Part shown: one piece after another, positions 1-41,011 of the stretch
How the letters are laid out: the number at the start of each line of letters is the position of its first letter
Numbering within the stretch: position 1 is the first letter of the stretch
Assembly: GCA_021325015.1 (NCBI GenBank)
Contig: JAJPHY010000141.1
Coordinates: 1-41,011 of the forward strand
Source: Actinomycetota bacterium
GTDB lineage: Bacteria > Actinomycetota > UBA4738 > HRBIN12
Direction: 5' to 3'
DNA: 41,011 nucleotides
Notes under the pieces: model-generated
What the model was told of the DNA's origin: nothing
The model's database searches: none
The model's input: the letters and a program-made list of their open reading frames with translations, nothing else
Made by a program: the position numbers and the translations under genes

Positions 1-636
1 CGCGAGCGGGTCTCGCTCTCGCTCAAGGCCACGCAGGAGGACCCCTGGAAGGAGTTCGAGCGCAAGTACCAGGCCGGAGAGATCATCGAGGGCCAGGTCA
101 CCAAGCTGGTGCCGTTCGGCGCGTTCGTGCGCGTGGCGGCCGGGATCGAGGGGCTCGTGCACATCAGCGAGCTCTCGGACCAGCACATCGACACGCCCGA
201 GTCGGTGCTCTCCGTCGGCGAGCAGGTGCGCGTGAAGGTCATCGAGGTGGACGTCGCCCGGCGCCGGATCTCGCTCTCGATGCGCCAGGTCGGGGCCGCG
301 GCCCCCGCACCGCCCGTCGAGATCGAGGAGGAGGCGGAGGTGGTGGCCCCCGAACGCGAGGCGGCGGCCTCGGCTCCGGCCTCCGGGACGCAGCCCGATC
401 AGATCGCTTCGGAGGGCACACCGCCGGCAGACGCGCTCGCGGACGGCGGTGAGTCGGCTTCCACCGTGCCCGCCGCCCCGGCCGCGGCGCCTCCGGCCGA
501 GGAGCTCGCGCCCGCCCCGGCGCCCGAGCCGGCGCCTGCCCCGGCCCCCGAACCCGCGGGCCGCGAGGAGGAAGAGGAGGTCTCGCTGGAGGCCATCCTG
601 GAGGATCTGAAGCGGCGCGAAGGTCGCTCGGAGTAG
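1..636 (+). CDS. rpsA: 30S ribosomal protein S1, C-terminal part (5' truncated)
   Basis: The frame is open from base 1, so the start lies outside the window. The visible 211 codons hold the end of one S1 repeat, then a full S1/OB-fold RNA-binding repeat (about nt 79-290, with GQVTKLVPFGAFVRV, GLVHISELS and RRRISLSMRQ), then a long acidic, Ala/Pro-rich tail with repeated AP/EPAP units (about nt 300-570) and a short ending EAILEDLKRREG. S1 binds mRNA on the 30S subunit and helps translation start. It is followed closely by coaE, an order common in actinobacteria. The tail is low-complexity and probably disordered. A general S1-domain RNA-binding protein is the only alternative; neighbour order favours rpsA. 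Confidence 0.93.
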   Translation, partial: RERVSLSLKATQEDPWKEFERKYQAGEIIEGQVTKLVPFGAFVRVAAGIEGLVHISELSDQHIDTPESVLSVGEQVRVKVIEVDVARRRISLSMRQVGAAAPAPPVEIEEEAEVVAPEREAAASAPASGTQPDQIASEGTPPADALADGGESASTVPAAPAAAPPAEELAPAPAPEPAPAPAPEPAGREEEEEVSLEAILEDLKRREGRSE

Positions 637-649
637 CGAGGGGGCACCC

Positions 650-1261
650 GTGCTGCTCGTCGGCCTCACCGGCGGGATCGGATCGGGCAAGTCGACCGTC
701 GCGGGCATGCTCGAGAAGCGCGGCGCGGCCGTGTTCGACGCGGACCTGCTCGCCCGGGAGGGCGTGGCCCCCGGCACCCCGGGCTACGAGCGCGTGATCG
801 AGCGCTTCGGACCGAACGTCCTCGGGCCGGGCGGCGAGCTCGACCGCGAGGCGCTCGCGTCGATCGTGTTCGCCGACCCCGCCGCCCGCCGGGACCTGGA
901 GGCGATCGTGCATCCCGAGGTCCGCCGACTGTTCGCCGAGGGGTGCGAGCGGTACCGGGACACGGACAAGGTGGTCGTGTTCAGCGCTCCGCTCCTCGTC
1001 GAGACCGGCATGCACACGGCGTTCGAGGTCCTGATCGTGGTCTCGACCACCGTCGAGACCCAGGTCGAGCGGCTGATGCGCGAGCGCGGCATGTCCGAGG
1101 CCGCGATCCGGGCCCGGATCGCGGCCCAGCTCCCCCTCGAGGCCAAGGCGGAGGGCGCCGACGTGATCATCGACAACGAGGGAACCCTGGCGGAGCTCGA
1201 GGGACAGGTCGACCGGGTCTGGGCAGACCTCCAGGCCCGAGTCCGCGCCGGCGGGAGCTGA
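650..1261 (+). CDS. coaE: dephospho-CoA kinase
   Basis: Catalyses the last step of coenzyme A synthesis, ATP-dependent phosphorylation of the 3'-hydroxyl of dephospho-CoA in the cytosol. The 203-aa protein is the usual family length. It opens with a P-loop (GLTGGIGSGKST, residues about 5-16), followed by FDADLLAREG, the VHPEVRR segment (substrate/lid region) and VVFSAPLLVETG. The GTG start at 650 places the P-loop directly at the N-terminus as in other CoaE proteins, and lies 13 nt after the rpsA stop. The pair rpsA-coaE is a conserved neighbourhood. Confidence 0.96.
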   Translation: MLLVGLTGGIGSGKSTVAGMLEKRGAAVFDADLLAREGVAPGTPGYERVIERFGPNVLGPGGELDREALASIVFADPAARRDLEAIVHPEVRRLFAEGCERYRDTDKVVVFSAPLLVETGMHTAFEVLIVVSTTVETQVERLMRERGMSEAAIRARIAAQLPLEAKAEGADVIIDNEGTLAELEGQVDRVWADLQARVRAGGS

Positions 1262-1276
1262 GCTCGGGCCGGTGGC

Positions 1277-1282
1277 TATCAT
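1277..1282 (+). promoter_or_regulatory. candidate -10 box, near-leaderless start for the HAD gene
   Basis: TATCAT sits 7 nt before the ATG at 1290, so a normal start point would fall at or one base before the start codon. No convincing -35 box is visible. It is one of a series of similarly placed boxes in this window. Confidence 0.4.
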
Positions 1283-1289
1283 CGGCCAG

Positions 1290-1985
1290 ATGAGGTTCGA
1301 GGCGGTGTTCTTCGACGCCGGGGAGACCCTGGTCCACCCGCACCCGACCTTCCCCGACCTGTTCGCCGAGATCCTGCGGCGCGAGGGCCACGACGTCGGC
1401 CCGGAGACGATCCGCGAGCGGATCCACGTGGTCTTCGACCGGTTCAAGCTCGCGGCCGACACGAACGAGCTGTGGACGACCACGCCGGAGAAGTCCCGCA
1501 GGTTCTGGTACGACGTGTACGGGATCTTCCTCGCCGACCTCGGGATCGCCGAGGAGGGCCTGATCGACACCGTGTACCGGGCGTTCACGGACCGCTCCAA
1601 CTACGCGATGTTCGACGACGTCGTGCCGGCGCTCGAGAAGCTGTCGGGCGCCGGGCTGAAGCTGGGCGTGGTCTCGAACTTCGAGGAGTGGCTCGAACGG
1701 CTGCTCGACGACCTCGGGCTGACCCCGTTCTTCGGCGTGCGGGTCATCTCCGGCGTCGAGGGGCTCGAGAAGCCGGATCCGAGGATCTTCCGCCTTGCGA
1801 TCGAGCGGGCCGGGGTCACCGCCGAGGCCTCGGTGTACGTGGGCGACAACCCGGAGTTCGACGTCGAGCCGGCCGCCGCCGTCGGCATGTTCCCCGTCCT
1901 CATCGACCGCCGCGGTCGCTTTGCAGACACGTCGGGGGCGCGGATCACGTCGCTGGGGGAGCTGCCGGGGCTCCTGGGGCTGTGA
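1290..1985 (+). CDS. HAD-superfamily hydrolase
   Basis: A 231-aa haloacid-dehalogenase-fold hydrolase, probably cytosolic, acting on an unidentified small phosphorylated substrate. Motif I is FFDAGETLV (nucleophile Asp9, Thr13), motif II is the Ser of GVVSNF, motif III the Lys of EKPDPRIF, and motif IV VGDNPEFDV. The usual second Asp of motif I (two residues after the nucleophile) is a Gly here, as in some HDHD3/REG-2-like members, so phosphatase activity is not certain. An upstream GTG at 1272 would add six residues before MRFEAVFFDAGE; the ATG at 1290 is preferred because motif I normally lies within the first ten or so residues and a -10 box sits just ahead of it. It overlaps the next gene by one base (TGATG). 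Confidence 0.85.
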   Translation: MRFEAVFFDAGETLVHPHPTFPDLFAEILRREGHDVGPETIRERIHVVFDRFKLAADTNELWTTTPEKSRRFWYDVYGIFLADLGIAEEGLIDTVYRAFTDRSNYAMFDDVVPALEKLSGAGLKLGVVSNFEEWLERLLDDLGLTPFFGVRVISGVEGLEKPDPRIFRLAIERAGVTAEASVYVGDNPEFDVEPAAAVGMFPVLIDRRGRFADTSGARITSLGELPGLLGL

Positions 1986-2359
1986 TGGCGGTGGAGGAGC
2001 GCGTGTACACGATCGAGGAGGCGAACGCCGAGCTCCCGGACCTCCGCGCCCGGCTCGAGGTCATCCACCGGGCCCGTCAGACGATCCTTCGCGCGGCCGA
2101 GCGCATCCGCGAGCAGGTCGCCGCGGACGGCGGCGGGCACGAGGGCAAGGACTACTGGGAGGCGCAGGCCACGCTCCGGGAACAGATCCTGGCGCTCGCC
2201 GAGCGCGACATCCTGCTCCGGGACCCCGAGACCGGGCTGGTCGACTTCCCCGGCGAGCGCGACGGCCGGCGCGTCTACCTCTGCTGGCGCCTCGGGGAGG
2301 AGCGGGTCTCGTTCTGGCACGACGTCGACTCCGGCTTCGCCGGCCGCAGGCCGCTGTGA
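1985..2359 (+). CDS. DUF2203 family protein
   Basis: A 124-aa protein of unknown function. The opening YTIEEANAELPDLRARLEVI and the later LLRDPETGLVDFPGERDGR, YLCWRLGEERVSFWHD match what I know of the DUF2203 family, which is small, mostly helical and uncharacterised. No signal peptide or membrane segment. The ATG at 1985 overlaps the preceding stop, and its own stop overlaps the next GTG start (GTGA), so the three genes are translationally coupled. The context with HAD and dehydrogenase genes gives no clear role. Confidence 0.82.
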   Translation: MAVEERVYTIEEANAELPDLRARLEVIHRARQTILRAAERIREQVAADGGGHEGKDYWEAQATLREQILALAERDILLRDPETGLVDFPGERDGRRVYLCWRLGEERVSFWHDVDSGFAGRRPL

Positions 2360-3345
2360 CCGAGCGACCTCGGGTCGTCGTGATGGGCCTCGACGAGGAT
2401 CGCTGGCCCGAAGGAGCGAGGGCCGTCGCCGATGTTGTCGACCTGGAGTTCGCCACGAGCCGGGAGGCCCTGGCCGGGGCGCTCTCCGGGGCCGAGATCC
2501 TGTTCGCCTGGCCGGGCGAGGATCGCGGCATGCTGCCCGCCGCCTGGTCGCGCGCGACCCGCCTGAGGTGGATCCAGACCGCCTCCGACGGGGTGGACTG
2601 GATCCTGTTCCCCGAGCTCGTGGAGAGCCACGTGGTGCTCACGAACGGGCGCCGGGTGTTCGACGCCGCGATCGCCGAGTACGTCCTGGGGCTCATGCTC
2701 GTGTTCGCGAAGGGCTGGGTGCCGATGCTGGAGCGTCAGCGGCGCCACGAGTGGCGACACCGCGACACGGAGCTCCTGGCCGGCAAGCGGCTGCTCGTGG
2801 CGGGCGTCGGCCCGATCGGGCGGGCGATCGGGCGGGCGGCGCTCGCCCTCGGCATGGAGGTCCGGGGTCTCGGGCGCACCCCCCGTCCGGGCGACGACGT
2901 CTTCGAGCTCGTCCACGGGGCCGCCGAGCTCCCCGACGCCGCCGGGTGGGCCGACTACGTGGTCGACGCCCTCCCGCTGACGGAGGGCACCCGCGCGATG
3001 TTCGACGCGGCCGTGTTCGCCCGCATGCGCCCGAACGCCCGGTTCGTGAACGTCGGCCGGGGCGCGACCGTGGACGAGGAGGCCCTCGTGCGGGCCCTGC
3101 GAGAGGGGCGGATCGCCGGGGCCGCCCTCGACGTGTTCGAGGAGGAGCCGCTCCCGGCGGGGAGCCCGCTCTGGGACCTCCCGAACGTGATCGTGTCGCC
3201 GCACATCTCCGGCGACTTCGCGGGCTGGCGCGAGGCGGTGGTGGAGCTCTTCCTCGCGAACCTCGCGCGCTACCTGACCGGCCAGCCGCTCGAGAACGTG
3301 GTGGACAAGCGGCTCGGCTACGTGGTCGAACCGCGACTGCGCTGA
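2356..3345 (+). CDS. D-2-hydroxyacid dehydrogenase (NAD-dependent)
   Basis: A 329-aa member of the D-isomer-specific 2-hydroxyacid dehydrogenase family. It would interconvert a 2-oxo acid and a D-2-hydroxy acid with NAD(P)H in the cytosol; the substrate is not identifiable. The Rossmann motif is GVGPIGRAIGRAALALG (about residues 156-172). The catalytic Arg lies in NVGRGATVDEEAL, the Glu in DVFEEEPLP, and the His in SPHISGDFAGW. The N-terminal half is a divergent substrate domain. The GTG start at 2356 gives a 4-base GTGA overlap with the DUF2203 gene and fits the N-terminal beta strand RPRVVVMG. Confidence 0.88.
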   Translation: MTERPRVVVMGLDEDRWPEGARAVADVVDLEFATSREALAGALSGAEILFAWPGEDRGMLPAAWSRATRLRWIQTASDGVDWILFPELVESHVVLTNGRRVFDAAIAEYVLGLMLVFAKGWVPMLERQRRHEWRHRDTELLAGKRLLVAGVGPIGRAIGRAALALGMEVRGLGRTPRPGDDVFELVHGAAELPDAAGWADYVVDALPLTEGTRAMFDAAVFARMRPNARFVNVGRGATVDEEALVRALREGRIAGAALDVFEEEPLPAGSPLWDLPNVIVSPHISGDFAGWREAVVELFLANLARYLTGQPLENVVDKRLGYVVEPRLR

Positions 3346-3361
3346 GTACTCTGGTCGTTCC

Positions 3362-4273
3362 GTGAGCGAGGTCGTCATCGAGGTCGTCGGCCTGCGCAAG
3401 TCCTACGGCGACGTGGAGGCCGTGCGCGGGATCGACCTGCGCGTGCGGCGCGGCGAGGTCTTCGCGCTCCTGGGTCCGAACGGGGCCGGCAAGACCACCA
3501 CCGTCGAGATCCTCGAGGGCTACCGCGAGCGCACGGCCGGGGAGGTTCGGGTCCTCGGCCACGACCCGGCGCGTCGGGATCGAGCGCTCCGCGAGCGCGT
3601 CGGGATCGTGCTGCAGTCGACGGGGATCGATCCGTACCTCACGGTTCGGGAGACCGTGGAGCTGTACGCGCGGTACTTCCCCCACCCCCGGGACGTGGAC
3701 GAGGTGATCGACCTCGTCGGCCTCACCGACAAGCGGGACGCCCGCGTGATCCGGCTCTCCGGCGGTCAGCAGCGTCGCCTGGACGTCGCGATCGCGCTCG
3801 CCGGCGACCCCGAGCTGCTGTTTCTCGACGAACCGACGACCGGGTTCGACCCCGGGGCCCGGCGAAACGCGTGGGAGATCGTCCGGAACCTGGCCTCCCT
3901 CGGAAAGACCGTCTTCCTCACCACGCACTACATGGACGAGGCCGAGAACCTCGCGAACCGGGTGGCCGTCATCGCGCGCGGCGAGATCGTCGCCGAGGGA
4001 CCGCCCGGCCTGCTCGGCGGCCGGCACCTCGCCGAGACCCTCATCCGCTTCCGGGTCCGCTCGGGCGCGAGCGGACCCCCCGCCGTTCCCGGCGCCGTGG
4101 TGCGGTCGAACGGGCTCGTCGAGGTCCGCACCGAGACGCCGACCTCGACGCTCCACGAGCTGACCGGGTGGGCGATGGCCGGCGGGTTCGAGCTCGACGG
4201 CCTGGAGGTGACCAGGCCGACGCTCGAGGACGTCTACCTGGAGCTCACCGGGGGGGAGGCGGGCGCCGAATGA
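3362..4273 (+). CDS. ABC-2 type exporter, ATP-binding protein
   Basis: A 303-aa ATPase driving an exporter, of the DrrA/CcmA/NodI kind. Walker A is GPNGAGKTTT (about residues 40-49), the Q-loop is VLQSTGIDPYLTVRE, the signature LSGGQQRR, Walker B LLFLDEPTTGFDP, and the switch His is in TTHYMDEAE. A C-terminal extension of about 70 residues after GEIVAEGPPGLLGG is typical of drug and antibiotic exporter ATPases. GTG start; a TACTCT -10-like box (3347-3352) lies 9 nt before it. It overlaps its permease by 4 bases (ATGA). The substrate is unknown. Confidence 0.93.
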   Translation: MSEVVIEVVGLRKSYGDVEAVRGIDLRVRRGEVFALLGPNGAGKTTTVEILEGYRERTAGEVRVLGHDPARRDRALRERVGIVLQSTGIDPYLTVRETVELYARYFPHPRDVDEVIDLVGLTDKRDARVIRLSGGQQRRLDVAIALAGDPELLFLDEPTTGFDPGARRNAWEIVRNLASLGKTVFLTTHYMDEAENLANRVAVIARGEIVAEGPPGLLGGRHLAETLIRFRVRSGASGPPAVPGAVVRSNGLVEVRTETPTSTLHELTGWAMAGGFELDGLEVTRPTLEDVYLELTGGEAGAE

Positions 4274-5043
4274 GCGATGTGGCTCTCATGCTCCGCCAGG
4301 TGCGGTACACGAACAAGGCGTTCTGGCGGAACCCCGCGTCCGCGTTCTTCACGTTCGCGTTCCCGCTCATGTTCCTCGTGATCTTCACCTCCCTTCTCGG
4401 CAAGGGGACCGTGCCGATCGGGGGCGTGCTGATCAAGCAGTCGAGCTACTACGTGGCGGCGATGGCGACGTTCTCGGTCATCACGGCGTCCTATACCAAC
4501 ATCGCGATGAGCGTGACCTACCAGCGGGACTCGGGGATCCTCAAACGAGTCCGGGGGACCCCGCTGCCCGGCTGGGCGTACCTGGTCGGACGCGTGATTC
4601 ACGCCCTGCTGGTGGCGGTGCTGCTGGTCGCCCTCACCGCCGCCTTCGGCGCCGTCTTCTACGGCGCCGACCTGCCGACCGGGGCGCTCCTCGCGAAGTT
4701 CGTCCTGGTGGTCGTGGCCGGTGGAGCCAGCTTCGCCGCGCTCGGCCTGGCGACCACGGCGATCGTCCCGAACGCCGACGCGGGGCCGGCGGTGGTGAAC
4801 GCCATCATCCTGCCGCTCCTGTTCCTGTCCGGCATCTTCATCCCGCTCGGCGACAACTCGCCGGCGTGGATCAGGACGGTCGGGACCATCTTCCCCGTCA
4901 AGCACTTCGCCGACGCCATGCGGGCGGGCTTCTACGGGCGGCCGTTCCGGTTCGAGTGGCACGACGTCCTGATCCTGCTCCTGTGGGGACTCGGAGGGCT
5001 CGTCGCGGCCGCCAGGTTCTTCTCGTGGGAGCCGCGGAAGTAG
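4270..5043 (+). CDS. ABC-2 type exporter, permease
   Basis: A 257-aa inner-membrane protein with about six transmembrane segments, partner of the preceding ATPase. Recognisable features are the N-terminal amphipathic stretch NKAFWRNPASAFFTFAFPLMFLV, the cytoplasmic loop YQRDSGILKRVRGTPLP, and the late motif IILPLLFLSGIFIPLG before the last helices, all typical of ABC2_membrane-family permeases such as DrrB. ATG at 4270 overlaps the ATPase stop. The two genes form a minimal heterodimer-type exporter; no accessory or resistance gene lies beside it. Confidence 0.92.
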   Translation: MSDVALMLRQVRYTNKAFWRNPASAFFTFAFPLMFLVIFTSLLGKGTVPIGGVLIKQSSYYVAAMATFSVITASYTNIAMSVTYQRDSGILKRVRGTPLPGWAYLVGRVIHALLVAVLLVALTAAFGAVFYGADLPTGALLAKFVLVVVAGGASFAALGLATTAIVPNADAGPAVVNAIILPLLFLSGIFIPLGDNSPAWIRTVGTIFPVKHFADAMRAGFYGRPFRFEWHDVLILLLWGLGGLVAAARFFSWEPRK

Positions 5044-5057
5044 CAGCGAGGGCTCCC
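5027..5057 (+). terminator. weak hairpin spanning the exporter stop codon
   Basis: GGGAGCC (5027-5033) and GGCTCCC (5051-5057) form 7-bp arms around the TAG stop. There is no T-tract, so a terminator role is only possible. Confidence 0.25.
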
Positions 5058-5092
5058 GCGGACCGGCCGGCTGTCTCGACGGGGGGGTGTGC

Positions 5093-5098
5093 TAGGCT
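5093..5098 (+). promoter_or_regulatory. candidate -10 box for the amino acid importer operon
   Basis: TAGGCT lies about 50 nt before the ATG at 5151, which has a good purine-rich ribosome site (CGAGGGGG, about 5137-5144). This would give a normal leader of about 46 nt. Confidence 0.35.
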
Positions 5099-5150
5099 CG
5101 CGCTCGGGCGTGACCCACGCCCCACCGACATCCTTCGAGGGGGATCGACG

Positions 5151-6077
5151 ATGCGGAAGGTGCTGGTCGCGGTCGCGGCGTTCGGGCTCCTGCTCGCGGC
5201 CTGCGCCAAGAGCTCCACCACGACGCAGACCACGAGCCCGCCTGCCGGCGGCTCGACCGAGACGAGCGCGGCGCCGGCGACCGCCGCGGACTGCGCGAAG
5301 GGCGTCACGAGCTACGTGAGCCCCGGCGCGCTCACGATCGGAACCGACAACCCCGCCTACCCGCCCTGGTACGCCGGTGACGACACGGCCGGCACCAACT
5401 GGAAGATCAACAACCCGGCGACCGGCAAGGGCTTCGAGAGCGCCGTGGCCTACGCGGTGGCCGAGAAGCTCGGCTTCAGCGCCGACCAGGTGCAGTGGGT
5501 GGAGGTCCCGTTCAACCAGTCGTTCGCGCCCGGGCCGAAGAGCTTCGACTTCGACATCAACCAGATCTCCTACACGCCCAAGCGGGCGCAGGCGGTCGAC
5601 TTCAGCGAGAGCTACTACGACGTGAACCCGGCCCTGGTCGCCCTGAAGGGAACGCCCATCACGCAGGCGACGACCCTCTCGGACCTGAAGGACTTCTCTC
5701 TCGCCTCGCAGATCGGAACGACCGACTACGACTACATCGTGAACGTCATCAAGCCGAACAAGGAGGCGGGCGCCTACAACAGCCTCGCGGACGCCGTGCA
5801 GGCCCTCAAGTCCGGCAGCGTCGACGGGATCGTCGTCGACCTGCCGACGGCCTTCTACATCACGGCGGTGCAGATCCCGAACGGGGTCATCGTGGGGCAG
5901 TTTCCTCCGGCCGGCGGCCAGCAGGAGTACTTCGCAATGGCCTTCGCCAAGGGCAACCCGCTCGTGCAGTGCGTGAACATGGCGCTCGAGGAGCTGAAGT
6001 CGGACGGCACGCTCCAGTCCATCCAAGACCGGTGGCTCTCCAGCAAGGTGAGCGTCCCGGTCTTCTCCACCTCCTGA
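5151..6077 (+). CDS. amino acid ABC transporter, substrate-binding lipoprotein
   Basis: A 308-aa lipoprotein of SBP family 3 that would capture a polar amino acid or related compound outside the membrane. The signal peptide MRKVLVAVAAFGLLLAACAK has a lipobox LLAAC with the lipidated Cys at residue 17. A Ser/Thr/Pro-rich linker follows, then the family pattern GTDNPAYPPWY, KGFESAVAYAVAEKLG, DFDINQISYTPKRAQAVDFSESYY and AMAFAKGNPLVQCVNMAL. It is first in a three-gene importer operon with the permease at 6087 and the ATPase at 6986. The ligand cannot be named from the sequence. Confidence 0.93.
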   Translation: MRKVLVAVAAFGLLLAACAKSSTTTQTTSPPAGGSTETSAAPATAADCAKGVTSYVSPGALTIGTDNPAYPPWYAGDDTAGTNWKINNPATGKGFESAVAYAVAEKLGFSADQVQWVEVPFNQSFAPGPKSFDFDINQISYTPKRAQAVDFSESYYDVNPALVALKGTPITQATTLSDLKDFSLASQIGTTDYDYIVNVIKPNKEAGAYNSLADAVQALKSGSVDGIVVDLPTAFYITAVQIPNGVIVGQFPPAGGQQEYFAMAFAKGNPLVQCVNMALEELKSDGTLQSIQDRWLSSKVSVPVFSTS

Positions 6078-6086
6078 CGGAGCTCG

Positions 6087-6989
6087 ATGTCGGTCCCCGG
6101 GGGAGGCGGCGCTCCCGAGCTGTTCGAGATGCCGCCGGGTGAGCCGGATCTCCCCCGCGGCCGGTCCGGGCTGCTCTCGGGCCTGAGCCAGGAGGGCGCG
6201 AAGGGCGTCCTGATCGCAGTGGTGAGCACGGTCGTGGTCTTCTTCGTGCTCGGCTGGGTCGTCGTCCACTCGGAGAACTGGCCCGAGGTGAAGCGAGCCT
6301 TCTTCAACGGGGCCGAGTTCAAGGACACGTTTCCGGGGATCGCGAGCCGATTCCTGCGGAACGTCGAGTACTTCCTGATCGCCGAGGTGTTCATCCTCGC
6401 GTGGGCCCTCACCCTCGCCGTGATGCGGAGCCTACCGGGTCCGGTGTTCTTCCCCCTGCGCCTCATGTCGATCCTGTACACGGACTTCTTCCGCGGCATC
6501 CCCACGGTGCTCGTGGTCTACCTGCTGGGGTTCGGCGTACCCGCGATGCAGCTGCCGGGTGTTCCTCGCTCGAACGCGTTCTGGGCGGTGGTCGCCCTGA
6601 TCCTCAGCTACTCGGCGTACGTGGCCGAGGTCTACCGGGCGGGGATCGAGTCGATCCATCCCAGTCAGGTGGCGTCCGCTCGATCCCTAGGACTCACGAG
6701 GATGCAGTCCCTGCGATTCGTCGTGATCCCGCAGGCGGTTCGCCGCGTGATCCCCCCGCTCCTGAACGACTTCGTCGGGCTGCAGAAGGACACGGCGCTG
6801 GTGGCGTTCGTCGTCGCGGTCCCCGAGGCCTTCAAGCAGGCCCAGCTCGAGCAGTACGCGGACTTCAACTTCACCCCGTACCTCGGGGCGGCGATCATGT
6901 TCCTGATCGTCACCATCCCCATGACCCGGCTCGTCGACTGGCTCATCCAGCGGGAACGGGCGCGACGGCAGGCCGGAGGGGGGCTGTGA
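6087..6989 (+). CDS. amino acid ABC transporter permease (HisM/GlnP-like)
   Basis: A 300-aa inner-membrane permease. A soluble N-terminal stretch of about 40 residues is followed by one helix (about 44-64) and then a BPD_transp_1-type bundle of about five helices. The ATPase-contact EAA loop is visible in ASARSLGLTRMQSLRFVVIP and the typical LNDFVGLQKDTAL follows. One permease gene implies a homodimeric channel. ATG at 6087, 9 nt after the binding-protein stop, with a GGAG ribosome site. The stop overlaps the next GTG (GTGA). Confidence 0.93.
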   Translation: MSVPGGGGAPELFEMPPGEPDLPRGRSGLLSGLSQEGAKGVLIAVVSTVVVFFVLGWVVVHSENWPEVKRAFFNGAEFKDTFPGIASRFLRNVEYFLIAEVFILAWALTLAVMRSLPGPVFFPLRLMSILYTDFFRGIPTVLVVYLLGFGVPAMQLPGVPRSNAFWAVVALILSYSAYVAEVYRAGIESIHPSQVASARSLGLTRMQSLRFVVIPQAVRRVIPPLLNDFVGLQKDTALVAFVVAVPEAFKQAQLEQYADFNFTPYLGAAIMFLIVTIPMTRLVDWLIQRERARRQAGGGL

Positions 6990-7753
6990 GCGCCGCGCCC
7001 ACCTCCGACGGTCGGGTGCTCCGGATCGAGGGCCTGCACAAGTCCTTCGGGAAGCTCGAGGTTCTGAAGGGGATCGACCTGGCCCTGTCCGAGCACGAGG
7101 TCGTCTGCCTGATCGGGGCGAGCGGGTCGGGGAAGTCCACGTTGCTGCGGTGCATCGACCTCCTCGAGCCCATCGACCGCGGGCGCATCGTGATCCACGG
7201 CGAGGACGTCACCCGGCGGGGGGTGGATGTGAACCGCGTTCGCCGGCGCATCGGCATCGTGTTCCAGGCCTTCAACCTGTTCCCGCACATGACGGTCCTC
7301 CGCAACGTCACGCTCGGTCCGACGGAGGCGCTCAAGCTGTCGAGGTCCGAGGCCGAGGCGCGCGCCCTCGAGCTGCTGGAGCGGTTCGGCCTCGCCGACA
7401 AGAAGGACGACTACCCCGACCGGCTCTCAGGCGGCCAGCAGCAGCGCGTGGCGATCATCCGCTCGCTGGCCATGCAGCCGGACATCCTGCTGCTCGACGA
7501 GGTCACGAGCGCCCTCGACCCCGAGCTCGTTTCGGGCGTGCTCGACCTGATCCGGGAGCTCGCCCGCGCCGGCATGACGATGGTGATCGCCACGCACGAG
7601 ATGGGGTTCGCGCGCGACATCGCGAACCGCGTGTGCTTCCTCGACCAGGGCGTGATCCTGGAGGAGGGACCGCCGGATCAGATCTTCTCGTCGCCGCGCG
7701 AGCCCCGGACCCAGGAGTTCCTCCAGAGCATCCTGGAGGCCGGGAGGATGTGA
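6986..7753 (+). CDS. amino acid ABC transporter ATP-binding protein (GlnQ-like)
   Basis: A 255-aa ATPase that powers the polar amino acid importer. Walker [15 protein letters not shown]-loop IVFQAFNLFPHMTVLRN, signature LSGGQQQRVAI, Walker B ILLLDEVTSALDPELV and switch region IATHEMGFARDIANRV are all intact, and the D-loop and length match GlnQ/HisP proteins. The GTG at 6986 gives a GTGA overlap with the permease and a short N-terminal stretch before the first strand. It ends the operon; a long hairpin follows at 7764. Confidence 0.95.
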   Translation: MSAAPTSDGRVLRIEGLHKSFGKLEVLKGIDLALSEHEVVCLIGASGSGKSTLLRCIDLLEPIDRGRIVIHGEDVTRRGVDVNRVRRRIGIVFQAFNLFPHMTVLRNVTLGPTEALKLSRSEAEARALELLERFGLADKKDDYPDRLSGGQQQRVAIIRSLAMQPDILLLDEVTSALDPELVSGVLDLIRELARAGMTMVIATHEMGFARDIANRVCFLDQGVILEEGPPDQIFSSPREPRTQEFLQSILEAGRM

Positions 7754-7763
7754 CGCGGGCCTC

Positions 7764-7815
7764 GGCCTCCACGCACGAACGGAACGCTTCGAGCGATCCG
7801 TGGGCGTCGGAGGCC
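7764..7815 (+). terminator. long imperfect hairpin after the amino acid importer
   Basis: Nested complementary arms: GGCCTCC (7764-7770) with GGAGGCC (7809-7815), ACGC (7771-7774) with GCGT (7804-7807), ACGGA (7779-7783) with TCCGT (7797-7801), CGCT (7785-7788) with AGCG (7792-7795), closing a TCG loop. This gives about 20 base pairs with one bulge, one small internal loop and one A-A mismatch. No T-tract follows. The rest of the 221-nt gap (7754-7974) holds only the promoter/operator region below. Confidence 0.5.
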
Positions 7816-7905
7816 ATGCTCGGTGCGTCTTGGGGGCGTCCGCGGCGCGCGTGTCCGAGACCTGATCCCCGACCGCACGCTCGAGGGCGTCCGGCTCACT
7901 CAGCC

Positions 7906-7938
7906 TTGAGAGAATCACTGAACGTATAGTGCTATACT
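7906..7938 (+). promoter_or_regulatory. candidate promoter and palindromic operator of the molybdoenzyme operon
   Basis: An AT-rich island in GC-rich DNA contains the perfect inverted repeat GTATAG-TG-CTATAC (7924-7937). Two -10-like boxes, TATAGT (7925-7930) and TATACT (7933-7938), are embedded in it. A TTGAGA (7906-7911) upstream is 13 or 21 nt away, neither ideal, which would fit an activator-dependent or repressed promoter. The second box would give a leader of about 30 nt before the ATG at 7975. The bound regulator is unknown. Confidence 0.5.
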
Positions 7939-7974
7939 CCTCGAGCTCGCGACGCTGGGGGTGGGCCGGGGCAG

Positions 7975-10900
7975 ATGGAACGGGTCTCCCGACGTGACTT
8001 CCTCAAGGTCGCCGGCGGGACCGCCGCCGGGGTGCTGGTCCTCGGGCAGGCCGGCCTCGCGCTTCGCAAGCTCGCGCCGGTCCAGGTCGTCAACCCCCTC
8101 GAGGCCTACCCGAACCGCGACTGGGAGCGCGTCTACCGCGATGAGTACCGGTACGACAGCTCGTTTGCCTACGTGTGCTCGCCGAACGACACGCACGCGT
8201 GCCGGATGCGCGCGTTCGTCCGCAACGGGGTCGTGACCCGGATCGAGCAGAACTACGACAGCGCGCGCGTGGCCGACGCGCTCGGCAACAAGGCCACGGC
8301 CCACTGGAACCCGCGGGGCTGCCCGAAGGGAATGACCTTGCAGCGGAGGGTGTACGGCCCGTACCGCCTTCGGTACCCGATGCTCCGTGCGGGATGGAAG
8401 CGGTGGGCAGACGACGGCTACCCGTACCTCACGCCGGAGCTCCGCGACCGCTACCGGTTCACCTCCAGGGGCACCGACACCTTCGTGCGAGTCTCATGGG
8501 ACGAGGTCTTCGGCTACGTGGCCCGGGCGATCGTGGCGACCGCCGCTCATTACAGCGGGGAGGAGGGCGCGAGGCGCCTCGCGGACGAGGGGTACGAGCC
8601 GGAGATGATCCAGGCCATGGCCGGCGCCGGGACGCGGACGATCAAGATGCGCGGTGGCATGGGTCTGCTAGGCGTCCTGGGCAAGTACGGCATGTACCGG
8701 TTCAACAACATGCTCGCGATCCTCGATGCACGAATCCGTGGCGTCGCCCCGGAACAAGCGCTCGGCGGCAGGAACTGGTCGAACTACACGTGGCACGGAG
8801 ACCAGGCGCCGGGGTTCCCGTTCGTCCACGGCCTGCAGAACTCCGACGTGGACCTCAACGACCTTCGCAACGCCGCGCTGCACATCCAGGTCGGGAAGAA
8901 CCTCGTGGAGAACAAGATGGCCGACTCCCACTGGTTCCACGAGGTCATGGAGCGGGGCGGCACCATCGTGGTCATCGCGCCCGAGTACAACCCGCCGGCC
9001 AGCAAGGCGGACTACTGGATCCCGGTGCGCCCGCAGACCGACGCCGCGCTGTTCCTGGGCATCACGAAGATCATGATCGACGAGGGCTGGTACGACCGAG
9101 ACTTCGTGACGCGGTTCACGGACCTGCCCCTTCTGATTCGGACCGACACCTTGCAGCGGCTGGATCCGGCCGACCTGTTCCCGGCCTACCGCAAGGGGCT
9201 CACGCCGGACGGGCCGAGCTTCGCGGAGCAGGGGCTCCTCCCGGAGGACTACGACCGGCTCCACGACTTCGTCGTGATCGACGCGAGGACGGGGCGGCCG
9301 GTCGCGATCACCCGCGACGACGTCGGCGACCGTCTGAAGGTCGAGCCCGCCCTGGAGGGCACCTATGAGCTCCACCTGCGCGACGGCTCGAGGATCGAGG
9401 CGATGACGCTGTTCGAAGCGTACCGGCGGCACCTGGCCGACTACGACCTCGACACCGTCGCCGAGATCACGAGATCGCCGAAGGAGAAGATCCTCCGGCT
9501 CGCGCGGGACATCTGGACGCACCGGCCGGTCGCAATCCACATAGGCGAGGGGATCAACCACTGGTTCCACGCCACGGAGGCCAACCGGGCGTTCCACCTG
9601 CCCCTCATGCTGACCGGCAACATCGGGGTCTCCGGAGGCGGATGCCACTCCTGGGCCGGGAACTACAAGTCGGCGCTGTTCCAGGAGACCGACTGGAGCG
9701 GGCCCGGCATCAACGGCTGGTTCTACGAGGACCCGTTCGCCCAGAACCTCGACGAGCACGCGGGTCCGAAGGAGATTGTGGTCTTCAAGCACGCGAAGGG
9801 CGAGGAGCCCGCCTACTGGAACCACGGTGAGGTGCCGCTGGTGGTCGACACGCCGAAGTACGGGCGGAAGATCTTCACGGGGCTCACGCACATGCCCACG
9901 CCCACGAAGATCCTGTGGTTCACGAACGTGAACCTGTTGAACAACGCGAAGCACGCCTACGACATGCTGTTCAACGTGAATCCGAAGATCGACATGATCG
10001 TCTCGCAGGACATCGAGATGACCTCGTCGTGCGAGTACGCGGACGTCGTCCTCGCCGCAAACTCGTGGATGGAGTTCGAGGGTTACGAGGTCACGGCGTC
10101 CTGCTCGAACCCGTTCCTGCAGGTCTGGAAGGGCGGGATCAAGCCGATCGGCGACACGAAGGACGACCTGGCGATCCTGGCCGGGGTGGCGAAGGCGCTC
10201 ACCGCCGAGACCGGCGATCAGCGGTTCGCGGACCACTGGAAGTTCGAGCTCGAGGGCAGGCGCGACGTGTACCTGCGTCGCTTGCTCGCTGGGTCGGCCA
10301 CGACGGCCGACTACGACTTCGACACCCTGATGGCCGGGGGGTACGGCGAGCCCGGCGTGGCGCTCATGATGTTCCGCACCTACCCGCGGATCCCGTTCTA
10401 CGAGCAGGTGCACGACAACCTGCCGTTCTTCACGGACACGGGCAGGTTGAACGCCTACTGCGATATCCCGGAGGCGATCGAGTACGGCGAGAACTTCATC
10501 GTCCACCGGGAGGGTCCCGAGGCCACGCCGTACCTGCCGAACGTCATCGTCTCGACGAACCCCTTGATCCGCCCCGACGACTACGGCATCCCCCTGGACG
10601 CGATGGGATGGGACGAGCGGACGGTCCGCAACGTGAAGATGTCGTGGTCGCAGGTGAAGCGGACGACGAACCCCCTGTGGAAGCAGGGGTTCCAGTTCTA
10701 CCTCGTGACACCGAAGCAGCGGCACAGCACGCACTCGTCGTGGGCCGTCACCGACTGGCATTTCATCTGGTCCAGCAACTATGCCGACCCCTACCGCACC
10801 GATGCCCGGCAGGCTGGGGTGGCCGAGCACCAGATCCACGTGAACCCGCAGGCCGCGATGGACCTGGGCATCGAGGAGGGCGACTACGTCTACGTGGACG

Positions 10901-11418
10901 CCAATCCGGCCGACCGCCCCTACCGGAACTGGAAGGCGGACGACCCTCGGTACAAGGTGGCACGCCTGATGCTCCGGGTGAAACTCAACCCCTCCTATCC
11001 CTACGACGTGGTGATGATCAAGCATGCCCCGTTCATCTCCACCGAGAAGACCGTGCGAGCGCACGAGACGCGGCCCGACGGGCTGGCCCGCTCCGAGGAC
11101 ACGGGGTACCAGGCGAGCTTCCGTTACGGGTCGCACCAGTCGCTCACGCGCGACTGGCTGATGCCGATGCACCAGACCGACAACCTCTTCCTCAAGTCCA
11201 AGGACGCCACCCACTTCGTCTTCGGTTACGAGCCGGACAACCACGCGGTGAACACCGTTCCGAAGGAGACCCTCGTGAAGCTCGCGTTCGCCGAGGCGGG
11301 CGGTCCCGGGGGAGTCGGCCGGTGGAACGCCGGTGCGAGCGGCCGGATGCCCGGCACGGAGGACGAGACGATGCTCGCCTATCTCGCCGGGGCCTTCGTG
11401 AGGAAGGTGGGGCCGTGA
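7975..11418 (+). CDS. type II DMSO-reductase-family molybdoenzyme, alpha subunit (nitrite oxidoreductase/nitrate reductase-like)
   Basis: A 1147-aa catalytic subunit carrying a Mo-bis-MGD cofactor and one FeS cluster. The N-terminus has a Tat signal (SRRDFLKVAGG, residues 5-15) with a hydrophobic stretch, so the folded enzyme should be exported. The FS0 cluster site reads C68-x3-D72-x3-C76 and C116 (RGCPKG), with Asp at the second ligand position, a pattern I associate with Nitrospira-type NXR. The expected Mo-ligand Asp is D276 in YTWHGDQAPG, the position of NarG's Asp ligand. Later family blocks include GKNLVENKMADSHWF, PVRPQTDAALFLG and GEGINHWFHATEANRAF. The length and the gene order with beta, TorD-like chaperone and heme-b gamma fit the type II group (NXR, NAR, chlorate, perchlorate and selenate reductases, DMS and ethylbenzene dehydrogenases). 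The substrate cannot be fixed by reading; NXR/NAR-like is the best resemblance. Confidence 0.88.
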   Translation: MERVSRRDFLKVAGGTAAGVLVLGQAGLALRKLAPVQVVNPLEAYPNRDWERVYRDEYRYDSSFAYVCSPNDTHACRMRAFVRNGVVTRIEQNYDSARVADALGNKATAHWNPRGCPKGMTLQRRVYGPYRLRYPMLRAGWKRWADDGYPYLTPELRDRYRFTSRGTDTFVRVSWDEVFGYVARAIVATAAHYSGEEGARRLADEGYEPEMIQAMAGAGTRTIKMRGGMGLLGVLGKYGMYRFNNMLAILDARIRGVAPEQALGGRNWSNYTWHGDQAPGFPFVHGLQNSDVDLNDLRNAALHIQVGKNLVENKMADSHWFHEVMERGGTIVVIAPEYNPPASKADYWIPVRPQTDAALFLGITKIMIDEGWYDRDFVTRFTDLPLLIRTDTLQRLDPADLFPAYRKGLTPDGPSFAEQGLLPEDYDRLHDFVVIDARTGRPVAITRDDVGDRLKVEPALEGTYELHLRDGSRIEAMTLFEAYRRHLADYDLDTVAEITRSPKEKILRLARDIWTHRPVAIHIGEGINHWFHATEANRAFHLPLMLTGNIGVSGGGCHSWAGNYKSALFQETDWSGPGINGWFYEDPFAQNLDEHAGPKEIVVFKHAKGEEPAYWNHGEVPLVVDTPKYGRKIFTGLTHMPTPTKILWFTNVNLLNNAKHAYDMLFNVNPKIDMIVSQDIEMTSSCEYADVVLAANSWMEFEGYEVTASCSNPFLQVWKGGIKPIGDTKDDLAILAGVAKALTAETGDQRFADHWKFELEGRRDVYLRRLLAGSATTADYDFDTLMAGGYGEPGVALMMFRTYPRIPFYEQVHDNLPFFTDTGRLNAYCDIPEAIEYGENFIVHREGPEATPYLPNVIVSTNPLIRPDDYGIPLDAMGWDERTVRNVKMSWSQVKRTTNPLWKQGFQFYLVTPKQRHSTHSSWAVTDWHFIWSSNYADPYRTDARQAGVAEHQIHVNPQAAMDLGIEEGDYVYVDANPADRPYRNWKADDPRYKVARLMLRVKLNPSYPYDVVMIKHAPFISTEKTVRAHETRPDGLARSEDTGYQASFRYGSHQSLTRDWLMPMHQTDNLFLKSKDATHFVFGYEPDNHAVNTVPKETLVKLAFAEAGGPGGVGRWNAGASGRMPGTEDETMLAYLAGAFVRKVGP

Positions 11419-11690
11419 GCCCGAACAACGACGCGACGCCGGAGGACCCCCTCGAGATCGTCGGCGTGGTGCTGGAGCGACCGATGGACGAGCGGTCGAT
11501 CCACGAGATGGCGAGGACGTTCGTGGAGGAGTATGCGCTCATGGGCTGGGGCCCCCGGAGAATCCTCGAACTGTTCCGCCGTCCGTTCTACGCCGGGGCC
11601 CACGACGCGTACGAGCGGCTGGGCGAGGATCGCATCCGGGCGCTGATCGCCGACACCTTCGGCTCCGACCAGGAGCGGCTCGATGCCTGA
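11415..11690 (+). CDS. small conserved-looking protein between alpha and beta subunit genes
   Basis: A 91-aa soluble protein that I do not recognise as a named family. It starts with GTG overlapping the alpha stop (GTGA) and ends 8 bases inside the beta gene, so it is coupled on both sides and is surely part of the operon. It lacks a signal peptide, membrane segment and cysteines. The sequence is acidic and mostly helical, with a central block YALMGWGPRRILELFRRPFY followed by DAYERLGEDRIRALI. I have an impression of similar small proteins near other molybdoenzyme genes, but cannot name them. Possible roles are assembly factor or small extra subunit (inference). Confidence 0.8.
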   Translation: MSPNNDATPEDPLEIVGVVLERPMDERSIHEMARTFVEEYALMGWGPRRILELFRRPFYAGAHDAYERLGEDRIRALIADTFGSDQERLDA

Positions 11691-12945
11691 CGTCTTCAAC
11701 TGGCAGCTCGGCCGGGCGATGGGATACCGGTTCCCGGCCGCCTACCCCAAGCGGCAGTTCGCCTTCGTCTTCAACATCAACCGGTGCCTGGCCTGCCAGA
11801 CGTGCACGATGGCCTGCAAGTCGACCTGGACCTTCTCCGAGGGCCAGGAGTACATGTGGTGGAACAACGTCGAGACCAAACCCTACGGGGGGTACCCGCA
11901 GGGGTGGGACGTGAAGACCCTCGCCCTGCTCGAGCAGGCCAACCCCGGCGGGCAGGTCTGGGACGCACGCCCCGCCGGAAGACCGGGGAGCATCTACGGG
12001 GTGTTCAAGGGCCAGACGATCTTCGAGGCTGCCCAGGCCAAGGGCGGACAGGAGCAGGCCCTCGGGTACCTCCCCACCGATGAGGAGTATCGATCCCCCA
12101 ACATCTACGAGGACACCGCGAGGGGCCGGCGGGGCGAGCCGGGGGTCTACGGAATGGGCACCTCGCTCCCGGAGCACACGACCTGGTTCTTCTACCTGCA
12201 GCGCCTCTGCAACCACTGCAGCTACCCCGCGTGCCTGGCGGCGTGTCCACGCAACGCGATCTACAAGCGGCCCGAGGACGGTATCGTCCTGATCGACCAG
12301 GCGCGGTGCCGCGGCTACCGCAAGTGCGTGGAGCAGTGCCCCTACAAGAAGCCGATGTACCGGGCGACCACGCGCGTCTCCGAAAAGTGCATCGGTTGCT
12401 ACCCCCGGGTGGAGGGGACCGACCCGCTGACCGAGGGAATCCCGATGGAGACCAGGTGCATGGCCGTGTGCCCCGGGAAGATCCGGATGCAGGGGCTCGT
12501 CGAAATCGACCCGCGCACCGGCGACTGGAAGCCCGATCCCGAGAACCCCCTCTACTACCTGGTCAAGGAGTCGAAGGTCGCCCTGCCGCTGTACCCGCAG
12601 TTCGGAACGCAACCGAACGGCTACTACATCCCGCCGAGGTGGGTGCCGCGTGAGTACCTGGAGCAGATGTTCGGCCCCGGCGTCGAGCACGCGATCGAGC
12701 AGTACCTGGCCCCGCCCCGCGAGCTGCTGGCCGTGCTCCAGCTGTTCCGGGCGACCCAGCGGATCATCTTCAAGTTCGAGATCCGCAAGGGGCCCAAGGT
12801 CCGCGACGTCGTCATCGGCGGGCGGAAGTGGTCGATGTACAACGACACGGTCATCGGCTACGACTCGGCCGGCAACGAGGTGGCCAACCTCTCGGTCGTG
12901 GAGCCGATGTACGTGCGCCCCAGGAAGTACCTGAACTCGATCTGA
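11683..12945 (+). CDS. type II DMSO-reductase-family beta subunit, iron-sulfur electron transfer protein (NxrB/NarH-like)
   Basis: A 420-aa ferredoxin-type subunit that passes electrons between alpha and gamma. Four cluster-binding groups are visible: C35-x2-C38-x2-C41-x3-C45, C176-x2-C179-x4-C184-x3-C188, C209-x5-C215-x3-C219 followed by PYKKPMY, and C236-x2-C239 with later RCMAVC. In the third group the usual second Cys is replaced by Tyr (CRGYRKC); in NarH the same place is Trp and the cluster is 3Fe-4S, so one 3Fe-4S plus three 4Fe-4S clusters are expected. The blocks YMWWNNVETKPYGGYPQGWD and EKCIGCYPRVEG are typical of the NXR/chlorate/ethylbenzene branch. There is no signal peptide, so export would be by hitchhiking with alpha. 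AGGAG lies about 7 nt before the ATG. Confidence 0.92.
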   Translation: MPDVFNWQLGRAMGYRFPAAYPKRQFAFVFNINRCLACQTCTMACKSTWTFSEGQEYMWWNNVETKPYGGYPQGWDVKTLALLEQANPGGQVWDARPAGRPGSIYGVFKGQTIFEAAQAKGGQEQALGYLPTDEEYRSPNIYEDTARGRRGEPGVYGMGTSLPEHTTWFFYLQRLCNHCSYPACLAACPRNAIYKRPEDGIVLIDQARCRGYRKCVEQCPYKKPMYRATTRVSEKCIGCYPRVEGTDPLTEGIPMETRCMAVCPGKIRMQGLVEIDPRTGDWKPDPENPLYYLVKESKVALPLYPQFGTQPNGYYIPPRWVPREYLEQMFGPGVEHAIEQYLAPPRELLAVLQLFRATQRIIFKFEIRKGPKVRDVVIGGRKWSMYNDTVIGYDSAGNEVANLSVVEPMYVRPRKYLNSI

Positions 12946-12955
12946 GGTTGCCAGG

Positions 12956-13687
12956 GTGGACACGAGCCTTCGCGACGCGGTGACCGAGGCGAACGACGGG
13001 CTCGCCCGCAGCGCCGTGTACCGGCTGCTCGCCCAGGTCCTGTCCTACCCAACGCCGGCCGGCGTGGAGCAGCTCCTCGAGGAGGACGTGCCGCTCGCCC
13101 TCGCGCTGGCGCCGATCCTGTCCGGTCCGGTGGGAACGCTCGTGGCGGATCTCGCGGCGGCACTCGAGGGCGTGACCCGGGAGGCCCTCGAGCGCGCCTA
13201 CCTCACGGCGTTCACGCACGTCCACTCGGCGGACTGTTCGCTCTACGAGACCGACTACACGGCCGCGCGGGTGTGGCGACAGAGCCAGGAGCTCGCCGAT
13301 CTCGGTGGCTTCTACCGGGCATTCGGAGTCGAGGAGCGGATGGAGCGGCCGGACCACGTGGCGGTGGAACTCGAGTTCCTTCACCTGCTCGCGTACAAGG
13401 CGGCGTGGGCGGCCGCCACCCACGACCGCGAGCACGTGCGCACGTGCGAGCGGGCACGGGAGGCCTTCCTCGCCGACCACGCGCTGCGCTGGATGCCCGG
13501 ACTCCTCGAGCGGCTGGAGGTCCTCGGGGCGGGCGGCCCCTACGCGGCCGTGGCCCGCCTCGCCCGGCGATTCCTCTCCGACGAGGCGGCGCGGTTCGGG
13601 CTGCGGACCGACGCGGGCCCCACGCCGACGCCGGCGGCGCACGAAGGCGAGGCGGAGGGGGATCCGGCCCTGTGCGAAGGGGAGTGA
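12956..13687 (+). CDS. TorD/NarJ-family molybdoenzyme chaperone
   Basis: A 243-aa, largely helical cytosolic protein. Family-type features are RSAVYRLLAQVLSYPTP near the N-terminus, the block LYETDYTAARVWRQSQELADLGGFYRAFG, then HVAVELEFLHLLAYKAAWA. Such chaperones bind the Tat signal and the apo catalytic subunit, and hold back export until the Mo cofactor is inserted. Its place between beta and gamma parallels NarJ in narGHJI and the D protein of the ebd, ddh and clr operons. GTG at 12956, 10 nt after the beta stop; the stop overlaps the gamma ATG by one base. The C-terminal 25 residues are a low-complexity tail. Confidence 0.87.
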   Translation: MDTSLRDAVTEANDGLARSAVYRLLAQVLSYPTPAGVEQLLEEDVPLALALAPILSGPVGTLVADLAAALEGVTREALERAYLTAFTHVHSADCSLYETDYTAARVWRQSQELADLGGFYRAFGVEERMERPDHVAVELEFLHLLAYKAAWAAATHDREHVRTCERAREAFLADHALRWMPGLLERLEVLGAGGPYAAVARLARRFLSDEAARFGLRTDAGPTPTPAAHEGEAEGDPALCEGE

Positions 13688-14667
13688 TGAACAGGGTCGG
13701 TGGGAAGACGGTCGCGGTCATGGCCCTCGCGGTCGGGCTCGCAGGCGTCCTGACGCTGTCCGGGACGCGAATGGCCGCCTCCCAGGGGACCGTCCTCACC
13801 GCCGCGAAGACCGACCGCGTGGTGCCGGTGACCGAGCCCTGGTCCTCGTTTTGGAACCGCGTTCCGAAGGTGAGCATTCCGCTGTCGGCCCAGCAGGTCA
13901 CGCCCCCGATGGGCGGCCACCGGTGGACGCTCGAGGCCCGCGCCGTGCAGGATGGGGAAAGGCTCTACATCGAGCTCGAATGGGCAGATCCCACGCCGAA
14001 TCGGTCCGTGGCCGCCCCCCAGCTGTTCACGGATGCCGCGGCGATCGAGTTCCCATCGGTCGCCGCCACGAGCGTGCCGGCGCTGTGCATGGGCGACCCG
14101 AATGCGACCGTGAACATCTGGCAGTGGAAGGCCGCATGGCAGGCGGACGTTCACCGCGGCTTCCAGGGGGGCGTACGGCACCGTTACCCGAACGCGGACG
14201 TGGACGGGTATCCGTTCCACGAGGACCCGGCCTTCTCCCCCGGGCGGTACGTGGACAACCCGTTCTCCGCGACGGACCGAACCTCGCCCGTGGACAACCT
14301 CGTGGCCGGTGGCTTCGGCACGCTGACCGCCGACCCCGCGCCGGTGGTGCAGGGCTGGGGCGCCTGGCGTGACGGGACGTGGCGGGTCGTGTTCTCGCGC
14401 CCGCTCGCCGTGGGACGCGAGGGCAACGTCGAGCTCGGGCCCGACGACTGGACCGACGTCGCGTTCGCCGTGTGGGACGGGGCCGCCGACGAGCGGGACG
14501 GGATGAAGTCGGTGTCGAGCTTCGTGGCGCTCGACGTCTCGCCCAAGCCAATGCCTTGGGGGCCCGGCTTCCCGTACTGGCCGGCCCCCTTCTTCGTGTT
14601 CCTCGCGCTGTGGGCCGGTTTCGCCTGGATGGTGATCGGGCACTTGCCGGGGAAGGGGCGGACGTGA
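13687..14667 (+). CDS. heme-b gamma subunit, ethylbenzene dehydrogenase-type (NxrC/EbdC-like)
   Basis: A 326-aa exported protein of the EB_dh heme-binding family. An N-terminal Sec-type signal (residues about 1-33, hydrophobic VAVMALAVGLAGVLTLSG, AAS-Q cleavage region) is followed by the beta-sandwich domain with LYIELEWADPTPN, VNIWQWKAAWQ, NLVAGGFGTLT, GWGAWRDGTWRVVFSRPL and MKSVSSFVAL. In EbdC and DdhC a Met and a Lys bind the heme; M135 (LCMGDP) and K274 (GMKSVSS) are the candidates here. Unlike soluble EbdC, it ends in a transmembrane helix (about residues 300-320, WPAPFFVFLALWAGFAWMVI), so the complex would be anchored on the outer face of the membrane. The stop overlaps the next gene (GTGA). 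Confidence 0.85.
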   Translation: MNRVGGKTVAVMALAVGLAGVLTLSGTRMAASQGTVLTAAKTDRVVPVTEPWSSFWNRVPKVSIPLSAQQVTPPMGGHRWTLEARAVQDGERLYIELEWADPTPNRSVAAPQLFTDAAAIEFPSVAATSVPALCMGDPNATVNIWQWKAAWQADVHRGFQGGVRHRYPNADVDGYPFHEDPAFSPGRYVDNPFSATDRTSPVDNLVAGGFGTLTADPAPVVQGWGAWRDGTWRVVFSRPLAVGREGNVELGPDDWTDVAFAVWDGAADERDGMKSVSSFVALDVSPKPMPWGPGFPYWPAPFFVFLALWAGFAWMVIGHLPGKGRT

Positions 14668-15722
14668 TCGCCCGGGAGCGGGAGCCGGAACTTCAGCCGG
14701 CCGTCGAGGGCAGCGCGACGGTCGCGTGGACGCCGCTCGCTGCGGTGCTCACGCTGCTGCCGGTCGCCGCACTCGCTGAGCTGTTCCTCGTCCGCACCTT
14801 CTACCGGGTCGGTATCTACATTCCGAAGGAGGGTCCGTTCCGGACCATCTACCGGACGCTCACCGGGATCGGGTCGTTCGCCCTGAACCTCTCGTCCGTG
14901 CTCGCGTTGGCGGCCCTCGCGATGTTGGTCGGTCGCTCGTGGGCGCGCGGCCTGCGGGCGGCGGCCCTCGCGCTCGGCGCGTTCACGGCGGTCTCGCTCC
15001 TGCTCGCCCGGGCGGGCCCCTCGGAGTTCGGACCGACGGCGCGCGCGGCGTTCTCGCTGGCGGTGGTGGTGGTCGCCTGGCCCTTCGTGCGAGGCGGCGC
15101 CGGGTGGTGGCACCGCGTGGCGGTCGGCGGCGTCGCCGTCTCGGCGCTCCTGTCGTCCTACGCGGGTCTGGTCGGCGACGCCGGGCGATTGGTCCCGGCG
15201 GCGAACGGTCCCGGGGGCGCGGTCGGCGCGCAGCTTGTGGGCGAGGCGCTCGTGGTGGCCACGGCGTTCGCGTTCTGCACGGCGTGGGCGTCGTCGGACG
15301 GACTGCGGTTGCGGCCACTGTTGGTGGGGCTCGGGCCGGCGCTCGCGCTGATCGTCGCCTGGCGGGCCAACGGAGCGGTCACGGGGATCCTCGTGCTCTG
15401 GACCGCAGGGCTGCGCCTGTACCTGCCCGTCTGGGCGTACGCGGGCGCGCTGTGGGCGTTCTCGTCGGCGGCGATCGGGTGGCTGCCCCGACACGGGTGG
15501 CGGAGCGCGGGTCTCGCCCTGCTGCTCGTCGCGGGGATGGCCCTGGACTCGACCTACCTGCAAGCTCTGGCGCTCGTGGCACTCGTCCTGCTCACCGACG
15601 GCTCGGCACTGGGCGGGCTCCCGGAGCGGCCGTCTCAACATGGGGCCACGATCGGCTCGATCGCGCCGCGGACGGGGCGATTGACCGACCGAGCCGACAG
15701 GCGTGTCGGTGCCCGCGCCTAG
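14664..15722 (+). CDS. uncharacterised multi-pass membrane protein at the end of the molybdoenzyme operon
   Basis: A 352-aa integral membrane protein with about ten hydrophobic segments, the first at residues 24-43 and the last ending near residue 315, then a polar tail of about 35 residues. I do not recognise the family. It does not look like NarI (no pairs of His in helices to bind two hemes) nor clearly like NrfD/PsrC. Translational coupling to the gamma gene (GTG at 14664, GTGA overlap) argues that it works with the complex, for instance as a quinone-reactive or anchoring subunit, or a transporter for the substrate or product (inference). The last codons also contain the uvrB promoter. 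GC-rich bias could exaggerate the helix count. Confidence 0.75.
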   Translation: MIAREREPELQPAVEGSATVAWTPLAAVLTLLPVAALAELFLVRTFYRVGIYIPKEGPFRTIYRTLTGIGSFALNLSSVLALAALAMLVGRSWARGLRAAALALGAFTAVSLLLARAGPSEFGPTARAAFSLAVVVVAWPFVRGGAGWWHRVAVGGVAVSALLSSYAGLVGDAGRLVPAANGPGGAVGAQLVGEALVVATAFAFCTAWASSDGLRLRPLLVGLGPALALIVAWRANGAVTGILVLWTAGLRLYLPVWAYAGALWAFSSAAIGWLPRHGWRSAGLALLLVAGMALDSTYLQALALVALVLLTDGSALGGLPERPSQHGATIGSIAPRTGRLTDRADRRVGARA

Positions 15723-15725
15723 AAT
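15703..15725 (+). promoter_or_regulatory. PafBC-type (RecA-NDp) DNA-damage promoter of uvrB
   Basis: GTGTCGGTG (15703-15711), exactly 8 nt, then TAGAAT (15720-15725). The known mycobacterial motif is TTGTCRGTG-N8-TAnnnT; eight of nine positions and the spacing match. The expected start point falls on the GTG of uvrB at 15732, so the transcript would be leaderless. The motif lies inside the last codons of the preceding gene, whose TAG stop is the first part of the -10 box. Confidence 0.72.
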
Positions 15726-15731
15726 TCGAAT

Positions 15732-17744
15732 GTGCCCCCGTTCAAGGTCCACGCCGACTTCGAGCTCTCCGGCGACCAGCCGAGGGCCGTCGACGAGCTC
15801 GCCCAGGGCATCCTGGCCGGCGAGGACCACCTGACGCTGCTCGGAGCCACGGGCACCGGCAAGACGTTCACGATCGCGCACGTCATCGAGCGCGTGCAGA
15901 AGCCCACCCTCGTGATGGCCCCGAACAAGTCGCTCGCGGCGCAGCTCGCGAACGAGTTCCGGGAGTTCTTCCCGGAGAACGCCGTCGAGTACTTCGTGAG
16001 CTACTACGACTATTACCAGCCCGAGGCCTACGTGCCGCAGACCGACACGTACATCGAGAAGGACTCCTCGATCAACGACGAGATCGAGCGCCTGCGCCAC
16101 TCGGCCACCGCGGCCCTGCTCACGCGCCGGGACGTGATCATCGTCGCGAGCGTCTCCTGCATCTACGGCCTGGGGTCGCCCGAGGAGTACGAGGGCCAGA
16201 TCCTGCGGGTCCACCGGGGCGTCGCGACCGACCTGGAGTGGGCCAAGAAGCGGCTGATCGACATCCAGTACGACCGCAACCAGGTCAGCCTCACCCGCGG
16301 CAAGTTCCGGGTCCAGGGCGACGTGCTCGAGGTGCACCCCGCCTACGAGGAGACCTGCGTTCGAATCGAGTGGTGGGGCGACACGATCGAGCGGATCTCC
16401 CGGTTCGACCCGATCACCGGCGAGATCCTCGGCGAGCTTCCGGAGATCACGATCTACCCGGCCACTCACTACGTCGCCTCCGACGAGCGCATGAAGCGCG
16501 CCGTCCAGACCATCGAGGAGGAGCTTCGCGAGCGCCTGGCGTGGTTCGAGTCGCAGGGCAAGCTCCTCGAGGCCGAGCGCCTGCGCATGCGCACCACCTA
16601 CGACCTCGAGATGCTCCGCGAGGTCGGGTTCTGCTCGGGGATCGAGAACTACTCGCGCCATATCGACGGCCGAAGGCCCGGCGAGGCCCCCTACACGCTC
16701 CTCGACTACTTCCCGGACGACTGGCTCTGCGTGATCGACGAGTCGCACGTCACGGTCCCGCAGATCCACGGCATGTACGAGGGCGACAAGACCCGGAAGG
16801 AGACGCTCGTCGAGTACGGGTTCCGCCTGCCGAGCGCCCTCGACAACCGCCCGCTCCGGTTCGACGAGTTCGCGAAGAAGGTCCGGCAGGTGGTGTTCAT
16901 GTCGGCCACCCCGGGTCCGTACGAGCTCCGGGTCTCCAAGCGCGTTGCGGAGCAGATCGTTCGGCCGACCGGGCTGGTGGACCCCGAGGTCGAGGTCCGT
17001 CCCACCCGAGGCCAGGTCGACGACCTGATGGAGGAGATCCGACGGCGCGCCGAGGCCGGCCAGCGCGTGCTGGTCACCACCCTCACGAAGAAGATGGCCG
17101 AGGACCTCACCGACTACCTGATGGAGATGGGGATCCGCGTGCGGTACCTCCACTCCGAGATCGACACGATCCACCGCATCGAGATCCTGCGCGACCTGCG
17201 CCTTGGCGAGTTCGACGTGCTGGTCGGGATCAACCTGCTCCGCGAGGGCCTGGACCTGCCCGAGGTCTCGCTGGTCGCCATCCTCGTCGCCGACAAGGAG
17301 GGATTCCTCCGGTCCGAGACCTCGCTCATCCAAACGATCGGCCGCGCGGCGCGCAACGTCGACGGCAAGGTCCTCATGTACGCGGACGAGGTGACGGACT
17401 CGATGCGCGCGGCGATCTCCGAGACCCAGCGCCGCCGCAAGATCCAGATGGCGTTCAACCGCGAGCACGGCATCGACCCGCAGTCGATCCGGAAGAAGGT
17501 CTCCGACATCCTGCTCACGATGGCGGTCGATACGGGCACGGCACCAGAGCCCGACCGGCGCCGCCGGCGCCGCGAGCGTCCGGAGATGCCGACCGAGGAG
17601 CTCGAGCGCCTGATCCAGAGCCTGGAGGAGGAGATGCACGAGGCCGCCAAGGAGCTCCGGTTCGAGTACGCCGCGCGCCTGCGCGACGAGGTCGTCGACC
17701 TCCGGAAGGAGCTGAAGGCGCTGCGGCAGGCGGGGGTCGGCTAG
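15732..17744 (+). CDS. uvrB: excinuclease ABC subunit B
   Basis: The 670-aa helicase-like subunit of nucleotide excision repair that receives damaged DNA from UvrA and then loads UvrC. Walker A GATGTGKT (residues about 38-45), the beta-hairpin [20 protein letters not shown] that clamps DNA, the DEAD-like [17 protein letters not shown], motif [16 protein letters not shown], and a C-terminal UVR domain (residues about 625-665, [20 protein letters not shown]) for UvrC binding. The start is GTG at 15732; the ATG two bases upstream is out of frame. The promoter is PafBC-like. Length is normal. Confidence 0.98.
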
Positions 17745-17752
17745 CTTCCGGT

Positions 17753-17781
17753 CGGCCCCGCGACCCCGGCCGACGGGGCCG
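17753..17781 (+). terminator. hairpin after uvrB
   Basis: Perfect 8-bp arms CGGCCCCG (17753-17760) and CGGGGCCG (17774-17781) with a 13-nt loop, 8 nt after the uvrB stop. No T-tract, as is common for high-GC genomes. Confidence 0.45.
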
Positions 17782-17813
17782 TCCGGGCTGCCGGGCCGCG
17801 GGACGGTTCGGCG

Positions 17814-17819
17814 TAGAGT
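17814..17819 (+). promoter_or_regulatory. candidate -10 box, leaderless start for the amidohydrolase
   Basis: TAGAGT ends 6 nt before the ATG at 17826, so the start point would be the A of the start codon. No ribosome site is visible between them. Confidence 0.45.
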
Positions 17820-17825
17820 TCGGTC

Positions 17826-18887
17826 ATGCCCACCCTGAGCGTTCGTGCCCCGCTCGCCTGGCTCGGTCCGGGAGAAGTGGTTCGCTATGCGGCGGTCGTC
17901 GCCGAGGACGGGGTCGTCGTGTACGCGGGCCACTCGGCGCCGGCGCCGCCGGCCGAGCGGCGGATCGACGTCGACGGCGTGCTCATGCCGGCCGTCGCCG
18001 ACCGCCACGTCCACATCCGACTCGCCGACCCGGCGGCCGTGCTGATGGGGGGCGTGGTGGCCGTCCGAGACCTCGCGTGGCCGGCCGACGACATCTTCGC
18101 GCTCGCCGACGCCTCCGAGCTGCCGACGTTCAACGGCCCGATCGTCCGGGCGGCGGGCCCGATGCTGACGGCGCCGGGCGGATATCCGACGGGCGACCGG
18201 TGGGCGCCGCCCGGGACCGGGCTCGAGATCCGCGGTGTCGACGAGGCAACGCGCGCGGTTCGGATGCTCTCGGACCGCGGGGCCGCCGCGATCAAGGTCT
18301 CGCTGAACGCCGAGGCCGGACCCACGCCCACCGACGCCGAGCTCGCGGCGATCGTCGAGACGGCCCACGGCCTCGGCCTGCCGGTGACGGTCCATCCCGA
18401 GGGCAAGGGCCAGGTCGAACGCGCGCTCGGCGCCGGCGTCGACGAGCTCGCCCACACCCCCTGGAGCGAGCGCCTGCCCGACGGGGTGATCCAAGCGCTG
18501 GCTCGGTCGGTCCGGATCGTCTCGACGCTCGACATCCACTCGTACGGAGAGATCACCGAGGACCTTCGCGTCGCGGCCGACAACCTCTCGCGATTCCGGG
18601 CCGCGGGCGGGACGGTCGTCTACGGCACCGATCTCGGCAACGGCCCGATCCCGCCCGGCATCCACGTCCGCGAGGCGCTCCTGCTCCACGAGGTCGTCGG
18701 CATGACCAACGAGGAGGTTCTCGGTGCGATGGTCGCCGGACGGCTGGAGGCGGGCGGCCCGGCCGACCTGATCGCGCTGGGGCGAAACCCGCTCGAGGAG
18801 CTCGACGCCCTCGGGGACCTCCGCCTCGTGATGCGAGCGGGTCGGGTCGTGCTCCGCCGCGCGGAGCTCGACACGGGATCCAACTAG
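17826..18887 (+). CDS. amidohydrolase family protein (imidazolonepropionase-like)
   Basis: A 353-aa cytosolic metal-dependent hydrolase of the amidohydrolase superfamily; the substrate is unknown. The N-terminal beta-sandwich runs into the metal-binding HxH of DRHVHIRL (about residue 60). Next come VTVHPEGKGQVERALGAG and DELAHTPWSE (metal His residues) and the conserved Asp of VVYGTDLGN. The closing block MVAGRLEAGGPADLIALG is the usual C-terminal sandwich strand of these enzymes. It is shorter than many relatives (often about 400 aa). It converges on the PLP enzyme gene on the other strand. Confidence 0.83.
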   Translation: MPTLSVRAPLAWLGPGEVVRYAAVVAEDGVVVYAGHSAPAPPAERRIDVDGVLMPAVADRHVHIRLADPAAVLMGGVVAVRDLAWPADDIFALADASELPTFNGPIVRAAGPMLTAPGGYPTGDRWAPPGTGLEIRGVDEATRAVRMLSDRGAAAIKVSLNAEAGPTPTDAELAAIVETAHGLGLPVTVHPEGKGQVERALGAGVDELAHTPWSERLPDGVIQALARSVRIVSTLDIHSYGEITEDLRVAADNLSRFRAAGGTVVYGTDLGNGPIPPGIHVREALLLHEVVGMTNEEVLGAMVAGRLEAGGPADLIALGRNPLEELDALGDLRLVMRAGRVVLRRAELDTGSN

Positions 18888-18902
18888 TCTATGACAGACT
18901 AG
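18884..18902. terminator. palindrome between convergent genes
   Basis: CTAGTCT (18884-18890) and AGACTAG (18896-18902) are perfect 7-bp arms around ATGAC, overlapping the stop of the amidohydrolase. A second small repeat, CGGAC/GTCCG (18905-18909, 18918-18922), follows. It is placed to end transcription from both sides, though without a T-tract. Confidence 0.4.
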
Positions 18903-18944
18903 ATCGGACGGGGTGTGGTCCGTTCGCTCCGACGGGCGTCGCGC

Positions 18945-20051
18945 TCACCGCAGCGCCCGCAGCTCCTCGAAGCAGCGGTCGATGTCGCCCTCGGTGTTGA
19001 AGAAGTGCGGGCTGATCCGCAGCCCGTCGCCGCGGACGTCCGTGCACACATCGCGCTCGAGCAGCGCGTGGCAGATCTTCCCCGCGTCCGGCCCGACGCC
19101 GACGTTCACGACGCCGCCGCGGGCCGTGCGGTCCCGGGGCGTCCGAACCGGGAGGCCGGCCTCGTCGGCGCGGGCGATCACGTGGTCGGTGAGCTCCCCC
19201 TGGCGGGCGCGGATCCGCTCGACCCCGACCTCGGAGATCACGTCGAGGCCGCCCTGAGCGAGGAAGACCGCCGGTGCCGGCGGGGTGCCGTGCTCGAGGC
19301 GGCGCGCGCTCGGGTGGTACTCCAGGCGCTGCAGGTCGAAGGAGAACGGCTCCCGCGTGGCGAACCATCCGGTCACCTTGGGCTCGAGCGACGGCAGGAT
19401 CTCCCGGCGCGCGTACAGGAAGGCGAGCCCGGGGCCGCCGCAGAGCCACTTCAGGACCCCGGCCGCATAGAGGTCGCAGCCGAGGTCGTGCAGGTCGAGC
19501 GGGACGGTCCCGATCCCGTGGTAGTCGTCCACGAACGAGAGGGCGCCGCGCTCCCGCGCCATCCGGCACACGGCCTTCGCGTCGACGAGGGCCGAGGACC
19601 GGTACAGCACGCGGTTGACCATGACCACGGCGGTCTCCTCATCGATCGCCTCGTCGTAGGCCTCGAGCGGCACCGTCAGCCCGTCGGGGGAGCGCAGCCA
19701 CACGATCTCCACGCCCCGGTCGCGCTGGGCGAGCCACACGTGCCCGTCGGTCGGGAAGTCGAGCTCGGACAGGACGACCTTCCGTCGCTTCGAGAGGTCC
19801 AGACAGGAGGCGACGGTGGAGAGCGCGATCGAGACGTTGGCCGTGATCGCGAGCTCGCCCGGGTCGCACCCGGCGAGCGCGGCAAACGTCCGCTTGAGCC
19901 GCCCCATCGCCGGGAACACGTGCTCCATCCAGACCACGTCGGGAGCGCCCTCCGAGGCCCACACGTCCAGGTACTCCTCGAGCAGCGCCCGGGACCGGGT
20001 CGAGATCGGGCCGAGGCTCGCGCTGATCAGGTACGCCTTGCGCGCGAGCAC
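18945..20051 (-). CDS. aminotransferase class V-fold PLP-dependent enzyme
   Basis: A PLP enzyme of the class V (cysteine desulfurase/kynureninase-like) fold; the reaction is not known. Visible blocks are [46 protein letters not shown] with the Asp that contacts PLP, and the cofactor Lys in [18 protein letters not shown]. The C-terminal domain ends [20 protein letters not shown]. The first standard start, GTG at 20051, gives 368 aa, but upstream codons in the same frame read [21 protein letters not shown], which looks like the true family N-terminus. An ACG at 20093-20091, with GGGAGGG about 5 nt before it, would give 382 aa and overlap the preceding stop by 8 bases. I list the standard start and raise the other as a finding. 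Confidence 0.85.
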
Positions 20052-20085
20052 CGGAAATTCGTCCCGGTACGACTCGAGGGTGCGC

Positions 20086-20415
20086 TCAGCCGTCGGAGCC
20101 CTCCCGGGCGGGCGGGCCCGAGGTGTCGGCGACGTCCTCGGGGCGCTCGTGCTTCTCGAGGTAGTCGAGGTACAGGGGCCGGAGCGCCTCGGCGAGCTCG
20201 CCCCGGTCGGCGTCGACCAGGTCGTTCAGCAGCGCGAGCGGACGCATGATGTCGGCCTCGCTCCGGTCGAGCTCGCCGGCCGCGGCGCGGGCCTCCGGGA
20301 TGGTCCTCAACAGCTCCCACAGGAACCCGACGTCGAGCCGGCGCCACGCGAGACGGGTCGCCCGATCGTGCAGCTCCGACGACGACAGCCCCTCGAGCTC
20401 CTGGCGATCGGTCAC
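20086..20415 (-). CDS. small conserved hypothetical protein (actinobacterial type)
   Basis: A 109-aa soluble protein with an N-terminal helical block ([32 protein letters not shown]) and a later [19 protein letters not shown] recall similar short proteins of unknown function in many actinobacteria, but no named role. No signal peptide, cysteines or membrane segment. GTG start at 20415; TAGGCT (20428-20423 on this strand) ends 7 nt before it, so the transcript may be leaderless. It runs directly into the PLP enzyme gene and is probably cotranscribed with it. Confidence 0.78.
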
Positions 20416-20457
20416 GCCACGAAGCCTACCCCGCCGGGCCGAGGCCGCGCCGTCGGC

Positions 20458-21585
20458 TCAGCTCACCGAGACGCCGATCAGCCGCCCGATCCCGAACGTC
20501 ACCGCCGCCGCACCGGCGCCGATGAGGAGCTGGCGGGCCCCGCCCCTCGCGAACGACCTTCCGGTGATCAGCCCGACCCCTGCCCCCACCGCGAACAGCG
20601 CCACCGCCGCCACGGCGACGGCCCCGACGAACGCCGCGTCCCCGGAGCCGAACATGTAGGGCAGCACGGGGAGCACCGCCCCGATCGCGAACGAGAAGAA
20701 GCTCGAGATCGCCACGCCCCACGGCGACCCAAGCTCCTCGGGGTTCAGCCCGAGCTCCTCACGGGCCTTGGTGTCGAGAGCGTGCTGCGGGTCGGCCATG
20801 ATCGAGGAGGCCATCGCCTCGGCCTGCTCCTTCGGGATGCCCTTGGCCCGGTAGATGAGCGCGAGCTCGTGCATCTCCTCCTCGGGCATCGCCTCGATCT
20901 CCTCGGCCTCGAGCCGGATCTCGCGCTCGAACAGCTCCCGCTGCGAGCGGACCGAGACGTACTCACCGGCGCCCATCGAGAACGCGCCCGCCAGCAGCCC
21001 CGCGAGCCCCGCGAGCAGGATCACCCGCCCGCTCGCCTGCCCGCCGGCCACGCCCATGACGAGCGCGAGGTTCGAGACCAGACCGTCGTTCACGCCGAAG
21101 ATCGCCGCTCGAAGCGCCCCCGACGCGTCGCCGCGGTGCCAGCGCTCGCCGCGCACGATCCCGGTCCGGACCGTCGAGGGCGACAGGCCGGCCACGACGC
21201 GTGCGTGGACCCGCTCGTCGACCGCCATCGAGCGCTTGGCCTCGGGCACCGCATCGTAGTGGCCGGCGTCCGCGATCTCGGCGCGCTCGACGATCGGGAG
21301 CACCGCCCTCGCGCCGAACCGGCGGGTGAGCCAGATCACCAGCCGGGTCCGCGCCCCGAGGCGGTGGTCGCCCGGACCGGGCTCGGGCTCGCCGAGCTCG
21401 ACCAGCTTGTCCGCCCAGTGGCGCGCGTGGCGCTCCTCCGCCTTCGCGAGCTCGAGGAAGATCTCGCGCTGCTCGCCGGCCGACCGATCCGCGAGCGCGC
21501 GGTAGAGCGCGGCCCCGTCCATCTCGGCCGCCCAGTGCTCCCGGAACTCGTTCGCCTTCGACGCCGCCAATGGGTCTCTCGTCAT
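20458..21585 (-). CDS. ferritin-like domain fused to VIT1/CCC1-family transporter
   Basis: A 375-aa membrane protein, probably moving iron or manganese across the cell membrane. The N-terminal ~140 residues are a ferritin-like/rubrerythrin-type helical domain with metal-ligand motifs [20 protein letters not shown] (ExxH) and [10 protein letters not shown] (ExxH). The C-terminal part has about five transmembrane helices, with the VIT1 block [21 protein letters not shown] and [22 protein letters not shown], and the soluble acidic metal-binding helices containing [17 protein letters not shown]. The ferritin-like fusion is a known bacterial architecture. ATG at 21585; TAGGCT at 21607-21602 would give a leader of about 10 nt. 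Divergent from uvrA. Confidence 0.9.
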
Positions 21586-21633
21586 CGAGCCGTCCCCGTT
21601 GAGCCTAGCGGATCGGCTGCGCCGGCCCCCCTC

Positions 21634-21639
21634 TACAAT
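21634..21639 (+). promoter_or_regulatory. candidate -10 box, leaderless start for uvrA
   Basis: TACAAT ends exactly 6 nt before the GTG at 21646, the same spacing as in uvrB and uvrC. No PafBC-like element lies 8 nt upstream. Confidence 0.55.
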
Positions 21640-21645
21640 GGGCCC

Positions 21646-24549
<2,904 letters not shown>

Positions 24550-24559
24550 CGTGGGTTGC

Positions 24560-24565
24560 TAGGAT
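24560..24565 (+). promoter_or_regulatory. candidate -10 box for the cupredoxin lipoprotein
   Basis: TAGGAT ends 11 nt before the ATG at 24577; TTGACG at 24546-24551 is only 8 nt upstream of it, too near for a normal -35. The leader would be about 5 nt. Confidence 0.3.
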
Positions 24566-24576
24566 TGCGGCCGCTC

Positions 24577-26550
24577 ATGTCCAGGAGGCTCCTCGCGGTC
24601 GCGTTCGCCCTCGGGCTCGTGGCCGCCGCGTGCTCGAAGCCGCCGCAGGTGAGCGTCACGTTCGGGTCGGGGAGCGAGTTCGTCCCGCAGGTCGCCGACT
24701 TCCTCGACAACGTCGGGCTGGGGTCCTCGGTCGCCGTCGGGGCCGACGGCACGCCCTACGTCGCGTACTTCGGGTTCCCGCAGGAGGTGCCGAAGGGCCA
24801 GGTCGCGACGCCGCGCCCCATCGGCTCGCCGTCGGTCCCGGGCGTGCTGCTCGCGAGCGTGAAGGGCGGGATCTGGACGCGAGGGACGGTGGCCATGCAG
24901 GCGCAGATCCCCGTCGTCTCGATCCCGTTCGGACCCGCGATCGTCCCGCAGGTGGGCTCGATGACCCCGCAGAACGTGAACGGCACGGCGATCGCCGTCG
25001 ACGGCTCCGGGGGGCTCCACGTGGCTTGGGCGGCCGACACCGGGCTGTGGTACGCGTCGAACGCCGGCGGGTCGTTCTCGGCCGACCGCGTGTACAAGAT
25101 CTCGCCGGCGCTGACGGCCGCCGGTCCGCTCGGGGCGCCGTCGGTCGCCGTCGGCTCCGACGGCGCGCCCTGGCTGGCGTACATGGTGACCACGGCCACG
25201 GGGCAGGAGGTCCGCGTCGCCACCAAGACCGCTGGCTGGGCCACCGAGGTCGCCGCCACCGTCCCGCTCACGCCCGGCGGCCCTCAGCCGGGCAGGACCG
25301 AGGTCGCGCTCTCGAACGGCCGCCCGGTCGTCGTCTACTCGGACGGAGCGAGCGTGCTCGCCGCGACCAAGGCTGGCTCGGGACGGCGGGCGTGGTCGAC
25401 CCACACGGTTGAGAGCGGCGCCGACGGCGTCGGGTTGTCGCTCGCGACGGCGACCGACGGCACGATCCACGTCGCCTACTACGCGGGCTCCGAGATCCAC
25501 GAGGCGACGTCCAGGGACGGCGCCTCGTGGCAGGTCACCAAGGTCGCCGACGTCGGGTCCGGGCAGAACGAGGCCGGCCGGAGCACCGGAGTGGCCGTCG
25601 ACTCGAGCGGCACCGTCTACGTGACGTGGTACGACCCCGGAACGGACAGCGTGCAGCTCGCGGCCGCGTCCGGCGGGCAGTTCCAGCCGGTCGCCGTACA
25701 GGACACCGCGGGGGGCGACCTCCCCTCGCTCGGTGTGACGGGCGACGGGTCCGCGGTGTACGTGGCCTGGTACGACGAGGTCGATCAGAACCTCATGCTC
25801 GGCACCTACGGAAGCGTCTCGAGCCTCGAGCTCGCCGTCCCCAGCCCGACCCCGACCGGCGCCCCCACGTCCGCGCCGTCCCCCTCCACGCAGTGCACCC
25901 AAGCCCAGAACGGCACCGTGGCGGTCACGGCCTCCGGCATCGCGTTCGACACGAGCTGCATCGAGGTCCCGGCAGGGCAGCCGTTCACGATCGCGTTCGA
26001 CAACAAGGACGCCGGGATCCCGCACAACGTCGCGATCTACCCGAGCGCCACCCAGCTCACGCCGGCCGACGCGCTGTTTCAGGGTGAGGTCGTGACCGGG
26101 CCCACGACCGTCGACTACAAGGTTCCCGCGCTGAAGCCCGGCACCTATTACTTCCACTGTGACATCCACCCCACCACGATGAACGGCACCTTCAAGGTGG
26201 TCACCTCGGGCGGAGCCGGCGGCGGCACCTCCACCGGCGGCGGCACCGGGGGCGGGGGAGGGTTCACGACGGCCGTCACGGCCTCGGGCATGGCCTTCGA
26301 CGTGAGCACGATCACGCTGAAGGCCAACACGGCCACCACGATCACGTTCGACAACAAGGACGCCGGGATCCCCCACAACATCGCGATCTACCCGAGCTCG
26401 AGCGAGCTCACGTCCCCGCTGTTCCGGGGCGACATCGTCACCGGGCCGGCCACGGCCCGGTACGAGATCCCGCCGCTCAAGCCCGGGACCTACTACTTCC
26501 AGTGCGACGTCCATCCCATGACGATGAACGGCCAGGTGATCGTGAAGTAG
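24577..26550 (+). CDS. lipoprotein with sialidase-like repeats and two tandem type-1 copper (cupredoxin) domains
   Basis: A 657-aa extracytoplasmic lipoprotein. The signal peptide ends in lipobox VAAAC (Cys19). Residues about 30-430 hold repeated blocks such as VAVGADGTPYVAY, AVDGSGGLHVAWAAD and VAVDSSGTVYVTWYD, which suggest a beta-propeller of the BNR/sialidase-like kind. A Pro/Ser/Thr linker leads to cupredoxin 1 (about 444-541) with copper ligands H483, C528, H531, M535, then a Gly-rich linker and cupredoxin 2 (about 566-657) with H600, C643, H646 and M648 or M650. The two copper domains are near-identical around DNKDAGIPHN, even at DNA level (25989-26045 and 26341-26397), so the duplication looks recent. 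Function unknown; electron carrier, copper sensor or copper binding are possible. It lies between uvrA and uvrC, which looks like insertion into a repair locus. Confidence 0.85.
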   Translation: MSRRLLAVAFALGLVAAACSKPPQVSVTFGSGSEFVPQVADFLDNVGLGSSVAVGADGTPYVAYFGFPQEVPKGQVATPRPIGSPSVPGVLLASVKGGIWTRGTVAMQAQIPVVSIPFGPAIVPQVGSMTPQNVNGTAIAVDGSGGLHVAWAADTGLWYASNAGGSFSADRVYKISPALTAAGPLGAPSVAVGSDGAPWLAYMVTTATGQEVRVATKTAGWATEVAATVPLTPGGPQPGRTEVALSNGRPVVVYSDGASVLAATKAGSGRRAWSTHTVESGADGVGLSLATATDGTIHVAYYAGSEIHEATSRDGASWQVTKVADVGSGQNEAGRSTGVAVDSSGTVYVTWYDPGTDSVQLAAASGGQFQPVAVQDTAGGDLPSLGVTGDGSAVYVAWYDEVDQNLMLGTYGSVSSLELAVPSPTPTGAPTSAPSPSTQCTQAQNGTVAVTASGIAFDTSCIEVPAGQPFTIAFDNKDAGIPHNVAIYPSATQLTPADALFQGEVVTGPTTVDYKVPALKPGTYYFHCDIHPTTMNGTFKVVTSGGAGGGTSTGGGTGGGGGFTTAVTASGMAFDVSTITLKANTATTITFDNKDAGIPHNIAIYPSSSELTSPLFRGDIVTGPATARYEIPPLKPGTYYFQCDVHPMTMNGQVIVK

Positions 26551-26558
26551 GTGTGGAG

Positions 26559-26578
26559 CCGGGGGTCTCCGCTCCCGG
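26559..26578 (+). terminator. weak hairpin after the cupredoxin gene
   Basis: CCGGG (26559-26563) and CCCGG (26574-26578), extendable with GAG/CTC across a 2-nt bulge, 8 nt after the stop. No T-tract. Confidence 0.25.
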
Positions 26579-26597
26579 TTCTCGCAGGTCGCGCTCC

Positions 26598-26603
26598 TAG
26601 AAT
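26598..26603 (+). promoter_or_regulatory. candidate -10 box, leaderless start for uvrC
   Basis: TAGAAT ends exactly 6 nt before the GTG at 26610, identical in sequence and spacing to the uvrB box. Confidence 0.55.
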
Positions 26604-26609
26604 GGCCGC

Positions 26610-31787
<5,178 letters not shown>

Positions 31788-31788
31788 C

Positions 31789-32586
31789 GTGCCCGCGCGA
31801 ACCGCACGGCGGCCGATCATCGCCGCCAACTGGAAGATGCACAAGACCCACCTCGAGGCGATCCGAGACGTGCAGAAGCTCTCCTACCTGCTCGATCGCG
31901 AGGACGCCGAGCGGGTGGAGGTGGTGGTCTGCCCGCCCTTCACGGCCCTTCGAGCGGTCCAGACCCTGATCGAGAGCGACCGCCTCCCGTACGGCCTGGG
32001 CGCCCAGAACGTGCACTTCGAGGAGAAGGGCGCGTTCACCGGCGAGGTGTCGGCTCCGATGCTGCAGGCCCTGAAATGCCGGTACGTCATCGTGGGGCAC
32101 TCGGAACGCCGACAGCACTTCGGCGAGACCGACGACATCGTGAACCGGAAGGTTCGTGCCGTTCTCGCCCACGAGATGGCCCCCATCCTGTGCGTGGGAG
32201 AGACGCTGGAGGAACGCGACGCCGGAGCGACGGAGCAGAAGGTCGTGGGGCAGGTCCGAAGCGCCCTGCAGGGCGTCCCCCCCGAGGACGCGGCCAGGAT
32301 CGTCGTCGCCTACGAGCCGATCTGGGCGATCGGCACCGGCCGCAACGCGGAGCCGGCGGACGCCGGCCAGGTCATCGGCCTGATCCGCAAGACCCTCGCG
32401 TCCCTCTACTCCCAGGAGCTCGCCGACGGCGTGCGCATCCAGTACGGGGGCAGCGTGAAGGCCGGCAACATCCGCGACTTCATGGCCCATCCCGAGATCG
32501 ACGGCGCGCTCGTCGGCGGCGCGAGCCTGGATCCCGAGGAGTTCGCGCTCATCGTGAAGTACCGGCCGGAGGGCAGGGAGCGGTGA
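31789..32586 (+). CDS. tpiA: triosephosphate isomerase
   Basis: A 265-aa TIM-barrel enzyme interconverting dihydroxyacetone phosphate and glyceraldehyde 3-phosphate. AANWKMHKT holds the catalytic Lys, VIVGHSERRQHFGE the electrophilic His, AYEPIWAIGTGRNAEP the catalytic Glu and flexible loop, and YGGSVKAGN the phosphate site. GTG at 31789, one base after the pgk stop; the stop overlaps the next GTG. In many actinobacteria secG follows; here apgM does. Confidence 0.98.
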   Translation: MPARTARRPIIAANWKMHKTHLEAIRDVQKLSYLLDREDAERVEVVVCPPFTALRAVQTLIESDRLPYGLGAQNVHFEEKGAFTGEVSAPMLQALKCRYVIVGHSERRQHFGETDDIVNRKVRAVLAHEMAPILCVGETLEERDAGATEQKVVGQVRSALQGVPPEDAARIVVAYEPIWAIGTGRNAEPADAGQVIGLIRKTLASLYSQELADGVRIQYGGSVKAGNIRDFMAHPEIDGALVGGASLDPEEFALIVKYRPEGRER

Positions 32587-33845
32587 ACCGACTCCTGTAC
32601 GTGTGCCTCGACGGGCTGGGCGACGACCCGGTCCCCGAGCTCGACGACCGGACGCCGCTCGAAGCGGCCGACACGCCGCACCTGGACTCGCTCGCGGCGA
32701 GCGGGAGCACCGGCAGCGTGGTGACCGTCGGGCCCGGGATCGCGCCCGAGTCCGACATCGCGGTCTTCGCGATCCTGGGCTACGACCCGCGCGAGGAGCA
32801 CCCCGGCCGCGGCGTGGTCGAGGCGGTGGGGTCGGGGATGGACTTCCGCGACGGCGACCTCGCCTACCGGGTCAACTTCGCGACCGCGGACTGGCCGGCG
32901 ATCCTGGACCGCCGGGTCGGGCGCGACCTCTCCTCGGACGAGGCGCGGGCGCTCGCCGCCGAGGTCAACGAGAAGCTACGCCTCCCGAGCGCGACGTTCG
33001 AGCTGCGGGCCACCGTCGAGCACCGCGGCGTGCTCGTCATCCGGGCGGAGGACGGTCCGCTCTCGGCCGAGGTCACGAACACCGACCCGGCCTACCGCAA
33101 GGAGGGAGCGCTCGGGATCGCGCTCGAGACCTTCGAGCCGAAGGTGGCCCGGTGCGAGCCCCTGGAGGACTCCGACGGCGCCCGGCGGGCTGCCGAGCTC
33201 ACGAACGCGTTCGTCGAGGGCTCGGCGAAGGTGCTCGACGCCTCCGAGGTGAACCAGCGCCGCCGCGCGGCCGGCAAGCTGCCCGGCAACGTGATCCTCA
33301 CCAGGGACGGCGGCGACCACCGCCCGAGGCTGCAGGGCATCCGGGACCGGTTCGGCCCGTCCTGGGGGTGCTTCGTGGAGATGCCGGTCGAGCGCGGCAT
33401 CGCGGTGCTCCTCGGGATGGAGCCGGTCGACGCCCCCCGGCTCGTCGGGCCGGAGGACTACGCGCGATGGGCACAGCTCGCGGCGGAGGCGCTCGAGGGG
33501 TTCGACGCCCTGTACGTCCACATCAAGGGCCCGGACGTGCCGGCCCACGACGGTCGGGCGGAGGACAAGCGGGACGTCGTCTCGACCATCGACCGCGCCT
33601 TCTTCGGGGAGCTGCTGCCCGCGGTCGACCTCAGACGAACCGTGGTGGCCGTCACGGCCGACCACTCGACCTCGTGCGCGCGCAAGGCCCACACTGCGGA
33701 GCCGGTCCCGCTGCTCGTGAGCGGGGGCCCCGTGCGGCCGGACGGGGTCGGCGAGTTCGGCGAGCGGGCGTGCGCCGGAGGAGCGCTCGGCCTGCTCCGA
33801 GGGGTCGAGGTCCTGCCGCACCTCGTGCCGCTCCTGTCGTCGTAG
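32583..33845 (+). CDS. apgM: 2,3-bisphosphoglycerate-independent phosphoglycerate mutase, archaeal type
   Basis: A 420-aa metalloenzyme of the alkaline-phosphatase superfamily that interconverts 3- and 2-phosphoglycerate. The first metal site is CLDGLGDDP, the phospho-Ser region APESDIAVFAILGYDP, followed by HIKGPDVPAHDGRAEDK and the late metal site TADHSTSCARKAHTAEPVPLL. The family is commonest in archaea but occurs in scattered bacteria. GTG at 32583 overlaps the tpiA stop (GTGA), so it is a true member of the operon and completes the triose-to-2-phosphoglycerate segment. Confidence 0.93.
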   Translation: MNRLLYVCLDGLGDDPVPELDDRTPLEAADTPHLDSLAASGSTGSVVTVGPGIAPESDIAVFAILGYDPREEHPGRGVVEAVGSGMDFRDGDLAYRVNFATADWPAILDRRVGRDLSSDEARALAAEVNEKLRLPSATFELRATVEHRGVLVIRAEDGPLSAEVTNTDPAYRKEGALGIALETFEPKVARCEPLEDSDGARRAAELTNAFVEGSAKVLDASEVNQRRRAAGKLPGNVILTRDGGDHRPRLQGIRDRFGPSWGCFVEMPVERGIAVLLGMEPVDAPRLVGPEDYARWAQLAAEALEGFDALYVHIKGPDVPAHDGRAEDKRDVVSTIDRAFFGELLPAVDLRRTVVAVTADHSTSCARKAHTAEPVPLLVSGGPVRPDGVGEFGERACAGGALGLLRGVEVLPHLVPLLSS

Positions 33846-33870
33846 GCGTCACGGGCGCGCGGACCTCCAT

Positions 33871-33905
33871 CTCCGGAAGCAGCCCGGACGTATACTTCCG
33901 CGGAG
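33871..33905 (+). promoter_or_regulatory. promoter with overlapping inverted repeat ahead of the peptide transport genes
   Basis: A -10 box TATACT (33891-33896) overlaps an inverted repeat: CTCCGGAAG (33871-33879) pairs with CTTCCGCGGAG (33895-33905) across a 2-nt bulge. It may be an operator or the terminator of apgM. The next start (GTG 33952) has a GGAGGAGGG ribosome site, giving a leader of about 49 nt. Confidence 0.4.
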
Positions 33906-33951
33906 CAACCCGGGCCGGGGGCGGCCTTCGACGGAGGAGGGCATCACCGGG

Positions 33952-35016
33952 GTGGCACAGACGAGCGCCACGGAGCAGGCGGTCCAGCCTGCCTCGACCG
34001 CACCGCCGGGGGGCGAGGCACCCCAGCAGATCGTCGGCCGCTCTCCCTGGGACATCTTCTGGGGGCGGTTCCGTCAGGACAAGTTCGCGATCGGCGGTCT
34101 CGTCTTCATCGCGTTCCTCATCGTCCTCGCGCTGGTCGCCCCGCTGATCTCCAAGTACGTCGTCCACCACGGCCCGAACCAGCTCTTCGTGTTCACCGAG
34201 TTGAACGAGTTCGGGCTTCCCAAGGGCCCCAACGGCCACTTCTGGTTCGGAGCCGACACGTCCGGCCGCGACTTGTTCGTCCAGGTCCTCTACGGGGCAA
34301 GGACCTCGCTGATCGTGGCGTTCCTCGCCACCGGCATGGCCATGGTCATCGGGGTGATCATGGGGGTCGTCGCCGGGTTCTACCGCGGGAAAATCGACAC
34401 CTTCGTGTCGCGCCTGATCGACGTGGTGCTCTCGCTGCCGGTGCTGCTCCTCGCGCTCGGGCTCGTGTCCGCCTGCGGGCTGCAGAACAAGGGCTGCCTG
34501 GGGGGCCTCATCCGGCCGGGCCTGCTCCTCGTGAGCATGGTGATCGGGCTCTTCTCCTGGCCGTACATCGCCCGCATCGTGCGCGGCCAGGTGCTCTCGC
34601 TTCGCGAGAAGGAGTTCGTGGAGGCGGCCCGAGCCATGGGAGCCGGCGACGGCACGATCATGCTCCGGGAGATCCTGCCGAACATCGTGGCGCCGATCAT
34701 CGTGTACACCACGCTGATCATCCCCAGCAACGTGATCTTCGAGGCCACGCTCTCGTTCCTGGGGATCGGCGTCCCGGCGAGCACGCCCTCGTGGGGTCGG
34801 CAGCTCTCCGACGCCAGCAACGCGTTCAGCTACGCGTGGTGGACCATGGTCTTTCCCGGCCTGTTCCTCTTCGGGACGACGCTGGCGTTCAACCTCGTGG
34901 GCGACGGGCTCCGGGACGCCTTCGATCCGCGAGGGTTCGTGCGCACGTACAAGCAGAAGGAGAAGCGGAAGTCCCGGCGGAAGGAGGCCCGCGTCGCTCC
35001 GGAGGCCGCCTCCTAG
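33952..35016 (+). CDS. peptide/oligopeptide ABC transporter permease (DppC/OppC-like), copy 1
   Basis: A 354-aa inner-membrane permease. A cytoplasmic N-terminus ending in GRSPWDIFWGRFRQDKFA leads to the first helix (about 44-64), an outside loop with FWFGADTSGRDLFVQVLYGARTSL, then a five-helix BPD_transp_1 core. The ATPase-contact loop is EAARAMGAGDGTIMLREILPN. Two Cys (ACGLQNKGC) in an outside loop recur in copy 2. The tail is basic (KQKEKRKSRRKEA). GTG start with a strong ribosome site. It stands first in the region, before a binding protein and DppB, an unusual order. Confidence 0.9.
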   Translation: MAQTSATEQAVQPASTAPPGGEAPQQIVGRSPWDIFWGRFRQDKFAIGGLVFIAFLIVLALVAPLISKYVVHHGPNQLFVFTELNEFGLPKGPNGHFWFGADTSGRDLFVQVLYGARTSLIVAFLATGMAMVIGVIMGVVAGFYRGKIDTFVSRLIDVVLSLPVLLLALGLVSACGLQNKGCLGGLIRPGLLLVSMVIGLFSWPYIARIVRGQVLSLREKEFVEAARAMGAGDGTIMLREILPNIVAPIIVYTTLIIPSNVIFEATLSFLGIGVPASTPSWGRQLSDASNAFSYAWWTMVFPGLFLFGTTLAFNLVGDGLRDAFDPRGFVRTYKQKEKRKSRRKEARVAPEAAS

Positions 35017-35022
35017 GAGGCG
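35007..35022. repeat. 16-base perfect palindrome over the dppC copy 1 stop codon
   Basis: CGCCTCCT joined to AGGAGGCG with no loop, spanning the TAG at 35014-35016. It could act as a protein-binding site or a weak hairpin; function unknown. Confidence 0.35.
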
Positions 35023-35056
35023 CCGGTCGCGGGCCGAACCCACGAAAGGGGGGTCC

Positions 35057-36946
35057 ATGAGGCGATATGCCAAGGTGCTCGTCCTCGCGGTGGTCCTGGC
35101 GATGGGCGCCGTCGCCTGCGGGGGCGGGGGAGGGGGCGGGGGCAACGCCACGAGCAGCCCGTCCGGCGCCAAGCCGCAGAAGGGCGGAACGCTCAACATC
35201 GCCCAGCTCGGCGACGTGACGGCGGCCTTCGACCCGCAGAAGGAGTACTACCAGGTCTCGTTCGCCTACTACCAGTGCTGCCTGCTGCGGACGCTGCTCA
35301 GCTACAACGGCCAGGACTCCGCCCACGACGGCACGACCCTGTTCCCGGACCTCGCCACCGGGATGCCGGAGGTGTCCTCCGACAACCTGACGTGGACGTT
35401 CCACCTCAAGCAGGGCATCCATTACGCGCCCCCGATGCAGGACGTCGAGATCACCGCGCCCGACATCATCCGGGCGCTGTACCGGGAGGCCACGCCCTCG
35501 GTGGCGGCGGGCTACGGCTTCTACTACAACGTCATCCAGGGGTTCAGCGACTACGCGAACGGCAAGGCGAAGACCATCAGCGGGCTGTCGGCACCGGATG
35601 ACTTCACGCTCGTCGTCAAGCTGACCGAGCCCGCCGGCGACCTCGGGTACCGGTTCGCGCTCCCGGCCACGGCTCCGATCCCGCCGAGCCCCTCCGACCC
35701 GAAGGCCGTTCTCGGCGTGGCGACCGGCCACGACGACGACTACGGCCGGTTCCTGGTCGCGTCCGGCCCGTACATGTTCGAGGGTTCGGAGAACCTGGAC
35801 TTCTCGGTGGCGGCGTCGCAGCAAAAGCAGGTCGCCGGCTACGTGCCGAACAAGTCCTACTCGCTGGTGCGCAACCCGTCGTGGGACCCGTCCACCGACG
35901 ACCTCCGGCCCGCCTACGTAGACGCGATGCAGGTGCAGATCGGCGGTGACGAGTCCGTGCTCGACCAGAAGGTCGAGGCGGGCGAGGGCGACCTCGTGTT
36001 CGACACGTCGGCGCCCGAGCCGGAGTTCATCCAGAAGTTCCAGACCACGCCGGACCTGAAGGACCAGATCTTCATCGACCCGACCCAGGGCAACTACTAC
36101 GCGACGATGAACCTGGGAACGCCCCCGTTCGACGACATCCACGTCCGGAAGGCGGTCAACTACGCGATCGACAAGGACGGCTTCCGGAGGATCGGCGGAG
36201 GGCCGGCGACGGCCGAGATCGCGGGTCACTTCGTGCCCGACAGCATGCTCAACAACCTGTTGAAGGACTACAACCCGTACGCCACGCCCAACGACCAGGG
36301 CGCCGACACGCCGGACGGGCTGAACCTCGCCAAGCAGGAGATGGCGCAGTCGAAATACGACCACAACGGCGACGGGGTCTGCGACGACCCGGTCTGCAAG
36401 AACGTGCTGACCGTGGCCAACAACACCAAGACGGCACAGGCCCAGGCCTCGCTCATCCAGCAGAACCTGCAGAAGATCGGGATCACGCTCGACATCAAGT
36501 CGTTCACGCAGAGCGCGGCCTACGGAAAGGTCTTCGACCCGAAGAACCACATCGCGTTCACCACGGGATGGGCGGGCTGGCTGAAGGACTACCCGGACGC
36601 CTACACGTTCTTCTTCCCGGTGATGTACGGCCCGAACATCCTGGACCAGTACAACACCAACTACTCGATGGTCGGGGCGACCCCCGAGCAGATGAAGAAG
36701 TACGGGTACTCGGTCACACAGGTTCCGAGCATGGACGCGCAGATCGAGAAGTGCTTCCCGCTCACCGGCGACGCGCGCGTGCAGTGCTGGGCCGACGCCG
36801 ACAAGTACCTGATGGAGAACGTCGTGCCGATCATCCCGCTCGAGTTCTCCAACAACATCACGATCGTGTCCAGCCGGATCACGAACTGGACCTACTCGGC
36901 GTACAACGACAGCGCCTCGCTCGACTACCTGGCGATCGCGCAGTAG
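35057..36946 (+). CDS. peptide ABC transporter substrate-binding lipoprotein (SBP family 5), copy 1
   Basis: A 629-aa lipoprotein, longer than typical DppA (about 530). The signal peptide ends in lipobox GAVAC (Cys near residue 21), followed by a run of eight Gly. Family-5 features: KGGTLNIAQLGDV, LATGMPEVSSDNLTWTFHLK, DIHVRKAVNYAIDKD and AYTFFFPVMYGPN. Residues 435-447 hold a loop DHNGDGVCDDPVC that resembles a calcium-binding DxNxDG loop with two Cys; the same loop occurs in copy 2. The ligand is probably a peptide, but nickel, sugars and others are possible in this family. ATG at 35057 with AAAGGGGGG before it. Confidence 0.9.
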   Translation: MRRYAKVLVLAVVLAMGAVACGGGGGGGGNATSSPSGAKPQKGGTLNIAQLGDVTAAFDPQKEYYQVSFAYYQCCLLRTLLSYNGQDSAHDGTTLFPDLATGMPEVSSDNLTWTFHLKQGIHYAPPMQDVEITAPDIIRALYREATPSVAAGYGFYYNVIQGFSDYANGKAKTISGLSAPDDFTLVVKLTEPAGDLGYRFALPATAPIPPSPSDPKAVLGVATGHDDDYGRFLVASGPYMFEGSENLDFSVAASQQKQVAGYVPNKSYSLVRNPSWDPSTDDLRPAYVDAMQVQIGGDESVLDQKVEAGEGDLVFDTSAPEPEFIQKFQTTPDLKDQIFIDPTQGNYYATMNLGTPPFDDIHVRKAVNYAIDKDGFRRIGGGPATAEIAGHFVPDSMLNNLLKDYNPYATPNDQGADTPDGLNLAKQEMAQSKYDHNGDGVCDDPVCKNVLTVANNTKTAQAQASLIQQNLQKIGITLDIKSFTQSAAYGKVFDPKNHIAFTTGWAGWLKDYPDAYTFFFPVMYGPNILDQYNTNYSMVGATPEQMKKYGYSVTQVPSMDAQIEKCFPLTGDARVQCWADADKYLMENVVPIIPLEFSNNITIVSSRITNWTYSAYNDSASLDYLAIAQ

Positions 36947-36966
36947 CGAAGGAGGAATCGACAGAG

Positions 36967-37001
36967 CCGTGAGGGGCCGGCCGGCGACCGGCCCCTCACG
37001 G
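36967..37001 (+). terminator. strong hairpin between binding protein and permease B
   Basis: Perfect 14-bp arms, CCGTGAGGGGCCGG (36967-36980) and CCGGCCCCTCACGG (36988-37001), with a 7-nt loop. Placed 20 nt after the binding-protein stop, it could be a partial terminator or protect the upstream message, giving more binding protein than permease. No T-tract. Confidence 0.6.
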
Positions 37002-37030
37002 CGCACGGCGACGAAGGGACGCGGAACGCG

Positions 37031-38002
37031 ATGGGCAGGTACCTGATCCGGAGGATGCTCTTCTTCGTCCTCGTCCTGTTCGTCGTGTCGGTCGTGACCT
37101 TCATCATCTTCGTCAAGCTGCCGTCGGTGGATCCGGCCATCCGCGCGGCGGGTCGCCATCCCAGCCCGAGGCTGCTGGCGACCATCCGGCACAAGTTCGG
37201 TCTGGACCGGCCGCTCTACGTCCAGTACTGGAACTTCGCGAAGGGGCTCATCCCCCTCCCGGGCCTCTTCCTCAACAAGGAGGTCTACTTCTCGTACCAG
37301 AACCACGTGCCGGTGAGCGAAGACATCTACTCGCGGCTGCCGGTGACGATCACGCTGACCGTCGGGGCCGCCATCATCTGGCTCCTCATCGGCATCCCGA
37401 TCGGGGTGGTGTCGGCCATCAAGCCCCGGACGGCCATCGACCGTGCCGGGATGATCTTCGCCCTGTTCGGGGTGTCGGCGCCCGTCTTCTGGCTGGCGCT
37501 GCTCGCCCTGTACATCTTCTGGTTCAAGCTCGGGATCGCTCCCTCGAGTGGCATCCCGCCGGGGGAGTCGATCTGGGTGTCGATCCTGAAGGGTCGTTTC
37601 GTCTTGCCGTGGTTCACGCTCGCGCTGTCGACGGCGGCGTTCTACTCGCGCATGGTCCGCGGCAACCTGATGGAGGCGATGAGCGAGGACTACATCCGGA
37701 CGGCCCGGGCCAAGGGCCTGTCGGAGCGCCGGGTCATCTTCAAGCACGGCCTCCGAAGCGCGCTCACGCCGGTCGTGACGATGTTCGGGATGGACGTGGC
37801 CTTCCTGCTCGGTGGGGCGGTGGTCACCGAGACCGTCTTCCAGCTCCCGGGCATCGGCCAGTACGCGTGGACGGCCATCACGGTCAACGACTTCCCCCCG
37901 ATCATGGGCGTGACCGTGCTCGGCGCGCTGTTCATCGTGGTCGCCAACCTGCTCGTGGACATCGTGTACGCGTTCCTCGACCCCCGTGTCCGATACGCCT
38001 GA
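37031..38002 (+). CDS. peptide ABC transporter permease (DppB/OppB-like)
   Basis: A 323-aa inner-membrane permease with an N-terminal helix (MGRYLIRRMLFFVLVLFVVS) and five more in the transport core. Typical blocks are HKFGLDRPLYVQYWNFAKG, RLPVTITLTVGAAIIWLLIG, SAPVFWLALLALYIF and the ATPase-contact ARAKGLSERRVIFKHGLR. It ends FLDPRVRYA as most DppB proteins do. It should pair with a DppC; two DppC genes flank it. Confidence 0.94.
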   Translation: MGRYLIRRMLFFVLVLFVVSVVTFIIFVKLPSVDPAIRAAGRHPSPRLLATIRHKFGLDRPLYVQYWNFAKGLIPLPGLFLNKEVYFSYQNHVPVSEDIYSRLPVTITLTVGAAIIWLLIGIPIGVVSAIKPRTAIDRAGMIFALFGVSAPVFWLALLALYIFWFKLGIAPSSGIPPGESIWVSILKGRFVLPWFTLALSTAAFYSRMVRGNLMEAMSEDYIRTARAKGLSERRVIFKHGLRSALTPVVTMFGMDVAFLLGGAVVTETVFQLPGIGQYAWTAITVNDFPPIMGVTVLGALFIVVANLLVDIVYAFLDPRVRYA

Positions 38003-38094
38003 GCCCATCCCGGCGACCGCAGCCGTCCGGTTGCGGAATCCCGCCCCCGACAATCCCGCCCCATCCCGCCCCCCGTATCACAGGGTAGGTCCGT

Positions 38095-38112
38095 CCCGGG
38101 CGGCCGGGTTTT
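38095..38112 (+). terminator. small intrinsic terminator after permease B
   Basis: CCCGG (38095-38099), GCGG loop, CCGGG (38104-38108), directly followed by TTTT (38109-38112). It is the only hairpin in the window with a T-tract. The 168-nt gap 38003-38170 holds it and the promoter below. Confidence 0.5.
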
Positions 38113-38139
38113 GTGGCGCTCAGGGGCCTGTCATAGACT
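38111..38139 (+). promoter_or_regulatory. sigma-70-type promoter of the second peptide transport set
   Basis: TTGTGG (38111-38116), a 17-nt spacer and TAGACT (38134-38139), the best -35/-10 pair in the window. The expected leader of about 25 nt holds GGGAGCGGGG before the ATG at 38171. Confidence 0.6.
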
Positions 38140-38170
38140 TCGCGCTCGAGCGGGACTGCAGGGAGCGGGG

Positions 38171-39160
38171 ATGAGCCAGGTCGGGATGGACACGGTCGTG
38201 GAGTCCGCGGCTCCCGAGGCGGGGGAGCCCTCGGCACAGATCCTCGGCCGGTCCCCCTGGGAGCTCTTCTGGCGGCGCTTTCGGTCCGATCGGGTGGCGC
38301 TCGTGGCGCTCGCCTTCATCGTGTTCCTGGTGCTCATCGCCATCGCGGCCCCGGTGATCGCCGACCACGTCAACCACCACGGGCCCAACCAGCTCAATAC
38401 CGACCTCACGACCGCGATCGGCCTCCCCGCCGTCGGGCCGAGCAAGGCCTACTGGTTCGGCGTGGACACCGTCGGCCGCGACGTCTTCGTCCGAACCATG
38501 TACGGGGCCCGCACGTCCCTCCTGGTGGCGTTCATCGCGACGGGACTGTCCGTGGTGCTGGGGACCATCCTGGGCACGCTCGCCGGCTTCTTCGGTGGCT
38601 GGGTCGACACGGTCGTCTCGCGGGTCATCGACATCGTGCTCTCGCTCCCGATCCTGCTGCTTGCCATCGGGATCGCGGCCGCGTGCTCGATCACCGCCAA
38701 GGGCTGCTTCGGGGGGCTGATCCAGCCCGGGATCTCGCTGGTGGTGGCGATCATCGCGCTGTTCAGCTGGCCCTACATCGGGCGCATCGTTCGCGGTCAG
38801 GTCCTGTCGTTGCGGGAGAAGGAGTTCGTGGAGGCCGCCCGGGCCCAGGGTTTCACGAGCGCGGGCATCATGTTCCGCGAGATCCTTCCGAACCTCGCGG
38901 CCCCGATCATCGTCTACACGACACTGATCGTTCCCAGCAACATCATCTTCGAGGCGTCGCTGTCGTTTCTGGGAGTCGGCATCCCGCCGACGACGCCGTC
39001 CTGGGGACGGATGATCTCGGACGCCGCGAACGGGCAACTCTACACCGCGGCGTGGTGGATGTTGCTCGCGCCCGGCATCGCGCTCGTGCTCACGACCCTT
39101 GCCTTCAATCTGGTGGGCGACGGGCTGCGGGACGCGCTCGATCCGAGGATGGGCGGATGA
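38171..39160 (+). CDS. peptide ABC transporter permease (DppC/OppC-like), copy 2
   Basis: A 329-aa paralog of the permease at 33952, alike across most of its length: GRSPWELFWRRFRSDRVAL, HHGPNQLNTDL, WFGVDTVGRDVFVRTMYGARTSLLVAF, the two-Cys loop ACSITAKGC and LREKEFVEAARAQGF. It lacks the basic C-terminal tail of copy 1. ATG at 38171 is chosen for its ribosome site and because it follows a good promoter. The pair probably arose by duplication of a permease-binding protein unit, since each copy is followed by a binding protein. Confidence 0.93.
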   Translation: MSQVGMDTVVESAAPEAGEPSAQILGRSPWELFWRRFRSDRVALVALAFIVFLVLIAIAAPVIADHVNHHGPNQLNTDLTTAIGLPAVGPSKAYWFGVDTVGRDVFVRTMYGARTSLLVAFIATGLSVVLGTILGTLAGFFGGWVDTVVSRVIDIVLSLPILLLAIGIAAACSITAKGCFGGLIQPGISLVVAIIALFSWPYIGRIVRGQVLSLREKEFVEAARAQGFTSAGIMFREILPNLAAPIIVYTTLIVPSNIIFEASLSFLGVGIPPTTPSWGRMISDAANGQLYTAAWWMLLAPGIALVLTTLAFNLVGDGLRDALDPRMGG

Positions 39161-39254
39161 GAGGAACGCACACAGAGAGGAGGTCGATCTCGGCGCACAT
39201 GAACGTGGGAAGCGACACCATCGAAGTCATCTGGGAACGGAAGAGAGGGGGGAC

Positions 39255-41011
39255 ATGGTGAGGATCAGAGGAATCTCCAAGCTCCTCGTCCCGGTAGCCG
39301 TCTTGGCGATCGTCGCGACCGCCTGCGGCGGGGGCGGCGGGGGCGGTGGCGCCACCCAGTCGCCTTCGGCCTCCGGCGGCGTCACCAAGGGCGGAACGTA
39401 CCGGACCTCTGCCGAGGACTTCGGCTTCACCGACGCGTTCGACCCGACCGGCGAGTACCTGGGCTCGGCGTTCGGCCTGTATTCCGACCTGCTGCTCCGG
39501 AACCTCGTCACCTACAAGCACATCGCCGGGGTTCCGGGGGACCAGATCGTGCCGGACATCGCCTCCAGCTGGGAGACGTCTGCGGACGGTCTGACGTGGA
39601 CCTTCCACCTGAAGTCGGGCGTCAAGTGGGGGCCGCCGCTGAACCGGGACGTCACCTCGAAGGACGTCGAGTACGCGTTCGAGCGGATCAACCTGAAGTC
39701 GCTCGCCGCGCAGTACGGCTTCTACTACGACGGCGTGATCAAGGGCATGACGGGCTCGGAGAAGAGCCTGCACCCGGTGTCCGGCATCGAGACCCCGAAC
39801 GACACGACCATCATCTTCCACCTCACCGCCCCGACCGGCGACCTCCTGTACCGGCTGGCGATGCCGGCGGCCGCCCCGGTCCCACCCGAGGTGGCCGGGT
39901 GCTTCACGAAGGCCGGTGAGTACGGACGGTACGTGATGTCCTCGGGCCCGTACATGATCAAGGGCGAGGACGCGCTGGACATCTCGTCCTGCAGCGCCCT
40001 CAAGCCGATCTCGGGGTTCGACCCGACGAAGTTCATCGTCTTCGTCCGGAACCCGAACTACGACCCGAGCACCGACGATCCCGCGGTGCGGGAGAACAAC
40101 GTCGACGGTGTGGTGATCACGATCGACACCAACACCGACGACATCTACCAGAAGATCCAGGCCGGCGAGCTGGACGGGAACGGGTACCCGGCGGGCGAGC
40201 CCCCGGCACCGATCCTGCGCCAGTACCTGACCGATCCCAGCCTGAAGCCGCTGCTGCACGTCGACTCGGGCGACCGGACCTGGTACATCTGGATGAACCT
40301 GCTGGTCCCGCCGTTCGACGACATCCACGTCCGCAAGGCCGTGAACTACGTAATGGACAAGGCGGCGCTGCAAAAGGCCTGGGGCGGGCCGACCCACGGA
40401 CAGATCGCCACGTCGATCGAACCGCCGACGGTCCTGGCCACGACCGCCGACTACGACCCGTACCCCTCGCCGAACCACGAGGGCGACGTCCAGGCGGCCA
40501 TGGACGAGATGAAGCAGTCCAAGTACGACACCAACGGCGACGGCAAGTGCGACGCGAGCGTGTGCAACAACGTGCTCATGATCAACCGGAACTACGCGCC
40601 GTGGACCGACATGGGCCCGGTCATCCAGAACAGCCTGGCCCAGATCGGGATCAACGTGAAGATCCGCGAGCTCGACTCGAGCACGGCGTACACGACCGAC
40701 CAGACCGTGAAGAACCTGGTCCCGATCGCGGCCAACGCCGGCTGGGGCAAGGACTACGCCGACCCGTCGACGTTCGGTGTGCTGTTCATCAGCAGCGGCA
40801 TCTCGTGCACCGGGCAGATCAACTACTCCGAGGTCGGGATGACCGAGGCTCAGGCCAAGGAGTGCGGTGTCCTCGACGCCTGGAACGCCGTCACCGACAA
40901 CGGGAAGAACCCGCTCCCGAGCGTCGACGACAAGTTCAACCAGTGCTCGGCGCTGCAGGGCGAGGACCGCACGAACTGCTGGACCGAGTTCGACAAGAAC
41001 CTGATGGAGAA
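39255..41011 (+). CDS. peptide ABC transporter substrate-binding lipoprotein (SBP family 5), copy 2 (3' truncated)
   Basis: The frame runs open to the window end (585 codons seen). The signal peptide ends in lipobox VATAC, followed by a Gly run. Features: KGGTYRTSAEDFG, PDIASSWETSADGLTWTFHLK, DIHVRKAVNYVMDKAAL, and the calcium-loop-like DTNGDGKCDASVC at residue 425. It is a clear paralog of the binding protein at 35057. ATG at 39255 is preceded by AGAGAGGGGGG; a GTG three bases later is an alternative start. The next genes, possibly DppD/DppF ATPases, lie outside the window. Confidence 0.9.
   Translation, partial: MVRIRGISKLLVPVAVLAIVATACGGGGGGGGATQSPSASGGVTKGGTYRTSAEDFGFTDAFDPTGEYLGSAFGLYSDLLLRNLVTYKHIAGVPGDQIVPDIASSWETSADGLTWTFHLKSGVKWGPPLNRDVTSKDVEYAFERINLKSLAAQYGFYYDGVIKGMTGSEKSLHPVSGIETPNDTTIIFHLTAPTGDLLYRLAMPAAAPVPPEVAGCFTKAGEYGRYVMSSGPYMIKGEDALDISSCSALKPISGFDPTKFIVFVRNPNYDPSTDDPAVRENNVDGVVITIDTNTDDIYQKIQAGELDGNGYPAGEPPAPILRQYLTDPSLKPLLHVDSGDRTWYIWMNLLVPPFDDIHVRKAVNYVMDKAALQKAWGGPTHGQIATSIEPPTVLATTADYDPYPSPNHEGDVQAAMDEMKQSKYDTNGDGKCDASVCNNVLMINRNYAPWTDMGPVIQNSLAQIGINVKIRELDSSTAYTTDQTVKNLVPIAANAGWGKDYADPSTFGVLFISSGISCTGQINYSEVGMTEAQAKECGVLDAWNAVTDNGKNPLPSVDDKFNQCSALQGEDRTNCWTEFDKNLME

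Follow-up and report, generated by a model that had tools for sequence, protein, structure and literature searches.

An operon for an exported-type NXR and two conserved unclassified proteins in an uncultured order of Actinomycetota

Introduction

The locus described here raises the question of which reaction its outward-facing molybdoenzyme would serve, and what two proteins of no recognised family contribute to it. Nearly all nitrate formed biologically is the work of NXR, and to our knowledge the anammox complex is the only NXR with a solved structure. The window, that is, the whole stretch of DNA analysed (41,011 nt), belongs to a genome of an uncultured order of Actinomycetota. An initial annotation made from the letters alone described an NXR/NAR-like enzyme that may oxidise nitrite or reduce nitrate on the outer face of the membrane. 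Here we report that, as judged from its sequence, the enzyme is a member of the exported NXR clade (canonical NXR), a family already known, here in a host of which little is known. What is new is that two conserved unclassified proteins accompany NXR, one of them (p91) across many phyla.

Operon organization and integrity

Six open reading frames lie on one strand between positions 7975 and 15722 of the window. Neighbours overlap by a few bases or are separated by gaps of about 10 nt.

7975..11418, + strand: alpha, nxrA-like catalytic subunit, 1147 aa, with Tat signal, FS0 and Mo-bisMGD site
11415..11690, + strand: p91, unclassified family, 91 aa; GTG start, 4-nt overlap with alpha
11683..12945, + strand: beta, nxrB-like, 420 aa, four Fe-S groups; ATG start, 8-nt overlap with p91
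12956..13687, + strand: TorD/NarJ-like assembly chaperone (Pfam/NCBIfam)
13684..14667, + strand: gamma, nxrC-like, EB_dh heme-b domain; start GTG at 13684 or ATG at 13687
14664..15722, + strand: TM, unclassified family, ten predicted helices; GTG start, 4-nt overlap with gamma

The six-gene layout with overlapping or tightly spaced starts is thus as first described, and the match of the operon features to that description is far beyond chance. No dedicated cytochrome c gene is present within the operon. An inverted repeat, TATAG-TG-CTATA, lies at 7925-7936 of the window, about 40 bases 5' of the alpha start; no sigma-70-like promoter match was found around it, and promoter and Rfam scans returned nothing useful.

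The genome is a metagenome-type assembly of 169 contigs, which was searched by family and read in selected stretches, and the alpha gene was found in only 3 of the 27 genomes searched in the order. Both facts would be compatible with a binning artefact or a decayed or non-functional copy. Against this, the operon is placed mid-contig, its GC and GC3 are equal to those of the flanks, and uvrB begins 9 nt downstream. The UvrB tree groups this protein with Actinomycetota, as the initial annotation had supposed of the genome. All reading frames and ligands are intact, and third codon positions are the most divergent ones in alpha, beta and p91. Alpha was also found, independently, in two further genera of the order, where it is 82% and 74% identical. 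We consider an artefact or a dead copy the least probable of the explanations weighed here. UvrB identities within the order were 86% and 85% (partial). Since the alpha identities are no higher than these, old inheritance with losses would fit alpha better than recent spread.

Cofactor ligands and export signals

Residues 5-11 of alpha form the Tat motif SRRDFLK, and the Pfam TAT_signal match (E=1e-4) reached 22.4 bits, 0.3 bits below the 22.7-bit cut-off. Among NXR-type alphas with residues at the site, Arg was found at position 6 in 77/77 and at position 7 in 76/77. The FS0 ligands are C68, D72, C76 and C116 (three Cys and one Asp). D72 aligns with Asp71 of the Kuenenia enzyme, N71 with Asn70, and the Mo ligand D276 with Asp275. 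The Tat signal, the Asp as second FS0 ligand and Asp276 as Mo ligand had all been read from the sequence at the outset, and each of them held. In the NXR-type alphas that cover these positions, D276 was conserved in 78/78, N71 in 77/77 and D72 in 70/77, the other seven having Cys. Gln277 was present in 78/78; the sister group, NarG and other type II alphas have Leu or Trp there. On this alignment, the Asp-Gln pair 276-277 is a clade-specific signature.

Alpha is 63% identical to Kuenenia NxrA (PDB 7b04) over the full length (1706 bits). The best non-NXR match in the search of solved structures, 4ydd, which we take to be perchlorate reductase, a type II enzyme, scored 196 bits. Pfam and NCBIfam searches assigned alpha to Molybdopterin and gave 350 bits for TIGR03479 (curated cut-off 985) and 190 bits for the ethylbenzene dehydrogenase alpha model (cut-off 2000). 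No NCBIfam equivalog cut-off was reached by alpha, beta, the chaperone or gamma.

Beta matched Pfam Fe-S families and, below its curated cut-off, TIGR03478; its best structure match was the Kuenenia NXR complex (607 bits). Its 15 Cys fall into four groups and are kept in 99-100% of 70 homologues, and Tyr212 in the third group is present in 70/70, in agreement with the four groups and the Tyr noticed earlier. Beta carries no signal. The chaperone, named TorD-like from the start, matched Nitrate_red_del (Pfam) and TIGR03482 (E=1e-25, 90.6 bits, under the curated cut-off of 152.3).

Gamma matched EB_dh in Pfam (6.5e-31) and TIGR03477 below its curated cut-off, and its best structure match was again Kuenenia NXR (99 bits). 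An N-terminal signal-like helix and a single C-terminal hydrophobic helix were found, and no CxxCH motif. The EB_dh match and the C-terminal membrane helix agree with the membrane-anchored heme-b subunit proposed before. The gamma heme ligands Met136 and Lys275 align with Kuenenia Met155 and Lys305, with Met in 58 and Lys in 60 of the 61 rows of the gamma alignment. The passages of PMC8387239 on Kuenenia NXR give Asp275 as Mo ligand, Asn70 at the substrate, three Cys and Asp71 at FS0, and Met155 and Lys305 as heme b ligands of NXR-C, where this pair is considered partly responsible for the high redox potential. All five of these residues, Asp71, Asn70, Asp275, Met155 and Lys305, are kept in the window proteins.

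Phylogenetic position

The contig scan returned 80 NXR-type relatives of alpha with 53-82% identity. They come from Actinomycetota, Chloroflexota, Planctomycetota (anammox bacteria included), Verrucomicrobiota, Nitrospinota, Armatimonadota, Methylomirabilota, Omnitrophota, Elusimicrobiota, Neomarinimicrobiota, an archaeon and others. In the trees the NXR clade was monophyletic (100/100), with the window alpha inside and NarG and type II alphas outside, the latter being those of relatives, not the named Ebd/Ddh/Ser/Clr/Pcr enzymes. NxrA of Kuenenia, Brocadia and Nitrospinota fell inside; Nitrospira NxrA was absent from the loci sampled. The phylogeny proposed with the initial annotation therefore places alpha, as far as alpha is concerned, with exported NXR and not in a group with another proven substrate.

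This placement bears on whether the enzyme acts on another type II substrate (chlorate, perchlorate, selenate, dimethyl sulfide or a hydrocarbon). The TorD chaperone and the EB_dh gamma are common to the type II DMSO reductase family and would suit such an enzyme. Alpha nevertheless lies in the clade of Kuenenia NXR, outside the type II alphas of relatives; its matches to Ebd/Ddh/Ser/Clr/Pcr-type models stay below the cut-offs, it retains the NXR active-site residues, and it carries the clade-specific Asp-Gln signature. Another type II substrate is therefore very improbable, if slightly less so than an artefact. Nor is alpha of the NarG type, having C68 and D72 rather than His and Cys.

Within the clade, the window alpha grouped with other members of its order (support 97-100), apart from the Acidimicrobiia branch. 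The deeper neighbour of this branch was the Dehalococcoidia locus L034 (82/87) in one tree and a different one in another. The idea of a new branch is borne out to the extent that alpha forms a separate branch of the NXR clade. As to the rarity of the enzyme in actinobacteria, the branch is separate and canonical NXR occurs in 5/397 Actinomycetota genomes sampled; it is not unique, as Acidimicrobiia and relatives carry the NXR type. The sister of the clade is a group of 42-43% identity from three Actinomycetota. Its loci L155, L156 and L157 (G352, G210 and G301) encode the sister enzyme with beta, gamma and TorD, and p91 and TM are absent from them.

Three further observations were made on the sampled loci. 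The alphas of L030 and L027, from an 'Acidimicrobiaceae' and a Chloroflexi assembly, are very close (total path about 0.2), which reflects horizontal transfer or a binning error. Locus L064, labelled Akkermansia muciniphila, has an NXR operon of the kind usual in uncultured Verrucomicrobiota, and the label looks wrong. Genomes of the same family (L010 and L011 in G007 and G015; G010 contig 95) also encode a distinct type II DMSO reductase alpha of about 840 aa, 35% identical to the window alpha.

The p91 family

p91 is small, acidic and all-helical, with no signal peptide and no Cys. A search with 34 members found no Pfam or NCBIfam family, giving only isolated weak matches of single members; there was no PDB sequence match, and Foldseek found no similar PDB fold at E<=0.001. 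In the model, which is confident (pLDDT 86.9), an extended N-terminus leads into four main helices. All aligned members share D11, P12, F54 and G70.

Profile search placed p91 beside alpha or beta in 55/80 NXR-type loci of more than 10 phyla. The usual site is between alpha and beta; in L072 p91 precedes beta and alpha lies downstream. The 25 loci without p91 comprise 20 of the anammox branch, Hydrothermarchaeum, one Armatimonadetes locus near these two in the tree, and three alphas cut by contig ends. Where visible, gene order in the anammox branch is gamma-beta-TorD-alpha. p91 was also absent elsewhere in the genomes searched, namely seven of anammox type, Hydrothermarchaeum, the Armatimonadetes genome and two of the sister group. 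Nitrospira NxrA loci are outside the sample of this survey. Among 397 Actinomycetota, p91 was found in four, all with canonical NXR, and in none of the 392 without it; in the fifth NXR genome, G017, the alpha gene is truncated at a contig end. Passages on NXR from the literature, supplements aside, contain no mention of p91.

As p91 lacks signal and Cys and is net acidic, we favour, by a small measure, a role as a cytosolic alpha-beta assembly factor. A small exported subunit comes next and is doubtful. We tentatively suggest, at less than even odds, that p91 is essential in most NXRs, that anammox bacteria have lost or replaced it, and that members of the order are true aerobic nitrite oxidisers with TM as a new partner.

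The TM protein

For TM, neither a Pfam/NCBIfam family nor a Foldseek match at E<=0.001 was obtained; the model (pLDDT 82.8) has ten helices. TM occurs in exactly the five NXR genomes and in no other of the 397 Actinomycetota. In G017, from another family of the order, the TM contig reads beta-TorD-gamma-TM, the same order as in the window. Outside Actinomycetota, some loci of Chloroflexota and Armatimonadota have TM after gamma, and TM also accompanies NXR in Hydrothermarchaeum. In the genomes searched, p91 and TM were found only together with an NXR-type enzyme. Both proteins, unrecognised at first sight, remain outside Pfam and NCBIfam families and are yet conserved in other loci. A match of gamma to CbsA suggested Sulfolobus CbsB as a counterpart of TM; no CbsB match appeared, and this candidate was rejected. 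As a guess, TM might be a membrane platform for gamma.

Genome context

The initial annotation had named absence of Mo-cofactor synthesis genes as evidence against its reading and had proposed a search for oxidases, nitrite reductases and CO2 fixation. MoaA, and with it Mo-cofactor synthesis, is present. So are a complex I operon and two CoxA/CoxB sets, hence two cytochrome c oxidases; one CoxB (L133) carries a fused cytochrome c domain and the other (L136 350-1411, contig 92 of the host genome, G000) an extra C-terminal cupredoxin-like stretch. A NirK-like copper nitrite reductase with a C-terminal cupredoxin (L163 2518-4008, contig 71) scored 203 bits, below the NCBIfam cut-off of 296; a similar match was seen in G017. 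The search for CO2 fixation gave no RuBisCO in the genome and two POR_N matches, which are insufficient evidence for a reductive TCA cycle.

Three other matches were set aside. That on contig 162 proved to be the complex I subunit NuoG rather than NarG; that on contig 49 had its best score with assimilatory nitrate reductase NasC but did not reach the cut-off; that on contig 32 looks like formate dehydrogenase with an in-frame TGA. In the latter (L021, about 11937-13211) the TGA is at the presumed active site of the alpha, and a NuoE-like gene follows. The codon is likely selenocysteine, and several relatives show the same pattern. A secreted lipoprotein-like protein at 24556-26550 of the window has two C-terminal cupredoxin domains (amicyanin/plastocyanin matches) and is a possible electron carrier with no link to the operon.

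Proposed function

We put the probability at about 0.7 that the operon encodes a canonical outward-facing NXR of an aerobic actinobacterium that oxidises nitrite in vivo. Alpha, carrying Mo-bisMGD and FS0, would be assembled together with beta in the cytosol by TorD and probably p91, and the two would leave as one through Tat on the signal of alpha, beta hitch-hiking. Gamma would be exported separately, carry a high-potential heme b (Met/Lys) and be anchored beside TM through its C-terminal helix. Nitrite would be converted to nitrate at the outward-facing Mo site, and electrons would pass from FS0 through the beta Fe-S clusters and gamma heme b to an outer-face cytochrome c or cupredoxin, and on to cytochrome c oxidase.

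Family, ligands and export signals support the early suggestion of nitrite oxidation or nitrate reduction on the outer membrane face. Because Kuenenia NXR is bidirectional and also reduces nitrate, according to passages of PMC8387239, we infer the net direction from the aerobic setting and the high-potential heme, which make aerobic nitrite oxidation the most likely role. Against this reading stand the missing RuBisCO match and the lack of a dedicated cytochrome c gene in the operon. The enzyme could instead be mainly an outward-facing respiratory nitrate reductase. In that case gamma would hand electrons of the quinone pool or of cytochrome c on to nitrate, and the nitrite formed would be converted to NO by the NirK-like protein. 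The clade as drawn in PMC10732223 includes organisms treated in its relevant passages as nitrate reducers, direction being left unassigned there for similar Planctomycetota sequences, and TM could route electrons from the membrane. A Met/Lys heme b of high potential is, however, poorly suited to quinol, the operon has no NarI-like diheme subunit gene (Pfam/NCBIfam), and no His that could bind heme is conserved in all TM members. The two cytochrome c oxidases, together with complex I, suggest an aerobic way of life. We regard nitrate reduction as unlikely, and nitrite oxidation as the preferred reading.

With nitrite oxidation preferred, an uncultured order of Actinomycetota gains, through this operon, a credible potential for nitrite oxidation. 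Should p91 prove to be part of most other NXRs, their expression or reconstitution without it may fail, and p91 and the Asp-Gln motif would serve as metagenome markers that separate NXR from look-alike reductases.

Comparison with known systems

NarGHI belongs to the same superfamily and shares the FS0/Mo-Asp framework; unlike the window alpha, NarG has His at the first FS0 ligand and Cys where NXR has Asp. Kuenenia NXR-ABC (PDB 7b04) has the same FS0 Asp, substrate Asn, Mo Asp and gamma heme ligands as the window proteins. The Kuenenia and other anammox loci differ from the window in their order, gamma-beta-TorD-alpha, and have no detectable p91 or TM. Passages of PMC8387239 describe the Kuenenia complex in the soluble fraction and in tubules with NXR-T, whereas the window gamma has a C-terminal membrane helix.

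For Nitrospina gracilis and relatives, passages of PMC3578206 report a Tat-exported NxrA, an NxrB without signal and the order A-B-C, as in the window; the gammas are predicted there to be soluble or anchored by other helices, and p91 is not mentioned in those passages. The Nitrospinota loci L044 and L045 have p91 between A and B, as in the window, and unlike it no TM was found in them. The loci from Acidimicrobiia and other Actinomycetota (L065, L069, L070, L085 and L093) have the same alpha-p91-beta-TorD-gamma order with TM. Their alphas are 57-60% identical to that of the window and belong to another branch, the Acidimicrobiia branch being sister to Gammaproteobacteria and Planctomycetota sequences.

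Follow-up and report, generated by a model that had tools for sequence, protein, structure and literature searches.

The window analysed here is a stretch of 41,011 nucleotides that makes up one entire contig of a 2.6-Mb genome (97% complete). It carries an operon of the nitrite oxidoreductase (NXR) type, in which a gene for a ten-helix membrane protein comes after the gene of the heme-b subunit gamma (Table 1). The catalytic alpha subunit matched Kuenenia nitrite oxidoreductase A over its full length (PDB 7b04_B; residues 3-1143 matched, 1706 bits), while its scores for perchlorate reductase, ethylbenzene dehydrogenase and NarG were far below the NXR-A score. The gamma subunit matched NXR-C of Kuenenia (PDB 7b04_C; 2.5e-27) and also the CbsA model TIGR03154 (2.5e-9); it begins with a hydrophobic, signal-like stretch and ends in a hydrophobic segment that is predicted to be a membrane helix. 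Because alpha matches NXR-A in full length and gamma matches NXR-C, the assignment to the exported NXR type holds, and by family the neighbouring enzyme is, as judged from its sequence, of the exported Nitrospira/anammox type. A sequence-only reading of the same DNA had named an exported NXR-type enzyme at this place, in agreement with the NXR-A match, the TAT signal and the NXR-C type of gamma.

Table 1. Features of the NXR-type operon, conserved parts of the ten-helix protein, and NXR loci that lack it.
Feature	Position	Strand	Evidence or description
NXR-A type alpha, catalytic	7975..11418	+	1147 aa; Pfam hits TAT_signal (twin-arginine export) and Molybdopterin
Small conserved gene	11415..11690	+	about 91 aa, '...FVEEYALMGW...'; GTGA overlap with alpha
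Beta subunit, iron-sulfur	11683..12945	+	TIGR03478 DMSO_red_II_bet 2e-76, below curated cut-off
Delta, TorD/NarJ-like chaperone	12956..13687	+	Nitrate_red_del 1.2e-18; TIGR03482 1.3e-25
Gamma, EB_dh-type heme-b subunit	13687..14667	+	EB_dh 6.5e-31
Ten-helix CbsB-like membrane protein (proposed gamma partner)	14664..15722	+	GTG start; 352 aa
Conserved extracytoplasmic loop 1 (predicted)	14793..14873	+	codons 44-70: R44, R48, I53-P54, G70; 17-18 homologs aligned
Conserved half-helix and loop 7-8	15372..15440	+	codons 237-259: I242 L243 x L245 W246 xx G249 ... Y259; alignment
Half-helix of the loop 7-8 region	residues 237-248		AlphaFold helix
Divergent second-subtype loci without the partner	L168, L169, L170, L171, L167		genomes G400, G569, G399, G514, G407

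The small gene between alpha and beta gave no match in the Pfam search, and its counterparts were recognisable between alpha and beta at three other loci (L005, L017 and L166). No Rieske/cytochrome b gene was identified within the operon itself. The gene that comes after the ten-helix gene, from position 15732, was recognised by its sequence and is one that we take to be uvrB-like. Farther along the window, the region 20458-22000 on the minus strand looked, on inspection by eye, like a fusion of a rubrerythrin-like with a vacuolar iron transporter-like protein, inside an ORF at 20458-24441.

The stop of gamma at 14667 results in a 4-bp GTGA shared with the ten-helix gene (14664-14667). This overlap had been noticed before, and we found that a 4-bp overlap (ATGA or GTGA) recurs in 13 of the 16 loci where the ten-helix gene comes after gamma, so that it is not due to chance. 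The protein itself had no Pfam or NCBIfam match, even at E<=10, and no match was obtained in a PDB sequence search, in a scan of the genome contigs with this protein alone, or, at E<=0.001, in a fold search of the PDB and viral structures. These searches agree with the earlier statement that the protein has no detectable kinship to a known anchor; a strong match to some unrelated family that has nothing to do with molybdoenzyme loci was also looked for by HMM and structure searches and did not appear. A viral lysoplasmalogenase fold was rejected as not significant (E 0.3, TM-score 0.35/0.44). Homologs were gathered iteratively, both within the phylum and in a sister class, and 17 were recovered at 18-63% identity. 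Since these homologs retain eight positions (E39, R44, R48, P54, E194, L245, W246 and G249), the ten-helix protein is considered the product of a real, selected gene.

Ten transmembrane segments were predicted from the alignment of the 17 homologs. The AlphaFold model built on an 18-sequence alignment (pLDDT 86.3, pTM 0.84), which replaced an earlier, poor single-sequence model (pLDDT 51), also consisted of ten membrane helices, as counted in the sequence-only reading, plus a short half-helix after helix 7. Loops 2, 4, 6 and 8 were positively charged and both termini are therefore predicted to lie inside (N-in/C-in), a topology that would place nearly all the conserved positions on the outer side. 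Apart from the stretches in Table 1, E39 closes helix 1, E194 was placed at the outward-facing end of helix 6, and G291-Q299 is conserved at the turn between helices 9 and 10; the conserved Arg and aromatic residues are predicted to face outside. The protein has three His residues, none of them conserved, and no alignment column had the same His in every sequence among the 17 homologs. Where most homologs have the forms 'IHIP' and 'GLHSTYQ', the window protein carries Tyr and Asp in place of the His, which excludes a conserved His as heme ligand. Overall, the alignment contained no conserved heme, Cys or His ligands.

We then considered the position of the gene across genomes. The copy in the window and 15 others (16 out of 18) were directly 3' of gamma, in the order alpha-beta-delta-gamma-ten-helix gene. 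One copy, in genome G597, was directly 5' of alpha (L166:14650-15666, minus strand); it is the most divergent member of the family and has lost R48. Because this copy adjoins the 5' end of alpha, the linkage to NXR has survived a rearrangement of the operon. The remaining copy, in the 87%-complete assembly of G407, was an orphan with no adjoining NXR gene (L172:9610-10626, minus strand). The idea that the homologs always sit beside an EB_dh-type gamma was therefore borne out in the 16 copies and did not hold for these two. Altogether, the gene was linked to NXR in 17 of the 18 copies, spanning many families; all 13 loci with an NXR-type beta among 296 genomes of the sister class carried it, and each copy found in a phylum-wide sample of 397 genomes was at an NXR locus. 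By homology and gene linkage, the ten-helix protein forms a real family tied to the NXR-type enzyme, and the survey upholds the earlier view that its gene belongs with that enzyme. As side observations, a polytopic gene (8418-9506) comes after the orphan copy on the same strand of L172 and is, by eye, presumably similar to TehA/SLAC1-type anion channels, and beta at locus L036 of G575 (3687-5245) was in two overlapping frames, which fits a frameshift or an assembly error.

Five divergent alpha-beta-gamma-delta loci were without the ten-helix gene (Table 1), with an alpha 38-41% identical to that of the window; G400 and G569 hold both types of NXR locus. The C-terminal hydrophobic helix was present in all the partnered gammas (17 out of 17) and in none of the five unpartnered, soluble-type gammas. 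The ten-helix protein is thus tied to the membrane-anchored gamma in particular.

The closest parallel of the gamma/ten-helix pair is CbsA-CbsB of the Sulfolobales. CbsB is an uncharacterised hydrophobic protein encoded next after CbsA (PMC5461723; PMC3189178), and CbsAB operates with SoxLN, a Rieske/cytochrome b pair (PMC3189178, PMC5461723). CbsB genomes were reached by an archaeal 16S pattern scan and 28 usable CbsB loci were taken. As with the ten-helix gene, CbsB lies directly downstream of an EB_dh-related heme-b gene, mostly with a 4-bp overlap: the EB_dh-related ORF was directly upstream in all 28 loci (gamma-HMM E 1e-17 to 9e-32), and the overlap was found in 20 of them. CbsB (TIGR03155) is likewise predicted to have ten helices and an N-in/C-in charge pattern, at a length of about 310 aa, and both proteins share the same order of motifs (IP in loop 1, a half-helix after TM7, and Gly-rich TM9-10). 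They differ in their partners, which are the CbsA cytochrome b558/566 with SoxLN for CbsB and NXR alpha-beta for the ten-helix protein.

Sequence comparison of the two families gave mixed results. The TIGR03155 model had no matches at E<=10 for the window protein and four homologs, nor any match in the protein's own genome, and with the CbsB HMM the best ten-helix homolog reached no more than 10.7 bits. Local HHalign between the families was not significant (P 0.11-0.59), and a reverse profile search against CbsB did not outperform reversed sequences. When the profiles were instead aligned globally, with their order preserved, the score with CbsB exceeded 1000 out of 1000 segment shuffles (z 4.2), and control alignments of the ten-helix family with the ten-helix EamA gave z 0.9-1.3. 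CbsB aligned with EamA, to which it is unrelated, gave z 2.3-2.6, and the shuffle test is therefore suggestive only and not fully calibrated. Relaxing the shift or gap settings of HHalign gave high scores, but for CbsB/EamA as well, and these results were discarded. With a global alignment that beats every shuffle and no significant match by local HHalign, homology of the ten-helix protein to CbsB is suggested, not proven.

Kuenenia NXR-ABC (PDB 7b04) and the Nitrospina/Nitrospira-type NXR share with the window an exported enzyme of alpha, beta and EB_dh-type gamma. The Kuenenia NXR-ABC differs in being soluble and in employing NXR-T, a cytochrome c, for its tubules; the heme of NXR-C is of high potential, with an electron acceptor that is not yet identified (PMC8387239). 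For Nitrospina the operon has been published as nxrABC and, in the part of that source dealing with the operon, no ten-helix protein of this kind is among the described products; an additional membrane anchor is considered likely there for Nitrospina NXR (PMC3578206). NarM was set aside as an alternative, being described as a one-helix anchor (PMC4683180). Our literature search retrieved no paper that connects NXR with a CbsB-like protein and none describing such an NXR type in this lineage.

We propose, with a probability of about 0.62, that the ten-helix protein is the integral-membrane partner that docks gamma of an exported Nitrospira/anammox-type NXR at the outer membrane face. It would be made together with gamma by translation through the gene overlap, the C-terminal helix of gamma would pack onto the ten-helix bundle, and the extracytoplasmic loops 1, 7-8 and 9-10 would keep gamma and, via gamma, the alpha-beta dimer at the outer surface of the membrane. 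From nitrite, electrons would pass through alpha and beta to heme b of gamma, and from there to a high-potential acceptor at the outer surface, with the ten-helix protein itself being free of heme. It would act like CbsB beside CbsA in the Sulfolobales, and it may be a distant homolog. We infer the binding between gamma and the ten-helix protein, the docking function and the electron acceptor; a dock is the best reading of a protein that combines the absence of cofactor ligands with conserved residues on the outer face. Several points count against it: gamma owns a membrane helix and could in principle do without a further anchor, G407 has an orphan copy, albeit in an 87%-complete assembly, the local profile comparison with CbsB is not significant, and CbsB itself is uncharacterised.

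The sequence-only reading had put the protein forward as a candidate for the electron step from gamma to the membrane chain. This is only half borne out: a dock on which gamma sits is likelier than a wire that conducts electrons itself, because conserved heme, Cys or His ligands are absent. A protein that itself moves electrons between gamma and quinone, as a conduit or a quinone-reactive anchor resembling NarI or the NrfD type, would suit a gene placed after gamma in the operon and a helix number near that of the NrfD type, though this reading is not supported and we consider it quite improbable. NarI, the gamma of NarGHI, is likewise a membrane subunit encoded in the operon of a related molybdoenzyme, and it has about five helices and two hemes bound by His pairs; the ten-helix protein has neither this five-helix build nor the two His pairs, has no sequence or fold match to NarI in Pfam, NCBIfam or the PDB and no conserved His column, and hence is not a NarI, as had been stated before. 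In addition, the nitrate/nitrite couple lies far above the quinones, so that quinone reduction by nitrite would be strongly uphill. The couple is at +420 mV (PMC8387239). NrfD-type anchors are also polytopic, stand beside an Fe-S/molybdoenzyme and have no redox cofactor (PMC8076601), a trait compatible with a conduit, but the ten-helix protein showed no sequence or fold match to NrfD/PsrC-type proteins in Pfam or the PDB, and its neighbour is a heme-b subunit.

A factor that aids the insertion of heme b into gamma, or of gamma into the membrane, and is absent from the finished complex would be consistent with the strict pairing with a membrane-anchored heme-binding subunit, with no other trait, and with the conserved aromatic and Arg residues of the outer face. 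Such a role seems unlikely, since the family lacks the conserved His that a heme-handling protein would be expected to have, and the divergent soluble-type gammas do without the ten-helix protein though needing heme too. The exchange of nitrite and nitrate, also suggested earlier, would agree with a polytopic protein that is probably co-transcribed with a nitrite/nitrate enzyme, judging from the overlap. It is not supported, because no similar transporter family or fold was found in Pfam, NCBIfam or the PDB folds and the enzyme lies outside the membrane: with alpha exported by its TAT signal, the substrate need not cross. Moreover, conservation is on one face with no pore pattern, and CbsB, the nearest parallel, belongs to a system without nitrogen oxides, which makes a transporter very improbable. 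Finally, an unrelated gene adjoining the operon by chance would explain the single orphan copy, but it is close to refuted by the linkage in 17 of the 18 copies across many families and one rearranged operon, and by the phylum-wide sample, where the copies were all at NXR loci.

The docking reading bears on two questions that are open in the literature, namely the membrane attachment of exported NXR (PMC3578206) and the electron taker of the NXR-C heme (PMC8387239). A fifth operon product restricted to gammas with a membrane helix is a concrete subunit candidate for purification. The nearest system, CbsA-CbsB, was already known; new is a protein of this kind beside NXR, one that the TIGR03155 model does not recognise as a member. 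Tentatively, and at somewhat less than even odds, CbsA-CbsB and gamma with its ten-helix partner may represent one ancient two-gene module of an exported high-potential heme-b subunit and a ten-helix dock, serving a Rieske/cytochrome b complex in archaea and an exported NXR in bacteria, in which case one exported-NXR branch would have the ten-helix protein as its missing membrane subunit. The resemblance to CbsA-CbsB offers an initial clue to what two membrane families, both uncharacterised, may do.
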